NCBI RefSeq assembly: GCF_014279775.1
Contig: NZ_CP047961.1
Span: 868,001-932,000 of the forward strand
Source: Synechococcus sp. PROS-9-1
Lineage (GTDB): Bacteria > Cyanobacteriota > Cyanobacteriia > PCC-6307 > Cyanobiaceae
Direction of reading: 5' to 3'
Length of the DNA: 64,000 nucleotides
Positions within the stretch are counted from its first letter, which is position 1; each line of letters opens with the position of its first letter. Below, piece by piece: positions 1 through 64,000 of this stretch. Under the pieces are notes generated by a model. It did no database searches. It was not told the DNA's origin and saw only the letters and a program-made list of their open reading frames with translations. The position numbers were made by a program, and so were the translations under genes.

Positions 1-2544
1 CATCCAGCTGGCCAAAGGATTGGCGTCCTGTCCAGCAGCGGCGACCCAAAACACCACGAGATGGCGCTGCGCGCGCGATAAGGCCACGTAGGCCAGCCGC
101 TCTGCTTCTGCAGCACTGTCGAGTTGATCTCGTTCAGCGGCCTTGTATCCATGGCCCCAATGGGGGTTGAGAGCCACTTGCCAGGTCCCTTCTGGATCGT
201 TGGGAGGGTTTCGCCAAAGAGGGCCTTTGCGATCAGCTGGTGCTTGCCACAAATAGGGGCAGATCACTACGGGGTATTGCAGGCCTTTGCTTCGGTGCAC
301 GGTGACAACGGCCACCGCGCTTTCCGCTAAATCGCTGTGGGGCTGCCTGATGTCAGGGGTGGGTTCGATGGGTTGTAGGCGTTGTCGCCTCAGCCAATCT
401 GCGGCGCTGCTCAGGTCCAGGCCTTGTCGATGCATGGCGTCTTGCACCAGTCGCGCACATTGCTGAATGTCGCCTAATAAGCGCCCGCGGCTGGAGAGAT
501 CAGCGAGCATTCGGCCCTCGAGGAGTTGGGACAAGCAACCGAGCAAACCCAGGGAAGGGAGGACGTCCTGCAGGTTGCGGAGTTGCCCTGCGAGTCGGTC
601 GAGATCACTGTTGGTTTCCGCCTCCTGCAACTGACGGCTTGTCCATTGCATCAAGGCAGAACAGGCGAGTCGCCGCAGTCGTCCGCCATCTGCGGGGGTG
701 GTCAGGGCATCGAGAAAATGTTGCAGCTCCGTCGCGCCGGTGGTGCTGAGGACATCTCCAGGACTCACGAGTCGGCTGGGTAGGCCTCGTTGCGCGAGCT
801 GTTCTCGCACCGCCTCGGCTTGTCGATGACGACTGACAAGAACGCAAAGATCCGATGGGGTTAGGGACGGATCGTTGTCCAGCAGGTGGAGGGCATGGCA
901 AGCGACCAGGGTCGGAATGGTCGATTCGAGTGCTGTGCGGGTGGGGGGGTGATCGGGGTCATCGACCTGTAGATCAATGAGTTGGAGAGGTTGCTCACCT
1001 TCCGGGAGGTCCAAGGGAAGGGCGCTGGCACAGGGTGTAACAGGCGGCACTTCGAGGTTTGAGAGGGTGAGGCCTGGAGCCATCCATTGGTTCATCGCCT
1101 CCATCAAGGTCGGGGTTGTACGCCTGTTGTCGAGCAGATTGTCGATTCGATCCGCTGTTTGTCGGGCTTGTTTGTAGGTGTTGAGATCTCCTCCTCGAAA
1201 GCGGTAGATCGCTTGCTTGGGATCACCCACCATCAGCAATAGATGGTTTGGGGTTGCGAAGCAGGCCTGGAGCAGACGCCACTGCAGTGGATCCGTGTCT
1301 TGAAATTCGTCGATCAGAGCCACGCGATATCGCTGCTGAATCGGGGCCAGCCAGCGTTGCGGTTCAGCATCTGTCGCATCTGGATCGAGGGCATCGAGTA
1401 AGCCAGAAAAGCTGATCACGCCCTGTTGAGCGCGGCGGGCGGCCAGGGTGTGGAGTCCCTGGGTGAGCGCATGGCGCCACACCTGCTCAGCTGGTCCATC
1501 CCACAGCGTTGCAATGGCTTTTTGCAGGGTTGGTTGGGGAAGGTTTGGATTGATTTCGCTGCAACGGCGGGCTGTTTTGCTGAAACATCCGGGATGGAAG
1601 TAGTCGCCGAGCAGACTCTGTTTTCGCACGTCTGCGTAACTAATACGTGACGGCTGCGTGCCAGTTAGCTCTGAGATCCAATCGCTGAGTTCGCTAGCGC
1701 GATCTTTTTTGGGTTTTGGTGAGTAGGGCTTGGTGTCGGTTTGGCCTTGGCTTCGCCAATCCGTTGCGCAGTCGCGAAAGGCCGTTTCTAAGCCGTGACC
1801 GTTGGTCTTCCATTGCGCTTCGAATTCTGTCCAGCTCGATTGGAGCCAGTGCTCAAAGCACTCGATCAGGGGACGCTCTTGATCTTGAGCCCCCTCAGTA
1901 CCGGCGATCCGAACAGCGCAATCGCTGTCCAAGCGGCTGAGGGCATGGCTCAACTGATCAGCTGAGAGGCCAGCATGCAACAACCCTGAGACGTTGTCGG
2001 CAGGTAGGGCCAGCACCTGGTGTTCCCAGTAGTCGTAGGCCACCTCTTGGCACAGATGCTGGCTGTCACTCTCAAGACATACCTCCATCGCTGTGCCGTT
2101 CTGGAGTGCTTGCCGGCGAAGGCTGCGCCGGCAGAAGCCATGGATGGTGGTGATGTCGGCTCGCTCAAGCCCCTCCAGTGCTTCCAGCAGGTTGCTGGCA
2201 ATCGTGCGACGGGTGTTGGGATCTTGCCCATGGAGTGCCAGCCACTCCTCCATCACTGCATCGGGGGGTGGGGCGTTGGTTTGGGCGTCTGAGTCGTTGG
2301 CTTGATCTTGGAGCAGGGCTTTCAAGGCATCGTTGAGTCGACGCCCAATCCGATCACGTAATTCCGCAGCGGCTGCTTCTGTGAAGGTCACGACCAAAAG
2401 CTCTTTGAGGTTGAGCTTCCGCTCTGTCACCAGCCGCAAAACCAGGTGGGCTAGAGCAAAGGTTTTGCCCGTTCCGGCACTGGCTTCTAGGAGACGAACG
2501 CCGGCATCTAGGGGGTACTGATTGGGTTCAAAACGGCTGCTCAT
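1..2544 (-). CDS. recB: RecB, exonuclease V beta subunit (partial, 3' end off the window)
   Basis: The first 848 codons of an UvrD-family helicase/nuclease read leftward from an ATG at 2544. A Walker A motif EASAGTGKTFA lies near residue 20, followed by VVTFTEAAA, and close to the window edge the helicase motif RLAYVALSRAQ is visible, so the superfamily 1 helicase core is intact. The C-terminal nuclease domain lies beyond base 1. The start overlaps the recC stop as ATGA, which implies translational coupling. RecB with RecC processes double-strand breaks and degrades linear, including phage, DNA. A recD gene is not seen in this window. No frameshift was noticed. Confidence 0.93.
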   Translation of the reverse strand, partial: MSSRFEPNQYPLDAGVRLLEASAGTGKTFALAHLVLRLVTERKLNLKELLVVTFTEAAAAELRDRIGRRLNDALKALLQDQANDSDAQTNAPPPDAVMEEWLALHGQDPNTRRTIASNLLEALEGLERADITTIHGFCRRSLRRQALQNGTAMEVCLESDSQHLCQEVAYDYWEHQVLALPADNVSGLLHAGLSADQLSHALSRLDSDCAVRIAGTEGAQDQERPLIECFEHWLQSSWTEFEAQWKTNGHGLETAFRDCATDWRSQGQTDTKPYSPKPKKDRASELSDWISELTGTQPSRISYADVRKQSLLGDYFHPGCFSKTARRCSEINPNLPQPTLQKAIATLWDGPAEQVWRHALTQGLHTLAARRAQQGVISFSGLLDALDPDATDAEPQRWLAPIQQRYRVALIDEFQDTDPLQWRLLQACFATPNHLLLMVGDPKQAIYRFRGGDLNTYKQARQTADRIDNLLDNRRTTPTLMEAMNQWMAPGLTLSNLEVPPVTPCASALPLDLPEGEQPLQLIDLQVDDPDHPPTRTALESTIPTLVACHALHLLDNDPSLTPSDLCVLVSRHRQAEAVREQLAQRGLPSRLVSPGDVLSTTGATELQHFLDALTTPADGGRLRRLACSALMQWTSRQLQEAETNSDLDRLAGQLRNLQDVLPSLGLLGCLSQLLEGRMLADLSSRGRLLGDIQQCARLVQDAMHRQGLDLSSAADWLRRQRLQPIEPTPDIRQPHSDLAESAVAVVTVHRSKGLQYPVVICPYLWQAPADRKGPLWRNPPNDPEGTWQVALNPHWGHGYKAAERDQLDSAAEAERLAYVALSRAQRHLVVFWVAAAGQDANPLASWM

Positions 2545-5500
2545 GGCCGTTGCGCCTCCAGCATCGGCGCATACAACGCTTGAAAGGCTTCTTCAAAGCA
2601 GGCTGTGCTTAAAAAATCGTCTGCTTCGAAGTGGTCGCCAAAACAAAGCTGCATCTCTGGACGCTCCCGCTCTCCCATGCCTGCGAATCCCCCATCCCAG
2701 CGACTTGCAAACGCTCGGTTTGCTTTATCCAGACTTTTACTCAACGTGAGGGCCTTGGCCAATCCACTAGAAGGGGGCACCGGCCAGCAGGATTCAGCTC
2801 CTGCGATTGCTAAGGCATTGAGAGAAAAGAGAAGCTCCTGAGCTCGGCCTGGATCCAGTGGTTGCCAATGAAGGGCAAGCTCAAATTGATCAGTTTTGGC
2901 GCTGCTGTCACATCGACAGACCACAGCCGTTGAAGTGGAGACTCCCGACGCTTGCTGGATGAGGTGGGTGAACCAGCCGCCAAGAGCAGTGCGGGACTGA
3001 AGCCGGCCTGCGCTAACCAAAACCGTGGTGGCCCCAGCTCTCAGCACAGAGCGTGACTCGGTCTCTGTGCGGATGGATTCACAGTGCAAAGCCCCAAGTT
3101 TTAACAGGGTTTGTTGCAGGTTCTGCCAGCGCTGTTCGAGGCGATTGGCAGCCAGTAGGCCTGCTGCGCCAGGCGGAAGCAACCCTTGACCTCGAAGCTG
3201 TGTGCTCCATTCCCCCGGAAGAGCGTGGTCCCAGATCAAGCTCGAATCGGTTGCCAGCCAGTCGAGCTGATTGAGGAAAGACTGGTTCAGAAGGGATTGA
3301 CGCTCCCGCTCCTCGAGTTCGAGCGCTGAGAGATCTTCCACGGGGGTGGACCACTCCCGTGTCTCCAATCCCCGCGCTTTGAGCCAATAGCGCTGGGGAG
3401 CCTCAATCCAACGACTGACTGCGTCTGAATCAACGGCGTCTGAATCCAAACAGTTAGGGGTTGCAATTGGACTCCAGCTCAGGGGGTGGGCTAGGCCCAG
3501 GGAGCTTTCGCTGAGGCGATGGTGATCGCGGCGATCGAGATTGCGCCTGGCGTCGAGGTGGTGACGATCAGAACTGAAGGCTGAGCCGGAGCGATTGACG
3601 AGAAAATTTCGAGGATCCAAGGGATTCGCTGGTTGTACCAACACCACTCGCTCGAACTGTTCGGGTTTGAGTTGCTCCTTCAGCAAGCTGAGCCATTGTT
3701 GAACCGGCGGCGCGGGGGGAAGCTCTTCGCCCTTGCGTTCATCGCGTGCATTCCAGCTGATCAGCAGATGTTGTCGCGCCGACATCAACGCCTCCAGCAG
3801 CACGTAACGGTCTTGATCTGTGCTCGATGGATCTCCGAGTCGGCGCTGCTGTTCCAGGAGGTGAAAGCCAGGGCGTTCCCGCTGACGCGGAAAGCCTTGC
3901 GAATCAAGCCCCATCAGCACGATCAGCCGATGGGGAATCGCCCGCATCGGCTCTAGGGCGCTGATCGTGAGGGCACCACTGCGGTGGCCAAAGCGACCGC
4001 TATCGGCGGAGAGGGCCTCATCAAGAATGGAGACCACAACGGAGAGATCAAGGTCAAGAGTGCACTCAGAGGCCTGTTGCTGCATCGTGTCGAGTGCTTC
4101 GACGATCGCTTGTTGCTCCCAGGCCCAGTCCCCTCCATCGCCATAGAGATGCTGGAGAAGCTGATTCAACTGCGTGGTCCAAGCGCTGGGACTGTGGGGT
4201 TGACGTAGGCGAATGATCCATTGCGCGAGTCCATCCAGAAGCGGCCACCATTGTTCAAGTTGCTGAATGGTGAGACCTCCCTGGAAGGGGGCGCAGCCTC
4301 CAGGAGCGAGACCTGGCTCGGCAGGCAGAACGAGGCCAAGCAGCCAGCGATCAAGACACCAATTGAGGCTATGGGTGTCATCGCCTCCTCGCTCCTTGCC
4401 ATCCACCCCCCAACGGAAGCCCGTCTGCTGGAGGCACTGGGTGATCCGCAAGGCATCCGTGGCCGTGATGCCTTGAAGCACTTGGAGAGCTGGGTTAGCC
4501 AGAAGAGCCTCTAACCCGGATGCCGTGAAGCGCTCACTGGCCAGCCTCAAAAGGGCCATAAACCCTTGGCTCAGTCCTGGGGTGCTCTGTTGGCTTCGGT
4601 CGGTCAGTCTCCAGGGAATGCTGACTCCAGTGGCGTCGTGATCACCGAAGACGGAGCTGAGGAGCGGGGCATAGCGCTCCACATCCGGAGTCATCACCAA
4701 GACATCGCGAGGCTCCAGGCTTGGATCGGAGGCCAGCCATTGCAGGATCTGATCGCGAACCAGTTGAACCTCGCGCCATGGTCCTGCGCAGGCCAAAAAA
4801 CGCAATGAGCTGTCTTGATCAACAGGGGTGAGGAGTGGTGCGCTTCCATCCACCAACTGTTGTTGCACTTGCTCTAAGAGCGTGGCTGGCCGCTGTTCGG
4901 ATGCAGCGATCTGAATGGGCGCTGCGAAGAGATCGCCCTGATCCCATTGGCCGAGCGAGCAGTCTCCGTTGCCTTCCAAAAGCAACTGAAACTCAGCCCC
5001 CATGCGTCCCAAAATCGCCTCCAGTCTTGGTGATTCCAGGAGCCAGGGCCCATCCGGTGGTGTGTTCCACGCTTGTCCGAGCGTTTGTCTCCTCTGTTCG
5101 GAGCGTTGCCACAGCTCAGGGCATGGCGTGAGTAGGTACAGCTCAATCGCCATCAGGCCCGAGAGGCCTTGCAGGAGTTCCACCTGAACAGGGGCGAGAT
5201 TGCTGATGCCAAACAGGCGTAATCGAGGCGGTAGAGCGGCTACTGAAACATCACCTGTTCGTAGACGTTGAACGGCCTTTTGCACCTGAAGACCAAAGGG
5301 ATCACAGGGGAGGAGTGCTGCAAGGGCGCGAACGAGCTGTGGTTGCCAGTGCAAATGAGCCGGCAGGTCAGCGTCTCCATGACCTTCAATCCATTGGCTC
5401 AGTTCCTGCGGTCGGTAGAGGGCGTAGTCATCCACCGCATCGGCGAGGCAGCGCGCCAGTTGCCAATGATCACGATTGAGCCGTCCAGAAACGCTTGCGT

Positions 5501-5852
5501 GTTGCTCCCACCAAAGGTTCAGGCTTTCAGCAGTTGGGTGGTCGAGAAGACCGGGGAGCACCTTTAAAACAGACCAAACCAGTCGTTCTGCGCGCCAAGG
5601 ATCTTCAGTGCTTGGATCGAGATCCAAGATGCAGCGCACCAGCTGACGTAAGCGTGATCCAGGAAAGGGAAAACGCACTAGAGCACTAATGCCGTTGGCT
5701 TTGGCAAGCTGCTCGCCGAGCCATCGGCTTGTGGGCCAGGTGTTGACGACAATCTCCAGCTCCTCAAACGGACCTGGTGGGTCAAGCGTCAGCGTCTGGG
5801 CCAGAAGCGTTGCCAGAAACTCTGTGCGATTGCTGCGGTAGACCGTTAGCAA
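2541..5852 (-). CDS. recC: RecC, exonuclease V gamma subunit
   Basis: A 1103-residue protein, about the usual RecC length. It opens with the RecC-type N-terminus (LTVYRSNRTEFLATLLA, then VVNTWPTSRWLGEQL) and contains helicase-like remnants such as LIVLMGLDSQGFPRQ in the middle third. RecC is an inactivated helicase/nuclease fold that recognises Chi and holds RecB and RecD together. It sits between a metallophosphoesterase gene that overlaps its start by 7 nt and recB, which overlaps its stop by 4 nt, so the three genes probably form one leftward operon. Confidence 0.93.
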   Translation of the reverse strand: MLTVYRSNRTEFLATLLAQTLTLDPPGPFEELEIVVNTWPTSRWLGEQLAKANGISALVRFPFPGSRLRQLVRCILDLDPSTEDPWRAERLVWSVLKVLPGLLDHPTAESLNLWWEQHASVSGRLNRDHWQLARCLADAVDDYALYRPQELSQWIEGHGDADLPAHLHWQPQLVRALAALLPCDPFGLQVQKAVQRLRTGDVSVAALPPRLRLFGISNLAPVQVELLQGLSGLMAIELYLLTPCPELWQRSEQRRQTLGQAWNTPPDGPWLLESPRLEAILGRMGAEFQLLLEGNGDCSLGQWDQGDLFAAPIQIAASEQRPATLLEQVQQQLVDGSAPLLTPVDQDSSLRFLACAGPWREVQLVRDQILQWLASDPSLEPRDVLVMTPDVERYAPLLSSVFGDHDATGVSIPWRLTDRSQQSTPGLSQGFMALLRLASERFTASGLEALLANPALQVLQGITATDALRITQCLQQTGFRWGVDGKERGGDDTHSLNWCLDRWLLGLVLPAEPGLAPGGCAPFQGGLTIQQLEQWWPLLDGLAQWIIRLRQPHSPSAWTTQLNQLLQHLYGDGGDWAWEQQAIVEALDTMQQQASECTLDLDLSVVVSILDEALSADSGRFGHRSGALTISALEPMRAIPHRLIVLMGLDSQGFPRQRERPGFHLLEQQRRLGDPSSTDQDRYVLLEALMSARQHLLISWNARDERKGEELPPAPPVQQWLSLLKEQLKPEQFERVVLVQPANPLDPRNFLVNRSGSAFSSDRHHLDARRNLDRRDHHRLSESSLGLAHPLSWSPIATPNCLDSDAVDSDAVSRWIEAPQRYWLKARGLETREWSTPVEDLSALELEERERQSLLNQSFLNQLDWLATDSSLIWDHALPGEWSTQLRGQGLLPPGAAGLLAANRLEQRWQNLQQTLLKLGALHCESIRTETESRSVLRAGATTVLVSAGRLQSRTALGGWFTHLIQQASGVSTSTAVVCRCDSSAKTDQFELALHWQPLDPGRAQELLFSLNALAIAGAESCWPVPPSSGLAKALTLSKSLDKANRAFASRWDGGFAGMGERERPEMQLCFGDHFEADDFLSTACFEEAFQALYAPMLEAQRP

Positions 5853-6454
5853 GGCCCTACCTGCAGCGATGGAGCCGTCCGATTTCGTGGAGCAGCCGTT
5901 GCCCCCCGAACCCCCTCCACTTGCACAACAGCTTCTGTTTCTGGGCAGTACGCCGAGAGTTTTCCTCCAGACACCGCACCCGTATCCACCATCACGATCC
6001 GACCGTGACGCTCCACATCAGGTCGGGGGGTATGACCAACCACCACAAGTCCATGGCTTCCGTCGTAATGCTCCCAGAAGGGCTCACGAATGGTCAGGTC
6101 GGGATGACCGTTGGAATCAAATCCTGCGTGGGTTGCCACCCAGCCATTTCCCCAAAAAACAGTAGGGAGATGCTGGAGGCGCGTTAGCCATGGGTTGGGA
6201 CTGTTGAGCGCAGGATCCGCGAGGGTCTGTAAGAGGGCCTGCTCATGATTTCCTCGCAGCCAGGTTGCCTGTCCAGCAATAACCAAGGACCAAGCCAACT
6301 GCATGGTGGTGGTGGTTTGGGGCCCACGGTTGATGACATCACCGCAAAACACGACGTGATCATTCTTTGGCAAAACGCCGAGCAGTCGCTGCAGAGGCTG
6401 GTAACAACCATGCACGTCACCGATCACCCAGTGATTGCCCGTGAGTGATGGCAT
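5846..6454 (-). CDS. Calcineurin-like metallophosphoesterase (Ser/Thr phosphatase or Ap4A-hydrolase type)
   Basis: A 202-residue protein with the complete metallophosphoesterase motif set in order: GDVHG near residue 12, GDVINRG near 38, GNHE near 68, HAGF near 111 and GHTPR near 140. The length fits small PPP-type phosphatases (PrpA-like) and bis(5'-nucleosyl)-tetraphosphatases, and sequence reading alone does not separate these. It is the first gene of the leftward unit that continues into recC and recB, overlapping the recC start by 7 nt. A functional link to recombination is not established. Confidence 0.88.
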   Translation of the reverse strand: MPSLTGNHWVIGDVHGCYQPLQRLLGVLPKNDHVVFCGDVINRGPQTTTTMQLAWSLVIAGQATWLRGNHEQALLQTLADPALNSPNPWLTRLQHLPTVFWGNGWVATHAGFDSNGHPDLTIREPFWEHYDGSHGLVVVGHTPRPDVERHGRIVMVDTGAVSGGKLSAYCPETEAVVQVEGVRGATAAPRNRTAPSLQVGPC

Positions 6455-6507
6455 GCCATACAGCAGGTGGCCTGATCACATTAATTCCCTTTGCTTGTGC
6501 GAATGAG

Positions 6508-6795
6508 ATGCGTGGAAATGCTTACTCTGATGGCCCTTGTGAACATGGTGTGGACCCACGATCATTGCCAGTGGCTCGCCGCGTGAGCCTGCTCGTGAAC
6601 GCCCTTGATGGTGCCCAACGCACCAATGAGGCTCTTGCTGCATGTGCCAATGGTGAAGAAATGCTCGACGTCCTCCTGGGAGCATCGATGAAATTAAGGC
6701 TTGCACTGACGCGCGAGCAGCTCCGCAATACACCACCGATTCGAGATTGGGTTTGGTGGAAAAATAAAGAAGCAATTATTACGATTGGGAATTAA
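6508..6795 (+). CDS. Small conserved protein, possibly Nif11-like
   Basis: About 95 residues from an ATG at 6508; an in-frame ATG at 6445 would add 21 residues but would sit inside the divergent phosphatase gene. The middle has the loose Nif11 layout (hydrophobic helix, an Ala/Cys-Asn-Gly segment EALAACANG, then LTREQLRN) and ends in IRDWVWWKNKEAI. The Nif11 resemblance is weak pattern recognition and could be wrong. The 3' flank is AT-rich with no clear terminator. It is transcribed away from the phosphatase-recC-recB unit. Confidence 0.55.
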   Translation: MRGNAYSDGPCEHGVDPRSLPVARRVSLLVNALDGAQRTNEALAACANGEEMLDVLLGASMKLRLALTREQLRNTPPIRDWVWWKNKEAIITIGN

Positions 6796-6851
6796 AAAAT
6801 GACTTGCCTTATTATTTATTTTTTCTCTTAAGAAATCCCTAGTTGGTTTGA

Positions 6852-7241
6852 TTAAACTCTGCTATATCCAAGCTTGGATGGATAAATCTTAAGGGGAAGT
6901 CCGAAGGACTCCATCAGCTTTCTGCAGTCATCGCCAACAGTTCCATAAACTTCGATGCTGAAGCCATCTCCAAGTTCAGCGTGTTTTTGCAAATACTCCT
7001 GAACAGGGGGGTTGGAGACGTGAGCCGCAAATGCTTCGTCATTTGCATAGGCCTCTGACCACACAAACGCTTGTGGGTCTTCTGGATCTTGATCAAAGGT
7101 GTGATGAAGCATGCCAGGTTCGGAAGACTGAACGGCCATGTCAGTGATCCGGGCGAGTTCCAGATATTGATCCACGCAGCCCGGCTTGACGTGGATGCGT
7201 GCAAGAAGGAGGAAGGGAGTGGATTGATCAAACATTGTCAT
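6852..7241 (-). CDS. Antibiotic biosynthesis monooxygenase (ABM) domain protein
   Basis: A 129-residue protein with an ABM/YgiN ferredoxin-like fold pattern: LLLARIHVKPGCVDQYLE, then a central EPGMLHHTFDQDPEDP and FVWSEAYANDEAFAAH, the usual strand-helix-strand of small quinol monooxygenases. The C-terminal 35 residues extend past the domain. An alternative ATG lies two codons downstream. Its substrate cannot be read from sequence. It stands alone, convergent with the small gene at 6508. Confidence 0.8.
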   Translation of the reverse strand: MTMFDQSTPFLLLARIHVKPGCVDQYLELARITDMAVQSSEPGMLHHTFDQDPEDPQAFVWSEAYANDEAFAAHVSNPPVQEYLQKHAELGDGFSIEVYGTVGDDCRKLMESFGLPLKIYPSKLGYSRV

Positions 7242-7312
7242 GAACGGCTCAGTCGTTTGATGCTGTGTTCGGTCATTTTATCCTTCTCTTTCAACCTGGT
7301 AGCTATTCCGGT

Positions 7313-7603
7313 CTAACTTTTTTCAGTTATGACTTCCTGAACGACAACGTCTCCATCACCTAAGGCTTCAACCATTTCCTCAACAAAATGGTCTGCATAG
7401 AACTTGATGTTGTCCAGCTTTTCGGAGGGATTGTGATCGTTGGTGACCTCATCAACAGCCTCATCTGCTATTGCCTTTCTCATCTCATCCTTTGAAAGTA
7501 AGTGTCGAGCTTCTTCGACACTCATCAATGGGTTCTCAGTGGTCACGCTGAATGCATGAAAGGCCGTGAAGGTGAAGCCGATGGTGTGTGTGTACTCAGC
7601 CAT
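7313..7603 (-). CDS. Small hypothetical protein
   Basis: 96 residues from an ATG at 7603 (an upstream in-frame ATG at 7678 would add 25 residues that look less protein-like). The N-terminus MAEYTHTIGFTFTAFHAF is strand-like, and the rest is acidic and helical with DNIKFYADHFVEEMVEALGDGD near the end. No family is recognised. The style (acidic, ending in a strand such as VVVQEVITEK) resembles the next small gene on the same strand, so the two may form a loose pair in an accessory region. Confidence 0.55.
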   Translation of the reverse strand: MAEYTHTIGFTFTAFHAFSVTTENPLMSVEEARHLLSKDEMRKAIADEAVDEVTNDHNPSEKLDNIKFYADHFVEEMVEALGDGDVVVQEVITEKS

Positions 7604-7763
7604 GACCTGCAGTTCGAACACTGATAAGACCCATTCTTGATGCCAGGGTGTCCGATTGCTCTCGTCGTGCTGATACACAAACCTTGGTGATCATGCGTCT
7701 GTGCTTGTGGCAACGAACTCAGTCTCCTGTCGCCATGATCGATGCCGTCTACATATCCAGCAG

Positions 7764-7964
7764 CTAGCTCACGAAGTCTGCTTCTGAGGCTGCTTTCACC
7801 ACTTCCAGATCATCAAACGACGTCGGCTTCAAATGGTCAATGAAATGAATGCGGGCAGCATCCGACTTGATCCATTCATTGAGCTGTTCTCTGCTCTGAA
7901 GTTCGGGGACATTCAAATTCACTGTGATGGTGGCAAGCAGGGTTATCTTTTGCGAGTAATCCAT
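7764..7964 (-). CDS. Small hypothetical protein
   Basis: 66 residues, starting MDYSQKITLLATITVNLNV and ending in DDLEVVKAASEADFVS. A strand followed by an amphipathic helix (LQSREQLNEWIKSDAARIHFIDHL) is predicted by eye. No known family is recognised. It is transcribed in the same direction as the gene at 7313, separated by about 160 nt. Confidence 0.5.
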   Translation of the reverse strand: MDYSQKITLLATITVNLNVPELQSREQLNEWIKSDAARIHFIDHLKPTSFDDLEVVKAASEADFVS

Positions 7965-8523
7965 TGTTTGAAGTTTAAAGTTGAATAAGTAGTGCTCGAG
8001 CGAATAGCAAGCGAGAATTACAGTTCTTCGATGTATTCTCTTTGACTATAGTAATATAGTCTGGCTGTGCAATTAGTTGCAGGGTGCTGTTTGCACTTTT
8101 TGAATCATTGCCTTTGGCTTTCGCTGAGGATGCTGCGCTGCATATGTTTCCCCTAGCAAGGCTTTATATTGTTTTCTTCTTGCTAAGTAGGCACCCTAGA
8201 ACTCAATGGACTTGCTGTTAAGTTCGTGCCTATCTGTTTGTTTTTAATCTCTGCTGTCTCATAGGATTAGTGTTCATCACTTTCTCCTTAGAGACCGATA
8301 CTCCCTCCAGGTGAAACGTGGCCCCTGGATGAACTGTTGAACAATGGGAGCATTGAATTCAGACAAGGATGTGCTTGCAGATTTAGATCGCTGACCCGCT
8401 GATGCAATGATCCGTACCTTTTCACGGCCTCAATCCAATATTGGATGGGACTTGGAGGAGCAGTGATGAATGGGTTCCCTGCTCCAGAGGAACCATCCGC
8501 TTGTGCAGCTGGTAAAGGGCAAT
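7965..8523. other. Gene-poor stretch with paired inverted repeats
   Basis: No convincing gene is seen in this 560 nt interval. It is AT-rich from 7980 to 8100. Two inverted repeats stand side by side: TAGCAAG at 8154-8160 with CTTGCTA at 8179-8185, and TAGGCAC at 8188-8194 with GTGCCTA at 8226-8232, the latter followed by a T-rich run on the plus strand. A minus-strand reading frame at 8288-8536 has no family resemblance and overlaps a terminator. Confidence 0.4.
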
Positions 8524-8550
8524 AAAAAAACCCCACTCAAGGCGGGGCTG
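8524..8550 (-). terminator. Rho-independent terminator of the DUF4278-type gene
   Basis: On the minus strand a GC-rich stem (CCCC/GGGG core, extendable by a G-T and a C-G pair) is followed directly by seven T residues. It lies about 20 nt past the stop of the small gene at 8571-8678. Confidence 0.8.
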
Positions 8551-8570
8551 TTTGACGTGAACCCTTGAGC

Positions 8571-8678
8571 TCACTTCGTGTATGACAAGCCGCGATAGGT
8601 CAGTTGTGCCTTCTTGGTTGCATCAAAACCAGCACCTTGAAGTTGCACGTACTTCTTGCCGCGATAGGTCAGTGTCAT
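8571..8678 (-). CDS. DUF4278-type 35-residue protein with two LTYRG motifs
   Basis: A 35-residue protein starting at ATG 8678, with AGGAACC just upstream as a plausible ribosome site. It reads MTLTYRGKKYVQLQG in its first half and QLTYRGLSYTK at its end, so the cyanobacterial LTYRG-x-x-Y motif (DUF4278) occurs at both ends of one tiny chain, spaced by about 24 residues. The family is common in cyanobacteria and its role is unknown. A strong terminator follows at 8524-8550. It may act as a symmetric two-strand unit; that is inference. Confidence 0.75.
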   Translation of the reverse strand: MTLTYRGKKYVQLQGAGFDATKKAQLTYRGLSYTK

Positions 8679-8864
8679 TTGAGGTTCCTCAGAAATCCAG
8701 GTCCCCGTTCCGTGGCCTGGCGAGTCTGCGCCTCACAGATGTGAGGTGAACGTTGTATGTAGCTGTTGCTACTCCACCTTTATAACCATATGAGGAGCCA
8801 CTCAGTAGTTCATTGCGATACAAGAGTGGGATTGGATTTGGAGATTTGTATCTGGTTAATCCAG

Positions 8865-8893
8865 GAAAATAAAACCCCCTGCTCCTGGTAGGG
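8865..8893 (-). terminator. Possible rho-independent terminator
   Basis: On the minus strand a CCCT...AGGG stem is followed by GG and TTTTATTTT. No minus-strand gene is recognised upstream of it, so it may serve an unrecognised RNA or be a remnant. From here to 9076 no gene is seen. Confidence 0.4.
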
Positions 8894-9076
8894 CTAGGCA
8901 TGGATTAGTGCCAGGTATTGAACAGCTGTTTAGCTGCCTTTAGGCGCATATTGATGAGGCGTAAAACAACAGATGGGCCCGTAATCATTGGGGTTCCCAG
9001 CCATGTGGAGTTGCTGCTGCCCGCTGCACTAGGCCGTTTCAGCTTTGCTGGTTGACGACATCCCCCTTGCCGAGCT

Positions 9077-9090
9077 AGTACATATGTACT
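9077..9090 (+). promoter_or_regulatory. LexA-like SOS box
   Basis: AGTACATATGTACT is a perfect 14-bp palindrome and matches the published cyanobacterial LexA consensus RGTACNNNDGTWCB. It lies 15 to 33 nt upstream of the two candidate starts of the Cys-rich gene at 9105, a position compatible with repression of its promoter. Confidence 0.65.
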
Positions 9091-9104
9091 GCGGCTGATG
9101 GGTT

Positions 9105-9335
9105 ATGGAGGAGTGGGGTTATGTGGACGAGCGGGAGCTGAGCAACTGCCGATGTTCCAGTGTTTGTGTGGCGTGCCAGCACTTTCGGCATGGCGTGGAC
9201 CAGCACTGCCACACCTTGGTGGCGTGCAACATTCGGCAGCGGTTATTGCAGCAGGGCCATCACCTCACCAAGACCTGCAAGCTATGGGCGCCAACTTGGC
9301 AGAGCACCGCTGGCTGGGCTCCTGAGATGGGCTAA
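9105..9335 (+). CDS. Small Cys/His-rich protein, probably SOS-regulated
   Basis: 76 residues from ATG 9105, or 70 from an in-frame GTG at 9123 that has GGAGGAG at a better ribosome-site distance. The core carries NCRCSSVCVACQHF, then HGVDQHCHTLVACNIRQ and a later Cys in TKTCKLWAP, giving seven Cys and several His, which suggests metal binding. The C-terminal part is Trp-rich. No family name is recognised. The LexA-like palindrome immediately upstream and the strong terminator just downstream make this a self-contained single-gene unit, plausibly induced by DNA damage. Confidence 0.7.
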   Translation: MEEWGYVDERELSNCRCSSVCVACQHFRHGVDQHCHTLVACNIRQRLLQQGHHLTKTCKLWAPTWQSTAGWAPEMG

Positions 9336-9345
9336 GTCAAGGCAT

Positions 9346-9379
9346 AAAAAAAGATCTGCTTCCACACAGATCTTTTTTT
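9346..9379 (+). terminator. Bidirectional rho-independent terminator
   Basis: AAAAAAAGATCTG and CAGATCTTTTTTT form a 13-bp perfect stem around an 8-nt loop, with an A-tract on one side and a T-tract on the other. It ends the Cys-rich gene and could also stop transcripts from the minus strand. Confidence 0.88.
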
Positions 9380-9477
9380 ATTGATTGAAAGACCGCTCCC
9401 TCAAGCGGCATTCGTTCGCGGATCCCGTCCAAGGAACGCTTTGCATACCGTAACATTTCTGTAACGGCTTGTAAAGA

Positions 9478-9573
9478 TCAGCGTTGTGGCTGTTGGTTCA
9501 ATTTGTAGATGTTGAGAGCGAAGCAGGCGGTCCCGAAGCTCACGAGCAGAACGAGAAGATCTTGTGTGGTCAT
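9478..9573 (-). CDS. 31-residue single-pass membrane protein
   Basis: Starting at ATG 9573 it reads MTTQDLLVLLVSFGTACFAL and ends NIYKLNQQPQR: one hydrophobic segment (about residues 5-22) and a short basic/Gln-rich tail. The size and layout resemble small thylakoid subunits, but it matches none of the Psb, Psa or Pet small subunits I can recall. It is followed on the same strand only by non-coding sequence; the next small membrane gene lies upstream at 9739. Confidence 0.5.
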   Translation of the reverse strand: MTTQDLLVLLVSFGTACFALNIYKLNQQPQR

Positions 9574-9607
9574 GGTTTGAACCGGTAAGAGTGTTTCTGG
9601 CTGAGAC

Positions 9608-9739
9608 TCAGCTTTGAGCTGCTTTTGCTTTTTTTACGACTGGCAGGTCGGAAGGCTGGGCAAGGATGTAGACGACAGCAGCGGAGACAACTCCGGTGAA
9701 GGCGATCAAACCAAAGATGGCGGTGGAGTAGTCGGTCAT
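9608..9739 (-). CDS. 43-residue single-pass membrane protein
   Basis: Begins MTDYSTAIFGLIAFTGVVSA at ATG 9739 and continues with VVYILAQP and a basic tail VVKKAKAAQS. One transmembrane segment is obvious at residues 7-30. It is probably a small thylakoid or plasma membrane protein. It lies 35 nt upstream of the 31-residue membrane gene on the same strand, and the pair may be co-transcribed. No family is recognised. Confidence 0.6.
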   Translation of the reverse strand: MTDYSTAIFGLIAFTGVVSAAVVYILAQPSDLPVVKKAKAAQS

Positions 9740-9841
9740 CAGTAACGCTTGTGAACTTATGTAACAGACTCTAGGGGACCTAGTGACGGTTTGTAAAGCA
9801 GGCTGGGCGTGTGCCTGCTTCTGGCTTGAGTGACCAGGCAT

Positions 9842-9868
9842 AAAAAAAGAAGGCGACGAAGCCTTCTT
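9842..9868 (-). terminator. Rho-independent terminator (minus strand)
   Basis: AAGAAGGC and GCCTTCTT form an 8-bp stem around a 6-nt loop, followed on the minus strand by seven T residues. It lies upstream of the 43-residue membrane gene and would insulate it from leftward read-through. No clear minus-strand gene precedes it. Confidence 0.75.
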
Positions 9869-10210
9869 TGGGGGTGTGAGGAGCCAAACCTTGTGAGGAG
9901 TTGGCTAAGCACATGCTGAGCAGGTTGCGTAGGTCAGTCAACCAACTGATACGTCGGGACTTGCTCAGTGGGATTTCTGAGCCAAGATTCATCTGTGAGG
10001 AGGGCTTCTTCACGGAGTGGAAACAAGGCAACACGCCCAAAGAGAAGCCGAGAAACCCTGCCTTTGGCGGGGTTTTCTTTTGGCTTTTTGCCAGCGCGCC
10101 AAGAGCTGTTGAGCGCATGCACGATGCTTCCGTTGCAGACGAGTGACTGCTTTCCTTCAAAGGTGTTCGGCCAACTCGGCATCATCAGCTTGCGCTGACA
10201 AGCTGGGCTG
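9869..10210. other. Interval without a convincing gene
   Basis: About 340 nt. Frames are open on both strands, but none resembles a family and all cross the terminator hairpins at 9842-9868 or 10054-10080. A short rightward transcript ending at the plus-strand terminator is possible. Confidence 0.3.
10054..10080 (+). terminator. Rho-independent terminator (plus strand)
   Basis: AACCCTGCC pairs with GGCGGGGTT around a 3-nt TTT loop (one T-G pair), followed by TTCTTTT on the plus strand. Confidence 0.75.
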
Positions 10211-10504
10211 ATGAAATGCTTCTTGCTGCTTCTTTCGCTGATCGGAACATCAGCACTGGCTCAGAGTTTTCAGACGATTGATCGGGTTGATGGTTGGTTG
10301 ATTGAGCGCAAGCTAGATAGCGAACAAAATCATGTTTGCCGTGCATCAGTTGCTGGCGGTGGCTCCTGGTTCTCTGCTCGGGTTCGCCTGGATCGTGATA
10401 ACGCAGTTGTGGTTCCAAACGGTTTGACCATGCCAAACAAGGCATCGCTGGATTCGGCACGTGAGGCACTGCGTCTGTGCCGATCAAGCCTTCTCTACTT
10501 CTAA
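10211..10504 (+). CDS. Secreted hypothetical protein
   Basis: 97 residues beginning MKCFLLLLSLIGTSALAQS, a typical Sec signal peptide with cleavage expected after ALA near residue 17. The mature part is about 80 residues with two Cys (VCRAS and LRLCRSS) that could form a disulphide. No family is recognised. It is likely periplasmic. It stands convergent with the pair of small membrane genes that begins at 10876. Confidence 0.65.
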   Translation: MKCFLLLLSLIGTSALAQSFQTIDRVDGWLIERKLDSEQNHVCRASVAGGGSWFSARVRLDRDNAVVVPNGLTMPNKASLDSAREALRLCRSSLLYF

Positions 10505-10565
10505 GCAAATTTGAGCTGATTCAGGTGAAGGCCCAGTTGGGACTTTGTGATGGACGTGATGGTGA

Positions 10566-10751
10566 TCAGGATTTTCCAAAGATCTTCTCCAGGACATTCC
10601 GATCGTTCTGAAGTGAGTTGGCTCGCATTGGCTTTGAAGTGCCCATGGGTCTGGGCTGCCGAGGTCGATTTAAAAAGACTTTGCTGAGCCACCAAACCTG
10701 GAGACCAAGAAAAAGGATGGCAAGTAGCCCCAACTCAAATGCGCCCTGCAT
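10566..10751 (-). CDS. 61-residue single-pass membrane protein
   Basis: From ATG 10751 the protein reads MQGAFELGLLAILFLGLQVW, one transmembrane segment, then a basic cytosolic tail with RPRQPRPMG and NVLEKIFGK. The start overlaps the stop of the preceding 41-residue gene as TAATG, which supports both the start choice and coupled translation. Function unknown. Confidence 0.6.
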   Translation of the reverse strand: MQGAFELGLLAILFLGLQVWWLSKVFLNRPRQPRPMGTSKPMRANSLQNDRNVLEKIFGKS

Positions 10752-10876
10752 TAGTAGTGCTTGCCTCGGTTCTCGATGGCATCCCTTTTGAAGCACTCCA
10801 ACTCTTCCGGCGTATGGAGCGGGGGCTTCTGTGCTTTGCCTGTCAGTCGCTTAAGGAGTCGCAATAGACGCTTCAT
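10751..10876 (-). CDS. 41-residue basic protein
   Basis: Reads MKRLLRLLKRLTGKAQKPP from ATG 10876 and ends FKRDAIENRGKHY. It is an amphipathic, Arg/Lys-rich N-terminal helix without a clear membrane span. Its TAA overlaps the start of the next gene by one base. No family is recognised. It may be a membrane-surface peptide, which is inference only. Confidence 0.5.
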   Translation of the reverse strand: MKRLLRLLKRLTGKAQKPPLHTPEELECFKRDAIENRGKHY

Positions 10877-10926
10877 GTCGTCAGTCTGGCTCGGACCGTC
10901 TTGATCGAGATTGTGTCGTACCCCGC

Positions 10927-11103
10927 CTACTTGCGGTTGAGGACCTTCCATCCTGCCCAGATGATCACGGCGAGAACGATCCATCCGAAAAAGGCTCGGA
11001 GGAGCATTAAACCGATCAAGAGCACGAATGCCGTGCCAGCGACGTTTTTAACGATTGCTTTGCTGCTGTCAGACATGTACTGCCAGCGAGGAATCAGAGC
11101 CAT
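10927..11103 (-). CDS. 58-residue two-helix membrane protein
   Basis: From ATG 11103 it reads MALIPRWQYMSDSSKAIVKN, then two hydrophobic stretches (VAGTAFVLLIGLMLL and GWIVLAVIIWAGW) around RAFFG, and a basic end KVLNRK. It is the first of three small leftward genes (11103, 10876, 10751) spaced by 50 nt or less, probably one transcript. No family is recognised. Confidence 0.6.
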   Translation of the reverse strand: MALIPRWQYMSDSSKAIVKNVAGTAFVLLIGLMLLRAFFGWIVLAVIIWAGWKVLNRK

Positions 11104-11233
11104 GGCGCCACCTCATTACATAGCCACAGTGCCACCGGCATCCATCTCTGTCACGGATGACTCGTTGCTGTCAGGGCTGCTTGTTCCAGTGAAGGAGTCA
11201 CCACTCGCTATTCATTTCAAGACCATCAAGACC

Positions 11234-12100
11234 TCAATGATCTTTGGCTGAATCTGCTGTCAAAGCATGCAGCGCTGAATAATCGCCTGCATCAAGGGGT
11301 GTTCCTTTCGCGAGAGTTAGGAGTTCGACCAACCCCTCGAGTGCCTCAGCATTCACCCCAGCCAGAGCCGCCTCACGAACAAAGAGCTGCAAGTCTTTGC
11401 GCAGCAGCGCCGTACTGAAGTTGGGATTGGTGAAGTCGTTCGAGAGCATCCGGTCGAGTTTTTTATCGACAGTTGGTGCATAGAGCGCTGAAGGGCGAAG
11501 CACCTCCATAAAACGTTCTATCTCTAAGCCTGAGGCTTGAACCAATCGCAAGGCCAGGGAATAGCCGTGGGTGAGGCTGGCAATGAGCTGGTTGAGAGCC
11601 AGCTTGCTGGCAGCTGCACTGCCGGTTGGCCCCATCCACTTCGGATCAGCAGACAGCAGGCGTAGCAGCGGTAATTGCTGTTGAAAGATGGCAGCATCGC
11701 CTCCTGCCATCACCAGCAGCGTGCCTTTGAGTGCCTCTGGTTTGCTCCCCAAGACTGGAGCTTCCAGGTAGAAACCCTGCTGCCCTTGAACCTGCAGTTC
11801 AAGTTGCCGCGATTCGCTGATGCCCATCGTGCCCATCGGTAGGCAGCAGACGGCATCGAGGTCACCCAGCTCAGCAATCACCTCTGCACTCACGGGCCCG
11901 TCACGCAGCACCGTGATCACGGCTTGGCAGCCCTTCGCTGCCCCATCGAGGTTTTCAATCTGCTCAGCCCCCTGCTTCAGGAGTGGCTCACATTTTGCTG
12001 CGGATCGGTTCCAGATTTTCAACGTCACCCCCTGCTCGAGCAGACGGTGGCCGATCGCCACACCGAGCAGACCTGTGCCGAGCAACGCAATGGTGGGCAT
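11234..12100 (-). CDS. NAD(P)-binding beta-hydroxyacid dehydrogenase family protein
   Basis: 288 residues with an N-terminal Rossmann motif LLGTGLLGVAIGHRL, the second signature VLRDGPVSAEV, EAPVLGSKPEALKGTLLV matching the substrate-binding segment of 3-hydroxyisobutyrate dehydrogenase relatives, and GSAAASKLALNQLIA carrying the likely catalytic Lys. The length is typical. The substrate is unknown; glyoxylate/succinic-semialdehyde reductases and 3-hydroxyisobutyrate dehydrogenase share this architecture. It is a stand-alone leftward gene. Confidence 0.88.
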   Translation of the reverse strand: MPTIALLGTGLLGVAIGHRLLEQGVTLKIWNRSAAKCEPLLKQGAEQIENLDGAAKGCQAVITVLRDGPVSAEVIAELGDLDAVCCLPMGTMGISESRQLELQVQGQQGFYLEAPVLGSKPEALKGTLLVMAGGDAAIFQQQLPLLRLLSADPKWMGPTGSAAASKLALNQLIASLTHGYSLALRLVQASGLEIERFMEVLRPSALYAPTVDKKLDRMLSNDFTNPNFSTALLRKDLQLFVREAALAGVNAEALEGLVELLTLAKGTPLDAGDYSALHALTADSAKDH

Positions 12101-12386
12101 CGAATCGAAAACTGTTGAACTCGATGATCATCATCCAGCTAGGGCTGCTAACTGAGCAGAGACGTTGACTGCGCAAACCTTGGATGGATCGTCTTTGCCC
12201 ACTCAGCACATAAAACAAGCTGAATGTTGTAGACAATAATGATGTAATCCATAGAGAAGTGGGCGATGGCCTGTTTGCCTTGGTGTATTAAATAATCAAG
12301 TCTGTTGTCTTCAAAGTTGGAATTTGTGGCGATACATTCTCAATTGAAGCTGGTTGCTGTTCACTGCACGCGGTGCTCTGACTACG

Positions 12387-12929
12387 ATGGTCGAAGTTAA
12401 GCAGCTTCATGAAGTGCCTATTCGTAACACCGTAGTCGCAGTTTTGCTCTTCTTGCTTGCATTTTTATCGGCTGGTTTCACTACTCCTGACCTGAATGAC
12501 TTCACTAGCGGTGCGGAAAAGCTTGGATCTGGTGACTATCGAGGAGCACTTGTGGACTTTAATAAAGCAATAGAGCTTAATCCAGAGGATCCCGAAAGTT
12601 TCTTTTATCGTGGTCTCGCCAAAGCGAAATCAGGAGACTTTCAAGGTTCTATTGTTGATTACGATAAAGCAATTCAACTGAAACCAAATTATCTTGATTC
12701 CTACGGAAGCCGCGGAATTGCTAAAGCAAGATTAGGTGATCTTGAAGGTGCAATTCAAGATTTTGATAAGGCAATAGAGATTAGCCCGAAGGATGGCAAT
12801 GCTTACTTCAACCGTGGCATTGCAATGGAGATGTCTGGTGTCATGAGCGATGCATGTGTTGATTGGAGAAAAGCATTAGATCTGGGCCATGCTCCTGCTG
12901 CTAAATTCTTGAGCAAGAATTGTCAGTAA
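12387..12929 (+). CDS. Membrane-anchored TPR protein
   Basis: About 180 residues from ATG 12387 (an in-frame ATG at 12354 would add 11). An N-terminal hydrophobic segment AVLLFLLAFLSAGF acts as anchor or signal. Three TPR units follow with repeated GDYRGALVDFNKAIELNPED, GDFQGSIVDYDKAIQL and GDLEGAIQDFDKAIEI cores, and a degenerate fourth. TPR repeats bind protein partners; none is indicated by the neighbours. It is probably periplasmic or lumenal. Confidence 0.8.
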   Translation: MVEVKQLHEVPIRNTVVAVLLFLLAFLSAGFTTPDLNDFTSGAEKLGSGDYRGALVDFNKAIELNPEDPESFFYRGLAKAKSGDFQGSIVDYDKAIQLKPNYLDSYGSRGIAKARLGDLEGAIQDFDKAIEISPKDGNAYFNRGIAMEMSGVMSDACVDWRKALDLGHAPAAKFLSKNCQ

Positions 12930-13178
12930 CTCAAGTTTGATTGGATATTGGTAAAGATATGATTCACTGAACAGGCTTTGTCCGGCTGAATGAAATCTAT
13001 TCCCATGATCAATCGATAAGGTTGCATGGTAAGCAATCATGCCGATTTGCTATGTTGTTGACACGTTTTTTTTGAGGTGCGGCATAATGTATGATCGATC
13101 GTTATGCTCCTGGTGAATATTTAGTTTGGAGAACGTTGAATAATTTACCCTCCAGCCTTGTGTCATGGCTGCAAGTGT
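12930..13178. other. Interval without a gene
   Basis: AT-rich. A 24-nt stretch at 13112-13135 closely resembles one at 17189-17212; otherwise nothing recognisable was seen. Confidence 0.3.
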
Positions 13179-13625
13179 TTAATTTTGAATTCTTTTTTCA
13201 GAAGAAGGCTGATTGAACGGCTGATGCTTTTGCGATAGAAGCAGTCCTGAGCCTAAAGCAACAAGAGCAATAATGGTTAGCGCCACGGTTTTTTTAGGGA
13301 AGAATGAACTTGCATTTTTATCTATGATGCTTTTGTTGAGTTGAGCTCTTCGTTCTGAAAGCTCTTTGATTTCTAGCTTGAAGCTCTCTTCCTCTTTGTC
13401 GAGGCACTCCATTGTTGAGGTAAAATCATCTTGAATATTTTCTATACTTAGAAGTTCATTGGTTGTATTCTTTCGCAGTTTCTCCATTGCTTCAAGATAC
13501 GACTGTCTTACTCCTTGCTTTTGGTCAATAACCTTTTGAACGCGCTTTTCTTTTCTTCTTATCTGCTTGTTTAGGGAAGAAATATCTTCCCTTGGACTAA
13601 ATGGTTTTGTCTTCTTTCCGGCCAT
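13179..13625 (-). CDS. Coiled-coil protein with C-terminal membrane anchor
   Basis: 148 residues from ATG 13625 (alternative ATG 13649). Residues 15-110 are charged and helical with heptad-like spacing (KQIRRKEKRVQKVIDQKQ, later SFKLEIKELSERRAQLNK), followed by a single transmembrane segment TVALTIIALVALGSGLLL and a short polar tail. It is probably a tail-anchored membrane protein. No family is recognised. Confidence 0.65.
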   Translation of the reverse strand: MAGKKTKPFSPREDISSLNKQIRRKEKRVQKVIDQKQGVRQSYLEAMEKLRKNTTNELLSIENIQDDFTSTMECLDKEEESFKLEIKELSERRAQLNKSIIDKNASSFFPKKTVALTIIALVALGSGLLLSQKHQPFNQPSSEKRIQN

Positions 13626-14106
13626 TGATGTTCTGAACGTATTGGTCAAAGTATACCGTTCTTAAGATGCTTCTTCGCTTGATGTCAAGACTCAAGTCGT
13701 AGCAACTCAATTGCTCCTAGGCGAGTGAGCGCTTGCTTGTTGAATTGAATCAATATCTAAAAGGCTTGACAGTCTTCTGAGTTGTTTCATTTTCTTTCGC
13801 AATCCATGCGCTGTTCCCTATGGCATCATTCTTTATGTCTTTGATTAATCACTGTGCCAATCAATGGAATAATTACACCTAGAGATAACAAGCCAATGAT
13901 CATCTTATCCTTCCAAGACTGCTCATTTTGAAAGTGAACCTGTCTCTCTCTCGCATGTGATCTATGCAGAGGCCAGGCTTTTACTCAACAGTCCGTGTCT
14001 TTATGAGCATTTTCTTTGTCCAGGTTGGTTCCTAGACCACCTGCCACCTCTCTTTGAACAATGCCAGGCCAGAATGACTAAGTAGCTCACTTGCTTGCCG
14101 TTCCCA
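13626..14106. other. Interval without a convincing gene
   Basis: About 480 nt, AT-rich, with only short frames on both strands and no tRNA. Nothing specific was recognised. Confidence 0.3.
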
Positions 14107-14598
14107 ATGCCCTCCAAGCCCCGGAACCGAGTTGGTGAGGTATACGGAAAGCTCACGGTTTTCCGTACTTCAGAGCGTCGCACCAAAAGCGGAAATGCCT
14201 ATTGGTGGTGTCGATGTTCTTGTGGTCAGGATCGTGAGGTTCCAGGTGACAAGCTTTCGCATAATTCAGCCCGTAAGAAGCCAATAGTGACCGCCTGCTT
14301 GGATTGTTCTCGAGAATTTCAAGTTGAAGGTGTCTGCGCCAAAAATGACCGTGAAGAGCATCAACGACGAATTGATGCAGAGCAGCGGCGATCTCAACTG
14401 AAAGGTGACGTTCCCGATGGATGGCTATCTCTGCCGCTTACAGATGCCCATGCAAGGGAGTTGGGTCAAGTGTTGTTTTTTCGGGGCACACTATGCCTCC
14501 GAGGGCATCTTGCGCCGTATCGAATTAATGGTGGTTGTTTGACCTGCTCTGGTCAAAAGCCTTCTGCGGCTGTTGATCGTTGTGCAGCATCTGATTGA
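14107..14598 (+). CDS. Phage-type Cys-cluster protein
   Basis: 163 residues from ATG 14107. The N-terminal half follows a pattern seen in many phage and mobile-element proteins: VGEVYGKLTVF, then WWCRCSCGQ, EVPGDKLSHNSA and ACLDCSREF, four Cys in two pairs that probably bind zinc. A second Cys group (LCLRGH, GGCLTCSGQ) lies near the C-terminus. DNA binding is plausible but not shown. It is an isolated gene in an accessory region, so acquisition from a phage is possible. Confidence 0.65.
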   Translation: MPSKPRNRVGEVYGKLTVFRTSERRTKSGNAYWWCRCSCGQDREVPGDKLSHNSARKKPIVTACLDCSREFQVEGVCAKNDREEHQRRIDAEQRRSQLKGDVPDGWLSLPLTDAHARELGQVLFFRGTLCLRGHLAPYRINGGCLTCSGQKPSAAVDRCAASD

Positions 14599-14764
14599 TT
14601 GCGGACAACCACTCCTCTGCTTTTACCCTTACAGGGTTTGTATTGCTTTCAGCTCGATCGAGTTGTATCTGGATGAAGACTGCACCATCGCGATCTTGCT
14701 CTACCTTGAAGCCGCCAATGCGTTCAGGTTCGGTGATGATGACTAGGTGCTCGCAAACATCCAC
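14525..14764 (-). CDS. Small hypothetical protein
   Basis: 79 residues, with VFIQIQLDRAESNTNPVRV and EEWLSAINQMLHN forming a strand-helix pattern. It overlaps the 3' end of the Cys-cluster gene on the opposite strand by 74 nt and is divergent from the gene at 14774. The amino-acid composition looks protein-like, but no family is recognised; a reading-frame shadow is not excluded. Confidence 0.45.
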   Translation of the reverse strand: MDVCEHLVIITEPERIGGFKVEQDRDGAVFIQIQLDRAESNTNPVRVKAEEWLSAINQMLHNDQQPQKAFDQSRSNNHH

Positions 14765-14773
14765 TACGAATTA

Positions 14774-15106
14774 ATGAACGTCTCAAAGCCCAGGCTCGAA
14801 GAGAGCGAACAAATCCGTAAAGAGTTTGGATGTGATGGGATGTGGAAGACCCAAATCACCATCCCTGTCACCTTCACTGTCGAGGTCTTCGGCAACAAGG
14901 GGCAAACCTCAGAAGAATGGCTGACAAAGGCAATTGAGCATGGTGCTGGTCTGATCGACATCGACGGAGAACAGCAGTCAGATCCTTGTGAATTGGTCAA
15001 GTGGCTGACGGATGGCTCTCGGCACACGACCGACTCACAATTCCGGGGCAAAGTAAATCCTGAGCTGATCAAGAGACTCAAAAAATTCATCCAAGAAGCT
15101 GAGTAA
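14774..15106 (+). CDS. Hypothetical protein
   Basis: 110 residues from ATG 14774 (an upstream in-frame ATG at 14747 lies inside the divergent gene). It carries KTQITIPVTFTVEVFGN, a likely beta strand pair, and DIDGEQQSDPCELVKWL, ending in a charged helix RLKKFIQEAE. No family is recognised. A strong hairpin at 15150-15173 follows. Confidence 0.6.
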   Translation: MNVSKPRLEESEQIRKEFGCDGMWKTQITIPVTFTVEVFGNKGQTSEEWLTKAIEHGAGLIDIDGEQQSDPCELVKWLTDGSRHTTDSQFRGKVNPELIKRLKKFIQEAE

Positions 15107-15149
15107 CAAGCAACGCCCCTTTCTTCACCGCATTAAATCGGATAGTTAT

Positions 15150-15173
15150 CTTTTGGGAGCTATCTCCCAAAAG
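15150..15173. terminator. Perfect 10-bp hairpin between convergent genes
   Basis: CTTTTGGGAG and CTCCCAAAAG pair around a CTAT loop. There is no adjacent T-tract beyond the stem, but the position between genes ending at 15106 (plus) and 15274 (minus) fits a shared terminator. Confidence 0.6.
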
Positions 15174-15273
15174 GGCTAAAGCCTAACCATTAATTGCTGA
15201 TCGATCCGCTTTTAGTTTCAACCTTTTGCAAGTAATAACCACTAGCGATGAAGCTTGTAAATCTTTGCGCTCA

Positions 15274-15516
15274 TCATGCTGTTGCGTATCTAGTCGAATC
15301 ACTGAATAAATAGTATTCAATTGGCTCCATATTTAACATCCTTAAATCACATCTACCGACCTCTACTTCAACCAAATTGAACTCTTCTGGTCCTTCGTTG
15401 ATTGCTTCATGGTAGCTCGCCAATGCTTCAAAGATATAGTCGTAATATTCAATAACCATTTCTTCACCATCCTCGTAACTGACATAGTAATGCCAGGGTT
15501 CATGATTGTTAGTCAA
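15274..15516 (-). CDS. Small acidic hypothetical protein
   Basis: 80 residues, strongly acidic, with aromatic pairs (WHYYVSYEDGEEM, EYYDYIFEALASYHEA). The start overlaps the stop of the upstream gene by 8 nt, so the two are a coupled pair. No family is recognised. The composition resembles small phage-like regulators but gives no function. Confidence 0.6.
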   Translation of the reverse strand: MTNNHEPWHYYVSYEDGEEMVIEYYDYIFEALASYHEAINEGPEEFNLVEVEVGRCDLRMLNMEPIEYYLFSDSTRYATA

Positions 15517-15730
15517 TGACTATCCACTCCCGTTGAGCATCTATTATCTCATAGTCATCTAACACTTCATCATCCTTACAAAGAACTAACTCCATATCTA
15601 TCTTGCTGAACTTATCCTGTTCGTCCTTCTCCTCTTCCCATAGCTTCATAATCTCCTCATGGGATTCAGAAGACCATTGCGTTTGTGTCTCACCTGTTGT
15701 TTTATTGAGGATGATTTTATAGAGAGTCAT
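15509..15730 (-). CDS. Small acidic hypothetical protein
   Basis: 73 residues, beginning MTLYKIILNKTTGETQTQW and rich in Glu/Asp. It is the first gene of a two-gene leftward unit with 15274-15516. No family is recognised. Confidence 0.6.
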   Translation of the reverse strand: MTLYKIILNKTTGETQTQWSSESHEEIMKLWEEEKDEQDKFSKIDMELVLCKDDEVLDDYEIIDAQREWIVID

Positions 15731-16021
15731 TGCCTTTACCTAGAACCTTTGACGCAATAATAGCTTTTATCATTGCTATTGATTCCATCTGTCGCTGTTG
15801 CCTTCCAGCGCTCACCTTCCTTCTCGCGCTGATTGATATCTGGCAAAGCACTAAAGGCTTATCAAAGTTTATCATGAAACAAAGAGTATCTTGTTGATTC
15901 GATCATGTATTGGTCTGGCAATAGTATGTGTTTTGGACTTCCCGTTAGTTTTTACTGTCTCCTCATTAGAAAACGCTCCAGCTCTCTTTGTGCAGCTTTC
16001 ATATGCCGATGTTTTAGTCGC

Positions 16022-17071
16022 TCAGGCCGATGATGCTGATTCATAGCCTGTTGAGTAATTAGAACATGTTTCTGTGCTGTAGTTTTTGTCTAGGGTTGTT
16101 TCGTTAGTTTCGTATTTCCAGCATTTGCTTACATCGTACGAAGCATCATGAATTCGAATAGTTCTATTTCTTGGTGTTGATGTTAGCACATTAACAACAG
16201 GTAGCTGTTGAACTTGTTTCCGCTGTGATGTTGTCTTTGGACCACCAAAACGAACCTTGATGTCTGCAGACACACGAGTGTCGAATGCTTCGTCGTAGGA
16301 GAGCTTTACTCCTGCTGTGACGCCACTTGTCATTTCATAAGCCAAGCGCCCGAGTACGCCGGAACCATCTGCTGTTCCTAGATCACCATGTTGGTAGTAA
16401 TAACCAACAGAAGCATTAACGGCTGGAGTGATGAAATAACCAACATCCAGGCCATAGGTATCAAGCGCCCCGCCTTGATAGGCTCTATTTAGCTGCTGCT
16501 CTGTATCACCAACAGGAATCAAGGCATAGGCATTGAAGTTCCAATCATTAGAAACTGCTTCAGCATTGACTGCGACCTGCTGGAAGAAAGCACTCTTCTC
16601 TGTGCCGCTCACATTGATGACTGTATCAGTTCCACCTGTATTCATCGGGCGGCTGTCATAACCAGCATTTAGCCCGTACATCCAAGAGCGATCACCATTC
16701 AACCAGCGATAACCAAGCCTTGATGAGGTGCTGATTGTGGTGCCAGCAACTTCTGTATTGATGATGCTGCTGTCATTGCCGTAATCAGCAAAGTTTGCAT
16801 TAAGCAGCACATCAGCAAAGAACACACTGTTCTCGCCAACAGAGAGAGGCAAGAAGCCACCGATGCCTGCTTGATTCGGTGTTCCTGCTCCTTGCAGTGC
16901 CCCCTGGAAACCCCAGTTGAACTGAACAGCATCCTTGAGGTTGATCTCCATCACCCCAAGATCATCTGCACCGCCACCGTCTTGAGCAATGGCAGGCAGC
17001 AGAGCGCCGTTAGAGAGTGCCAGCGCAGCAACACCGCTCAGCGATAACGACAGGCGTAAGGAACGTTGCAT
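16022..17071 (-). CDS. Outer-membrane beta-barrel protein, inverse-autotransporter-like
   Basis: 349 residues from ATG 17071. MQRSLRLSLSLSGVAALALS is a signal peptide ending near AIAQD. The rest is rich in alternating aromatic/polar strands (RLGYRWLNGDRSWMYGLNAG, DVGYFITPAVNASVGYYYQ) that fit a beta-barrel and resemble the inverse autotransporter beta domain. The C-terminal 60 residues (after RKQVQQLP) are non-barrel, contain two Cys and are Ser/Thr/Asn-rich, possibly surface exposed. An in-frame ATG at 17128 would place the signal peptide internally, so 17071 is preferred. Confidence 0.75.
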   Translation of the reverse strand: MQRSLRLSLSLSGVAALALSNGALLPAIAQDGGGADDLGVMEINLKDAVQFNWGFQGALQGAGTPNQAGIGGFLPLSVGENSVFFADVLLNANFADYGNDSSIINTEVAGTTISTSSRLGYRWLNGDRSWMYGLNAGYDSRPMNTGGTDTVINVSGTEKSAFFQQVAVNAEAVSNDWNFNAYALIPVGDTEQQLNRAYQGGALDTYGLDVGYFITPAVNASVGYYYQHGDLGTADGSGVLGRLAYEMTSGVTAGVKLSYDEAFDTRVSADIKVRFGGPKTTSQRKQVQQLPVVNVLTSTPRNRTIRIHDASYDVSKCWKYETNETTLDKNYSTETCSNYSTGYESASSA

Positions 17072-17163
17072 TGATAAGGTTCTATTGCGCGCACAATGCC
17101 TTGCTTTGATCGCTGCTCCACGCTGCAATAGGTTGTTTCAGCTTTGTTATGTATTGCAGACTG

Positions 17164-17188
17164 CAAAAACCCCGCTCGTGGCGGGGCT
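17164..17188 (-). terminator. Rho-independent terminator (minus strand)
   Basis: CCCCGC and GCGGGG form a 6-bp stem with a 5-nt loop, followed by TTTTT on the minus strand. It lies upstream of the beta-barrel gene and would block leftward read-through, or act in its leader. Confidence 0.75.
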
Positions 17189-17321
17189 AGTGAATATTTA
17201 GTCTGGAGATCGATATCGACATTGTTGTGATCTTCGACTTGCCTCCGTCAAAAACTTGATTGCGTCTGGATTGGATGATTAGCTATCTTTGACTAACTAG
17301 AATTAGACTGGTAACGAAGTT

Positions 17322-17744
17322 GTGAAAAATCAAGATATAAAGTTTTGGCGTGTATGGGTCAACGATCAAGGAAAAAGTTGTCAGACCCTTCAATCGCTCT
17401 CGGGTCATAAGCAATCAGTGTTTGCTGAGGGAGCGGCTCCAATCTGGAGTGCACTGCACTACAGCGGTAGTGCCAAATTAATCACGTTAATTCTGATGCC
17501 GGGAGAAATTGGTGAGTGGCATGAAAATCCAATGCCACAATGGATCATTCCCCTCCGTGGACGCTGGAGAGTGGAGACGATGGATGGAGTAATCGTAGAC
17601 ATGGGGCCTGGAGATATCAGCTTTGGTGGTGATCAGGGAACCAATAACAGAAAAGGACATCGCTCTTGGGCAGTAGGAGTAACACCTGCTGAGCTTCTAT
17701 TGATTCAAGTACTAGACCCTCCTCCTTGGAATCATTGTGATTGA
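17322..17744 (+). CDS. Cupin-domain protein
   Basis: 140 residues from GTG 17322. The cupin core is clear: LILMPGEIGEWHENPMPQW (motif 1 with His and Glu), then RGRWRVETMDGV and MGPGDISFGGDQ, and a second-motif region NRKGHRSWAVG. It is probably a small metal-binding cupin, perhaps a redox or sugar-related enzyme; the exact substrate is unknown. No operon partner is evident. Confidence 0.8.
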   Translation: MKNQDIKFWRVWVNDQGKSCQTLQSLSGHKQSVFAEGAAPIWSALHYSGSAKLITLILMPGEIGEWHENPMPQWIIPLRGRWRVETMDGVIVDMGPGDISFGGDQGTNNRKGHRSWAVGVTPAELLLIQVLDPPPWNHCD

Positions 17745-17992
17745 GGAAAAGTCAGGTCCGGCATTAGGTGCACATGTTGTACCTGTCCTTCAACTTTCTC
17801 ACCATTGGATCTAGAGCGAATCCCCCAAACTGACTAGAGACTCACACCAGCGCCAGCCGCAACCTGAGGCTCAGTTAAAAAATGATGGCGTGGCTGATGG
17901 GATGTTGTGCGTAATGCTCGGAAAGTCGTCCGTAAAACCCGTCCCTTACTTACCGCTTTGCGCACATTTTGCGCACACCACTCTCAACCCAA
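17745..17992. other. Interval without a gene
   Basis: About 250 nt between the cupin gene and the tRNA-Pro terminator. Nothing recognisable was seen apart from short frames. Confidence 0.3.
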
Positions 17993-18018
17993 TAAAAAAG
18001 CCGCCCTGGGGAGGCGGC
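17993..18018 (-). terminator. Terminator of tRNA-Pro
   Basis: GCCGCC and GGCGGC form a 6-bp stem with a 7-nt loop and are followed by TTTTTT on the minus strand, 33 nt past the tRNA-Pro 3' end. Confidence 0.85.
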
Positions 18019-18050
18019 AACTGAGCCCGTCATGAATGACGTCTCGGGCA

Positions 18051-18124
18051 TCGGGGTGACAGGATTCGAACCTGCGACATCCTGCTCCCAAAGCAGGCGC
18101 GCTACCAAACTGCGCTACACCCCG
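18051..18124 (-). tRNA. tRNA-Pro (anticodon TGG)
   Basis: A complete cloverleaf on the minus strand: acceptor CGGGGTG with CACCCCG, D-arm with GTTTGGTAG, anticodon loop CTTTGGG giving TGG, and T-arm GCAGGTTCGAATCCTGT. The discriminator is A. Confidence 0.96.
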
Positions 18125-18202
18125 TAGCCCATTCACTTTAAAGGAATGGGTTCACCTGATCCCATAGATGCGTGTCTAAGCTGACAAAAAGCTTTTCCGG
18201 GC

Positions 18203-18586
18203 ATGTCAAATTCCTGGACCCCTGGCGCGGTTGATGCTTTAAGGCAGCAACACAATCTCCCTTTTGTTCGAACGGATGAGCAGGGTCAGGTGGTTGAGTT
18301 CAACGACCGCTTTCGCCTGATTTATGGCTGGGACGATGGCTTAGTGGGGCAAACGATTGGGATGATCCTGCCCGCATCCTTCCGTGAACTTCATCATGCA
18401 GGCTTCTCTCGCTTCAAACTCACTGAGACGTCAAAGCTTGTCAATCACCCCCTCGAGTTGGCGACCATATGTAGTGATGGAGCTGAGATTCGTAGTGAAC
18501 ATTTCATCGTTGCTGAACGCAGTGATGCGGGTGGATGGAGCTTTGCGGCAACGCTGAGGCCCCTGGAAGGCCCCCATGCTTGCTGA
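18203..18586 (+). CDS. PAS-domain protein
   Basis: 127 residues forming one PAS domain: LPFVRTDEQGQVVEFNDRF, then IYGWDDGLVGQTIGMILP and a C-terminal strand WSFAATLRPL. It has no output domain of its own. The stop overlaps the start of the histidine-kinase gene by 11 nt, so it is probably a separate sensory input module for that kinase. Confidence 0.85.
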   Translation: MSNSWTPGAVDALRQQHNLPFVRTDEQGQVVEFNDRFRLIYGWDDGLVGQTIGMILPASFRELHHAGFSRFKLTETSKLVNHPLELATICSDGAEIRSEHFIVAERSDAGGWSFAATLRPLEGPHAC

Positions 18587-19775
18587 AGATAGCTTTTCCG
18601 GGTCAGCAGAAGCAGAGTCCAGAGCTCTGATTCAGCAGATGAGTCAGTCGCTTGGGCTGTTGAGAGTTGCCTTTGATTCCACGGGTGAAGCGATGTTGAT
18701 CCTCGACGAATCTGCAGCAGTGCGCTGGGCGAACCAGCAAGCAGCAGATCTTTGGGGAGGAGGAATCACATTGCAGATGATTGGACGGCCTCTTTCAGCT
18801 TTGCTGCAGTTCCACCATCTTGATCGAAGCCCAATGGGGGATGAAGAGCCTAGTCACCCTCTACAAAAAGCCCTAACGGCTGAGGGTCGCAATTCCTATC
18901 TCATCCAAGCCCTATCTGATCCTGCTCCTGAAGAGACGCAATTGATTACGCGATCGGTGAGTTGGCGTCAGATCATGCAAATAGATCAGAACTTTACTTT
19001 GCTGATCTTTCGTGATCTTGATCCATTAGAGAAAGCCTTGGCAAGACAACGACAATTTATCGATAATCTTGCTCATGAATTAAGAACTCCGCTTGCAATT
19101 ATTGCTGGAAACTTGCATCGACTGAAGCGGAAAAAACAGTTTTCTAATACTTTACAGCAATCCTTGTCCGATGCTGTAGAGGAAACACAGCGCATAGCAA
19201 CTCTTGTCGATCATCTTTTGTTGCTTTCTGAGCTAGATACTGATAGCCGCCGATGGAAGTTGCAAATCGATGATTTGCAAAATTTTATTGGTCAATGGAT
19301 TGTTACGTTAAATCCTGAATCAAGAGGCTGTTTGCAGGTGATCGCCGTCAATGAAACTGATGACTATCAGGTGCAGTTAGACCAAGATGCTTTTCATCTG
19401 ATTCTTGATAACCTTCTTGATAATAGTCGTCGTTTTTCTGGTTCTAAGCCGTTGATCCAGATCAAATTTGTTCAATCAGTGTCTCATGTGGAGCTGAAAT
19501 TTATAGACAATGGTCCTGGTATCAAAAATGAAGATCTTTGTGTTGCAGCATTTGAGCGATTTACCCGTATTGAGGAGCATCGAAACGCAGACATGGCGGA
19601 TGGAGGTGGACTTGGTCTTTCTTTGGTGCAAAGCCTGATGGAAGGAATGGGTGGTTCGGCGAGTTGTTCGTCTCCTGATGCACCAACTGGCTCAGCTCGT
19701 CTGGGCCTTGTTGTGACATTGCAATTCCCACGCCCTAAATCATCCCTTGGGATCAAGACCTCTGTTCAGAGATAA
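18576..19775 (+). CDS. PAS-containing sensor histidine kinase
   Basis: 399 residues. An N-terminal PAS domain (about residues 25-100, GEAMLILDESAAVRWANQQA) precedes the dimerisation/phospho-acceptor motif LAHELRTPLAII, the N-box LDNLLDNSRRFSG, the G1 box DNGPGI and the G2 box GGGLGLSLVQS. All kinase motifs are intact and no transmembrane helix is present, so this is a cytosolic kinase. The upstream PAS gene overlaps it, and the response regulator at 19766-20119 is convergent with a 10-nt overlap; that regulator is a likely partner. Confidence 0.93.
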   Translation: MLAEDSFSGSAEAESRALIQQMSQSLGLLRVAFDSTGEAMLILDESAAVRWANQQAADLWGGGITLQMIGRPLSALLQFHHLDRSPMGDEEPSHPLQKALTAEGRNSYLIQALSDPAPEETQLITRSVSWRQIMQIDQNFTLLIFRDLDPLEKALARQRQFIDNLAHELRTPLAIIAGNLHRLKRKKQFSNTLQQSLSDAVEETQRIATLVDHLLLLSELDTDSRRWKLQIDDLQNFIGQWIVTLNPESRGCLQVIAVNETDDYQVQLDQDAFHLILDNLLDNSRRFSGSKPLIQIKFVQSVSHVELKFIDNGPGIKNEDLCVAAFERFTRIEEHRNADMADGGGLGLSLVQSLMEGMGGSASCSSPDAPTGSARLGLVVTLQFPRPKSSLGIKTSVQR

Positions 19776-20119
19776 CGTTCGAGTAATTCGGGTAGAAGCT
19801 CAAATAGGTCTGGTTTCAGTATGAAGTCATTAGCTCCGAGTGCCTTGGCTTGGCTGCGTTTGTTGTCTTCATTAAAAGCAGTAACGACCAAAACAGGCAC
19901 AACATTGCAACGCTCACGCAGTCGTTGTAGACAGGTCATGCCGTCCATCTTGGGCATCATTAAATCGAGTAAAATTAAATCAATTTGGCGTTGATCTAAG
20001 AGCTCAAGTAAAGCTTCTCCATCCGAGCAAATAACAGGCTCAACACCCTCGTCAATCAATTCAACTCGAATTAACTCACGTAACCGTGGATCATCGTCAA
20101 CAATGGCGACGCATTTCAT
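19766..20119 (-). CDS. Single-domain response regulator
   Basis: 117 residues from ATG 20119 (an in-frame ATG at 20146 adds nine). It is a complete receiver domain: AIVDDDPRLRELIRV with the acidic pair, ILLDLMMPKMDG with the phospho-acceptor Asp, VTAFNE, and LKP. No output domain. It overlaps the 3' end of the histidine-kinase gene on the opposite strand, so kinase and regulator are likely partners although transcribed separately. Confidence 0.9.
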   Translation of the reverse strand: MKCVAIVDDDPRLRELIRVELIDEGVEPVICSDGEALLELLDQRQIDLILLDLMMPKMDGMTCLQRLRERCNVVPVLVVTAFNEDNKRSQAKALGANDFILKPDLFELLPELLERYL

Positions 20120-20192
20120 GGTTTTACTGATCCAAGGTTCCTTCACCTGAAACCATTAAGAAAGAATGGAGAAAGGTGTAGCTTTGAACAAA

Positions 20193-20264
20193 TGGGTCGC
20201 CTGAGATTCGAACTCAGGACCAATCGGTTAAAAGCCGAGTGCTCTACCGCTGAGCTAGCGACCC
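20193..20264 (-). tRNA. tRNA-Lys (anticodon TTT)
   Basis: A cloverleaf on the minus strand with acceptor GGGTCGC/GCGACCC, D-arm GCTCAGCGGTAGAGC, anticodon loop CTTTTAA giving TTT, and T-arm CTGAGTTCGAATCTCAG. Confidence 0.96.
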
Positions 20265-20344
20265 GCCGCATGGGCATGCCAATTAGGCACCTGTGGAGGT
20301 TATCACTCAACGATCCTCCACCAAGATATTTGCTCCCCGAACTG

Positions 20345-20908
20345 ATGACCAAGTTAGGAATGAACAACCCTTGGCCCCAACCCTGCATCGCTTCCGATGC
20401 CTGGATTGCACCTGGAGCCGTTTTGATGGCTGATGTGACTGTGAGTTCAGGGGCCAGCATTTGGCCAACGGCCGTCGCGCGTGGCGATATGGCACCCATT
20501 TATATCGGTGCTCGTAGCAATGTTCAGGAGGGAGCTGTTTTGCACGGCGATCCAACGTTTCCCGTTCACATTGCTGAAAACGTGACGATTGGACATCGAG
20601 CGGTTGTTCATGGGGCCTTGCTTGAGGCTGGTTGCCTGATTGGCATCGGTGCCGTTGTGCTCAATGGCGTCAAAGTTGGGAGGGGAGCGCTCGTTGCTGC
20701 AGGCTCTGTGGTCACGAAGGATGTCCCAGCCCAAACGCTTGTGGCGGGTGTGCCCGCCAAGGTGAAACGTGAGCTGAGTGAGGAAGAGATCGAGGATCAG
20801 TGGCAGCACGCAGACCACTACGCCGAGCTAGCTGCTAAGTGGTCTCAATTGATGCAAAACCAAACGGACTGCCCACTGTTGATCCCGGCTTCTCCCAACT
20901 GTCCTTAA
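20345..20908 (+). CDS. Gamma-carbonic anhydrase/hexapeptide-repeat protein
   Basis: 187 residues from ATG 20345 (another in-frame ATG lies at 20360; upstream frame runs through tRNA-Lys and is not coding). Left-handed beta-helix hexapeptides run from VSSGASIWPTAVARGDMAPI to AAGSVVTKDVPAQTLVAGVP. The three metal-binding His of the gamma-CA family appear present (VLHGD, IGHRAV, VVHG). Such proteins in cyanobacteria include CcmM-like carbonic anhydrases and general acyltransferase-like ferripyochelin-binding homologues; activity is not certain. Confidence 0.85.
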   Translation: MTKLGMNNPWPQPCIASDAWIAPGAVLMADVTVSSGASIWPTAVARGDMAPIYIGARSNVQEGAVLHGDPTFPVHIAENVTIGHRAVVHGALLEAGCLIGIGAVVLNGVKVGRGALVAAGSVVTKDVPAQTLVAGVPAKVKRELSEEEIEDQWQHADHYAELAAKWSQLMQNQTDCPLLIPASPNCP

Positions 20909-20935
20909 ACTCCTAAAGCTTTTGTAAATGAACTC

Positions 20936-21058
20936 ATGGACCTTCGGCTCGTGCTCGTGGCTTCTCCGATCCTTCTGGCACTTGCCTGGGCTGGGTTCAA
21001 CATCGGTCGTGCTGCTGTTGGTCAGCTCCAGCTGATGATCAGACGAAGCCGGGCTTGA
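20936..21058 (+). CDS. psbY: Photosystem II protein Y
   Basis: 40 residues reading MDLRLVLVASPILLALAWAG, then FNIGRAAVGQLQLM and a basic end RRSRA. Length, single transmembrane helix and the conserved N-terminus match cyanobacterial PsbY, a peripheral photosystem II subunit near cytochrome b559. It lies alone between the gamma-CA gene and trmFO. Confidence 0.93.
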   Translation: MDLRLVLVASPILLALAWAGFNIGRAAVGQLQLMIRRSRA

Positions 21059-21100
21059 TCTTGATCGATAGGTTGAGTTGAGTTCTCGATCCCATCGTCC

Positions 21101-22480
21101 TTGAGCGAACAGTCTTCGGTTGTTGTGATTGGTGCTGGCCTTGCCGGTACTGAAGCTGCTTGGCAGATTGCAAGAGCAGGCATTCCGGTCACGCTCTGGG
21201 AAATGCGCCCTTTCAAGCGATCTCCTGCTCATCACAGCTCTGAGTTCGCCGAACTGGTTTGCAGCAACAGCTTCGGAGCTCTTAGCAGTGACCGTGCAGC
21301 GGGTTTGTTGCAGGAAGAATTAAGGCGTCTTGGATCCCTTGTCATCCAAACGGCGGATCATCATTCCGTCCCCGCCGGCGGTGCTCTCGCTGTGGATCGC
21401 GGCCGTTACAGCGCTGCTCTCACGTCTGTCCTAGACGACCATCCCTTGGTGACGATCCGTCGAGAAGAGCAGCTAGCGCTTCCTGATCCTGATCAGATCA
21501 CCGTGCTGGCCACAGGTCCTCTCACGAGTGAAGCGTTGGCCGATGATTTACGCGCTTTCACCGGCCGAGACGATTGCCATTTTTTCGACGCGGCGAGTCC
21601 GATCGTTGAGGGTGAAAGTATCGATATGACCAAGGCCTTTCGGGCCAGCCGCTACGACAAGGGCGATGCCGATTACATCAATTGCCCGATGGATCGAGAT
21701 CAGTTTCTGGCCTTTCGAGCGGCTCTCTTGGAGGCCGAACAAGCCGAACTCAAGGATTTTGACAAGACTAGCGCCACTTTTTTCGAGGGCTGCTTGCCGA
21801 TTGAAGAGTTGGCCCGTCGTGGCGAGGACACGATGCGTTACGGCCCTCTTAAGCCCATCGGTTTATGGGATCCGCGCTGGGGAGACGTGACTGACCGTGA
21901 TGTGCGCCGCGCAAAACGGGCCTATGCCGTTGTGCAATTGAGGCAGGAAGACAAGGACGGACGACTCTGGAATCTCGTGGGTTTCCAGACCAATCTCAAG
22001 TGGGGGGAGCAGAAACGGGTGTTGCGTTTGATCCCAGGCTTAGAGCAGGCCGATTTCGTTCGTTTTGGGGTGATGCATCGCAACACCTTTTTGGAGGCAC
22101 CAGAACTGTTGGAGCCGACCCTCCAGTTCCGCCGCCGTCTTCATCTGCTCGCCGCCGGCCAAATCACAGGCACGGAGGGATATGCAGCTGCTGTTGCAGG
22201 AGGCTGGTTGGCTGGCACGAATGCAGCGCGGTTGGTTCAGGGTCAAGACCCGATTCAGTTGCCGCACACCACGATGATCGGAGCACTCACCCATTTCATC
22301 AGTGAGGCACCGTCGGGCAAATTCCAACCGATGCCCCCAAATTTCGGCTTAATGCCTGAACTGCAGGAGCGCATTAGAGATAAGCGTGCTCGTTATGGCG
22401 CTTATCGCGACAGAGCTTTGGCCGATCTTCAGCGAACCATCGAAGAGAGCCATATCGCCCATGTGGCTTGCACCGCTTGA
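21101..22480 (+). CDS. trmFO: TrmFO, folate-dependent tRNA m5U54 methyltransferase
   Basis: 459 residues, start TTG at 21101. The FAD-binding motif [15 protein letters not shown] opens the protein, followed by LWEMRP and [10 protein letters not shown], all typical of TrmFO/GidA-like enzymes; [21 protein letters not shown] lies near the C-terminal FAD site. TrmFO uses methylenetetrahydrofolate and FADH2 to make ribothymidine at position 54 of the tRNA T-loop. Length is normal. Monocistronic in appearance. Confidence 0.95.
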
Positions 22481-22598
22481 AGCACGTCTAAAGCTTTGCC
22501 GCTAAGGCTGCCCTCAGAGCTGATTCTTACGGCCACCCCTCCCTTCTCCACCACCGGAGCCTCCTAGGGTCTGGATCAAAGGATGAATCGTCGCTCCG

Positions 22599-24134
22599 AT
22601 GCCTGACTGGGATGTAATCGTCATCGGATCTGGGATCGGTGGCCTGGTCACAGCATCACAACTGGCTGCGAAGGGAGCGAAGACCTTGGTCCTCGAGCGG
22701 TATCTGATTCCAGGGGGGTCTGGTGGGAGCTTTCGCAGAGATGGATACACCTTCGATGTAGGTGCTTCGATGATTTTTGGTTTTGGAGAGAAGGGGCACA
22801 CCAACTTGCTCACCAGAGCGCTGGCTGACGTCGGTCAGCACTGCGCGACGGTTCCTGACGCTGTGCAGCTTGAATATCACCTTCCAGACGGCCTCTCGAT
22901 GGCCGTGGACAGGGACTACGACGACTTCATTACTCGAATGAGTGCCCGCTTCCCCCATGAAGCCAAGGGGATTTGCGCTTTTTACGAGACCTGCTGGCAG
23001 GTGTTTCGTTGTTTAGATGCGATGCCATTGCTCTCTTTGGAAGATCCGGCCTATCTCGCAAAAGTATTTTTTAAGGCTCCACTTGCTTGCCTTGGTCTGG
23101 CTCGGTGGCTTCCTTTCAATGTTGGTGATGTGGCCAAAAAGCACATCAAGGATGAGGATCTTTTGCGTTTGATCGATATGGAATGTTTCTGCTGGTCAGT
23201 GATGCCAGCAGATCGCACACCCATGATCAATGCCGGCATGGTGTTCTCCGATCGGCATGCCGGTGGCATCAACTATCCCAAAGGTGGCGTGGGAGTGATC
23301 GCTGAAAAACTCGTGGCTGGCCTGGAAGCCAATGGTGGCGAAATTCGCTACAAGCATCGCGTGACCAACGTGTTGATTGAACAGGGTCAGGCTGTTGGCG
23401 TTCGGCTTGCTGATGGTGAGGAGCTACGAGCCAAGCGGATCGTGAGCAACGCCACTCGCTGGGACACCTTCGCCGGGGAAGGTTCAGCACAGTCAACTCT
23501 GGTTGGCCCTGAGCACACGCCAGCCGCTGAAACCACTTGGCGCAAGCGCTACCAGCCCTCGTCATCATTCCTGTCCCTCCATCTCGGCGTTGATGCCTCG
23601 GTGGTTCCGGATGGTTTTCACTGCCATCACCTCTTGCTTGAGAACTGGGCTGAGATGGAAGCAGAGCAAGGTGTGGTGTTTGTGTCGATGCCATCTCTTC
23701 TGGATCCTTCTTTGGCTCCAGCTGGACGGCACATTTTGCATACCTTTACGCAGAGCGATATGCGCTATTGGAAAGGTCTCTCTCCATCCGCTTATGCAGA
23801 GAAGAAACAGCAGGATGCCGATCGCTTGATCGATCGTCTGGAAGCACTCCTTCCCGGCTTGAAGAGCGCCATTAAGTTCAAGGAAATTGGGACGCCACGC
23901 ACGCATCGGCGCTTCCTTGGCCGCATGGGAGGTAGCTACGGACCAGTTCCTGCGAACCGACTCCCTGGCTTGTTGCCGATGCCGTTTAACCGCACCGGCC
24001 TGAAAAATCTGTATTGCGTAGGTGATTCCTGTTTCCCCGGCCAAGGGCTCAATGCCGTGGCCTTTAGTGGTTATGCCTGCAGCCACAGGATCGGGGCGGA
24101 TCTTGGCCTAAACCCTTGGTCTCTTCCAGCTTGA
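22599..24134 (+). CDS. crtH: Carotenoid isomerase CrtH (CRTISO)
   Basis: 511 residues. It starts with the dinucleotide-binding motif DVIVIGSGIGGLVTASQL and continues with RDGYTFDVGASMIFGFGEKG, GGINYPKGGVGVIAEKLV and a C-terminal SCFPGQGLNAVAFSG, all characteristic of prolycopene isomerase. It converts poly-cis lycopene to all-trans lycopene in the carotenoid pathway, on membranes. Upstream 118 nt separates it from trmFO. Confidence 0.94.
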   Translation: MPDWDVIVIGSGIGGLVTASQLAAKGAKTLVLERYLIPGGSGGSFRRDGYTFDVGASMIFGFGEKGHTNLLTRALADVGQHCATVPDAVQLEYHLPDGLSMAVDRDYDDFITRMSARFPHEAKGICAFYETCWQVFRCLDAMPLLSLEDPAYLAKVFFKAPLACLGLARWLPFNVGDVAKKHIKDEDLLRLIDMECFCWSVMPADRTPMINAGMVFSDRHAGGINYPKGGVGVIAEKLVAGLEANGGEIRYKHRVTNVLIEQGQAVGVRLADGEELRAKRIVSNATRWDTFAGEGSAQSTLVGPEHTPAAETTWRKRYQPSSSFLSLHLGVDASVVPDGFHCHHLLLENWAEMEAEQGVVFVSMPSLLDPSLAPAGRHILHTFTQSDMRYWKGLSPSAYAEKKQQDADRLIDRLEALLPGLKSAIKFKEIGTPRTHRRFLGRMGGSYGPVPANRLPGLLPMPFNRTGLKNLYCVGDSCFPGQGLNAVAFSGYACSHRIGADLGLNPWSLPA

Positions 24135-24214
24135 GTCGATAGCAGCACCATCGCTCGATCACGCTAACGATGGTTGTCTCTGCTTAAGGTTTAATTCCTC
24201 AGGCAACGCCCATC

Positions 24215-24496
24215 GTGGAGTCCACTCCTCCAAGCGCCGCTGAATTGGCTCGCTATCTCGAGAGCCGGGGGGAGCTGAGTAAGCCTTGGATGTTGCAGAT
24301 GTTGCGATTGGCCAAGCTCAAGGAAGCTCGCAGCAACATGAGCCAAGAGGAATACATGGGCAGCCTCAAAGAGGCACACTCCGACCTCATGCGCTTGGGT
24401 GAATTCTGGAAAGGTCGAGAGGCGGAGGTGTTTGGTGGGGCATATCGCCCCAATGACGTGATCGAGCCCTTACCTGGCTCTGCGGAGGATCGATGA
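24215..24496 (+). CDS. Conserved hypothetical protein
   Basis: 93 residues from GTG 24215. It is helical and charged (SAAELARYLESRGELSK, then LRLAKLKEARSNMSQEEYMG). It looks like a conserved marine picocyanobacterial protein, but no function is recognised. The stop overlaps the next gene by 4 nt (ATGA), so the two are translationally coupled. Confidence 0.8.
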   Translation: MESTPPSAAELARYLESRGELSKPWMLQMLRLAKLKEARSNMSQEEYMGSLKEAHSDLMRLGEFWKGREAEVFGGAYRPNDVIEPLPGSAEDR

Positions 24497-25035
24497 ACGA
24501 CAGCAACCATTGTTTTCAGCTCTCCCCGTTGATTCGCGGAACGTTGATCACCGTTTACTTAGCCTTGGTGCTGCCATTGCCGGCCCTGGCTCCTGAATCT
24601 CTGCGCTTGTGGCTGCTTGCCGCTGTTCCTTTGGGATTGCTCGTTGTATTGGCGATGCTTAGCGAACAAGTCACCGTTACTAGCTCTGGAATCACAGTCG
24701 GTCACCCTCCCTGGTGCAGTTGGTTACTGCGTCGTGGCTGGAGCCTGAACTGGACCGAGATGAAAGCGCTCGTTCCTGTCGGTACGAGTCAAGGGGGGAA
24801 GGTGTTTTACATCACAACCCATGATCAGAGCCAACGTCTGCTGCCACAGCGTCTTGAACAATTTGATCGTTTTCTCGCCTTGATTCAATCCCAGAGCTCA
24901 TTGAGAACCACCGGTGTTGGCAGATTGACACCCCCTTGGACCTATCAACTGCTTGCTGTGTTGGCTGCTTTGATGCTTGTTGGTGAAGGATCCGTAGCCT
25001 TTGCTGTGCAGCAGGGTTTGATCATCATTCCCTGA
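24493..25035 (+). CDS. Membrane protein with two N-terminal and one C-terminal helices
   Basis: 180 residues. Two hydrophobic helices (LITVYLALVLPLPAL and LWLLAAVPLGLLVVLAML) are followed by a soluble section resembling a bacterial PH-like domain (VTSSGITVGHPPWC, NWTEMKALVP, FYITTH) and a final helix TYQLLAVLAALMLVG. The PH-like assignment is a guess from strand pattern. It is coupled to the upstream small gene. Probably a thylakoid or plasma membrane protein of unknown role. Confidence 0.75.
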   Translation: MNDSNHCFQLSPLIRGTLITVYLALVLPLPALAPESLRLWLLAAVPLGLLVVLAMLSEQVTVTSSGITVGHPPWCSWLLRRGWSLNWTEMKALVPVGTSQGGKVFYITTHDQSQRLLPQRLEQFDRFLALIQSQSSLRTTGVGRLTPPWTYQLLAVLAALMLVGEGSVAFAVQQGLIIIP

Positions 25036-25421
25036 TGATTCGAGTGATCTAGAAGACTCCAATTGAAACTGATTTTGGAGAATTAAAGCTTAAAAAAGAT
25101 ATTTGCTAGGCCTGGAGATAATGCGTCTAAGAGAATGATTTTGATCCGCTTATAATTAACGGCACTGATAGCAGATGGTGGAGATCAGAGCCATGTTTAA
25201 GAGAACAAGGCTGCCCGCAATAACAAAACTAGTCATGGTTTTGAGCAGTAACAGCTATGCCATTGGGCTGAGACGGATCCCTGCATAGCAGTATTTTCTG
25301 CTGCTTATAGCCATGGTTATTCCACTACCGCTGCTGGTTCAGAAGCAATTGAATCTTCTGCCCGTCTCGTTTTAGGCAGAGAACCTTAAACAGCTGTTTG
25401 AGGAAGCAAAGGACCGATTCC
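25036..25421. other. Intergenic stretch with a decayed gene
   Basis: About 385 nt between a rightward and a leftward gene. Apart from the possible broken gene at 25193-25389, no RNA gene or strong terminator was recognised. Confidence 0.4.
25193..25389 (+). pseudogene. Possible remnant of a small secreted protein
   Basis: A 31-codon frame from ATG 25193 reads MFKRTRLPAITKLVMVLSSN with a signal-like N-terminus and stops at TAG. A second frame, shifted by two, continues downstream as FSAAYSHGYSTTAAGSEAIE and stops at 25389. The two halves together look like a short exported protein broken by a frameshift. The family is not recognised and neither half is conclusive. Confidence 0.3.
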
Positions 25422-26186
25422 TTAGTCCCTGATGTTTTCAAGGCTGAATCGGTAGCCCTGCTGGCGAACGGTCGTGATACCGCCTCCATCTCCCAACCCT
25501 GCTTGCTCAAGTTTGCGTCGCAGTGTGAGCACCTGGGTATCAACGGATCGGGGACCTCCACTGAAGGGGGGCCACGCCATGCGCAGCAATTCCTGACGAC
25601 TCCGCACCATTCCTGGAGGCATCAACAGAGCGCAGAGCAAGGCGAATTCCCGTGGGCTGAGCTCAACAGGCTTCTCGCGCAGGGTGACCTGTCGAAGAAG
25701 GAGATGAACCTCTAAAGGTCCCACGCTGACGCGCTCCTGGAGGCCGCTGTGGCCTCGTTTAAGCAATGTGCGGCAACGAGCAGCTAGCTCCTCAAGCCCA
25801 AAGGGCTTGCGGAGTACATCGTCAGCACCGTCATCAAGCAGTCCTACGACCGGCTCAGCACCACTACGAGCGGTTAAGACGATGACCGGCGAACGCAATT
25901 GCTGTGCCAAGCGCAAAGCTGAACTTTGCTCGAGGAGCTCAGCACAAACCAATAAATCTGGAGATTGGTCCTGACAAAGCTCCTGAGCTTCAGCAGGGGA
26001 GGAGACCGCTGCAGTCAGATGACCGTCTTGACGCAGACGCTGAACCAGAACAGTTCTCAGCGTGGGATGGGGCTCAACCACCAGGACCCGGAACGGTTCT
26101 CGAGGCTGACCTGCAGACGGTACAAATTGTGATGTGGAGACCAAGTCTGGATTGTTGTCCAGAAGGTCCCGGGATGAGGAGGTCAC
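25422..26186 (-). CDS. OmpR-type regulator with a degenerate receiver domain
   Basis: 254 residues: an extended N-terminus, a receiver domain (about 33-145) and a winged-helix DNA-binding domain (about 155-250, with LSPREFALLCALL, SRQELLRMAW and SVDTQVLTLRRKL). The receiver lacks the essential acids: the usual acidic pair reads VVEPHP and the phospho-acceptor position reads LLVCAEL. The Thr (VLTAR) and Lys (LRKPFG) are retained. It is therefore probably regulated without phosphorylation. It stands alone. Confidence 0.87.
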   Translation of the reverse strand: MTSSSRDLLDNNPDLVSTSQFVPSAGQPREPFRVLVVEPHPTLRTVLVQRLRQDGHLTAAVSSPAEAQELCQDQSPDLLVCAELLEQSSALRLAQQLRSPVIVLTARSGAEPVVGLLDDGADDVLRKPFGLEELAARCRTLLKRGHSGLQERVSVGPLEVHLLLRQVTLREKPVELSPREFALLCALLMPPGMVRSRQELLRMAWPPFSGGPRSVDTQVLTLRRKLEQAGLGDGGGITTVRQQGYRFSLENIRD

Positions 26187-26262
26187 ACAGCAGGGAAAAC
26201 CGCGCTTACGCTAGTACCTATACACAGATTGCTGGTAGCAGAGGCTGCAGCTCACACTAAAG

Positions 26263-26535
26263 ATGACATCCCTTCAGCATCCTGAAGCCATTCGACACTT
26301 CCAGTCGCTGTGCGATGCCTGTCAGGAGCTGACCACCAGATATCACAGCCCGTCTGAGCTGAGGTTGTATGCCGATGGATATTTGCATGCGCTGAGACGC
26401 AGTCGTGCACTGGAAACACGCGAAATGGCTCGCCTCGAGTCGCTTGTTGAACGATGGATCATGGACCCATCAAGCTTTATTGGCCCCGATGGGGACGTCA
26501 GCACGCTGTACAGCCATCCCCATCGTGATTGGTAA
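26263..26535 (+). CDS. Small conserved cyanobacterial protein
   Basis: 90 residues, mostly helical, with HFQSLCDACQELTTRYHSPS and LRLYADGYLHALRRS. It looks like a widely conserved cyanobacterial family (I believe DUF6761, uncertain). Divergent from the OmpR-type regulator with 76 nt between starts. Function unknown. Confidence 0.75.
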   Translation: MTSLQHPEAIRHFQSLCDACQELTTRYHSPSELRLYADGYLHALRRSRALETREMARLESLVERWIMDPSSFIGPDGDVSTLYSHPHRDW

Positions 26536-26572
26536 GGGTCAAATCTCTTGGGTCAGTTCTCAACGCTCAGTT

Positions 26573-26896
26573 TTAGCTGGCGAGCTCAACCTCTAATTTC
26601 TCCTTTAATTCTCCGTTGTTATACATCTCGATCAAGATGTCGGATCCACCCATAAATTCCCCTTTGAGGTAAACCTGGGGAATGGTTGGCCATTCTGAGT
26701 AATCCTTGATGCCCTGCCGGATTTCCATGTCAGACAACACATCAAAGGTCTCAAAACTCATGCCGAGGGCATTGAGGATTTGGACGACATTGTTTGAAAA
26801 GCCGCATTGAGGCATTAATTTCGTGCCCTTCATGAACACAAAAATAGGACTGGACTGGATCAGCGTTTGAATGCGCTCTTTCGTTTGGGAATCCAT
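26573..26896 (-). CDS. grxD: Monothiol glutaredoxin, CGFS type (Grx4)
   Basis: 107 residues with the Grx4 pattern: FVFMKGTKLMPQCGFSNNVV with the CGFS active site near residue 31, then EWPTIPQVYLKGEFMGGSDI (glutathione-binding TIPQ and GG). It acts in iron-sulphur cluster carriage. It lies 45 nt downstream of the bolA-like gene on the same strand, a pairing known for the Grx4-BolA [2Fe-2S] complex. Confidence 0.95.
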   Translation of the reverse strand: MDSQTKERIQTLIQSSPIFVFMKGTKLMPQCGFSNNVVQILNALGMSFETFDVLSDMEIRQGIKDYSEWPTIPQVYLKGEFMGGSDILIEMYNNGELKEKLEVELAS

Positions 26897-26941
26897 GGAT
26901 TAAAGATGGCGTAAAAGGATAAGGACGTAACGAGCGGATGT

Positions 26942-27175
26942 TTAGCCAGGCGTGGAAGTGGTGAGTGCTAAAGCATGAATTGCCTCACTCGCAAGATCTT
27001 CACGCAAAGCGCCATAGACCAATTGGTGCTGTTTGATTCGGGTGAGACCCTCGAATTTTGCAGATACCACCGTCACCTGAAGATGATCTCCACCTCCTGT
27101 GAGGTCTTCCACTGACACCTGAGCATCTGGAAGAGCTCGGCGAATCGCCGAACTCACCGCATCTGACTGAACCAT
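26942..27175 (-). CDS. bolA: BolA-family protein
   Basis: 77 residues from ATG 27175 (13 extra residues from an upstream ATG at 27214 are less likely). The family core [19 protein letters not shown], then [17 protein letters not shown] is complete, including the conserved His. It is the partner of CGFS glutaredoxins; the grxD gene follows directly on the same strand, so the two very likely make one Fe-S carrier complex. Confidence 0.92.
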
Positions 27176-27243
27176 GCAACGCGGGATTGAACTGAGCTGA
27201 TGCTGGCAGATCAACGTCGTGAATGACTCCTGTGGATCACTTC

Positions 27244-27783
27244 TTATTTCGCTGATTTCGCTCCAGCGAACGGAGTCTCAACAAACCCCAGCTCAATCAA
27301 GCTTTGATAAGCCTTCTGACCTTCGCTGCTGGCCGGAGTCATCAGACGGACGACTTCAACGAGAACTGGTACCGCAACTTCTGGTTGATTTTGCCGTCTA
27401 AACAAAGCGGCCAAACGCAAATTGGCTTGTGCCAAAAGGGAGAGAGCTTCGCGGCCTTTGGAATCCATCTCTCTTGGAATTCGAGCATCCAGACCTCTGA
27501 AAGCACCGCTCAGATCTCTGTAGAAAGCTAGAAGCTGCTTTGCAGCAGTCCGGGCATTGTCGTAATCGGTCTTGGCTTGATCAAGATTTCCTGAGGCCAC
27601 TGCTGCATCACCGCGGTTAAGCAGGGTGCGGACAGCAGCAACATTGAAACCAGCACCACTTGACGCCAGAACTTTGCTCACAGATGGGTTGGTTCCATCT
27701 GAAGACTGAGCCAACACCTGCACGGGGGCAGCAGCCAAGCCAGCCAAAAGGGCTAAGGCGGTGATGGTGAGACGGGAACGCAT
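27244..27783 (-). CDS. Exported helical hypothetical protein
   Basis: 179 residues. The start [20 protein letters not shown] is a signal peptide with cleavage near VLAQS. The mature part is helical ([20 protein letters not shown], then a TPR-like [14 protein letters not shown]). It is likely periplasmic or lumenal. It lies upstream of bolA on the same strand with 68 nt between, and downstream of plsC. No family is recognised. Confidence 0.75.
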
Positions 27784-27809
27784 GAACTGAGCAGGACAGT
27801 GGGCGGACT

Positions 27810-28463
27810 TTAGTGGGTTCTTAGTGGTCGGCCCACCGCCTGTCGGGCCGCTTGTTCAGCCGTATGCATCCGATCTGATAATTGCTGAGTCAAATGAGCT
27901 GCAGCTTGCCTACCCGTTCCATCGGCTAGGAGGGGAGCCTCGAAGCAGATTGCAGCACTACCAGAGGCTGAGGGACTGGCCTCGCTGTAGGCGATCCCTA
28001 CGGGAACAACGCTGACAGGAATTCCATTGGAGTTGGACAGTTGGGCAAGTCGAACGAGTCCTTGTCTCAATCGAATCGGTTCGTCGGTGCGGTTGATGCG
28101 CCCCTCGGGAAACACCACAACTTGCTGACCAGCCGCTAATAGATCGATGGCATAGCGAAGCGACGTGAGGGTTGGACGTCCCTGGTCCACGGGAAAGCAG
28201 CCGAGTCGATAGAGAAACCAGCCCTGAACACCTTTCATTTCGCTCCTCGTCACCATGAAGCGGCAATCACGGCCGGTGATGCGTCGACCCGTTGCCATAG
28301 GCAAGATCAGGGCATCCCAGCGGGCTCGATGGGTCGGGGCCAAAAGCACAGGCCCTTCCTTGGGGAGATGATGGGCCCCGAGCACATGACGCTCTCGGAA
28401 ATACCAAGGCAATGCCAAGTCTTGCGTGAACAACATCGCAAGCGAAGACCAGAAGGGGTTCAT
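27810..28463 (-). CDS. plsC: 1-acyl-sn-glycerol-3-phosphate acyltransferase family protein
   Basis: 217 residues from ATG 28463 (a GTG at 28508 would add 15). The PlsC motifs are present in order: APTHRARWDALIL (HxxxxD), then a membrane-proximal segment and VVFPEGRINRTDEP, the phosphate-binding FPEGR. It transfers an acyl group to lysophosphatidate in membrane lipid synthesis. It is followed on the same strand by an exported protein and bolA-grxD; divergent from pdxJ. Confidence 0.88.
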   Translation of the reverse strand: MNPFWSSLAMLFTQDLALPWYFRERHVLGAHHLPKEGPVLLAPTHRARWDALILPMATGRRITGRDCRFMVTRSEMKGVQGWFLYRLGCFPVDQGRPTLTSLRYAIDLLAAGQQVVVFPEGRINRTDEPIRLRQGLVRLAQLSNSNGIPVSVVPVGIAYSEASPSASGSAAICFEAPLLADGTGRQAAAHLTQQLSDRMHTAEQAARQAVGRPLRTH

Positions 28464-28641
28464 CGCTGAACCCAAAACTTCACCTCTAGTTTTCGGAGCA
28501 ATGCCCACGGCTTAATACCGCTGTCCTACAGGCTCGGAATTTAGGTTGTCCCTGTCTCCGTATCGCTCAAGCTTGGGCAGTTAGAACGGCGTCTCGCTTG
28601 CAGACCACCCGCGCATAAAATTGGATCTTTGGACGAGGGTT

Positions 28642-29391
28642 GTGGCCAGTCTCGGGGTCAACATTGATCACATTGCCAATGTTCGGCAAGCCAGGCGCAC
28701 GGTCGAACCTGATCCTGTGCCAATGGCTTTGATGGCTGAGTTGGGTGGAGCTGATGGGATCACGATTCACCTCAGGGAAGATCGCCGTCACATCCAAGAT
28801 CGCGATCTAACGCTTTTACGGCAAACGGTGCGGACTCGTTTGAATTTAGAAATGGCAGCAACCACGGAGATGGTGGACATTGCGCTGCGAGAGCAACCAG
28901 ACATGGTCACCTTGGTGCCAGAACGAAGAGAGGAAGTCACAACGGAGGGAGGCTTAGACGTCCGTAGTCAGTGCACAAGCTTGTCTTCCGTGATCGATAC
29001 CCTTCAGAGCAACGACATTCCTGTGAGTTTGTTCGTGGATCCAGATCGAAACCAGCTGGAAGCCTGTCAGCAAAGCGGAGCCCGTTGGGTTGAACTCCAT
29101 ACCGGACGCTATGCGCAGGCCAGCTGGAGGGAACAACCGATGACCTTGGCACGTCTCATCGAGGCCACGGAACAAGCGCGGTCGATGGGATTGCGGGTCA
29201 ATGCAGGCCACGGCTTGACCTACCAAAATGTGGAGCCCATTGCTGCAATTCCAGGAATGGAAGAGCTCAACATCGGGCATACGATTGTGGCCCGCGCTCT
29301 CTCTGTGGGCTTACAAGAAGCGGTGAGAGAGATGAAGCGCCTGGTTCAGAATCCCAGACGTGACCCCTTGTTCGGAAGCAGTAGCTCATGA
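28642..29391 (+). CDS. pdxJ: Pyridoxine 5'-phosphate synthase PdxJ
   Basis: 249 residues from GTG 28642. Signature segments are [42 protein letters not shown] and [15 protein letters not shown], ending with [13 protein letters not shown]. PdxJ makes pyridoxine 5'-phosphate from amino-acetone phosphate and deoxyxylulose phosphate. Its stop overlaps the start of the ycf54-type gene by 4 nt, so the two are coupled. Confidence 0.95.
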
Positions 29392-29708
29392 CCACACATC
29401 ATTTTGTTGCAGCCAGTGCTCGCTTCTTGACAGAAGAAGAACCGTTGGAAGAAGTGCTCAAGGAAAGACGCAGGCATTACGGCGAACAAGGCAAGGAGAT
29501 TGATTTCTGGCTTGTTCTCAATCCAAGTTTTCTGAATGCACCTGAAATGTCTGAGATCAAAGCGAAGGTGCCACAACCTTCGGCAGCAGTGGTTTCCACA
29601 GACTCCACCTTCATTACATTTATGAAGTTGCGTCTCGAATATGTCCTTGAGGGGCAATTCGATGCTCCTACTGATTCCATCCCAAACCCTCTAGCGGAAG
29701 CAGACTGA
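29388..29708 (+). CDS. ycf54: Ycf54, Mg-protoporphyrin monomethylester cyclase accessory protein
   Basis: 106 residues matching the Ycf54 family throughout: [54 protein letters not shown] and [14 protein letters not shown]. Ycf54 is needed for the aerobic cyclase in chlorophyll biosynthesis. It overlaps pdxJ by four bases (ATGA); the coupling joins vitamin B6 and chlorophyll synthesis genes in one transcript, which may be incidental. Confidence 0.95.
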
Positions 29709-30113
29709 AGGATCTGGATTGAGCCTGAATCAGAGTGTGATAGTGAAGCAAAATTTCCCCAACTATACAGCTGAGATTTGCTACAAATAAAGACCCAAAT
29801 ACCGAGGGAAAATAGTTTACTTTTGAATAGTAAATTCAAAAGTAATTGTAGTTAGGTTGTTGCAATTATTGGAAGAGTTCCAAAGTTTTCTTTCGGCTTG
29901 ATTGGTCAGGTTATTCCCATTGATTTCAACATTGTTGGTGTCTCAGTCGCTCGATAATTGTTCGTAGATTTAGGTGTGTGGCATTGGTGATTGAGTCAAA
30001 ATTTGCGAAAATTGCTAAATGTGCACTATAGGGATCAATTTAGTTTGATGAGCTGGTGAAATAGTGTTTGAATGTATTTTGCAAAGTTCATTTTTTGAGA
30101 TTTTTTATCGCTG
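29709..30113. other. AT-rich interval with an 11-bp inverted repeat
   Basis: About 400 nt with no gene. TTACTTTTGAA at 29817-29827 and TTCAAAAGTAA at 29835-29845 are perfectly complementary around a 7-nt loop. There is no GC clamp or T-tract, so it is not a standard terminator. Confidence 0.5.
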
Positions 30114-30263
30114 ATGGTGATCCGACTTCCTTTGCTAGCAGCTGTCTCCGCCTTTGTTTTGGCTCTTGGCTTGTTAGCAGGATCCAATGCTCAGCAGGAA
30201 CTCTTGAAGCGGCAGGTCTGTTGTGAAGGCTGTCTAGTTAATATCAAGGATTGTAAGTTTTAA
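30114..30263 (+). CDS. 49-residue secreted Cys-rich peptide
   Basis: From ATG 30114 (GTG 30117 also in frame) it reads MVIRLPLLAAVSAFVLALGL, a signal peptide ending near SNAQ, then a mature part of about 23 residues with VCCEGCLVNIKDCKF. Four Cys in 12 residues suggest disulphides or metal binding outside the cytosol. No family is recognised. The gene is isolated in an AT-rich stretch. Confidence 0.55.
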   Translation: MVIRLPLLAAVSAFVLALGLLAGSNAQQELLKRQVCCEGCLVNIKDCKF

Positions 30264-30477
30264 GTCCATTGTTCTGTGCTTAATCTTTGCGATCAAGAAT
30301 GGGAAGCCGTTAAACATTACTTGCAAGCCTTCTTAAGCACATCAGGTTTTTTTGTTGTATAGCATTGAGAGATTGTAAGTCCAGATGCTGATGCGAATGG
30401 AATGAGGGATAGCGATAAACTCCAGCGAGCCGGACAGTCGCGATGCGTAATAATGAGGAAGGTATAGGGATCGTTTG

Positions 30478-30684
30478 ATGGAGTTTAGTCGAAGGGACAT
30501 TATTCAAGCGCTATGCAATGAATACAATCATTTGTTTAAAGATGCTTATGATCCTGGGATCGATTTGTCGTTTGAAGAGTATCAATCAGCTATGGAAGCA
30601 AAAACCCTTGAAGAGCTGATCAAGGAAACCTCAACAGACAGTGAGTTTTACACCCTCGATGACTTTATGAAGCGTTATGGGTGA
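30478..30684 (+). CDS. Small acidic hypothetical protein
   Basis: 68 to 69 residues: two adjacent ATGs at 30475 and 30478. Reads EFSRRDIIQALCNEYNHLFK, then an acidic helix, and ends FYTLDDFMKRYG. No family is recognised. It stands alone. Confidence 0.55.
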   Translation: MEFSRRDIIQALCNEYNHLFKDAYDPGIDLSFEEYQSAMEAKTLEELIKETSTDSEFYTLDDFMKRYG

Positions 30685-30929
30685 TCCAGGCATCTCATTG
30701 GCTTGGCCTGTATCTGTGAGCGCTCGTTCCTTTGCAGTTTCAACAGATTGATCTCCCCTTAGTGCTTTTCGGTCGGTCGATGAGATGGGTATCCCCCTGT
30801 TGATGACTTCTCCTGTGCTGTCGCTGTCTTTTGCACGATGAGCTCCAGCGCCCTTGATCTGGAAGACAGCACAGATGCTGGCACCATGCTTGAAAGTTGT
30901 TAGTACTAAATAGGTTGCAGCATCCATTG

Positions 30930-31106
30930 ATGCAGATCAGTATCGCCTCAGCACAGCCCATTGGTACCTTGATTCGCGAAGGCGAGCACATGCCCTTTAA
31001 GGCCTCTGCGTGCCCAATTCGGGCACTGGATTATGACGAATCCCAGATGAGGGATGACGACGTGATTAGGCATCAACAGCGTTCAGAAGTGGAATTTGAC
31101 TGCTGA
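30930..31106 (+). CDS. Small hypothetical protein
   Basis: 58 residues from ATG 30930, starting MQISIASAQPIGTLIREGEH and containing ASACPIRALDYDESQMRDDD. No family is recognised. An in-frame ATG at 30897 would add 11 residues. Confidence 0.45.
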   Translation: MQISIASAQPIGTLIREGEHMPFKASACPIRALDYDESQMRDDDVIRHQQRSEVEFDC

Positions 31107-31299
31107 ATCTTGATATTGGCTGGCGTTGATGGGGAAATAATCGTTTCTTTCCCACTCATCTTTTCTGAGTTTGATCTCCGCATTTTGTATTTTATCTTTC
31201 CCATTCGTTTTTTCTAAAACATTGCTGCCTGATGCCAGAAGCCTCCTGTTTAGATGACTAATAGAGGCATACATTCTAAACTTTAATGCAGCCTGCGAT

Positions 31300-31698
31300 T
31301 TGATGCATCAACTCACTTGGAGCCAATTTGATTGGGCGGTTGAGGCAATCACTGCTCGCTATGCCTCTCATTCATTCACAGGTGTTTATGGAGTTCCCCG
31401 TGGTGGTGTTTGCTTAGCAGTGGCCTTGAGTCACTCGCTCGACCTTCTTTGGCTCACAGAGCCAAAGCAAGGCTGTCTCGTTGTGGATGATGTGTATGAA
31501 ACGGGCCAGACTTTGGGCTCGATCCGTGAACAGGTTGATGCCACTTTTGTAGTTTGGATGAGCAAGCTGCCTCCGGAATGGTGGATTGCTGCAACAACGA
31601 TCTCACCCGATGAATGGTTGGTCTTCCCTTGGGAAAATGTAGACCTTGCAGTAGAGGATGAAGCTCGCTATCGGGCCTCTAGATCCATGACTCTCTGA
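31300..31698 (+). CDS. Phosphoribosyltransferase-like protein
   Basis: 132 residues. The PRPP-binding loop is clear as CLVVDDVYETGQTL, with GVYGVPRGGVCLAVAL upstream as the first loop. It is shorter than most purine phosphoribosyltransferases, so substrate is uncertain. The next gene, 9 nt downstream, is a nucleoside 2-deoxyribosyltransferase-like enzyme; the pair suggests a nucleobase or nucleotide salvage step, or a nucleotide-acting accessory system. Confidence 0.75.
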   Translation: MMHQLTWSQFDWAVEAITARYASHSFTGVYGVPRGGVCLAVALSHSLDLLWLTEPKQGCLVVDDVYETGQTLGSIREQVDATFVVWMSKLPPEWWIAATTISPDEWLVFPWENVDLAVEDEARYRASRSMTL

Positions 31699-31707
31699 GA
31701 CTCTTTC

Positions 31708-32172
31708 ATGATATCGAAAACGATTTATCTTGCTTCTCCGTATGGGTTCTCCGCCCAGTGCAAACGTCTTTTGCTTCCTGAGTTTGTTGCTGCCCTGTCC
31801 CATCTAGGACTTACGGTCTGGGAACCATTTGAGCGCAATGGGAATGTCGATACCACCAAGCCTGGATGGGCGTATCGGGTGGCCCAGCAATGCATGCAGG
31901 ATGTCCGTCACGCTGACGGAGTTTTTGCCATCGTGAATGGAACTCCTCCAGATGAAGGGGTGATGGTGGAGGTTGGAGCTGCTTATGCACTAAATAAGCC
32001 TGTTTTCCTGTTCCGTGACGACTTTCGCCGTTGTACGGACTCTGATCAATACCCTCTCAACTTGATGCTGTTCGCTGGGTTGCCTGAGTCAAACTGGGAG
32101 GAGATGGTGTACAACTCAATCGATTCGATTAGAGATCAAGGCAGTGCCATAGGGCAATGGGCTCAATCATGA
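31708..32172 (+). CDS. Nucleoside 2-deoxyribosyltransferase-like protein
   Basis: 154 residues. The N-terminus TIYLASPYGFSAQCKRL matches the family, ADGVFAIVNGTPPDEGVMVE carries the substrate loop and the catalytic-type Glu, and GAAYALNKPVFLFRDD follows. The fold is a small Rossmann-like enzyme that exchanges or hydrolyses bases on deoxyribonucleosides or nucleotides. It is paired with the upstream phosphoribosyltransferase-like gene. Confidence 0.85.
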   Translation: MISKTIYLASPYGFSAQCKRLLLPEFVAALSHLGLTVWEPFERNGNVDTTKPGWAYRVAQQCMQDVRHADGVFAIVNGTPPDEGVMVEVGAAYALNKPVFLFRDDFRRCTDSDQYPLNLMLFAGLPESNWEEMVYNSIDSIRDQGSAIGQWAQS

Positions 32173-32188
32173 TCCTTGTTGTGTTGGA

Positions 32189-32815
32189 TCAATCTGGTTG
32201 ATCAATCCAACTGAGTGCTAATGGGGTAAGGGCACCTGCTGCGTTGTACTGACGCAGAATTTGATGTGTGATCCCATTGTGATCGCGCCAGCGAATGCCA
32301 CAGCCTGTGATGTCTCCCTGTTGGCGATCTCTCGGATCAATGAATAGCTCAACGCCTGGTTCTGGTTGCCAAATGAGAAGCGATCCAAAGGATGTTGATT
32401 GGCAGTGCAGTGGTTGTAATGGGCTTGCTGGCCCGAGGCCTTGTTTTGCTTCTACGACATAAATGACTTGATCCAGTCCGCTTACGCCATGGCGAACGAT
32501 CATGCGTCGTCGTTGTTGTTGATTAACGACGCAGAGCTCTGCAACCCAGCTCCATGGTGTAATGAAATCTGGACCTGTTGACCAGTCGCCTGTCTGTGTG
32601 ACTTGCATGGTTGTAGGTAATGACCTGAAATTCATCGACTGCTGACGGCCACTCTCTGTGTAGGTCAAACTTGTCTGAATGACGCCCTCTGTTTCCTTCA
32701 CTTCAAGGGACGTAGAAAAGCGTTCCTGTTCTTTAGCAGCGTGATCCAGCCTGATAAAACATCCCTGCCAATGGCCAGTGTTATGCAAGAGCAAGGTGCT
32801 TCGAAGGTCATTCAT
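32189..32815 (-). CDS. DUF3598-like (lipocalin-type) protein
   Basis: 208 residues. The opening LLLHNTGHWQGCFIRLD and later FSTSLEVKETEGVIQTSLTY resemble DUF3598, a lipocalin-like beta-barrel family in cyanobacteria; the C-terminal QPEPGVELFIDPRDRQ fits as well. Role unknown. It is convergent with the deoxyribosyltransferase gene (17 nt). Confidence 0.7.
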   Translation of the reverse strand: MNDLRSTLLLHNTGHWQGCFIRLDHAAKEQERFSTSLEVKETEGVIQTSLTYTESGRQQSMNFRSLPTTMQVTQTGDWSTGPDFITPWSWVAELCVVNQQQRRRMIVRHGVSGLDQVIYVVEAKQGLGPASPLQPLHCQSTSFGSLLIWQPEPGVELFIDPRDRQQGDITGCGIRWRDHNGITHQILRQYNAAGALTPLALSWIDQPD

Positions 32816-32896
32816 GGGCGGTAAAAAGTTGTGTTGATATCCAGTATCAATGAAGATTCCTGTGATGTGTTTTGGGATTCATCCTTGACGTGTCTA

Positions 32897-33126
32897 TTAG
32901 GAGAGTCCCATGACTTCACCTCCATGATGCTCTGCTAAGTGCAACAGAATAGAGCCTGATTCAAATAAAATGAGCGGTTGGCCGTTCTTATCGAGAATGA
33001 AATCATCCCTTATTGCTGGAAGCTTACCGAAAGGATTAATAGAGAGAAAGTCATCTTTTAGATGCTGTCCGTTAGCTAAAGAGAGTTCTACAAGTTCGTA
33101 GGGAAATTTTGTCGCTAGGACTATGA
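32897..33126 (-). pseudogene. N-terminal fragment of a glutathione S-transferase
   Basis: The frame ending at TAA 32897-32899 reads LATKFPYELVELSLANGQHL, then INPFGKLPAIRDDF and LFESGSILLHLAEHHGG, the thioredoxin-like domain of a GST including the conserved cis-Pro and E-S pair. The first strand and helix are missing and there is no usable start codon, and the all-helical C-terminal domain is absent. It is therefore a decayed gene. Confidence 0.7.
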
Positions 33127-33221
33127 CCGTGATCGAAAGCGGCTTTCTGTGGCAACGGTTCCTTCGCCCTCGTCTGATGTGTCTGGATTGGTTCAGCGTT
33201 GGTAGATCGATTAGCGATTCC

Positions 33222-33458
33222 TCAGCCGATTGTGTTTGTGAGCCTGAGCGTCCCCCACAGATCGAACACGCAAAAGATCACACCGATCACGATTAAGTCC
33301 CAGGCTCGATGACGGATGGCCCAGGGAGCAAGAAAAATCTCCGCTATCCCATGAAGGGCTGTTCCAAGCGCTACGTACTCGAGCACGAGCAATCCGTGCG
33401 CCAGCAGAAACAACCCGCTTGCAGCGAAGCGCATCAACACTCGCCAGGAGGTAGACAC
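33222..33458 (-). CDS. Small membrane protein
   Basis: 78 residues from ATG 33458. Hydrophobic segments include LMRFAASGLFLLAHGLLVLE and WDLIVIGVIFCVFDLWG, so two or three membrane spans. No family is recognised. It is divergent from the Fur-family gene. Confidence 0.7.
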   Translation of the reverse strand: MSTSWRVLMRFAASGLFLLAHGLLVLEYVALGTALHGIAEIFLAPWAIRHRAWDLIVIGVIFCVFDLWGTLRLTNTIG

Positions 33459-33563
33459 AGCGTTTGAATAACAGATTCAAACCTTACCGGTCTTTATTCC
33501 AGTCATGTTCTCCTCTCGCATTAATGGGTACTGTTGAGAAGAGTTGTTCCGGTGCAGACGCCA

Positions 33564-34010
33564 ATGGCCTCGTTGCCAGTTCCGGTTGAAGGGCCTCTTG
33601 AGCGTGGGTTGCATCAGGGTGGCAGGCGTTTAACGCCACAGCGGCGCCTGATTCTCGATCTTTTCGAACAAATTGGCGGAGGCACTCACCTCAGCGCTGA
33701 GGATGTCCACCGCTTGTTGGTGGATTCCAAGGCGCGAGTCTCCTTGGCGACGATCTATCGGACCTTGAGACTCTTGGTTGAAATGGGGTTTCTTCAAGAG
33801 CTTGAACTCAGTGATGGGGGTCGTCGTTTTGAGCTTTCAAGCGGTGATCATGGCGATCATCATCATTTGATTTGCGTTCGCTGCGGTCGCACCGAAGAAT
33901 TTGAGAGCACCCCGGTTCTTGAGGCTGGCCGCGAGGCAGCCAAGCGTTTCAACTTTGAACTGATCGAATCGAGTTTGACCGTTCGAGCTGTTTGTCCTAA
34001 CTGCCTTTGA
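33564..34010 (+). CDS. Fur-family metal-responsive regulator
   Basis: 148 residues from ATG 33564 (TTG 33534 would add ten). The winged-helix part is RRLTPQRRLILDLFEQIGGG, then SLATIYRTLRLLVEMGFLQE. The dimerisation part holds GDHGDHHHLICVRCGRTEEF and ends VRAVCPNCL, giving two CxxC pairs for structural zinc. Fur, Zur and PerR cannot be told apart here. Confidence 0.9.
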   Translation: MASLPVPVEGPLERGLHQGGRRLTPQRRLILDLFEQIGGGTHLSAEDVHRLLVDSKARVSLATIYRTLRLLVEMGFLQELELSDGGRRFELSSGDHGDHHHLICVRCGRTEEFESTPVLEAGREAAKRFNFELIESSLTVRAVCPNCL

Positions 34011-34013
34011 CCA

Positions 34014-34484
34014 TTAATCGCTTGTTGGATGCTCTGAGCAGGGCATCCAGAAGTCACCCATCGCGTGGGCTCCTTTGCAGCCTTGAGCCGCGGCTTGGGC
34101 TTCTGCTTCGGCCCGGGTGGGGTAAGCCATGAACCTTGGGTCATCACCTTCCTGATGCTGGTTTGTCTGGCCATGGTTATGACCGCTGTGCTCCGTTGCG
34201 CTCTTGCCTAATTGCACGAGGCCCATGCTCATCGGTCCTGCTGTCCATACGCCCATGGTGTTAACCCCGATCGCCAACAGTCCCATCCCTACGACCGACA
34301 GGTTGATCACGCCCATTGCAACGACACCGATCGAGACCACTCCCATCGGAACAACCCCGATACAAATCACCCCCATTGGCACAACTCCGATGGAGACCGT
34401 TCCCAGCGGAGCAATTCCGATTGCGAATTTCTTTGGCTTCGTGCCGCAGTGTCCCCCGTTGGTCTTTGGGTCTGAATCAATCAT
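34014..34484 (-). CDS. Repetitive hydrophobic protein with a His-rich segment
   Basis: 156 residues. Residues about 20-90 consist of a ten-residue repeat with the form IGVVPMGVVS: AIGIAPLGTV, SIGVVPMGVI, CIGVVPMGVV, SIGVVAMGVI, NLSVVGMGLL, AIGVNTMGVW. A Gly and a small residue recur at fixed spacing. A polar His-rich link (HSGHNHGQTNQHQEG) and a soluble C-terminus with AHAMGDFWMPCSEH follow. It may form a membrane sheet or beta-helix. No family name is recognised. Confidence 0.7.
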   Translation of the reverse strand: MIDSDPKTNGGHCGTKPKKFAIGIAPLGTVSIGVVPMGVICIGVVPMGVVSIGVVAMGVINLSVVGMGLLAIGVNTMGVWTAGPMSMGLVQLGKSATEHSGHNHGQTNQHQEGDDPRFMAYPTRAEAEAQAAAQGCKGAHAMGDFWMPCSEHPTSD

Positions 34485-34539
34485 TGATTAATTATTACTG
34501 CTCTTGTGGCAAGCAGAAGGTTCCGTCAATCTGGTGAGT

Positions 34540-34803
34540 ATGGACCTTTCTGGCGTTTCAGGCTTTCACGAAATAATCGTTCTCACACCCCGCGGATTCG
34601 AGGAGGGGTTGGACGCTGTCATGGCCGTACGGGAACAACGCACAGTTCTGCTCAACCTTTCAGAGATGGAGGCGAAACTTGCTCAGCGCACCGCTGACTT
34701 CGTTTCAGGTGGTGTCTACGCCTTAAATGGTCAAGAGCGTCGCGTGGGAGAGCGGGTGTTGTTATTCGCGCCGGGCTCTGTTGATATTGATCAGCTCAGT
34801 TGA
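34540..34803 (+). CDS. SepF-like protein, C-terminal domain only
   Basis: 87 residues from ATG 34540. The SepF core is recognisable: EIIVLTPRGFEEGLDAVMAV, RTVLLNLSEMEAKLAQRTAD, FVSGGVYALNG and ERVLLFAPGSVDI. SepF anchors FtsZ to the membrane through an N-terminal amphipathic helix and linker, which are absent here. It is probably a second, anchor-less SepF paralogue. It is convergent with arsS, 8-nt overlap. Confidence 0.8.
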   Translation: MDLSGVSGFHEIIVLTPRGFEEGLDAVMAVREQRTVLLNLSEMEAKLAQRTADFVSGGVYALNGQERRVGERVLLFAPGSVDIDQLS

Positions 34804-35857
34804 GCGCTCCACCACAGCTTGAGCCTCCTCCAGCAGTGCATCCGAAACAGTGAGCGGCAACAGCAATCGGTTGATTGTTGATGGTTCCATTTTGTTGAAG
34901 AAGCTCATCCAAGCTCTTTGGCCTAGAACGCACAGGAATGCCTAACTGCTGATTAAAGTCGCAGTCGAATAGGGCTCCGGTCCAGCTAACACTGATCAAA
35001 CTTCTGCACATCACTGAGTTGAGGTTGGTGTCACGATGAGCTTGATGAAGCAAGGAGTAATAAGTCTCTAGCTCGCCCCGGGCTTTCAATGTTTGCGCAA
35101 ATCTCTGGATCGGCATGTTTGTGATTGTTAATAACCTGCTGAAATGTATGCCATGGTTCTGCAATAACTTTTTGCGATATAGGAGTTCTAGTTCGCCTTG
35201 CGCTGGTGGTAGTTGTGCGCCTGAAGGATTGAACACTAAATCCAGTTCAAGCTTGCTATTAGGAAGTCCGTAACCCAGTGCGTTTAAGCTTTTTAGTCCA
35301 GAAATGCTGCGCTGAAAAACACCCATTCCTCGTTGATTGTTCACTCGCTCCTCTTCAAAACAAGGCAGAGAGGCAACCACTTTCACACCTTCATCGGCTA
35401 AAAATGCAGCCAAGTCTTCTTGGCCAGGTTCTTGCAGGATTGTGAGATTGCAGCGATCAATCACTTGTACGCCAAGGCCTCGTGCATCGTGTACAAGGGA
35501 TCGGAATTGGGGATGTAGTTCTGGAGCACCTCCGGTTAAGTCAAGGCAGTTGAGTTTCAGGTGTTGGAGAACCTTGGGAATCAGATTGATCTGCTCTTCT
35601 TCCATCATTTCCGTCCGCCACGGTCCTGCATTCACATGACAATGGCTGCAGCTTTGATTGCAGCGGTAACCGAGATTGACTTGAAGGGTTTCAAGTTCGC
35701 CACGATTCAGGGCAGGGAATCGCTTCGCGCTTTGTTGTTGTTCAGTCGCTGGAGAGATTGAGGTCAATGTGAAGGGCGTAGAAGAGTGCTTGCTAGTACT
35801 TATGAGATCAAAACTAAAATTCCATCTTTGGATACCAGGGTCTTTGGTGTGCAACAA
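34796..35857 (-). CDS. arsS: Arsenosugar-biosynthesis-type radical SAM protein ArsS
   Basis: 353 residues. The radical SAM cluster motif CNQSCSHC lies near residue 67, preceded by LQVNLGY; LDLTGGAPELHPQF is the SAM-binding Gly motif; the C-terminal CFGCTAGGGSSCGG is the second, DUF3641-type Cys cluster. This architecture matches ArsS, proposed to act in arsenosugar synthesis. No ArsM gene is visible beside it. Confidence 0.88.
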   Translation of the reverse strand: MLHTKDPGIQRWNFSFDLISTSKHSSTPFTLTSISPATEQQQSAKRFPALNRGELETLQVNLGYRCNQSCSHCHVNAGPWRTEMMEEEQINLIPKVLQHLKLNCLDLTGGAPELHPQFRSLVHDARGLGVQVIDRCNLTILQEPGQEDLAAFLADEGVKVVASLPCFEEERVNNQRGMGVFQRSISGLKSLNALGYGLPNSKLELDLVFNPSGAQLPPAQGELELLYRKKLLQNHGIHFSRLLTITNMPIQRFAQTLKARGELETYYSLLHQAHRDTNLNSVMCRSLISVSWTGALFDCDFNQQLGIPVRSRPKSLDELLQQNGTINNQPIAVAAHCFGCTAGGGSSCGGALN

Positions 35858-35923
35858 GGCTCATCGTGCGATGCGATTTGACCCCGTGGTCGGAATGACT
35901 TTGCCCCGTGAGCTTTCAATTGA

Positions 35924-37117
35924 TTAATGAGGCAATGTTTTAAACCATTCCACATACTCTTCTGGACCTCCCTTCACGAGGCAGTCAAAACGCAGTGGGT
36001 CGTCTGGATCGCTGATACCTGACAGCTTGCTGTCGCTCAAATTGGGGCGATCGACTTCTCCATGGCTGCTATCAACAAGAACAACACGGGCTGGGCGGTT
36101 ATAGCTTGCGCCTAGTTGTTGAAGAAGGGTCAGAAATCCTCTGTCACTTCCTCCTCGCAGCCAACCATCACCCAACGGACAGGGCGTGGACGTCACGGTG
36201 TCACCAACTCCAACCAGCATGGGAATGGCCTCCCGTTCAATGTGCTGATGACAAAGATCCAGAAGGTCTTGATGGTTATGGGGCGCAGTGCGCACATTGA
36301 ACGTGTCACCGAGCGGAGCTGTTCCTGTCTTTTGAGCGATGTGACGATTGATGAGCACCAGCAAACCCACTTCTTTAATGGCTCCCTTCAGCATGAATTG
36401 GATGTCAGTGGTTCCAACATCCCCAGGTTCTGCCGGTTTGATTCTTTCCTGACCAGAGTCATCATGTCCCAGGTTTGGAGCGACGTGAAGGAAAAATGAC
36501 GTGGGTAGGCCAGCCGCTCCTGCAGCTGACATCAGGGAATCCATCAAATCTGACAACATCAACTGCAGCTGTTTCTGCCGCGCTATATCACCTTTGATTC
36601 TGCTGAACAGACTGTTTAGGTTGATGGTTGGAGAGACCTGGGTATCAAGAATCGCGAGCTTGAGTTCTTCCTCGAGTTCTTGGCCCTGCAACTCTGGCAA
36701 GACTTGACTCAGTTTTATGCGCAACAGATCCCCCATCCGTTGAGGCACGGATTCCAGGAAGTTCATTTCCTCATTGCTCACTCCAGGGTGTGAGACGACC
36801 CCAAATCGGTCTTGAAATTGAACGCCTCCGGCGGCAAGCCCTGGTAAGTAGAGGCCCTCGCGTTGTGCCTTCTGGTTGTCGCCTAAAGCTTTTTCAACGA
36901 GTCGGTTCACACCACGGCGGCCCTCGTGTTCTCCGTTAGTCAGCACGCTGAACCGGTTTTGCATGCCTGCTGCAGCTTCTACATAGTCAGCGCGAAGAGT
37001 GCGTGTGAGCGGATCCTTAACGAGGGGCATGCAAACTCCGTCGAGGTCTTGCACGATCAGTAAGTCTGTCTCCGCCCTCATTTCGTCGCGGAGTGCATCA
37101 AGGCTTAGTGGTGCCAT
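35924..37117 (-). CDS. stpA: Glucosylglycerol-3-phosphate phosphatase
   Basis: 397 residues, about the family length. Diagnostic segments are LLIVQDLDGVCMPLVKDP (HAD-like nucleophile motif), VLTNGEHEGRRGV, GLYLPGLAAGGVQFQDRFG, HVAPNLGHDDSGQE and GVGDTVTS. StpA removes phosphate from glucosylglycerol phosphate to make the compatible solute glucosylglycerol, an adaptation to salt. A ggpS synthase gene is not adjacent. It is divergent from the gene at 37514. Confidence 0.93.
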   Translation of the reverse strand: MAPLSLDALRDEMRAETDLLIVQDLDGVCMPLVKDPLTRTLRADYVEAAAGMQNRFSVLTNGEHEGRRGVNRLVEKALGDNQKAQREGLYLPGLAAGGVQFQDRFGVVSHPGVSNEEMNFLESVPQRMGDLLRIKLSQVLPELQGQELEEELKLAILDTQVSPTINLNSLFSRIKGDIARQKQLQLMLSDLMDSLMSAAGAAGLPTSFFLHVAPNLGHDDSGQERIKPAEPGDVGTTDIQFMLKGAIKEVGLLVLINRHIAQKTGTAPLGDTFNVRTAPHNHQDLLDLCHQHIEREAIPMLVGVGDTVTSTPCPLGDGWLRGGSDRGFLTLLQQLGASYNRPARVVLVDSSHGEVDRPNLSDSKLSGISDPDDPLRFDCLVKGGPEEYVEWFKTLPH

Positions 37118-37513
37118 TGTTGAAACGGTGTCCTTGCAGGAGTTTTGTAGGGGTTCGATAGCGCGATGCGGTGTTCTAGCTCAGATCTCCCACGCGGCTT
37201 GGTGGTTTTTAATTCTGTTCCATTGAGGCGACAACTCACGCTGCTCCCATGGCTTTGCGATAAGCAGGACGACGCTCAGCTGTTCGATCGTTGCTTGGAT
37301 TGATGGATAGGGGTCTAGATCGATGTGGGGAAAAAGCAAAGGCACGAGATCGCTCTAGCTGCAGAGCTAGCGGTGATGTTGGGGCCGGCAGGTTTGAGCC
37401 CCAGTCTTTTCCTTCAAACTGCTGAGCTTGCATGGGCCCGTGTAAGTTCTCATCTCGAACATCGCGGCTAGCCAGGCCTTCTTTAGTGTTGGGGTGTGCA
37501 AAGTGGTGTGTTG
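37118..37513. other. Divergent promoter region with a possible GST C-terminal remnant
   Basis: About 395 nt between two divergent genes. A minus-strand frame ending at 37236 reads NDRTAERRPAYRKAMGAA, which resembles the last helix of glutathione S-transferases. There is no intact gene. Confidence 0.3.
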
Positions 37514-39043
37514 ATGGAGATGCTGTTGGATGGCAACTCATTTTTTTCACCGTCTCTTGATCGAGACGCCATCCACCGCCGAATTTTGGAGCTGGAGAAA
37601 GGCAAGGTTGGCCTCTACAGCGTGGGGCTCTATCCCGCCTCCCTGGCTTACAACTGCGCCATGCAGAAAACCAGTGAGGGGCACCTTTTGCTTGCTCCTC
37701 GCCCTGGCCGGGACTTGCTAGGCGCGTTCCCCGACGATGTGATTCAAGGCATGGACGAAGTCCATGTGGCAACGATTGAGGCAATGGCCACCCACGAGCT
37801 TGCTGGCAAGCGTGTGACCAACTCATTAGCCGACCTGCTCATGCGCTGTGAGTTGGTGATCCTCAGTGCTAATAGCAATCACGTGGAGGACGATCTGCGA
37901 GAGGCTTGCCGGCTGCGTGCGGAGCTCAGCAGAGAACAGGTGGTAATCGCTTGTCTTGCAGGCTCCTTTGGTCATGACCAAATTGCCAATGAGTCTTATG
38001 TGCTTTGCGAAAAAGAGCCCAATTTGGCTTTTTTCTCAGGCTTTCATCGTCATGGAGCCTTGCGAAATCCTCTCGATAGCTTCACAGCTAACTTCTGTCA
38101 TCCCAATGCATTAACTGCTTTGTTGGGCGCGCGTTTGCTTGATCGTCTGTCTCCGAATATTCAGGTTTCACCGGGTGTTCACAACGTGGAGGGCCAGTAC
38201 ATCAAGGCGGCTAAAAACATGGCGTCTGTGTTTGCAGGCTTTGGCTATTCATTCCATAAGCAAAATCCAGGCGTTTTGCCTACCTTGCTGACACTTCTCT
38301 TGGATCAATGCCTTGATCAGGCGGCCACGGTGTCGATGGCACGCCGCGATCGTCAACGGCTTTACAACCGTCAGCCGTTTTCACTCACTGAATTGGGGTA
38401 TGGAGTCCCGAGAATTGAAGCGGCCCTTGTGCGTGAGGGGGATATGGAGAAGGTTCGGGACCATACCTTTGCCCAGCTCACGGCGATGGTTGCTGATGTT
38501 CGAGGCAGCATGATGATGCCCGTTTCGGGTAAGCCAACACGGAATTTTCAGGTTGGTCAGGTGCTTTCAGACCACATGCATCTTGAGCAGCGCTGTCCGG
38601 AAAACATGGAGGAATTGGAAGGGTGGTGTGAAGCTGCCGGTCTACGCAAGGGTGGCTTAGAGGGGCTGAAGGCCTTGCGTTATTGGCCGCAAATTGCACG
38701 TAAATATTCAATTCCGGTTCATGATGCATCCATGATCAATTTGCTTTATATGGCTATTTATGGGCGACAAGCGACGAAAGATGTTGCTTTTTCAGTCATG
38801 ACTGATAGCCGGCAATTATCTACTTACTGCCAGGAATCTGTGCGACCCACCCATAGCCGTCGTTACGCCGAGGCTTTACAGAATCTGGACATGCCTGAAG
38901 CCATCGATCTCATTGTTAATGCTGTGATTGCAGATAATGCCCGCCGCTTGATTCGAGGCGATTCAGGCCTCGAGGATATGGAAGTTGATAATGATCCTCC
39001 TGCTTACCTCCGTGCCATGAATGTGATTGAAAATGCGCTTTAA
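37514..39043 (+). CDS. Conserved cyanobacterial protein, putative NAD(P)-dependent dehydrogenase
   Basis: 509 residues from ATG 37514 (a GTG at 37496 would add six). Segments such as VGLYSVGLYPASLAYNCAM, CELVILSANSNHVEDDL, VIACLAGSFGHDQ and GVHNVEGQYIKAAKNMASVF resemble the layout of glycerol-3-phosphate dehydrogenases with a helical C-terminal domain (KNMASV region), but no classic GxGxxG is seen. Divergent from stpA, which uses a glycerol-phosphate derived sugar, so a role in glycerol phosphate supply is suggestive only. Confidence 0.6.
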   Translation: MEMLLDGNSFFSPSLDRDAIHRRILELEKGKVGLYSVGLYPASLAYNCAMQKTSEGHLLLAPRPGRDLLGAFPDDVIQGMDEVHVATIEAMATHELAGKRVTNSLADLLMRCELVILSANSNHVEDDLREACRLRAELSREQVVIACLAGSFGHDQIANESYVLCEKEPNLAFFSGFHRHGALRNPLDSFTANFCHPNALTALLGARLLDRLSPNIQVSPGVHNVEGQYIKAAKNMASVFAGFGYSFHKQNPGVLPTLLTLLLDQCLDQAATVSMARRDRQRLYNRQPFSLTELGYGVPRIEAALVREGDMEKVRDHTFAQLTAMVADVRGSMMMPVSGKPTRNFQVGQVLSDHMHLEQRCPENMEELEGWCEAAGLRKGGLEGLKALRYWPQIARKYSIPVHDASMINLLYMAIYGRQATKDVAFSVMTDSRQLSTYCQESVRPTHSRRYAEALQNLDMPEAIDLIVNAVIADNARRLIRGDSGLEDMEVDNDPPAYLRAMNVIENAL

Positions 39044-41691
39044 TCAATCATGATTAATTTGTTGGCAACACATTTGTAAGGATCAGGATCACAACTCAGA
39101 ACAATGACTTGTAGTCCTCTTGAAACGGCTTGTTGCAGCATCTCCAATACTCCCTTGAGGCGTTGAGCATCAGTGTTGGTGAAGGCGTCGTCGAAGACCA
39201 GGGGAAGACATCCCCCATGCCGTTCTTTGAGGGTGTCAGCAATGGCGATGCGTAGGGCTGCATTCAGCTGTTCTTTCATTCCACCGCTGAGTTGATCAAA
39301 GGAGAATAGAGTGCCCTCGCGTTGTAGCCCTAGTTGCTGCAGGCCATCTTGTGTATCATAACTAAGAGAACAGCTGTCTGCTGGGTTCCTCAATAAGGGT
39401 TGAAGGACCTGATTAATGTTGTGTTTCAAGGGGGTGGAATAGCGCTGAGAGAGATCACTTCTAGCTTGTTGAAAGCGTTGAAGTAGATGGCTACGGGCGC
39501 GGACCAAGAGTGCTTCTTGCTGCTCAGCTTGTGTTGCTAATTCAAGCTTTGCTGAAGCTTCGGCCACTGCTGAGTGCAGATCACTTTGTCCAAGTGAGTC
39601 GCATCGTTCTAGGAGTGCACCACGCTGGATTCCAAGCTCTTGACGTTGCTCGGTGAGCTGATGTTCCAGGCGATCAAGAGTCTCTAATTCTACTTTTGGA
39701 TCGCCATTGACTTGGGATGAGGTAGATCTCCGAAGGGCCCCAATATGGGCTTTTAAGATCTCCTGCTGAGAACTTGATGTTTCGATTGATTGTGTGAGTT
39801 GTTGCTGAGACCCTACCTCTTGTTCAAGCGATTGATGTTGCTTAAAGCATTGCTCTTTCTCTGCTTTAAGCCGCTCATGCTGGAGGCGCTTTTGCTGCCA
39901 TTGTTTCTGTTGTGTATCGTGCTGAATTTCAAGCTGCCGGACTTGTTTCTGATGGGTTTCGCTCTCGTCTTTCAACGTTCGGTAGCGAATTCGGCATTGT
40001 TCCAGTTCTTTCTCATGATCAGAATCTGGTTTCAGATCACTGGATGGAAGGCCTTGATTCAGTGCATCCAACTGGAAGCGCAACTCCTCGAGGTTGGGAG
40101 CTTTTTGTCCTGATGGAGGGATGAGTTGTGTGAGTTGGGCTTTTAAGAGCTCTTGTTGTTGGAGGAGAAGCTTGCGTTGTTCGCTGCGTTGTTGAGCTTC
40201 CTCAAGGGAGCTTGCTTTCCACAGTTTCAATCCAGCTTTCAAAGCGATTTGAAGGGCCTTTTGTGTGTCCTCGAGTGAGGCGAGTCCTGTACCTTCACCG
40301 GGGCTGATCTTTAGGCGTACATGTTCTCCAACATCAATGCGGAAGACACCTGCTTGATCACACGATTCACCTTCATTTAGATGGGACCCCTCAACTGAAA
40401 CGGTTTGATCTGTAGCTTCCACCAGGACTGTTGAGGCCATGCTTTCGATGCGGATGGCTACGGCCCGAAGCTCCTCTTGAGTTTTCTTGAGTTGCTGCAG
40501 CTCTTGGGCGGTACCGCCTTCGATCTTGTTGAATGCCGTGTTGATTTGTTGTTGTTGTTCGGTTAAGCGTTGGCGCTGCTCAACCTGGCGACTAAGTCTT
40601 TCTAGGCGCTGCTTCAGTTCATCGCGGTCCTTTCGTTGTCTAAGCAAGAGGCCCTGTTCTTCCAGGGCCTGTCTTTGTTGTTCGAGTTCTGCCGTCCGTT
40701 GCTGTGCCTCTTTGATTTGCTGGCTTGCCGCGTTGTAGGTCGTCTCAAATTCTTTGAGTTCTCGCTCCAAGCGGGCCAGGTTGTGCTCACAGGCCGTGCT
40801 GTCAGCCAACAGCTTGCGAAGAGTGGCGCAGCTTTTTTCGAGTTGCTGTTGTTGGAGGGTGAGGGGCTTCAATTTTTGAAGCGCTTCTTGCAGCTGAAGC
40901 AAACGTTGGCGCTGCCGTCGCAGCTCCGGTAACTTCTCGAGTTCCAGGTTGTGCAGCTTCGCTTCAACCCGATCGAGCTCCTCACAGGACAGCTCAAACC
41001 CCCGCAGTTGCTCAAGGCTTTCCGTGTGATGCGCCTTGGCTGTTTTAAGAGCCTCTTGACGCTTCCAAAGTTCGCTTTGCTGACGGACGCCTCGTGTGCT
41101 CAAGCTTTCAGACACCAGGCGTTCGAGTTGCGTGTGAACCCTTTGATCCAATGGCGATTGCAATGATTGCTCGGCCTGTTGTTCCAAGCATTCGATCAAG
41201 TTGTTGAGGTCGTAGTGCTCATGGCTGAGGCTCAGCAAGTCGCGACCCGATTCACCCTGCTTCACCCAAAGATGGGCCCAGCGGCTGGGCAATGTTTTAT
41301 TCACCTGCCGGCTGTTGAGAATCTCGTCAACACCGAGCAGGTGGGCTAATTGATCCTCAGCGGCCGATCCAATCAGGGCCACCTGCCCCTTGGCTTGCAA
41401 TTGGGTGGTGCCACTGGGACCGCTGAAGCGTTTGAGAAGGGTCCAATGCTGTTCGCTTGTTTCAAATTCCAGCTTGATTTGGGGATGGCCGGCATGGAGT
41501 TGGGAACGCAGATCCTGCGCTGCTGTCCCACTGGATGCAGCACGCACAAAAAGTGTTCGATGCAGAGCCTCAACCAAGGAACTTTTGCCGCTTTCATTGG
41601 CTCCACCAATGACCGTTAGCCCTGGAGCAAAGTCCAGAACTAGGTCTTGATGGCGGCGAACGCTGGCGAACTCACTGCGAATCAGCCGCAT
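39040..41691 (-). CDS. SbcC/YhaN-like coiled-coil ATPase
   Basis: 883 residues. An N-terminal Walker A (GGANESGKSSLVEALHR, about 29-45) and C-terminal signature DQLSGGMKEQLNAAL with Walker B PLVFDDAFTNTDAQ flank about 500 residues of Gln/Glu/Leu-rich coiled coil. No CxxC zinc hook is seen in the middle, so it is nearer YhaN-type SMC-like proteins than classic SbcC. The partner nuclease lies directly upstream (10-nt overlap). It is convergent with the gene ending at 39043. Confidence 0.88.
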   Translation of the reverse strand: MRLIRSEFASVRRHQDLVLDFAPGLTVIGGANESGKSSLVEALHRTLFVRAASSGTAAQDLRSQLHAGHPQIKLEFETSEQHWTLLKRFSGPSGTTQLQAKGQVALIGSAAEDQLAHLLGVDEILNSRQVNKTLPSRWAHLWVKQGESGRDLLSLSHEHYDLNNLIECLEQQAEQSLQSPLDQRVHTQLERLVSESLSTRGVRQQSELWKRQEALKTAKAHHTESLEQLRGFELSCEELDRVEAKLHNLELEKLPELRRQRQRLLQLQEALQKLKPLTLQQQQLEKSCATLRKLLADSTACEHNLARLERELKEFETTYNAASQQIKEAQQRTAELEQQRQALEEQGLLLRQRKDRDELKQRLERLSRQVEQRQRLTEQQQQINTAFNKIEGGTAQELQQLKKTQEELRAVAIRIESMASTVLVEATDQTVSVEGSHLNEGESCDQAGVFRIDVGEHVRLKISPGEGTGLASLEDTQKALQIALKAGLKLWKASSLEEAQQRSEQRKLLLQQQELLKAQLTQLIPPSGQKAPNLEELRFQLDALNQGLPSSDLKPDSDHEKELEQCRIRYRTLKDESETHQKQVRQLEIQHDTQQKQWQQKRLQHERLKAEKEQCFKQHQSLEQEVGSQQQLTQSIETSSSQQEILKAHIGALRRSTSSQVNGDPKVELETLDRLEHQLTEQRQELGIQRGALLERCDSLGQSDLHSAVAEASAKLELATQAEQQEALLVRARSHLLQRFQQARSDLSQRYSTPLKHNINQVLQPLLRNPADSCSLSYDTQDGLQQLGLQREGTLFSFDQLSGGMKEQLNAALRIAIADTLKERHGGCLPLVFDDAFTNTDAQRLKGVLEMLQQAVSRGLQVIVLSCDPDPYKCVANKLIMID

Positions 41692-42875
41692 GAAGCCTCC
41701 TGATCTTCGACGTCTTCCAGCACAATCCTGTGCAGCTCGAGCATCGCTTGTTCGAGCATGGCTCGATCGATGTCGTTGTGTTCAGAGCCTGGAGCGGTGT
41801 TGTCATCCAGCTCAGTCGCAAGATCTTTGCTGATGCCCTTGATCAAGGGCGCATCATCGCGTTGCAGAAAGGTTTGAAATTCTCCTGGCTCCGGTCTCCG
41901 ATGGGGCATCCCGCGGATTCTGAGGTGGAGGAGTTGTTGATCTAAATCTTGCAAGTGCTGTTGCAACTGTTGGTGCCCTTGAAAAGACAGTTGGCCGCTT
42001 AGCTCAAGTCTCAAAAGATCTTTGCCCACCTTTCGTCTCACACAGGATTCAATCGTGTCTTTGAGGCGTTGTAGATCAGCCCCACTACTCACCTTGGTTT
42101 CGATCCTGTGCCACGACATGGCACCTGTTGCAATCGGAGTGACCTCAGGAGGTTGTTTCCGTTGCACGTCCACCAGAAGAGCTTGTGAGCGTTGATCGTG
42201 ATCACTTGTGGGGAAACGATCGGGTTCAGGGGTGCCGCAATACCAAGCGCGCGGGTTCAGTTGGGTCAGAGCATGCCAATCGCCCAGAGCGATGTAGTCC
42301 ACCTCTTCTTCAGGCCATCGATCGTGATGCAATTGGTTGACTTGTCCTTCTGCACCAAAGCCTTGTACAGAGCCATGGGCGAGTACGACCCTGGGCTGAT
42401 CGTGGGGCAAAGAACTCCAGTTCAGGGATTCCAGCCAATCCGCGGGGCTACGACTATCTCTTTGGCGCAGTAACGGGCAAGGGAGCAGCACCATTCCTGC
42501 AATGACCTGAGGCTCTGCTTGAAGCAAGAGCTGCAAATTGGGGCAACGTTCGCGCATCTGACGTTGCACATCCCGGCGTTGCCAGATGCCACCGGCTCCT
42601 CCATGGTCATGGTTTCCAGGAATGACCAGCACAGGGCAGCTGATCGAAGCGATTGCTTCCATCACCTCCATCACCACCGCTGGAGCCACCGTGCTCGAGT
42701 CGAACAGATCACCGGCCACCATTACGGCATCCACGTTTTGCTCGCTTGCTGTTGCAGCGATACGTGAAACGGCATTGACCCGTTCTTGCTGAAGACGGGC
42801 GCGTTTTTGAGGATCCTCAATCCATTGATATGGCTTGCCGATTTGCCAGTCAGCAGTGTGAAGAAAACGTGGCAC
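41682..42875 (-). CDS. SbcD/Mre11-like metallophosphoesterase
   Basis: 397 residues from GTG 42875, chosen because VPRFLHTADWQIGKPYQW is the normal SbcD start; the frame extends upstream to ATG 43010 but would overlap the divergent kinase gene. Metal-binding motifs are HTADWQIG, AGDLFDSS, IPGNHDHGG, VLAHGSVQG and ALGDWHAL. With the downstream ATPase it forms a Mre11-Rad50-like nuclease that opens hairpins and protein-blocked ends. Confidence 0.9.
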   Translation of the reverse strand: MPRFLHTADWQIGKPYQWIEDPQKRARLQQERVNAVSRIAATASEQNVDAVMVAGDLFDSSTVAPAVVMEVMEAIASISCPVLVIPGNHDHGGAGGIWQRRDVQRQMRERCPNLQLLLQAEPQVIAGMVLLPCPLLRQRDSRSPADWLESLNWSSLPHDQPRVVLAHGSVQGFGAEGQVNQLHHDRWPEEEVDYIALGDWHALTQLNPRAWYCGTPEPDRFPTSDHDQRSQALLVDVQRKQPPEVTPIATGAMSWHRIETKVSSGADLQRLKDTIESCVRRKVGKDLLRLELSGQLSFQGHQQLQQHLQDLDQQLLHLRIRGMPHRRPEPGEFQTFLQRDDAPLIKGISKDLATELDDNTAPGSEHNDIDRAMLEQAMLELHRIVLEDVEDQEASCG

Positions 42876-42996
42876 CGTTGCTGAGCGGGTGTTCTGACCC
42901 CATGCTGCCGCTTCCCGGCTCTTTTTCCGCACACTCAGCGCTGGCGGATCAGTTGATACAAGGCATTGTTTCGTCCTGAGTCTCATGCGATTCGTT

Positions 42997-44151
42997 ATGG
43001 CCGATGCCAATACCAGGCTTTATCCATCGCTTGACGCGATCGCAGGACTGTTTCATCCACCCGAGCAAATCACCTCGATTGACACGCTGGGATCTGGAAA
43101 CGTGAATGACACGTTTTTGGTGTCCTTGACGGCGGATGCGGCGTGTCGGGCCTTTGTGATGCAGCGTCTGAACACAAGCGTGTTCGAAAAGCCTGAGTTG
43201 GTCATGCGCAACTTGCTGGCTCTAGGCACGCATGTACAACAACGTTTGGCTAAAGAGCCTCCTGAATTGGCTGGACGGCGTTGGGAGATTCCAACGGTTC
43301 TCCCAACACGCGATAGCCAAGGCCATTGGGTTGAGCACAACGGAGAATTTTGGCGCTCGATCACCTACATCGGAGCGTCTACTACGAGTGATGTGATCCG
43401 TGATGGTGGGCATGCGCGAGAGGTGGGGTATGGATTGGGGATGTTCCATCACCTCATCAGTGATTTACCCACTTGCGACCTAGCAGACACCCTGGAAGGC
43501 TTTCACATCACTCCGAGCTATCTCAAGCATTACGACACGGTTTGCAGAGATCAATCCGAGTGGCTTGAGAAGCGGTTATCGCTCGATCCGCGGCTCAACA
43601 GTGCGATTGATTTCGTGGAACGCCGCCGTGACTGTGTGGATGTGTTGGAGGTTGCCTGCGCTCGCGGCGAACTGCAAAGACGACCGATTCATGGAGACCC
43701 CAAAATCAACAATGTGATGCTCGATGAGCAGAGTGGTCGTGCAGTGGGATTGATTGATCTCGATACGGTTAAGCCCGGTTTGGTTCACTACGACATCGGT
43801 GATTGCCTGCGTTCTTGTTGCAATCCTCTTGGCGAGGAGACCTTGCAGGTTGAGTTGGTGACGTTTGATCTCAACCTTTGTCGGGCGATTCTTGAGGGTT
43901 ATCTCACGATGGGTCGATCCTTCCTTTCTGACCAGGATTTTCGCTATCTACCAGACTGCATTCGTTTGATTCCGTTTGAGCTTGGGTTGCGCTTTTTAAC
44001 CGACTACTTGGCTGGGGATCGTTACTTTCGAACAGAACGACCCGCTCACAATTTGGATCGAGCCTTGGTGCAATTTGCGCTGACTCAATCGATCGAAGCC
44101 CAAGGGGATGACCTACAGCTCATGATTCGCGAACTTTCAGGAGCGAGCTGA
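42997..44151 (+). CDS. Aminoglycoside-phosphotransferase-fold kinase (N-acetylhexosamine kinase-like)
   Basis: 384 residues from ATG 42997 (ATG 42985 possible). The kinase fold is shown by LGSGNVNDTFLVSL, the catalytic loop PIHGDPKINNVML and the metal-binding LIDLDTVKPG. The layout resembles NahK-type sugar kinases. It is followed one base later by a DOMON-like gene, so they are one transcript. The substrate is likely a sugar but is not proven. Confidence 0.82.
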   Translation: MADANTRLYPSLDAIAGLFHPPEQITSIDTLGSGNVNDTFLVSLTADAACRAFVMQRLNTSVFEKPELVMRNLLALGTHVQQRLAKEPPELAGRRWEIPTVLPTRDSQGHWVEHNGEFWRSITYIGASTTSDVIRDGGHAREVGYGLGMFHHLISDLPTCDLADTLEGFHITPSYLKHYDTVCRDQSEWLEKRLSLDPRLNSAIDFVERRRDCVDVLEVACARGELQRRPIHGDPKINNVMLDEQSGRAVGLIDLDTVKPGLVHYDIGDCLRSCCNPLGEETLQVELVTFDLNLCRAILEGYLTMGRSFLSDQDFRYLPDCIRLIPFELGLRFLTDYLAGDRYFRTERPAHNLDRALVQFALTQSIEAQGDDLQLMIRELSGAS

Positions 44152-44152
44152 A

Positions 44153-44737
44153 ATGTCGCGCCATCCCGTGATGGTCCGGCAGGTTTGCCCGCTCCTTCCT
44201 CAAGACCCCCAAGAATCACCTGATCTCTTGCTTAGCGCTGAGTTTGTCTGGCGTGAAGCAGGCATTCTCGAACTCAGCTACAACCTTCGGCCGGCACAGC
44301 GTGATGGAGATTTGTTTGCCGTTTCGCTGCCTTTGATAGAGCCAGTGTCCGTTCCGATGCATGGTGATCGCCGCGATGAGCTTTGGAAGCAAAGTTGCTT
44401 TGAGGCGTTCATCGGAGTGCCTGGCTCTCAGCAGTACTGGGAATTAAACGTATCGCCCTTAGGTCACTGGAACCTTTACAGCTTTGAGCGCTACCGCCAC
44501 TCTGGCTCTGGGTTTGTTGAGGCCTTGCCACCATCCGTGACCGTGCGCCAAACGCGATGGGACTGCCGTTGTGATGTGGTTTTGGATTTACGTCCTTGGT
44601 GGCCGATTAAGGGCATGCCAGAACTCGGTCTGACGATGGTTGTGGAGGAAATCAATGGTCGTCTCAGCTACTGGGCTCTTTCCCATCCAGGAGACGCTGC
44701 AGACTTTCATGACCGTCGCAGCTTTCTGATCTGTTGA
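44153..44737 (+). CDS. DOMON-like domain protein
   Basis: 194 residues. The segments LWKQSCFEAFIGVPGSQQYW, ELNVSPLGHWNLYSFERYR and PGDAADFHDRRSFLIC match the DOMON-like ligand-binding domain found beside sugar enzymes. No signal peptide is seen, so it is probably cytosolic and binds a sugar or haem-like ligand. It starts one base after the kinase stop, which implies a shared pathway. Confidence 0.75.
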   Translation: MSRHPVMVRQVCPLLPQDPQESPDLLLSAEFVWREAGILELSYNLRPAQRDGDLFAVSLPLIEPVSVPMHGDRRDELWKQSCFEAFIGVPGSQQYWELNVSPLGHWNLYSFERYRHSGSGFVEALPPSVTVRQTRWDCRCDVVLDLRPWWPIKGMPELGLTMVVEEINGRLSYWALSHPGDAADFHDRRSFLIC

Positions 44738-44753
44738 TGGATCGTCCACGCCT

Positions 44754-45752
44754 TTGATGATGACTTCAGTCCGCCGCCTACTGATTTGTCTTCCCCTGCT
44801 GTTGCTCCCCCTGGCCTTGGGCTGTAGGCGCTCACCTGCACTTCAGTCCACCCAGAATCAGGAACAGGACGCCCCTGAACAGGTTGAACCAGCTGATCTC
44901 GGGCTTCCGGCGCTTCCTACAAGGTCAGATCTTCCCCGCTCTCCTTCCGGAGCGCACTATCCGCTGTTTCTGGCCAATCCCGATCAGCTTGCTCAATTGT
45001 TGTCAGACATTGAGCTTGCCATTCGCAACCCCGACGTTTCTGCTGAGGCCATTCCCTCTCTTGCTCATCATCAGCAGGTGATCTATCGCGTGTTGTCGCA
45101 TCGCTCTGCTCTCTCTGACCAGGTGCGATCTGAGCTCGATGACCGCTGGCGCTGGGTGTTTGATCAGCACATCGCAGCTCGACGCGCGTTTCTTGCCATG
45201 CATCGTGGCCCGGCTTCGTCCAGGCTTCCTGCTTGGCGTATCCAGGCCCCAGCTCCTCCAGATCAATTGCTCAAGGCTTATCGAAGCGCTTCAGCATCTA
45301 CAGGGATTGATTGGGAAGTGCTGGCGGCTGTGAATTTGGTCGAAACGGGAATGGGTCGCATTGATGGCATTTCCGTCGCCAATGCTCAAGGGCCGATGCA
45401 ATTTCTACCTACGACCTGGACGGAACCTGGGATTGGCCGTGGTGGTGACATTCGTGATCCTTGGGATGCCATCCATGCAGCTGCGCGCTATTTGGTGCGT
45501 CGTGGTGGCCTTCAGGACATCCGAAAAGGACTTTGGGGGTACAACAACAGCGATTACTACGGCAGGGCTGTGGTCCATTACGCCGACCTGCTGAAACGGG
45601 ATCCTCTCGCTTATCGCGGTTTGTATCACTGGCAAATTCACTACGCCTCTTCGGCCGGTGATCTCTGGCTTCATGAGGGGTATAACCAGCCACGCCCTAC
45701 CGATGTCTTGCAGTATTTGCGTCAGAACCCGCACAGTCGTCCATCAGGTTGA
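44754..45752 (+). CDS. Lytic transglycosylase lipoprotein (SLT/MltB type)
   Basis: 332 residues. The N-terminus has a lipobox-like LLLPLALGCRRS with Cys near residue 24. The catalytic domain contains AAVNLVETGMGRIDG with the active Glu, then NAQGPMQFLPTTW and AARYLVRRGG, YNNSDYYGRAV. It cleaves peptidoglycan at the periplasmic side of the membrane. It follows the DOMON gene by 16 nt and may share its transcript. Confidence 0.88.
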   Translation: MMMTSVRRLLICLPLLLLPLALGCRRSPALQSTQNQEQDAPEQVEPADLGLPALPTRSDLPRSPSGAHYPLFLANPDQLAQLLSDIELAIRNPDVSAEAIPSLAHHQQVIYRVLSHRSALSDQVRSELDDRWRWVFDQHIAARRAFLAMHRGPASSRLPAWRIQAPAPPDQLLKAYRSASASTGIDWEVLAAVNLVETGMGRIDGISVANAQGPMQFLPTTWTEPGIGRGGDIRDPWDAIHAAARYLVRRGGLQDIRKGLWGYNNSDYYGRAVVHYADLLKRDPLAYRGLYHWQIHYASSAGDLWLHEGYNQPRPTDVLQYLRQNPHSRPSG

Positions 45753-45816
45753 GGTCTAGAGACTGGCGTGATCGCCTTTCACCTCTACGATTCCGATGAG
45801 ATGAAGGCTGAGCTCT

Positions 45817-46521
45817 TTGGCGAAGGAACTGACGCACCGGGCCGATGAGCTCAAGACCCTTGGCTGGTCCACGGATGAAGTAGCCCGATACGCCGAGCTT
45901 TGGGACTATCGCCAGCGTTGGGGAGCAATGAACCTCGAACGGGAGGATCGTTTGTTCCTGCGTAAGGCTGAAGCCGTACTCCCTGCCATTGTTTCGGGCA
46001 AGGCGGCAGCGAAAAAGGCGATCAACGAAAAGTCCTATTACCGCTGGCTCTGTTTTCACTTAGAGGCGATGAATTTGGCTGAAGCCGGGTACGCCTTGCC
46101 CCAAGGTGCCCGTGGCGCTTGGCCGATCTTGCTGGAGGAGGAACGACGTTTGCTCGATTACTACCAGCCAGTTCTTGGCCTTCCAGACACGATCAAAGCC
46201 AAAGCGTTTGATGCGATTCGGGAAGAATTAGCAGCTCAGGCCGGTCCTCTCGCGGCTGCTGATGGTCAGACAAAGAATTACGACTTCATGTCTGCGTTAA
46301 AAAATCTCAAGGCTCAAGAGAACAGCAAGTGGCGTCATTTGCGCGAGCAAGAGGGCGACCAGCCTTATCCAGTTCTCAGTGAGGATGCGGCGGGTTCTTT
46401 CCGATCGGAAGTGCGCAGTCGTTTTGGCCCTCTGATGCGTGACACGCTTCCATCGCTTGCGGAGACTGAAAAACCGGCACCTGACGACAATTGGAACCCC
46501 TCAACGGAAGTTGCGAGCTAG
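45817..46521 (+). CDS. Conserved hypothetical protein
   Basis: 234 residues from TTG 45817. Helical, with ADELKTLGWSTDEVARYAEL, WLCFHLEAMNLAEAGYA and a long charged C-terminal part. It seems conserved in marine picocyanobacteria by style; no domain is recognised. It lies between the transglycosylase and metY. Confidence 0.75.
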   Translation: MAKELTHRADELKTLGWSTDEVARYAELWDYRQRWGAMNLEREDRLFLRKAEAVLPAIVSGKAAAKKAINEKSYYRWLCFHLEAMNLAEAGYALPQGARGAWPILLEEERRLLDYYQPVLGLPDTIKAKAFDAIREELAAQAGPLAAADGQTKNYDFMSALKNLKAQENSKWRHLREQEGDQPYPVLSEDAAGSFRSEVRSRFGPLMRDTLPSLAETEKPAPDDNWNPSTEVAS

Positions 46522-47868
<1,347 letters not shown>

Positions 47869-48036
47869 TTTGGGGAGAGGCGGTTGGTCACTTGGAGCCC
47901 AAGACCAAGGTGATCGACCGCCGCTCACATGCATGAGCCGTGGCTACGTTGAACAGAGCACACCTTGTATCGAAAAGGCCGCTCGTCATTGCATACATGA
48001 TGAATCAAACTCAGTCAGTGGAAGGAATCTGAGCTG

Positions 48037-48930
48037 ATGGCACTGATCCTTCCTAGGAATTATCACAAGATCACCGCTGTTGAACGGAATCGGATCTCTT
48101 GGATTGAACCCGAGCAAGCCGAGCGTCAAGACATCCGGCCCTTGCGCATTGGCATTCTGAACATCATGCCTTTGGGGAAGCAGTACGAATTCAACCTGCT
48201 TCATCCTCTTGGTCTCTCGGTTCTTCAGATTGAACCGATCTGGATTCGCCTCCAATCTCATGCCTACCGAAGCTGGGATCAAGCCCATCTCAACCAGCAC
48301 TATGTGAGCTGGGAGGAGGCTCAGTCAGAGCGTCCATTGGATGGATTAATCATCACCGGTGCCCCCGTGGAACACTTGGCGTTTGAGGACGTCACCTATT
48401 GGCCAGAGTTGGTTGAGCTGATCAACAAGGCGCGTCACTCTTGTGCCAGCACTCTCGGCCTCTGTTGGGCTGGGTTTGCTCTGGCTTATCTCGCGGGAGT
48501 GAACAAGGTGACGTTCGATCGGAAATTGTTTGGGGTGTTTCCGATGCGAAGTCTTGTGCCTGGTCATTCCCTCATGGGAACCCAGGATGATCAATTTCTC
48601 TGTCCTCAAAGCCGATATGCGGGATTACCGGATGCGGCGATGGAATCGGCGCAACGCCAGGGACGACTAAGGCTTCTCGCCCATGGAGAGAAGGTGGGTT
48701 ACACCATTTTTGAAACGCCAGATCAGCGTCAGCTCATGCATCTTGGCCATCCCGAATACACCGTCGGAAGGCTGCAGGGAGAAATGGAGCGCGATCTGGC
48801 CCGTGGCGATGTTCCACCGCCTGAAAATTTTGACGCAGATCATCCGAGAACCCTGTGGCGTTCCCATCGAAACCTGCTCTTCCAGCAGTGGTTATGGTTC
48901 TGTTACCACCGCGTCAGCCTTCAGTCGTAA
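48037..48930 (+). CDS. metA: Homoserine O-acyltransferase MetA
   Basis: 297 residues. The glutamine-amidotransferase-like fold is marked by GILNIMPLGKQYEFNLLHPL, GLIITGAPVEHLAFEDVTYW, and the catalytic Cys in STLGLCWAGFALAY, with HLGHPEYTVGRLQGE carrying the His and Glu. It activates homoserine with an acyl group; paired with metY the product is probably acetylhomoserine. It is the last host gene before the element. Confidence 0.94.
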   Translation: MALILPRNYHKITAVERNRISWIEPEQAERQDIRPLRIGILNIMPLGKQYEFNLLHPLGLSVLQIEPIWIRLQSHAYRSWDQAHLNQHYVSWEEAQSERPLDGLIITGAPVEHLAFEDVTYWPELVELINKARHSCASTLGLCWAGFALAYLAGVNKVTFDRKLFGVFPMRSLVPGHSLMGTQDDQFLCPQSRYAGLPDAAMESAQRQGRLRLLAHGEKVGYTIFETPDQRQLMHLGHPEYTVGRLQGEMERDLARGDVPPPENFDADHPRTLWRSHRNLLFQQWLWFCYHRVSLQS

Positions 48931-49437
48931 ATGTTAATTAGCTGGTAGGCTTGTACATACTTAGATCGACTGCTAATTCATTGAGAACCCTTATGATAAC
49001 TGGAGGGTTGTATTCGTTAGTGACTGTGATGATGAGGTTGGTAAGTGTTAGTCGCTTTATATCTAGGACTAACGCATAGCTAAACATTTACAGGTCATCA
49101 AAAAGATAGGAGTCAGATAAGACCAGCCCGTCATCGATCTCTGCCCTGTCGCCTGCCTCGCCCTGCCCTGCTGAGTAGGAATACCTAGTGAATGACCATC
49201 GGTTACCTACTAGAAGTAACGCGAACCCAGTGATACCAAGGGATGAGGAGGGGTACCCCACCCCTATCCTTTATTCCTAGCCCTGGGCCACTGACGTGGA
49301 CCCCATTGCGGTAGGTATTTATTCCCAGGCGGACCCCCACCACGGGGGAAGCGGGTCCAAACGCTATAGAGTACATACCTCAGAAAATTATGTGAAAATA
49401 CTCTGAAAGATGAGGCGATTAAGGTTTAATAATCGCT
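48931..49437. other. Left-end zone of the integrated element, non-coding
   Basis: About 500 nt between the rightward metA gene and the leftward element genes. No tRNA is recognisable, which is the usual integration target. Strong inverted repeats are present: GGACCC/GGGTCC around CCCC-CACCACG-GGGG near 49332-49360, and the palindrome GGGGTACCCC near 49250. The exact boundary cannot be placed without a comparison genome. Confidence 0.45.
49402..49437 (-). terminator. Possible end-of-operon hairpin
   Basis: Downstream of the last element gene, GCGATTA and TAATCGC form a 7-bp stem around an AT-rich loop. It is not followed by a clear T-tract, so it is a weak candidate terminator or a processing site. 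Confidence 0.35.
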
Positions 49438-49512
49438 TCACTTATTAAAGTTATAAACCAACCAAGCCCCGACAATCACCCCAATAACAAAGAATTCGAT
49501 AGCTAATACCAT
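49438..49512 (-). CDS. 24-residue membrane peptide (last gene of the element)
   Basis: Reads MVLAIEFFVIGVIVGAWLVY and NFNK from ATG 49512: a single transmembrane helix with a short polar tail. The start overlaps the stop of the 105-residue gene as TGATG, which implies coupling and supports the call. Phage genomes often end operons with holin-like or spanin-like small membrane genes, but this is too short to assign. Confidence 0.5.
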   Translation of the reverse strand: MVLAIEFFVIGVIVGAWLVYNFNK

Positions 49513-49829
49513 CAACCCTTCCTATAAGTCTGTTTCTTCTGGCGCTTAGATAGATCAATGACTTCAGGAGGAGTCAAAGGCCCAGTATGTCCACCACCAA
49601 GAGGGCTATAGAGCATCCCCTGATCGTTTGTACGAGGCTTAAAGGACCTGGAGGGGCTAGGAGACTTCTTGTCAGGTTCAACCACTCCAGAGGGCTTCTG
49701 AGTTCCCTCAGTAACACTGATCCGATCACCGAAATAAGCACCTAACTCCTCTCTTTCTTCCTTCTTCTCCTCATGCCACTCCTTAGAGGTGGTCATATTG
49801 GGATCAAGGTTAAAGATCTCAGCCGTCAT
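49512..49829 (-). CDS. Element protein, Pro/Ser/Lys-rich, unknown
   Basis: 105 residues. An N-terminal charged part (EWHEEKKEEREELGAYFGD) is followed by a low-complexity Pro/Ser/Lys segment and GMLYSPLGGGHTGPLTPPEV. It is likely disordered in part. It overlaps both neighbours (ATGA and TGATG). No family is recognised. Confidence 0.7.
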   Translation of the reverse strand: MTAEIFNLDPNMTTSKEWHEEKKEEREELGAYFGDRISVTEGTQKPSGVVEPDKKSPSPSRSFKPRTNDQGMLYSPLGGGHTGPLTPPEVIDLSKRQKKQTYRKG

Positions 49830-49948
49830 GGGGTCTCCTCCTCGGGCTCAGGGTCAGGTGGGGGAGTCTCAGAGCCACCAAACACACGACCTAAGTCAAT
49901 GCGTTGCTGTAGGCGCTCTAAGAACGTTGCAGCAAGGTCTCTAATCAT
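49826..49948 (-). CDS. 40-residue element protein
   Basis: Reads MIRDLAATFLERLQQRIDLG and a C-terminal acidic/Pro run ending PEEETP from ATG 49948. GGAGAATTCCCA lies upstream as ribosome site, and the TGA overlaps the next ATG. The short amphipathic helix plus acidic tail gives no family. Confidence 0.65.
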   Translation of the reverse strand: MIRDLAATFLERLQQRIDLGRVFGGSETPPPDPEPEEETP

Positions 49949-50340
49949 TGGGAATTCTCCTTAAGTTGCTTTTCAATCTTCCGAAGACGGCGATCCATTG
50001 CATTAATGGAGGCCAATAGCTTTGAAGGATCTAAATTCTCGTGGTCTCTAGTTGCCTTCTCAGCATCCTTAATAGCCTTTAGTTCACGATCAGCAGCCTG
50101 TTTGATGAACCTGTCAACGTTTGGCGCTGTGACTAGCTTCTGTTCCACGATCTCATCATTAGCCCCACGGATACGAGGCTTGAGATCTGTTCCATATCCA
50201 CTAATGGGAGTATGTGAGGCAGGGGTGAAGGTTTGAGCCTCACCAATGCCACCTTTAACTGATCCAGAGATGTTTGCCCCAGCTATAGCGGCTTCAATCT
50301 GTTCAACTGTTAGTAGGTTATCGATAGACATAGGATTCAC
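49945..50340 (-). CDS. Element protein, unknown
   Basis: 131 residues from GTG 50340, or 128 from the in-frame ATG at 50331. It contains TVEQIEAAIAGANISGSVKG and a helical, charged C-terminal half (NAMDRRLRKIEKQLKEN). The start overlaps the previous stop as GTGA. It and its neighbours form a tight cluster downstream of the structured region. No family is recognised. Confidence 0.7.
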   Translation of the reverse strand: MNPMSIDNLLTVEQIEAAIAGANISGSVKGGIGEAQTFTPASHTPISGYGTDLKPRIRGANDEIVEQKLVTAPNVDRFIKQAADRELKAIKDAEKATRDHENLDPSKLLASINAMDRRLRKIEKQLKENSQ

Positions 50341-51098
50341 AATGCGATCTTGATTACACCCTGCTGACTGAGGCTATAGAGAGCCCTCATCAGGTCAGGA
50401 TCTTGACTAGCGGTCTTGATTGCCTGAGTGGAACTGATCACACCCTGAGCAACACCATTACCTAGGACGGAGATAGCGTGAGCTAAGTCATCGCCATACT
50501 GTCCAGCAATCTGCTGTTCTGTATAGCTATCAATACCTGTAGATTCCGAAGCACTAGCAAAGGCTTGTGGGTTCTTACGGAGGTTCTTGAGAGTATCTAG
50601 GGCCGCAACCTTAGTTAACTCATCACCATCAGAGATCAGGTTGTTAAAGCTTCCTACAAGCTCTTCAGACATCACCTCAGATGCATACTGAAGATCAGCC
50701 TTTACCTCAGGATTGCTATTGATGTATTCCTCATCAAAGTTCTCAGGCTCAGTTGTATCATCACCATCATCTAATAGACGAGGAGCATCTTCAACACCAA
50801 CCAGTTGAGCTGCAAGGAATTCAGTCTGTTGGATTAGCTGTTGTTCTTCTAGGGGACCATTGAATTCACCACGCATCAGCTTTTGTTGTGATTGCTGTAG
50901 TTGAATCTCTAGTTCTACATTGCCAGTATCACCAGCAGTAGAAGTATGGTTGCCGCGATTAGTAAGTCCAATAGCTGTCTGTTTTACCCGATGGCGATTG
51001 ATCTCTTCAATCGATGTCGGGGTGTCTGTTGATTCATTACTACCATGAGATACTTCAGAAGCACTCCCAGTAGCAGGATCAAATTGATATTCGGCCAT
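50337..51098 (-). CDS. Acidic element protein, possibly scaffold-like
   Basis: 253 residues, acidic and Gln-rich: EIQLQQSQQKLMRGEFNGPL, then DDGDDTTEPENFDEEYINSN and a helical C-terminal region. Its composition resembles phage scaffolding proteins, which is only a hint. No Shine-Dalgarno is visible; CAACAACAAAATG precedes the start, and the upstream 1 kb is the structured non-coding region, so it may be translated from a structured leader. It is first in the leftmost element cluster. Confidence 0.7.
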   Translation of the reverse strand: MAEYQFDPATGSASEVSHGSNESTDTPTSIEEINRHRVKQTAIGLTNRGNHTSTAGDTGNVELEIQLQQSQQKLMRGEFNGPLEEQQLIQQTEFLAAQLVGVEDAPRLLDDGDDTTEPENFDEEYINSNPEVKADLQYASEVMSEELVGSFNNLISDGDELTKVAALDTLKNLRKNPQAFASASESTGIDSYTEQQIAGQYGDDLAHAISVLGNGVAQGVISSTQAIKTASQDPDLMRALYSLSQQGVIKIAL

Positions 51099-51195
51099 TT
51101 TGTTGTTGTGTAAATGGATAACACCCTGTCCCGTAGGACGAACTCGCGATACTGTCGCGGACTCACAACCTAGGGTTTAAGGTTGCGTGTCAATT

Positions 51196-51241
51196 CCTTA
51201 AGATGGGTTTGCACCATCTAATGCCGCTTTAACGGACAAGG
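51196..51241 (-). ncRNA. Mini tRNA-like structure
   Basis: On the minus strand CCTTG pairs with TAAGG (one G-T) as a short acceptor-like stem, an arm CCG-TTAAAG-CGG follows, and AGATGG-TGCAAAC-CCATCT forms a T-arm-like hairpin with a 7-nt loop. A D-arm is missing. It is 46 nt long, too short for a tRNA. Confidence 0.35.
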
Positions 51242-51407
51242 CCACGTTACTATGATAGAAAAGAATTCAACTATAATCCTAATTGGAAACTACCGCATAT
51301 GAAAGGAGGGAGGGGTCGATTCCTCCCTCACAATCTCACCGCATATCCACGCTGGAGAGCACCACTTCTCCAGGCTATGGCAGTTAGTGTCAGCCATTAT
51401 GACAAAA

Positions 51408-51474
51408 GATAGGTCATGGATTTGCACCATGAAGATAGACGTTATGAGAGTCAACTGAGCTAACCTCACCTATC
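51408..51474 (-). ncRNA. tRNA-like structure with a CAT anticodon-like loop
   Basis: GATAGGT and ACCTATC form a perfect 7-bp acceptor stem. TTAGCTCAGTTGA resembles a D-loop, CTCATAA an anticodon loop (CAT), and CATGG-TGCAAAT-CCATG a T-arm. At 67 nt it lacks a variable loop, the anticodon stem is weak, and position 55 of the T-loop is G. It may be a degraded or phage-type tRNA. The TGCAAA T-loop is shared with the structure at 51196. Confidence 0.45.
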
Positions 51475-51749
51475 AGATAAAAAGGCCGATACACACAATT
51501 TGATAAACCTTTTGTATGGGGAGGCAAGACGGCAATGCAGAATCCTCCCCAGCAATACCATGATCTATTCACACAACGATCCAGTAAGTTGTGATGGAGG
51601 TGGTTCTCCAATCCTCAGGCATCAGACTGCCCTCCGGAGCTCCCCATTTCCCTAATGAAAGAACAATTGTTCCAATCACTTTGGTGTGTGTACATTGTTC
51701 CCCGTGGGGTATAAACACGACCTGGCAGAATGGCTCCAACTTTAAGTAA

Positions 51750-51799
51750 GCGCCATACTTATTAAACTCTATCTAGAGTCTATTTAGATGATGGCGCTA
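51750..51799. repeat. Inverted repeat with an inner hairpin
   Basis: AGCGCCAT at 51750-51757 and ATGGCGCT at 51792-51799 are perfectly complementary. ACTCTA and TAGAGT at 51767-51780 form a second IR inside the loop, giving a two-level stem. Confidence 0.6.
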
Positions 51800-51810
51800 T
51801 GGTTGTTAGG

Positions 51811-51844
51811 AGACTACTGTTTTAGTAGTCCCCTTGTTTGTTTC
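51811..51844 (+). terminator. Terminator-like hairpin on the plus strand
   Basis: GACTACT and AGTAGTC pair around GTTTT, flanked by GG and CCCC and followed by TTGTTTGTTT on the plus strand. All element genes are on the minus strand, so it would stop antisense or divergent transcripts. Confidence 0.6.
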
Positions 51845-52105
51845 CACAAGTGAAGTCAATCGCATGGTTTCCCTTCTGCCAAACCTAGTAGGAAACACGC
51901 AGAGGAAGATATTAGTAAGGGCAACTCGTCAGCCCTAACATGCAAGAGATTGTGGGATTACGGTACTACCACCGGTTCCCCCAGAGTAATTAGCTCTGGT
52001 CACATTTTTAAGCTTGAATTGTATGACCCAAAGCGGCGCTGTGGGAGTCTTTGTAGCGCGGTAAGAATGAGCCCCTGACTGGGATCTCAGCGGCTCTTCG
52101 CAGTT

Positions 52106-55100
52106 TTAGGACATGGTGAAGGGGTGGTCTTTGACCTCCTCGACCTTGGCCTTACCTTCTCTAGGTGGTGTCATATCAAGACCACTACTAGCTACAAGCT
52201 TGTGTAGGGGCTTGCTGGTGATGACGTCATAGAGGGCCTGACGGGCTTTTGCCGTCATTGCATCCATTGTCCCAGCCGGTCCGTAGAAACAATCGTGGAC
52301 TGCGAAGTAGTTACCTTCCCAATCGTGGACTGTGTTCTGAACGATCACCGCATCGTGACTGTGAGTCCAATTTGCGGCTAGTGCTGTTTCTGTTTTGGAC
52401 TCCTGGATTTCATTCTTGTAGCCAGACTTGAACGAGAGCGTAGCCACCCCATCAGCACGTAGCCCATCATTGTTTTGGACAGCTTGCCAATACTTAGCCC
52501 CACCCATTGCATAGGTATCAACCTTGTCAACGTATGGCTCTCGGTATTCCTGAACAACCTTGGAACCGTTAGGTGTCTCCCACTCCACAAGCATCAGCCC
52601 AGCCTTCATGCAAGCCTTAGCGAAATTGCGGAACCACTTGTTCACCTTTGCCAGTCTGGGAAACCCATGATCTTGTCCCTGGATGGCTGAGTTAGTGATG
52701 ATGATCTTTTCGCATAGAGAAGCCTTTTGGCCGTCTGGGTGCTTGAAGACCTTATCCAGCTCATCACTGATGTACTCGTTCTTCGACCTCCAGCTAGCGC
52801 CGTAGGCGGTACACATGCTGCTTTTCTTTGTGACCTTGCGGTCAACCACCTCCACAGGAACATTGAACTCTTGCCCTCCAACCCTTAGGGCAGGATCTTC
52901 GACCCCAGCCTCTTGTAATTGCTTGATCCTTTGCTCTGCTCTTTCGCGGGCTTTGGCTAGTTCGTTATCTAACCAAGGATCAGACTTAAGGAGAATCTGT
53001 GCTTCTTGAGCAACGATTCCATAGAGGTCTTGAGGGGTATCAGCTACGAGTTCGACACCATCAGGGTTCACCCAGGTCTTAGTGACATTGCAATAGAAGC
53101 AAGTCTTAGGGTCCTTGATGATTCCACCGATGATCTGGGAGCCGCTATTGGTTGCATCACGGCCATTAGGAACGCGAGCAACGTTAGATGTACCCCACAC
53201 AAAGATCTCGTAGTACTCACGGAGAGCAGCTAGGAACTGGAAGGGTTCATCACACTCTGACCAGAACTTACGGTTAGATACTGGATCCTCCGCCTCGTCT
53301 TCAAGGCTTTCGATGATCTCAATCACATTGCCTTCTTCATCCTTTTCGATGAAGCCAACGGCTCTTTTAAGGGCCCAGGACATCCGACCTTCCATGCTCA
53401 GCTTGTCGGACTTACCGGCTGGTGTTTCCACCGCAGCAGCATTAGCCATTGTGATCAGTAGATCCTTCTGAACCTTGATGATGTTCTCCTTAGTTACAGG
53501 ATTGCCATCTGCAAACTGGAGAAGAGCCTTCTGATAGTCGCTGCCCTGAGGGTTGAGAGTATCCACCATGTAATAGATCCTCAGGCGAGAATCGTAGTAA
53601 GTAGGCAGATAGAACCTCTCTACATTTAGGAACCTTGCGGCCATCATCATGACTCGGAAAGGTGTAACTCTCTCCTTGTCTGCTACTTCTCTAGCTTCAT
53701 GCCAAGCCCTGAGTGTTTTCATGGCCTTCTTGTAGGCAGGCTTCTCGTGTCTGTTCTCATCCCACTTGTCCTCTAGATCCTTCTGATCAATCAGAGGTCT
53801 GTGGAGATCATCCCAGCTATCACGCTCATAGGTGCTGAACTTACCTATCTCGTGACTTCCACTTAGCAAACCTTTCATCGTTCCATAGATGAAGGTATTC
53901 ACTCGGAAGGGCTGGTTCTGCATGTTGTGCAGAGCGCCTAGGGCAGTCTCTGAGGGAACTGATCCCTTGTTCTGTCTGATGACGGTGGAATACTTACCAG
54001 GGTGAAGGGTTAGATAACCTCCTCGCTTCTCTGGCTTCCCCTCATCATTGAACTCCCAATCCAGTGGAGGACACACCATCGGCCAGGCCTCATAGGCTCG
54101 GTCATCCTGTGCTGCTTGAATCAGATCCCTGTGCTTCAAACCCTCGTGGGAAAGGGATAGAAAGTAGGTCGCATGGGTTGTCTTACCAACCTTCTCCAGG
54201 ACCTTGTAGGTCTCAAACCATAGGGTCAGAGATTGGAAGTTACCGAAGCACCAGTCACCAAGCTTTGCTCTCTCCTTCACACCCATGAAGTAGTAGGAGA
54301 GGCCCTCGGCCATCACCTTGGATTCACCGATCTTGTACTCGTAACCCTTAACTGTGTTCTGTAGGACGTACCGATCAATCTTGCTGAAGGCTTGAGGATC
54401 GTTCTCTTTCACATAGTCCAGGAATGCCTGGTGATCTAGGCGCTCACCGATCTGGTCAAACAGCTCAGAGAGTGTTGACTTGACCCGGTTGCCACGTCCA
54501 ATGCAGTCAAAGACTGTTGTGATGGTGATGTGAGCAATGGTCAGATAATCCAGCTTGGAAAGGAACTCAGCTATGAAGCCGTGATGCCTCCCGCTACGTC
54601 CAGCCAGAGCGCTCTTGTGATGTTCCTCTAGACGAATAGCTAAGAGAGGTACAAGCTTGTTTCTGAACTCTCTGCCAATTGATGACTGGCTTCCTCTGCC
54701 ATCATCTACAGCTTTACGGTCTGATTCTCTGTTCTTTTGGACGGCCACCTTATGGGCCATCGTTTCAAGTTCAAGTTGCCAATCTGTCAGGTTCTCACGC
54801 TGTAGCTCTAGATGATCTTGCTCCATGTGTGTCAGGAGTGACACCATTGAATTAGGAGCGTGGTGGTAAGCGTGGAATGCAGCCTTGGCCAGCTTGGTGA
54901 TGCCAGCGTTTTTCATAAGTTCTTGGTAATCAGTGGTGGTCCAGAAGTGGAGATCAGGTAGGGCGTTCTCTCTTTCAAGCCAGCGAGCATTCCCAGGCGA
55001 AACAGCACTGCCAGGTATCAGCCCGGATAGGAAGTATTGAGGCCCAGGGGCTGGACCCACCTCTCTGTAGAACTCCTCGAAGGAGGGCCACAGTTTGTTG

Positions 55101-55369
55101 AAGTGACTCTGAAATGTTCCATAGAGAAGTTCATTAACACCGTGGTGCTTGAGCTTGTCTCTGCATCGCTCACAGTCATCAGTTTTGCGGTATGACTTGC
55201 CTATGAAGTACACACCACAAGAACACTGAACTAGCTCCTCTTTGTGCTTCCCCTTCCTAGAGCTGGTCTCCGATGTAGTTGGCGAGGAGGGTACATTGCT
55301 GGAGGAGATGCTTTTGGACTTCTTCTGGGTAGTCATTCCTTTCTGCGAAGAACTTTTGGACATCGGCAA
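52106..55369 (-). CDS. T7-type single-subunit DNA-directed RNA polymerase
   Basis: 1087 residues. Motif A PTYYDSRLRIYY with catalytic Asp aligns with T7 residues around D537, followed by LNPQGSDYQKALLQFADG. DATNSGSQIIGG and PQDLYGIVAQEAQILL match the next T7 blocks. Motif B is DRKVTKKSSMCTAYG with the Arg, Lys and Tyr of the fingers, and motif C is WTHSHDAVIV with the second catalytic Asp. It is about 200 residues longer than T7 RNAP. The N-terminus has a CxC...CxxC cluster (CSCG near 50, CERC near 69) and a second pair CFYC follows DATNSGSQ; both may bind zinc. The first 37 codons overlap the preceding gene. It should transcribe element genes from its own promoters. Confidence 0.95.
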   Translation of the reverse strand: MPMSKSSSQKGMTTQKKSKSISSSNVPSSPTTSETSSRKGKHKEELVQCSCGVYFIGKSYRKTDDCERCRDKLKHHGVNELLYGTFQSHFNKLWPSFEEFYREVGPAPGPQYFLSGLIPGSAVSPGNARWLERENALPDLHFWTTTDYQELMKNAGITKLAKAAFHAYHHAPNSMVSLLTHMEQDHLELQRENLTDWQLELETMAHKVAVQKNRESDRKAVDDGRGSQSSIGREFRNKLVPLLAIRLEEHHKSALAGRSGRHHGFIAEFLSKLDYLTIAHITITTVFDCIGRGNRVKSTLSELFDQIGERLDHQAFLDYVKENDPQAFSKIDRYVLQNTVKGYEYKIGESKVMAEGLSYYFMGVKERAKLGDWCFGNFQSLTLWFETYKVLEKVGKTTHATYFLSLSHEGLKHRDLIQAAQDDRAYEAWPMVCPPLDWEFNDEGKPEKRGGYLTLHPGKYSTVIRQNKGSVPSETALGALHNMQNQPFRVNTFIYGTMKGLLSGSHEIGKFSTYERDSWDDLHRPLIDQKDLEDKWDENRHEKPAYKKAMKTLRAWHEAREVADKERVTPFRVMMMAARFLNVERFYLPTYYDSRLRIYYMVDTLNPQGSDYQKALLQFADGNPVTKENIIKVQKDLLITMANAAAVETPAGKSDKLSMEGRMSWALKRAVGFIEKDEEGNVIEIIESLEDEAEDPVSNRKFWSECDEPFQFLAALREYYEIFVWGTSNVARVPNGRDATNSGSQIIGGIIKDPKTCFYCNVTKTWVNPDGVELVADTPQDLYGIVAQEAQILLKSDPWLDNELAKARERAEQRIKQLQEAGVEDPALRVGGQEFNVPVEVVDRKVTKKSSMCTAYGASWRSKNEYISDELDKVFKHPDGQKASLCEKIIITNSAIQGQDHGFPRLAKVNKWFRNFAKACMKAGLMLVEWETPNGSKVVQEYREPYVDKVDTYAMGGAKYWQAVQNNDGLRADGVATLSFKSGYKNEIQESKTETALAANWTHSHDAVIVQNTVHDWEGNYFAVHDCFYGPAGTMDAMTAKARQALYDVITSKPLHKLVASSGLDMTPPREGKAKVEEVKDHPFTMS

Positions 55370-56264
55370 GGGTTTGAGGGACGGATAAGGTAAGAGTGCT
55401 ACTAACTCTCTTCACACGTTCAGCACGGGCAGCGGCATCATCGAACTTGAGCTTCTGTAGCTCTTTCTCGACTCGGGCTTTCTCTTCTGCTTCTTCAGCA
55501 GTGTTGAGCTTTTCCTTCTCAATCTCAGCCTCTAGTTCAGCCACTTTTGTGGACTGATCCTTCAATAGACGCTCAGCTCTTTCGAGGGATTCTCTTACAC
55601 GCTGATAGCCAGGGTTTGATGCATTGCCCCTAACTTCCTCCCATTCTTTGCTTGCTTCTTCTTTCTTTGCAGCAAACTTCGCGAGGACCTCCTCGGCCTT
55701 ACTGAGTTTTACCGTCGGCTGGGTTGCCAGTTCTTCTATCTCTTTGCAGGTGGGTGGCTCGTCTTGATCCTGAGCCTCGCATAGTACAAACTCGGCTAGA
55801 TCTTCAGGTAGCTTTGTTCGTGCTAACTGAATAACCTGATGTGGCATCCGCAGAGCAAACTCATCATCTAGCTGCATGCCCATCAGATAAGCCTCGTTTA
55901 CGGCCATCCTCATGATGTTTGAGTAGTTGCTCATCCCCTCAACTCTTTTGAGACCATTAGCCTCCATCGCAGGGTCCCACATATTCAACGAATGCCATAG
56001 TTTCAAGCACTTAGTGTCTGGGCCTATTTCAGCTCGGATCTTGCGAATCTCAGCACCCTTAGCAATCCACTCCTGTCGGCGGACCTCACGGACAACACGC
56101 TCAATAGTTCGATCAGCAACTGTCTCAATCCGTAGGTATTCAGTTGCAGCAGATAAAACAGCAGCCTGCTTACTCTCCTCCACTTCCGATACGTCAATGG
56201 CGGAGTTGTCAACCTGTACTGGCTTCAGCTCATCATCAAGGGAAACAATTGTGGAAAGAGTCAT
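55257..56264 (-). CDS. Coiled-coil element protein, unknown
   Basis: 335 residues. The N-terminal and middle parts are helical (ERVVREVRRQEWIAKGAEIR, YSNIMRMAVNEAYLMGMQLD), then about residues 205-290 form a Glu/Lys-rich coiled coil (KVAELEAEIEKEKLNTAEEA). The middle has a faint resemblance to DNA-binding partition-type helices, which is not secure. Its 3' end overlaps the polymerase start by 113 nt in another frame, so dosage of the two may be linked. Confidence 0.75.
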   Translation of the reverse strand: MTLSTIVSLDDELKPVQVDNSAIDVSEVEESKQAAVLSAATEYLRIETVADRTIERVVREVRRQEWIAKGAEIRKIRAEIGPDTKCLKLWHSLNMWDPAMEANGLKRVEGMSNYSNIMRMAVNEAYLMGMQLDDEFALRMPHQVIQLARTKLPEDLAEFVLCEAQDQDEPPTCKEIEELATQPTVKLSKAEEVLAKFAAKKEEASKEWEEVRGNASNPGYQRVRESLERAERLLKDQSTKVAELEAEIEKEKLNTAEEAEEKARVEKELQKLKFDDAAARAERVKRVSSTLTLSVPQTLADVQKFFAERNDYPEEVQKHLLQQCTLLANYIGDQL

Positions 56265-56503
56265 TTTGCGTATGTAGTAAAGGTTCCTGGTTCCCGTCTT
56301 TCGATCTCACACATAAGATCGTTGATGTCCTGGCCAATGTGCTGACGGGTGTAGCTCATGGCCCACTTCAGATGTTCAGGCTCTGGGTTGTAGTAGTCCC
56401 CATATCTGAACTCCAAGAGCGCCGTATGTTGGCTTGCTCTCGTGTCTTGTAGATCCTGCAAGTACTCCAGCAGGTGCTGTAGCTTCCACTTCTTGTAGTT
56501 CAT
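56261..56503 (-). CDS. Small element protein
   Basis: 80 residues from ATG 56503, reading MNYKKWKLQHLLEYLQDLQD and ending REPGTFTTYAK. The ATG lies four bases after the stop of the 191-residue gene, and its stop overlaps the next gene by 4 nt. The longer frame to 56578 is not used because it would overlap the neighbour. No family is recognised. Confidence 0.7.
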   Translation of the reverse strand: MNYKKWKLQHLLEYLQDLQDTRASQHTALLEFRYGDYYNPEPEHLKWAMSYTRQHIGQDINDLMCEIERREPGTFTTYAK

Positions 56504-56507
56504 AGCT

Positions 56508-57083
56508 TCAGGCGTTAATGAGGTCGTAGAAATAGTCTTCCCAGTCAGCCCAGATTGCTGTCCCTTCATGAACCCCATACCCGAGTTCTGTGACTAGGAA
56601 ATCGACAATTCGTCGGTCTCGATAAAGTTGCTCATAACCAGGCAACCCCTCCTCCTGTTCCAGTCGCTGTGTCACCTGTATGCAGGGTGAGAACTTGTTG
56701 TATTCCCTCAGTGCTCTAAGTAGGTCCATACGTACCTTCTTATCTTTTTTGGCCATTGGTGACTCCTGGAGCCATGCCTTATAGGCTTTCATGATCAACT
56801 TCTGATCACCATATTGAGTCTTCTGATAGCGATCAATTAGACGCCTCTTGGTCTCTTCAGGCGGTACGAAATTGGGGCTCCCTGGTGTTGCTTCCCACTC
56901 CTCCATCGTCATACAGAAGATCGGGGCAAGTCTTTGAATCATGCTCATCATCCCCAGTGGGAACATCTTCTTTCCGTCAGAATCAGCTGGTACTGCAAGA
57001 TGTTGTTGGAAGCGATTCCACTCTGCCTGAGTGATTCCCTCCATAGGGATAGTCACGCCATGAGCCTTGATTGAAAAAGTCAT
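56508..57083 (-). CDS. Element protein, unknown
   Basis: 191 residues. Segments include VTIPMEGITQAEWNRFQQHL and LIDRYQKTQYGDQKLIMKAY, ending with acidic/aromatic WADWEDYFYDLINA. It overlaps the integrase stop as ATGA, so they are translationally coupled. No family is recognised; it might be a recombination accessory protein by position only. Confidence 0.7.
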   Translation of the reverse strand: MTFSIKAHGVTIPMEGITQAEWNRFQQHLAVPADSDGKKMFPLGMMSMIQRLAPIFCMTMEEWEATPGSPNFVPPEETKRRLIDRYQKTQYGDQKLIMKAYKAWLQESPMAKKDKKVRMDLLRALREYNKFSPCIQVTQRLEQEEGLPGYEQLYRDRRIVDFLVTELGYGVHEGTAIWADWEDYFYDLINA

Positions 57084-57913
57084 AATGAGTCGATTGCGGA
57101 TTTACGGGCTTTGTCGGAGAGATGCGTATAACGCATAGACATCTCCAGGGTTTTGTGACCTAGGACCTTGGCAATGTTCTGCACAGGGACACCACGCTCA
57201 GCGAGCCAGGTTCCAGTGGTATGCCTCAGAGAGTGATAGACAAGCTTTTTGTCCATCTCTAGATAGTCACGGACTTTCTTGAATTGCCTCAGCAGCTGAT
57301 CGCCATTAGTGAAGTCAAAGATCTTGTAGTTAGGACCTTCGCCATCACACCTAGTAACCAGGATGTCTCTCAGGTTCGGGTGAATGTCAGTGCTGTAGTT
57401 CTCCCCGTTCTTTGTATCTCTGAACTCAATGGTGTCATTGATCAGATCTATATCCCTTACTTCCAGGCCCAGCAGGTTGGCTCTGCGGCAGCCTGTATAG
57501 AGGGAGAAGAGAATAGCGTCAGCTAGCTCGTTGTACTGAAAGATGTCCTTAGCGGCATGAACCATCTGATCGATGTCCTCCTGTGTGAAGAACCCCTTTC
57601 GTTGATTGTTCTCCTGTAGCTTCTTCAGCTTCGGGTGCTTATCAATAATCTCCAGATCCAGCATCTCTGTAAACACAGAGTTCATGAAGGAAAGGATCCT
57701 ATTGATCGTTGCAGGCTTGTACTTCTCAAGCAGGAGCTTTGTCCGTGCTGCTGCTAGGTCTCCTTTAGTGATCTTCTTGATCTGCTTGTTACCACCGAAG
57801 AGGCGAATCACATGATCTCGAAGTGAGTTAGCTGGGGCTATCCATACCCCTTTAGGTGTTCTCCAGGTGGGGCGTGTTTCAGCTGCCAGGTTGATTGCGT
57901 CGATCAGTTTCAT
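57080..57913 (-). CDS. Tyrosine recombinase/integrase
   Basis: 277 residues. The N-terminal SAM-like domain spans about 1-100 (KITKGDLAAARTKLL, NSVFTEMLDLEII). The catalytic domain has TGCRRANLLGL (first Arg), DTKNGENYSTDI (Lys), YHSLRHTTGTWLAERG (HxxR) and LGHKTLEMSMRYTHLS (His and nucleophile Tyr). All active residues are present. It is shorter than lambda integrase and lacks an arm-binding domain. It should integrate and excise the element; the attachment site is not visible. Confidence 0.94.
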   Translation of the reverse strand: MKLIDAINLAAETRPTWRTPKGVWIAPANSLRDHVIRLFGGNKQIKKITKGDLAAARTKLLLEKYKPATINRILSFMNSVFTEMLDLEIIDKHPKLKKLQENNQRKGFFTQEDIDQMVHAAKDIFQYNELADAILFSLYTGCRRANLLGLEVRDIDLINDTIEFRDTKNGENYSTDIHPNLRDILVTRCDGEGPNYKIFDFTNGDQLLRQFKKVRDYLEMDKKLVYHSLRHTTGTWLAERGVPVQNIAKVLGHKTLEMSMRYTHLSDKARKSAIDSL

Positions 57914-58073
57914 AGGAAGGAAGTTCGTAGCAGTTGCGGAGGTGATCTAGTTGTTCACAGATTTTGTTGAAGTGTTCCTGTAGCTGATCAAACTCAGGCC
58001 CGTCATCCATTGCCGTCATGGTGTGAACTATCCAGACGATGTATTCCTGGGCTGAGATGTTCTCGTACTTCAT
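57879..58073 (-). CDS. Small element protein
   Basis: 64 residues, MKYENISAQEYIVWIVHTMT at the start and acidic/helical thereafter (EFDQLQEHFNKICEQLDHLR). Overlaps the integrase start by 35 nt and the preceding stop by four. The overlapping layout suggests it is a real, co-translated gene; an excisionase-like role is possible by position only. Confidence 0.65.
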   Translation of the reverse strand: MKYENISAQEYIVWIVHTMTAMDDGPEFDQLQEHFNKICEQLDHLRNCYELPSYETDRRNQPGS

Positions 58074-58225
58074 CCTGTGATCTCCCGTGGATTGATGTAT
58101 TGAGAGCGAAGAGCTTCATTCCTTACCTTCCTCATATATTCCTTATGCTTGATCATTTGAAGCACGTTGATTGCTGCTTGGCGTGATTCGGTTGCTTCGG
58201 CTTTCATCATGTCTTGGGGGCTCAT
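58070..58225 (-). CDS. Small basic element protein
   Basis: 51 residues from ATG 58225, MSPQDMMKAEATESRQAAIN, then NVLQMIKHKEYMRKVRNEAL. The start overlaps the previous stop as ATGA. A longer frame to 58330 is rejected because it would run through the 59-residue gene. No family is recognised. Confidence 0.65.
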   Translation of the reverse strand: MSPQDMMKAEATESRQAAINVLQMIKHKEYMRKVRNEALRSQYINPREITG

Positions 58226-58401
58226 AAGTTTGCTGGGGTTAGTAGTAGTTGTCGCTGGATGTTTTCCATTAGGTGTTCCAGACCTTCTCTGTCGAGTTCG
58301 ATGACCACCTCTTGGCGAGTCACGTAGCACTCTTCAGTTGGTACAGAGATGTGATAGTGAGTCTTGTCACACTCACCGCATTTGAAATTGTTTAAGATCA
58401 T
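58222..58401 (-). CDS. Small element protein with a Cys pair
   Basis: 59 residues, MILNNFKCGECDKTHYHISV at the start with CGEC, a third Cys in EECYVTRQ, then a helical end LEHLMENIQRQLLL. The ATG overlaps the 166-residue gene stop (TAATG) and the TGA overlaps the next ATG (ATGA). This tight coupling supports the call although it is short. It may bind zinc. Confidence 0.65.
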   Translation of the reverse strand: MILNNFKCGECDKTHYHISVPTEECYVTRQEVVIELDREGLEHLMENIQRQLLLTPANL

Positions 58402-58901
58402 TAGTTTTTGAATCCTTGTGCTTCTTGTAGTAGGGCTCCCACCCTTTCTGAGCTTCCATCTGTCATGAACTTGAAGAGCTTCGTGGCGGCCTTTTTGCTT
58501 TGCAGCGTGGCCACTTGAAGTAGGCAGATCTGAATGTATGTCTGTGATAGTGACTCAGTCAGCTTGCCTAGATTGATAGCTAGCTCAATGTCTTGCTCAG
58601 ACAGGATGAGGATGTTCTGAGTGAGAACATTCATCCCAGCATCTAAAGCCCTAAAGTTCTTAAGTGGATTCTTAGTCTTCCCTAGTTCGCTGTAGATTGC
58701 TCCTGCAAGCATTGCCGAGCAGAGACTTACTTCCCAGTCGTCAAGGCTTCCGTACTTCTTACTTACTTCTGGATAGTCCTCACAAAAGGAAGTCACTACA
58801 TCCCTCAGCTTTACCGCATACTCATCCCTCTCCAGGGACTCGGTCACTCCTTCAACGTGATTGATCAGTTTTGTAAGTGCTTGAGGTGCTGTAGTTGTCA
58901 T
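58401..58901 (-). CDS. Element protein, unknown
   Basis: 166 residues, helical: TKLINHVEGVTESLERDEY, SLCSAMLAGAIYSELGKT and a Leu/Gln-rich C-terminal part. It is the first gene of the operon that runs through integrase and the polymerase, lying just after a strong terminator. No family is recognised. Confidence 0.75.
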   Translation of the reverse strand: MTTTAPQALTKLINHVEGVTESLERDEYAVKLRDVVTSFCEDYPEVSKKYGSLDDWEVSLCSAMLAGAIYSELGKTKNPLKNFRALDAGMNVLTQNILILSEQDIELAINLGKLTESLSQTYIQICLLQVATLQSKKAATKLFKFMTDGSSERVGALLQEAQGFKN

Positions 58902-58921
58902 AGGTTCAGATAGAAATGCAT

Positions 58922-58945
58922 AAAAAAGAGGCTTCCGAAGAAGCC
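58922..58945 (-). terminator. Rho-independent terminator after the tmRNA gene
   Basis: On the minus strand GGCTTC-TTCG-GAAGCC, a stable UUCG tetraloop stem, is followed by TCTTTTTT. It ends the tmRNA transcript and separates it from the operon that begins at 58901. Confidence 0.93.
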
Positions 58946-59136
58946 CCGATGTCAGTCACGGACCTCAGGCTGCGATAGCCAAGGTGCGCTCTGTACGTTT
59001 GATGTTGTTGGCGTTTAACCAGAAGAACCATCACCCAGTCGAAAGCCAGGACACCCCCGTAAATGGAGGTGAGCGGAATCGAACCGCTGTCCTGGATGAA
59101 GGTGTATGCGTACAAGGCCCACATACGGGCTCTCAA
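58946..59136 (-). ncRNA. ssrA: Permuted (two-piece) transfer-messenger RNA
   Basis: Minus-strand order is acceptor piece then coding piece, as in permuted tmRNAs. The acceptor piece ends with T-arm AGCGG-TTCGATT-CCGCT and CACCTCC plus A73 (59064-59088). After only five bases (TTTAC) the coding piece starts GGGGGTG at 59058, followed by TCCTGGCTTTCGAC, the usual tmRNA 5' sequence. The two ends form a 7-bp acceptor stem with a G3-U70 pair (alanine identity). CTGGGTGATGG (59028-59038) pairs with CCTTCATCCAGG (59091-59102) as helix 2. The tag frame from GCC 59012 to TGA 58965 reads ANNIKRTERTLAIAA. A terminator follows. tmRNA rescues stalled ribosomes; this copy is element-borne. Confidence 0.92.
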
Positions 59137-59289
59137 TCAATCAGGCCACTTCAGGCCGTTCTTGATGAACCACTCCTTAGAGCGGTAGATCATTGAACCC
59201 TTGAAGATCGGCTTCTGTTCAGGAGGCTCGAATGCCTCCTTTAACGCATCCCAGGTTTCATCTTCCCAGGATTTCTTTTCCTCTTCCAC
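59137..59289 (-). CDS. 50-residue acidic element protein
   Basis: From GTG 59289 it reads MEEEKKSWEDETWDALKEAF and ends WFIKNGLKWPD. It overlaps the HNH gene 3' end by 32 nt and ends just before the tmRNA acceptor piece. Codon content and the charged composition fit a small phage protein. The GTG start lacks a strong ribosome site, so confidence is moderate. Confidence 0.5.
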   Translation of the reverse strand: MEEEKKSWEDETWDALKEAFEPPEQKPIFKGSMIYRSKEWFIKNGLKWPD

Positions 59290-59608
59290 GTTTCCAGTCC
59301 TCCCAGAATTGTTGATGAATAGGCTCGTCTCGCATGAACTCAGACCAATCTCTTCCGAATGGCTCGCAGTACTTATGCCACCAGTCGTGGCAGAACTTGC
59401 AAAGCGTTATCAGATTCGATGGATCTGTCGGATGTCCTCCATCCCTCAATGCGGTCACATGATGTAGCTGAAGGTTTGCCAGGCCAAGCGCCTGATGTTC
59501 CTCCAACGTCATCCCACACCGACTACATACCGGTGCAGGAACGACCTTCTTATTTCGACGCGCAAGCTCGTATTGCTTACGCGCAACCTTTACCTCATCC
59601 CTCATCAC
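59258..59608 (-). CDS. HNH endonuclease
   Basis: 116 residues. The HNH core is CSRCGMTLEEHQALG, then LQLHHVTALRDGG, and NLITLCKFCHDWWHK, with two CxxC pairs for zinc and the catalytic His residues. HNH enzymes in phages serve DNA packaging or as homing nucleases. It lies close upstream of the tmRNA gene on the same strand. Overlaps the previous gene by 14 nt. Confidence 0.9.
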   Translation of the reverse strand: MMRDEVKVARKQYELARRNKKVVPAPVCSRCGMTLEEHQALGLANLQLHHVTALRDGGHPTDPSNLITLCKFCHDWWHKYCEPFGRDWSEFMRDEPIHQQFWEDWKRGRGKEILGR

Positions 59609-59792
59609 CTAACTCCGGATGGCAGTACATGAACCACTCATCCCTGAATGCTTTGACCCAGTGACCCAGGTCATACCACCTGACTCGTCTCGGCATTCCG
59701 TTGATGATGCGACAGTCCCATTTCCCTGAATACTTTAGATACTCAGGATTCCTGTAAAGCAGACGCCAGAAAGATCTGAATAAGAACCTCAT
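59595..59792 (-). CDS. Small basic/aromatic element protein
   Basis: 65 residues rich in Arg, Trp, Tyr and Phe: MRFLFRSFWRLLYRNPEYLK, then VRWYDLGHWVKAF. The start overlaps the 147-residue gene stop (ATGA). No family is recognised. Confidence 0.6.
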   Translation of the reverse strand: MRFLFRSFWRLLYRNPEYLKYSGKWDCRIINGMPRRVRWYDLGHWVKAFRDEWFMYCHPELGDEG

Positions 59793-60232
59793 GCTGCTGC
59801 CTCCTGCTTCTTAAGTACTCGCTTGTCGATCATGTTCATACAGCGATCAACGTCATATGCCCAGCAGAAGCTGCCTCTATGCCAGACCTTGTTACGCCTG
59901 TCATACCGCATTCCATGCTCCAGCACATAAGTTGCTGCTCGCAAGGTCCACTGCCAAGTCTTAGGCGGTAGCTCCTGCGTCCTGATCTTCAAGACCTCAT
60001 TCATTGCCTCGATCAGATCTCCAGACATCTCACCTGATTTCCACTTGTAGCCGACCTTGATCCGCTTCTCATGACCATCAGACCAGATCTCACGAAGATG
60101 CTCGCAGACGTTGATCGGCTTGTAATCCGACCCCGCCTCTCCAGGCAATGCTCGCTGATGCTCTCTAACTAGGACCACTTGCCAGCCCTTGTTCTGAATG
60201 ATGACGCTCATGTCTGCTGTTGCTGTAGTCAT
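59789..60232 (-). CDS. Element protein, unknown
   Basis: 147 residues, MTTATADMSVIIQNKGWQVV at the start; GYKWKSGEMSGDLIEAMNEV and YDVDRCMNMIDKRVLKKQEA later. The leader carries a hairpin and an AAACATCTGGAGATTCAA ribosome-site region shared with the next gene upstream. No family is recognised. Confidence 0.75.
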   Translation of the reverse strand: MTTATADMSVIIQNKGWQVVLVREHQRALPGEAGSDYKPINVCEHLREIWSDGHEKRIKVGYKWKSGEMSGDLIEAMNEVLKIRTQELPPKTWQWTLRAATYVLEHGMRYDRRNKVWHRGSFCWAYDVDRCMNMIDKRVLKKQEAAA

Positions 60233-60270
60233 TTGAATCTCCAGATGTTTATGGCCCTCTAGTTAGGGCC
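60233..60270 (-). promoter_or_regulatory. Hairpin leader (GGCCC/GGGCC) with conserved ribosome site
   Basis: GGCCC-TAACTAGA-GGGCC stands about 20 nt before the ATG at 60232, followed by ATAAACATCTGGAGATTCAA. The same arrangement precedes the gene at 60480. Confidence 0.7.
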
Positions 60271-60306
60271 TGGTTAGGAGGAGGTTAGTTCCCTCCCCCA
60301 AAGCAA

Positions 60307-60480
60307 TCAGTAAAGGATTGACTGCATGTATTCGTAATCGTCTGTATTCGGCTCGTAGTCCAAAGGACGCATGCCGGATGCCATAGGCCCATAAAGGAAG
60401 ATCCCTTCAGGCTGTAGCTCCTCTGCCAAGTCGCATGCATCGATGTCGATGTACAGGCTCGACTCTTGTTCGTAAGACAT
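60307..60480 (-). CDS. Small acidic element protein
   Basis: 57 residues from ATG 60480: MSYEQESSLYIDIDACDLAE, then FLYGPMASGMRPLDYEPN. The start is chosen for the conserved leader and CTGGAGAATCAA ribosome region; a longer frame to 60663 crosses the upstream gene. No family is recognised. Confidence 0.7.
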   Translation of the reverse strand: MSYEQESSLYIDIDACDLAEELQPEGIFLYGPMASGMRPLDYEPNTDDYEYMQSILY

Positions 60481-60541
60481 TTGATTCTCCAGATGTTTAG
60501 TGGCCCTCTTCGGGCCGGGTTGGTACCCGGTGATTAACCGG
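60481..60541 (-). promoter_or_regulatory. Hairpin leader (GGCCC/GGGCC) with a second stem
   Basis: GGCCC-GAAGA-GGGCC at 60502-60516 lies 21 nt before ATG 60480, with ACTAAACATCTGGAGAATCAA between. A further stem CCGGGT-ACCA-ACCCGG follows upstream. Confidence 0.7.
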
Positions 60542-60605
60542 ATACCCCTCTCACTACTTACGGCAGAAACAGGCCAAAAACGGCGTATGCCAGTTGCAAG
60601 AACTG

Positions 60606-61562
60606 TCACACCGTCGTCCAGATCCCTTCCGCATGCAGCCAATCCACAGGCTTCAGATCCCATGACTTGATCGTTATCGGACCCGCCATGATTGCCCTCG
60701 CCCTTCTCCTTGCTCGATGCAAGTTCTCTCTGCCTGACCTCCCCAGCTGACCCATGCCTGCTGCATTCAGTTCCAACGCTTCCGTTTCCTTAGGCGTCAG
60801 ACCACCTGCAATCAGATATGCAAGAAGCTCCGAATACGCAACCAGTTCGACCCGCTTCGTATCAGGAACCATCTCTTCAGGATTCATGCCGTCTAACTGA
60901 TCCTCTGTAAACAGATCCGCTAGATGACAAATCCTGCCCCTGTATGACTGACGCTCAGACCACAGCTCTTCTTTATTAATCAGAAGATTCTTAGGAACCG
61001 GCATACCCAGCACCACAGTCTTTGCCTTCAGCCCTCCTCGACTTACTTCACCCAGCGCCTGTCTCCTTGCAGACTGACCGACTCGCCACTCCTCAGGCGT
61101 GAAGCCAAGGATGTAGCCAGATCGTTTTGCAACCTGCTTGAAGCTGTCCGGAACTGTCTGAAGTCGGATCGATCCAGGCTGAATTGTTGCCAGCAACCCG
61201 CCATCTTTTTGACGACGCTTGCCTACAACGACTGCCTTCTCTGCCCTCAGCTTTCTTGCCTTCAGACATGCATCCATCGCCTTCCTGTTTTTGAAGGTAT
61301 GAATGCTCCTCTCTGACTTCGCATGATCTTTCCCGCCATTGCTCCACAGCCCTTTGCTGTTTTGCTTTGATCGGATCATCGATCCACTTGCTCGCCAAGG
61401 CAGGCTGTCCCAGCCATCACTAAGGATCGGATGATGCAGCTGTCCAATCACGGACACACCCTCGATCTCTGTAGGAATGCCGATCTGCTTTCTATGGACT
61501 TCCATCCATGCAGACGCTTCAAGCTGTCGCTGTTTCTTGATTGCTTTGCCTTTCTCGAACAT
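60606..61562 (-). CDS. Element protein with a sigma-region-4-like C-terminal helix pattern
   Basis: 318 residues from ATG 61562, chosen for CTACGGAGAATCCG upstream. The N-terminal 120 residues are basic (MFEKGKAIKKQRQLEASAW, KNRKAMDACLKARKLRAEKA). Near residues 270-305, GLTPKETEALELNAAGMGQL followed by GRSGRENLHRARRRAR resembles the last helix-turn-helix of sigma factors, with a shortened turn. DNA binding is plausible. An activity with the element polymerase is inference. It is the largest gene upstream of the polymerase operon. Confidence 0.7.
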   Translation of the reverse strand: MFEKGKAIKKQRQLEASAWMEVHRKQIGIPTEIEGVSVIGQLHHPILSDGWDSLPWRASGSMIRSKQNSKGLWSNGGKDHAKSERSIHTFKNRKAMDACLKARKLRAEKAVVVGKRRQKDGGLLATIQPGSIRLQTVPDSFKQVAKRSGYILGFTPEEWRVGQSARRQALGEVSRGGLKAKTVVLGMPVPKNLLINKEELWSERQSYRGRICHLADLFTEDQLDGMNPEEMVPDTKRVELVAYSELLAYLIAGGLTPKETEALELNAAGMGQLGRSGRENLHRARRRARAIMAGPITIKSWDLKPVDWLHAEGIWTTV

Positions 61563-61651
61563 CGGATTCTCCGTAGTTTTTGGCGGCAGGAGCGCCGCCG
61601 GGTAGTGATGGCGAGTACCACCTAATAATAGGTTAGTACCCACCGGTATGT
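61563..61651 (-). promoter_or_regulatory. Structured leader of the 318-residue gene
   Basis: GGCGGC-GCTCCT-GCCGCC at 61582-61599 precedes AAAAACTACGGAGAATCCG and the ATG. Upstream lies another stem formed by GGTACTAACCTA and TAGGTGGTAC around TTAT. Confidence 0.65.
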
Positions 61652-62098
61652 CTAGCCAGGATTCGACAGCGTCAGCTTTAGGTAAAGCTTCTCTGCCCCT
61701 CCAAGCCCCATCTGCGTTCCGTACTCACAGAGCCAGCACTGTTCACCGCTGATCGGCTCCCAGTAGTTGTGGCTATTCTGTTTATCCGGATGCTCACCAG
61801 TTAGCTCCAGTATGCAAGTCGGATCCTCCATCGGCTTTGTACTAATCGTCGCGTACATCTCTGATTGATAGTTCGCGTCCTCCTTACTCAGCTTCTGATA
61901 CCAGAAGTCCAGCGCCTTCTCCGTGCCGCAGGTAAGCAGCTCGTCGATCTTGCCGTGCTTCCACATATTGAATGCCCAGTCAGGACCGATCTTGTATAGG
62001 AACAAGCCGTATGTATCCTGCCCTTTGCACTTATGCGGATCCTCGTACTTCCAGTCCGGATGATGTGGACCTGAAGGCTCAAGCTTGTGCTTAAACAT
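61652..62098 (-). CDS. Element protein, unknown
   Basis: 148 residues, MFKHKLEPSGPHHPDWKYED at the start; the middle has aromatic-rich GLFLYKIGPDWAFNMWKHGK and the end WLCEYGTQMGLGGAEKLYL. No family is recognised. Its leader is homologous to that of the 87-residue gene upstream. Confidence 0.75.
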   Translation of the reverse strand: MFKHKLEPSGPHHPDWKYEDPHKCKGQDTYGLFLYKIGPDWAFNMWKHGKIDELLTCGTEKALDFWYQKLSKEDANYQSEMYATISTKPMEDPTCILELTGEHPDKQNSHNYWEPISGEQCWLCEYGTQMGLGGAEKLYLKLTLSNPG

Positions 62099-62145
62099 GA
62101 TGTTAGATGCGGTGGAATAGGCAGTTTCAGGGCATGCCCAGGCCC
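62099..62145 (-). promoter_or_regulatory. Covarying hairpin leader F
   Basis: GGGC-CTGGGCAT-GCCC sits at 62130-62145, 31 nt before the ATG. It shares sequence and exact spacing with the leader at 62447-62462 and differs by a compensatory base-pair change. Confidence 0.75.
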
Positions 62146-62151
62146 ATGTAT

Positions 62152-62415
62152 TCAGTTAGGCAGCTCCGTCTCCGGATGCCACATCTCATCCCGATAGATC
62201 TCCTTTAGCGGTGACCCATCAGGCAGTTCCGACCATGCCTCATAGAGGCTCTGTCCCATGTATGCGCATGCTCTATGCGCGAGGTCCAGCTCCTCCTTCA
62301 GATAGTCGTCTGCATACGTTCCCATGTCATTAGCTCTCAGCATTTCTGCCGCATAGCTGATGCTGTTATGCATTGCCCGCAGACTTTCCTGCGTGATCGT
62401 GATCTTCGTATTCAT
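62152..62415 (-). CDS. Small element protein
   Basis: 87 residues, MNTKITITQESLRAMHNSIS at the start, helical with DDYLKEELDLAHRACAYMGQ in the middle and WSELPDGSPLKEIYRDEMWH near the end. No family is recognised. The leader carries the conserved hairpin E. Confidence 0.7.
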   Translation of the reverse strand: MNTKITITQESLRAMHNSISYAAEMLRANDMGTYADDYLKEELDLAHRACAYMGQSLYEAWSELPDGSPLKEIYRDEMWHPETELPN

Positions 62416-62462
62416 TAGATAGATGCGATGTTGATAGGTCTTTTAAGGACATACCCAGGTCC
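62416..62462 (-). promoter_or_regulatory. Covarying hairpin leader E
   Basis: GGAC-CTGGGTAT-GTCC at 62447-62462 lies 31 nt before the ATG at 62415, then TTAAAAGACCTATC. It is the counterpart of leader F. Confidence 0.75.
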
Positions 62463-62469
62463 AAGTTGA

Positions 62470-62712
62470 TCAGTCCATTTCCAACATTGCTCCTAACAAG
62501 TGAAACAAGTCTTTTGCTGCTTGAATAGGCATCTCGATCTCTGTACCACAGCCATCCGTAGACAACTTATACAAAGATGCTCCGTCACCTTTTGCCCAGA
62601 ACTCGTTACCCAAGATTAAGGTTGCAGTCTCCTTAGTACCGATTGCGCACATAGATGTTGTTCCCTTATCGTAGAACAACCCTGTATCACCGATTAACTT
62701 TTTCTTAGACAT
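62470..62712 (-). CDS. Small element protein
   Basis: 80 residues from ATG 62712: MSKKKLIGDTGLFYDKGTTS, then TKETATLILGNEFWAKGDG and a helical end AAKDLFHLLGAMLEMD. The start is chosen for ACGGAGCACCGCATC upstream. No family is recognised; the beta-rich first half might fold as a small barrel. Confidence 0.75.
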   Translation of the reverse strand: MSKKKLIGDTGLFYDKGTTSMCAIGTKETATLILGNEFWAKGDGASLYKLSTDGCGTEIEMPIQAAKDLFHLLGAMLEMD

Positions 62713-62766
62713 GATGCGGTGCTCCGTAGGTGGATGTATTGGCAGGGGACGATGGTTCACCCTGCC
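62713..62766 (-). promoter_or_regulatory. Structured leader with a 7-bp stem
   Basis: GGCAGGG and CCCTGCC at 62741-62766 pair around an 11- to 12-nt loop, followed by AATACATCCACCTACGGAG and the ATG 28 nt further on. Confidence 0.65.
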
Positions 62767-62825
62767 TCGGTATTGTTCACGGCCCGATTGCCGAACACTG
62801 CGTCTCTCCGATTAAGGAGCCCGGT

Positions 62826-63047
62826 CTATTCCAGGTAATTCTTTCCTCGGGATAGCAGCAGCCGCCTCCCAGGCGCTAGACGATTTGTGGCCGAAGCCCT
62901 CACGGTTACATCGTCATCCGTGGCAACCTCTTCAGCCCCCAAGTCAATCCGCTCACCCTCTCGGGTCACGGCTGGAGGCATCGTTATCAGGATTCGTTTA
63001 ACGCCCATCCTGAACATGACAGCATTGCCAAAGTCCGCCCAGCTCAT
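62826..63047 (-). CDS. Small element protein
   Basis: 73 residues, MSWADFGNAVMFRMGVKRIL at the start, then a strand-like EGERIDLGAEEVATDDDVTV and a basic end. No family is recognised. Its leader contains GTTAAAAGACTTCGCC, similar to the other leaders. Confidence 0.6.
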   Translation of the reverse strand: MSWADFGNAVMFRMGVKRILITMPPAVTREGERIDLGAEEVATDDDVTVRASATNRLAPGRRLLLSRGKNYLE

Positions 63048-63286
63048 CGATCACTGGTAGGCGAAGTCTTTTAACGTCTTACTCAGGACGAATAGTTGTG
63101 GATCTTTTTGCAGGCGTCCACATTCCCGCGGGTTAGTGATCCCGAAACACGCCGTCTTTTATATGGGATGAGACGGACTAGCGAAAACCCGCTGCTCTTA
63201 TATGTAGGCTCGCAGCTGCCCTGACTCATTGGATCTGCGGGAGGTCAAGCCCTCGATGATTTATTAAGGCTCATCGGGAAGCCAAG
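63048..63286 (-). other. Structured non-coding stretch
   Basis: About 240 nt without a gene. On the minus strand CTAGTCCGTCTCATCCCATATAAAAGACGG (split here as GCTAGTCC... and ...AAAAGACGG) and GTCCTGAGTAAGACG with TTAAAAGAC echo the other element hairpins. Confidence 0.4.
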
Positions 63287-63367
63287 TGGAGCAGGAGGGA
63301 ATCGAACCCTCTCAACTCTCGTGGCCGTCATGCGGAATTACGAAAGCTGCCTACCAAGTGCTGTCCC
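63287..63367 (-). ncRNA. tRNA-like structure with alanine identity pair
   Basis: GGGACAG and CTGCTCC form a 7-bp acceptor with one A-C mismatch and a G3-U70 pair; the following base is A. GAGGG-TTCGATT-CCCTC is a perfect T-arm. The middle folds as one long arm, CTTTCGT with ACGAGAG enclosing CCG/CGG, instead of separate D and anticodon arms. It is 81 nt including A73, so it is not a standard tRNA. Confidence 0.55.
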
Positions 63368-63374
63368 AGAAAAG

Positions 63375-63392
63375 GCCCTTTTTAAGAGGGGC
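63375..63392 (-). promoter_or_regulatory. Hairpin B (GCCC/GGGC)
   Basis: GCCC-CTCTTAAAAA-GGGC, preceded by GAGCTA. It is the pair of hairpin A, with a compensatory change and the same 10-nt loop, and it lies just upstream of the tRNA-like structure. Confidence 0.7.
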
Positions 63393-63405
63393 TAGCTCAG
63401 GTTGA

Positions 63406-63840
63406 TTAGTACTTTTTCAGGTGTGTTGCACCATCAAAGAACTGATCACCCAGGAGATCCTTCTCCCATGCAGTTTTATATTCCGCCATACCATGCAGCC
63501 AGATATGTTCCGGCGCATAGTTCAGCTTTCCATATGTATCTGCCAGGTCCAGGATCTCCTCAGTTGTTAGCAGCAGGTATTCATTAGGAGCCCAGTAGGA
63601 GTCCGATTTATATCGGAAGTCCCAGCCCCCTTTTATACCCCAGTCACCCTCATTTTGGATTGGCTTTTGCCAGTCCAGACATGCCCAGGATGTAGATGTA
63701 GGTATTGCCAGCCATAGACCCTCAGGTGTTTGACCCAGGATCATCAGAGGCCGAGGCATTTTTGCCTTACCTTTTTTACCCTGCATTGATGCAGGATTAC
63801 ACCTTAGGGTTGCCCCAGGTGCAGGTTGCCAGGTTGACAT
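63406..63840 (-). CDS. Element protein, unknown
   Basis: 144 residues, MSTWQPAPGATLRCNPASMQ at the start, then KMPRPLMILGQTPEGLWLAI and WACLDWQKPIQNEGDWGIKG; Trp and Lys rich. It lies between the two tRNA-like structures. No family is recognised. Confidence 0.75.
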   Translation of the reverse strand: MSTWQPAPGATLRCNPASMQGKKGKAKMPRPLMILGQTPEGLWLAIPTSTSWACLDWQKPIQNEGDWGIKGGWDFRYKSDSYWAPNEYLLLTTEEILDLADTYGKLNYAPEHIWLHGMAEYKTAWEKDLLGDQFFDGATHLKKY

Positions 63841-63864
63841 TGTTCATTTAGCGATTGGATAGCG

Positions 63865-63882
63865 GTCCTTTTAAAGAGGGAC
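63865..63882 (-). promoter_or_regulatory. Hairpin A (GTCC/GGAC)
   Basis: GTCC-CTCTTTAAAA-GGAC, preceded by GAGCTA, located between the tRNA-like structure at 63891 and the gene starting at 63840. It covaries with hairpin B. Confidence 0.7.
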
Positions 63883-63890
63883 TAGCTCAA

Positions 63891-63959
63891 TGGAGGTGAC
63901 GGGAATCGAACCCGCTGGTTGTCGATGCCAAACCGCAACCCGTTACCAAAGCCACCCCC
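63891..63959 (-). ncRNA. Short tRNA-like structure, TGG-like loop
   Basis: GGGGGTG with CACCTCC gives the same acceptor stem as the tmRNA, including G3-U70, and A73 follows. CGGG-TTCGATT-CCCG is a T-arm. The middle forms TTGCG...CG(A)CAA around a loop containing TTTGGCA, which could present TGG (Pro-like) but has C37. A D-stem is not seen and the length is 69 nt. It may be a degenerate or specialised phage tRNA. Confidence 0.5.
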
Positions 63960-64000
63960 GAAAAGGTGATCCGTCATGTGGATCAGTCATCCCGCTCATT

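What the first reader, a model, noticed from the sequence alone, without database searches (positions are those of the whole stretch)
58946..59136. Element-borne permuted tmRNA with its own degradation tag
A circularly permuted tmRNA sits inside a mobile element, not at a host ssrA locus. Seen directly: acceptor piece then coding piece, separated by only five bases; G3-U70 and A73; the TTCGAC motif; helix 2 pairing; the tag ANNIKRTERTLAIAA ending in TGA; a UUCG terminator. Cyanobacterial tags are known to begin ANNI or ANKI and end in AA. The Lys/Arg/Glu/Thr core is unusual. A phage-type tmRNA could rescue ribosomes during takeover or retag host products to alter proteolysis.
Basis: partly seen in the sequence, partly recalled or inferred. 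Interest (0 to 1): 0.92.

Follow-up and report, generated by a model that had tools for sequence, protein, structure and literature searches.

The report
Compact permuted tmRNA in mobile element
A marine cyanobacterium carries, inside a 16.8-kilobase inserted DNA element that also encodes its own phage-type RNA polymerase, a second and unusually small ribosome-rescue RNA (tmRNA) whose peptide tag differs from the one its host uses.

Summary
On the minus strand at 58928-59135 lies a permuted tmRNA: acceptor piece, 5-base spacer, coding piece, tag ANNIKRTERTLAIAA, own terminator. It passes Rfam's permuted-tmRNA model (61.6 bits, cut-off 47) but misses the cyanobacterial model (65.9, cut-off 70). 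The genome has a separate ordinary ssrA (311 bits) with tag ANNIVRFSRQAAPVAA, so this is not the host copy. It lies in a 16.8 kb insertion at the 3' end of metA, bounded by a 12-bp repeat, with empty sites in two close relatives. The insertion carries a tyrosine integrase and a T7-like RNA polymerase with conserved catalytic positions. The RNA is compact: 25 nt from the D-loop motif to the tag, against 52-53 nt in 41 of 41 host tmRNAs parsed, leaving little room for pseudoknot 1. Phage-borne permuted tmRNAs are already published, so this is a new variant, not a new kind. Expression and function are untested. Two nearby tRNA-like structures could not be assigned. In passing: tag-less tmRNA tRNA-like domains are common in viral contigs (scan stopped at 120 stretches; 82 unique sequences; covarying helix 2) and occur unannotated in two Streptomyces phages.

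The parts
59064..59135 (-). acceptor piece of the permuted tmRNA: 5' hairpin, 3' strand of helix 2, T-arm, 3' acceptor strand, A73 (5' end inferred)
59059..59063 (-). five-base spacer (TTTAC) between the two pieces
58928..59058 (-). coding piece: 5' acceptor strand, D-loop with TTTCGAC, 5' strand of helix 2, tag, terminator
58965..59012 (-). tag reading frame ANNIKRTERTLAIAA + TGA
58928..58947 (-). terminator hairpin with UUCG loop and T run
48919..48930 (+). left attachment repeat CTTCAGTCGTAA at the 3' end of metA; right copy lies outside the window at G000:C1:933701-933712, starting 1,701 bases past the window end
48037..48930 (+). homoserine O-succinyltransferase (Pfam HTS; called metA here from recall), integration target
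52106..55369 (-). T7-like single-subunit RNA polymerase, 1087 aa
55257..56264 (-). 335-aa protein shared with two related elements
57080..57913 (-). tyrosine integrase
59258..59608 (-). HNH endonuclease-like protein
63888..63959 (-). tRNA-like structure 1 (acceptor with G3-U70, T-loop, no D-stem), unassigned
63284..63367 (-). tRNA-like structure 2 (G3-U70, ten-pair middle helix), unassigned

Best explanation
It is a functional, element-encoded, two-piece tmRNA captured from a picocyanobacterial ssrA and then shortened. A precursor in the element's minus-strand gene row is cut at the acceptor ends into an acceptor piece and a coding piece. These pair through the acceptor stem and helix 2, are charged with alanine through G3-U70, bind host SmpB, and enter stalled ribosomes. 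The nascent chain is then tagged with ANNIKRTERTLAIAA, a degron ending in AA. Having its own copy would let the element rescue ribosomes when it switches to its own T7-like polymerase and host ssrA transcription falls. Shown: the anatomy, the separate host copy, the mobile context. Inferred: processing, charging, tagging, degradation, timing and promoter.
For: Permuted-tmRNA model above cut-off with the tRNA-domain features present. In-frame tag with an Ala codon after UUAAAC, placed by the model at its tag start, ending in -IAA and a stop. Own terminator. 5' and 3' hairpins align with those of the cyanobacterial model. T-arm stretch GGACAGCGGTTCGATTCCGCTCA identical to host ssrA. Host ssrA present elsewhere. 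Polymerase frame intact; the positions aligned to the T7 catalytic Asp/Lys/Tyr/Asp are conserved in 4 of 4 aligned polymerases (their catalytic role is recalled).
Against: Below the cyanobacterial model's cut-off. Fold energy only mildly better than shuffles. Too little room for pseudoknot 1, and columns after the tag are largely deleted. No Rfam tmRNA match in the fetched stretches of three related elements, L083, L084, L085. In 400 family genomes searched with strict filters only 6, own included, had two matches, and the 3 other second copies that I read are partial host-type copies. No expression data. No sigma-70-like promoter near it on its strand (1 hit in the scanned 5.2 kb, 4.1 expected by chance).
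Confidence: 0.6

Rival explanations
1. A captured ssrA copy that is decaying: it kept the tRNA-like part but lost the pseudoknots and no longer tags.
For: Missing pseudoknot and post-tag regions; no match in related elements; other second copies in the family that I read are partial, host-type fragments.
Against: A decaying copy should not keep acceptor pairing, helix 2 pairing, an open 15-codon tag with AA end and a strong terminator while its tag core has diverged fully from the host's.
Confidence: 0.22
2. A competitor of host tmRNA: it sits on SmpB and dampens host trans-translation rather than replacing it.
For: A molecule that is little more than the tRNA-like domain is reported to inhibit tmRNA strongly, perhaps by titrating SmpB (PMC4131195 passage citing Mao 2009); two further tRNA-like structures lie 4-5 kb away in the same element.
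Against: It keeps a full tag frame and stop, which a competitor does not need. The two tRNA-like structures score no better than host tRNA-Ala with a tag-less tmRNA model.
Confidence: 0.13
3. It is an integration scar: a piece of host ssrA carried by an element that uses ssrA as its attachment site.
For: [quoted passage not shown]
Against: The attachment repeat is the 3' end of metA, with empty sites in relatives, and the gene sits mid-element with both pieces present and a different tag.
Confidence: 0.03

Closest known systems
Permuted (two-piece) tmRNA, Rfam RF04321 / cyano_tmRNA RF01851
   Same: Order of pieces, acceptor with G3-U70, TTCGAC D-loop, T-arm, helix 2, ANNI...AA tag
   Different: Second copy in its genome, below the RF01851 cut-off, shorter (25 nt from TTCGAC to tag; 52-53 nt in 41 of 41 host genes parsed), new tag core
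Permuted tmRNAs of cyanophages S-SSM7, S-CAM1, S-CAM3 and marine virus AG-345-P14, and of the OM43 phage Melnitz (PMC9004378, abstract and passages seen)
   Same: Permuted tmRNA carried by a mobile or viral genome
   Different: The four fetched are 109-132 bits with the cyanobacterial model and have long tags such as ANTSDSAANNIVAFSRSTVAA; here a compact gene in an integrated element with a T7-like polymerase
TLD-only tmRNA of mycobacteriophage DS6A (PMC4131195 and PMC11915505, passages seen; Mao 2009 not read)
   Same: Virus-borne tmRNA relative
   Different: DS6A has no tag; the gene here has one. The two extra tRNA-like structures here were not shown to be of this kind
T7-like RNA polymerases of cyanophages Syn5 and S-CBP42
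   Same: Homologous polymerase
   Different: 26.6% identity; the element's polymerase is 53, 41 and 34% identical to those in G279, G265 and G101

Membership tests
Permuted tmRNA (RF04321) | Score at or above the curated cut-off of 47 bits | tested here: met
   61.6 bits
Permuted tmRNA (RF04321) | 3' acceptor piece before 5' coding piece, acceptor stem and helix 2 formed between them | tested here: met
Permuted tmRNA (RF04321) | Tag reading frame with Ala resume codon and stop | tested here: met
Cyanobacterial tmRNA (RF01851) | Score at or above the curated cut-off of 70 bits | tested here: not met
   65.9 bits; so not filed as a typical cyano_tmRNA
Functional tmRNA | Processing, alanylation, SmpB binding, tagging | not testable with these tools
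   no expression or biochemical data
Functional tmRNA | Pseudoknot 1 upstream of the tag | tested here: inconclusive
   About 14 nt left between helix 2 and the resume codon; model columns deleted there; no pseudoknot program was run
Integrative mobile element | Integrase, flanking direct repeat, empty site in relatives | tested here: met
   Of 6 relatives, 2 (G101, G075) have both flanks joined at 90-93% downstream identity; 2 (G239, G193) have the same next genes at about 66%; 2 (G123, G277) show no downstream match
Phage or phage satellite | Capsid, portal, terminase or packaging genes | tested here: inconclusive
   17 element ORFs scanned with Pfam and PHROGs: none matched a capsid or portal family; the HNH protein has a weak hit to a terminase small subunit family among many HNH hits. 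Most of the 17 have no family, and ORF 60307-60663 and ORFs under 90 aa were not scanned
TLD-only tmRNA (for the two extra tRNA-like structures) | Score clearly above tRNAs with a model of viral TLD-only genes; TTCGAC D-loop | tested here: not met
   32.0 and 28.5 bits against 29.8 for a host tRNA-Ala and 65-67 for two phage genes outside the model; no TTCGAC

The most novel reading that the evidence does not exclude
The element carries a transcription-plus-rescue module: its own T7-like polymerase makes its own minimal, pseudoknot-free permuted tmRNA, so trans-translation, and the degron put on stalled proteins, pass from host to element control at induction. The two tag-less tRNA-like structures would dampen host tmRNA.
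Probability: 0.2. Interest if true: 0.85.

Novelty: new variant of a known kind. Interest (0 to 1): 0.6.

Why it matters
If it works, it is a natural minimal two-piece tmRNA that could tell which parts of tmRNA are dispensable, and a case where a mobile element brings both its own polymerase and its own ribosome rescue. The side result, a common class of tag-less tmRNA domains in viral contigs, makes viral interference with trans-translation directly testable.

Tried and rejected
Rejected: 'simply the host copy'. Rejected: element integrated at ssrA. In one search, 6 of 400 genomes (own included) have two permuted-tmRNA matches; I read the second copies of G239, G032 and G013, and they are partial host-type copies. 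The second hits of G268 and G320 (34 bits) were not read. G366's only match, also read, is a shortened host-type gene; the weak single hits of G315 and G357 were not read. Searching viral contigs with the polymerase confirmed no relative (15 pattern hits, none confirmed). Genome contigs gave one relative, the same contig as L083. A pattern for the empty att site gave only the element's own right end and an unrelated locus; the metA neighbourhood comparison then gave the answer. Of 88 viral places with a permuted tmRNA, my tag parser gave a tag in 45, none like this one, and none in 43, 14 of them with under 200 nt of contig left; so this is not a complete negative. first gave host distances of 38-53 nt; the single 38 came from an upstream in-frame ANNV caught by the parser, and one search gives 52-53 for 41 of 41. 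I first took the two tRNA-like structures for tag-less tmRNAs, because the tmRNA model beats the tRNA model for them; the dedicated model did not separate them from tRNA-Ala, so I dropped that claim. Untested alternative, by eye: they may be processing sites cut by RNase P, as each directly follows a hairpin with a short T run (the terminator scan does not list those hairpins). BLAST of TLD-only sequences against phages: L238 gave partial matches in four records, none covering 80%, one of them a full-length annotated tmRNA of a crAss-like phage; L241 and L299 gave nothing; L244 gave 29 nt in S-CRM01; L285 gave Streptomyces phages among 30 records. The second tRNA-like structure against phages gave only short weak matches. 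The L285 locus also carries an ARAGORN tmRNA call overlapping its TLD-only hit, not resolved. Paper searches that returned no report of a widespread TLD-only class among what they listed; of the 8 papers listed I looked into passages of two only, and the library lacks most subscription papers.

Full report
What is there. The window is G000:C1:868001-932000 of a 2.27 Mb single-contig genome. On the minus strand at 58928-59135 lies a permuted tmRNA. In the 5'-3' order of the RNA: a hairpin GAGCCC...GGGCC; the 3' strand of helix 2; the T-arm AGCGGTTCGATTCCGCT; acceptor strand CACCTCC and A73; five bases TTTAC; acceptor strand GGGGGTG; a D-loop with TTTCGAC; the 5' strand of helix 2; UUAAAC; the tag GCC...TGA; and a UUCG terminator. 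Rfam's permuted-tmRNA model gives 61.6 bits (cut-off 47). The cyanobacterial model gives 65.9 bits (cut-off 70), a miss. Cofolding the pieces gives a 7-pair acceptor, a 5-pair T-arm and helix 2 of 11 pairs around one mismatch, -34.4 kcal/mol; 9 of 500 mononucleotide shuffles are as low. A first cofold with the ends misplaced by a few bases was weaker.

It is not the host copy. The same genome has an ssrA at 1907171-1907458 with 311 bits and tag ANNIVRFSRQAAPVAA. I parsed 41 host-type loci: the own copy, the 30 held of 335 matching genomes, and 10. In 41 of 41 the tag contains ANN/ANK-I-V-R/S-FSRQ-x-APVAA, and TTCGAC to AN(N/K)I is 52 nt (36) or 53 nt (5). The element copy has 25 nt and a different tag core. 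In the RF01851 alignment the columns between helix 2 and the tag, and those after the tag, are largely deleted, so the usual pseudoknot 1 and the downstream helices are missing or cannot be recognised. I did not run a pseudoknot predictor.

It sits in a mobile element. A perfect 12-bp repeat CTTCAGTCGTAA occurs at the last bases of the homoserine O-succinyltransferase gene (metA; 48919-48930) and at genome position 933701-933712, 1.7 kb beyond the window. Left of one copy and right of the other is host DNA; from one to the other are about 16.8 kb. In two same-genus genomes (G101, G075) metA is followed within about 50 bases by the genes found after the right repeat, at 93% and 90% DNA identity, without the element. 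In two more (G239, G193) the same genes follow at about 66%, and in two (G123, G277) no downstream match was found in the stretch held. The element encodes a tyrosine integrase, an HNH protein and a 1087-aa T7-like RNA polymerase. The polymerase profile matches T7 RNA polymerase in the PDB (E 6e-54), and the aligned catalytic positions are invariant in the four aligned polymerases (catalytic roles recalled). Of 17 element ORFs scanned with Pfam and PHROGs none matched a capsid or portal family; the HNH protein has a weak hit to a terminase small subunit family among many HNH hits. One ORF of 118 aa and the ORFs under 90 aa were not scanned.

Relatives. With the polymerase as query 29 of 400 family genomes match at E 1e-3 or better, most of them weakly. 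Near relatives are in G279 (53%), G265 (42%), G101 (35%) and as fragments in G253 and G273. G279's 14.8 kb contig (Synechococcus sp. AG-670-B23) matches genes from both ends of the element in the same order. Neither it, nor the 20 kb stretches around the polymerases of G265 and G101, holds an Rfam tmRNA match at E 1. So this tmRNA is an accessory gene of one element as far as seen. In 400 family genomes (332 with a hit over cut-off; strict filters) 6 had two matches, own included; the three other second copies that I read are partial host-type copies, two were not read.

Compared with phage tmRNAs. BLAST finds tmRNA pieces in cyanophages S-SSM7, S-SSM6a, S-CAM1, S-CAM3 and in AG-345-P14. The four fetched are full permuted tmRNAs of 109-132 bits with the cyanobacterial model and long tags. 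PMC9004378 (abstract and passages) reports that 402 of 18,146 phage genomes encoded 133 unique tmRNA structures, 53 of them two-piece, 50 of these from marine or aquatic phages, and proposes roles in maintaining the hijacked machinery or tagging host proteins. So a phage-borne two-piece tmRNA is known; the compact form, the integrated context and the own polymerase are what is new here, as far as my paper searches show. The T-arm stretch GGACAGCGGTTCGATTCCGCTCA is identical to the host's, whereas the four phage genes have GGACAGGGGTTCGATTCCCCTCA or GGACAGGAGTTCGACTCTCCTCA, which points to capture from a host ssrA.

How it probably works. Inferred: transcription with the element's minus-strand genes, cutting by tRNA-processing enzymes at both acceptor ends, pairing of the pieces, alanylation by G3-U70, SmpB-dependent entry into stalled ribosomes, tagging, and degradation by a ClpXP-type protease that reads the AA end (established tmRNA biology, recalled). 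A separate supply makes sense if the element shifts transcription to its own polymerase. None of these steps was observed.

Two tRNA-like structures. One search showed the T-arm/acceptor stretch of the tmRNA repeated at 63889-63912 (92%) and 63285-63308 (75%). Read by eye, both have a seven-position acceptor with G3-U70 (one mismatch in the second), a T-arm and a middle helix without D-stem. The predicted minimum-energy folds agree for the second and partly for the first, whose outer stem grows to nine pairs and whose T-arm shrinks to three. The tmRNA model scores 31.6 bits for the first and 27.0 for the second in the genome search, and 23.0 and 27.0, all under the cut-off. The tRNA model gives 14.7 for the first and does not list the second at E 10. 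A model built from viral tag-less tmRNAs gives 32.0 and 28.5, against 29.8 for a host tRNA-Ala. They are tRNA-like but I cannot assign them.

A side result. With one further copy of the same contig held as a cellular genome, 121 places gave 82 unique sequences of 61-81 nt; ARAGORN calls nothing at 120 of 121. 25 of the 121 loci hold a tRNA gene, 20 within 1 kb. A looser pattern without the D-loop motif mostly finds tRNA-Ala. Bases fixed by the pattern are conserved by construction. Helix 2 was not in the pattern: in 33 aligned sequences, chosen from the 82 for clean alignment, 89.2% of cells pair (shuffles 53.7%, 0 of 500 reach it), 93 cells have double-sided changes (mean 30.5, 0 of 500), covariation is 0.920 against at most 0.138 in slid controls; one measure, pairs with a double-sided change, does not discriminate (6 against 6.0). 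Of 7 loci scanned with Rfam, 5 exceed the tmRNA cut-off (51-66 bits) and 2 do not (26 and 22); of the 5, two belong to the set and three come from the looser pattern. A model built from the 33 finds unannotated genes in Streptomyces phages pSt2308 and LuckySocke (66.8 and 65.2 bits; Rfam tmRNA 61.0 and 57.1) next to tRNA genes. That the IMG/VR contigs are viral rests on that collection; of 10 long neighbouring proteins tested, 7 match a PHROG. Known precedents seen in passages: DS6A 'TLD only', with a similar molecule reported to inhibit tmRNA, and 9 unique 'Standard, no CDS' sequences of 97,179. I found no report of a widespread viral class in the listings.

Verdict. The tmRNA is real and element-borne, a new variant of a known kind. 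Its function is plausible and untested.

Noticed in passing
   Followed up: partly
L443:691-768 and L444:691-768: Streptomyces phages pSt2308 and LuckySocke carry such a tag-less tmRNA gene, unannotated, beside tRNA genes.
   Followed up: partly
L240:3956-4033 (G057:C3, same as L311, IMGVR_UViG_2716884398_000001): A tag-less tmRNA domain in a 130 kb contig of a picocyanobacterial genome that is also listed as a viral contig.
   Followed up: partly
L176:3239-3941: A ROOL RNA lies directly beside a tag-less tmRNA domain in a contig with many tRNA genes.
   Followed up: no
L088 / G239:C1:862774-862885, L090 / G032:C11:308475-308704, L089 / G013:C8:15518-15713: Partial second copies of host-type ssrA with host-type tag sequence or part of it, possibly left by integrations.
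   Followed up: partly
L083 (G279:C48, 14829 bases, Synechococcus sp. AG-670-B23): A contig that matches element genes from both ends in the same order and stops near both element ends; by eye it holds a thioredoxin-like gene and a T-arm-like hairpin near 10009.
   Followed up: partly
window 8696-8755 (-) and 9989-10053 (+): Glutamine-II riboswitch and Cyano-1 RNA elsewhere in the window.
   Followed up: no
window 63860-63888 and 63371-63398: Nearly the same hairpin stretch GAGCTAG(C/T)CCCTCTT...AAAAGG follows the first tRNA-like structure and precedes the second.
   Followed up: no
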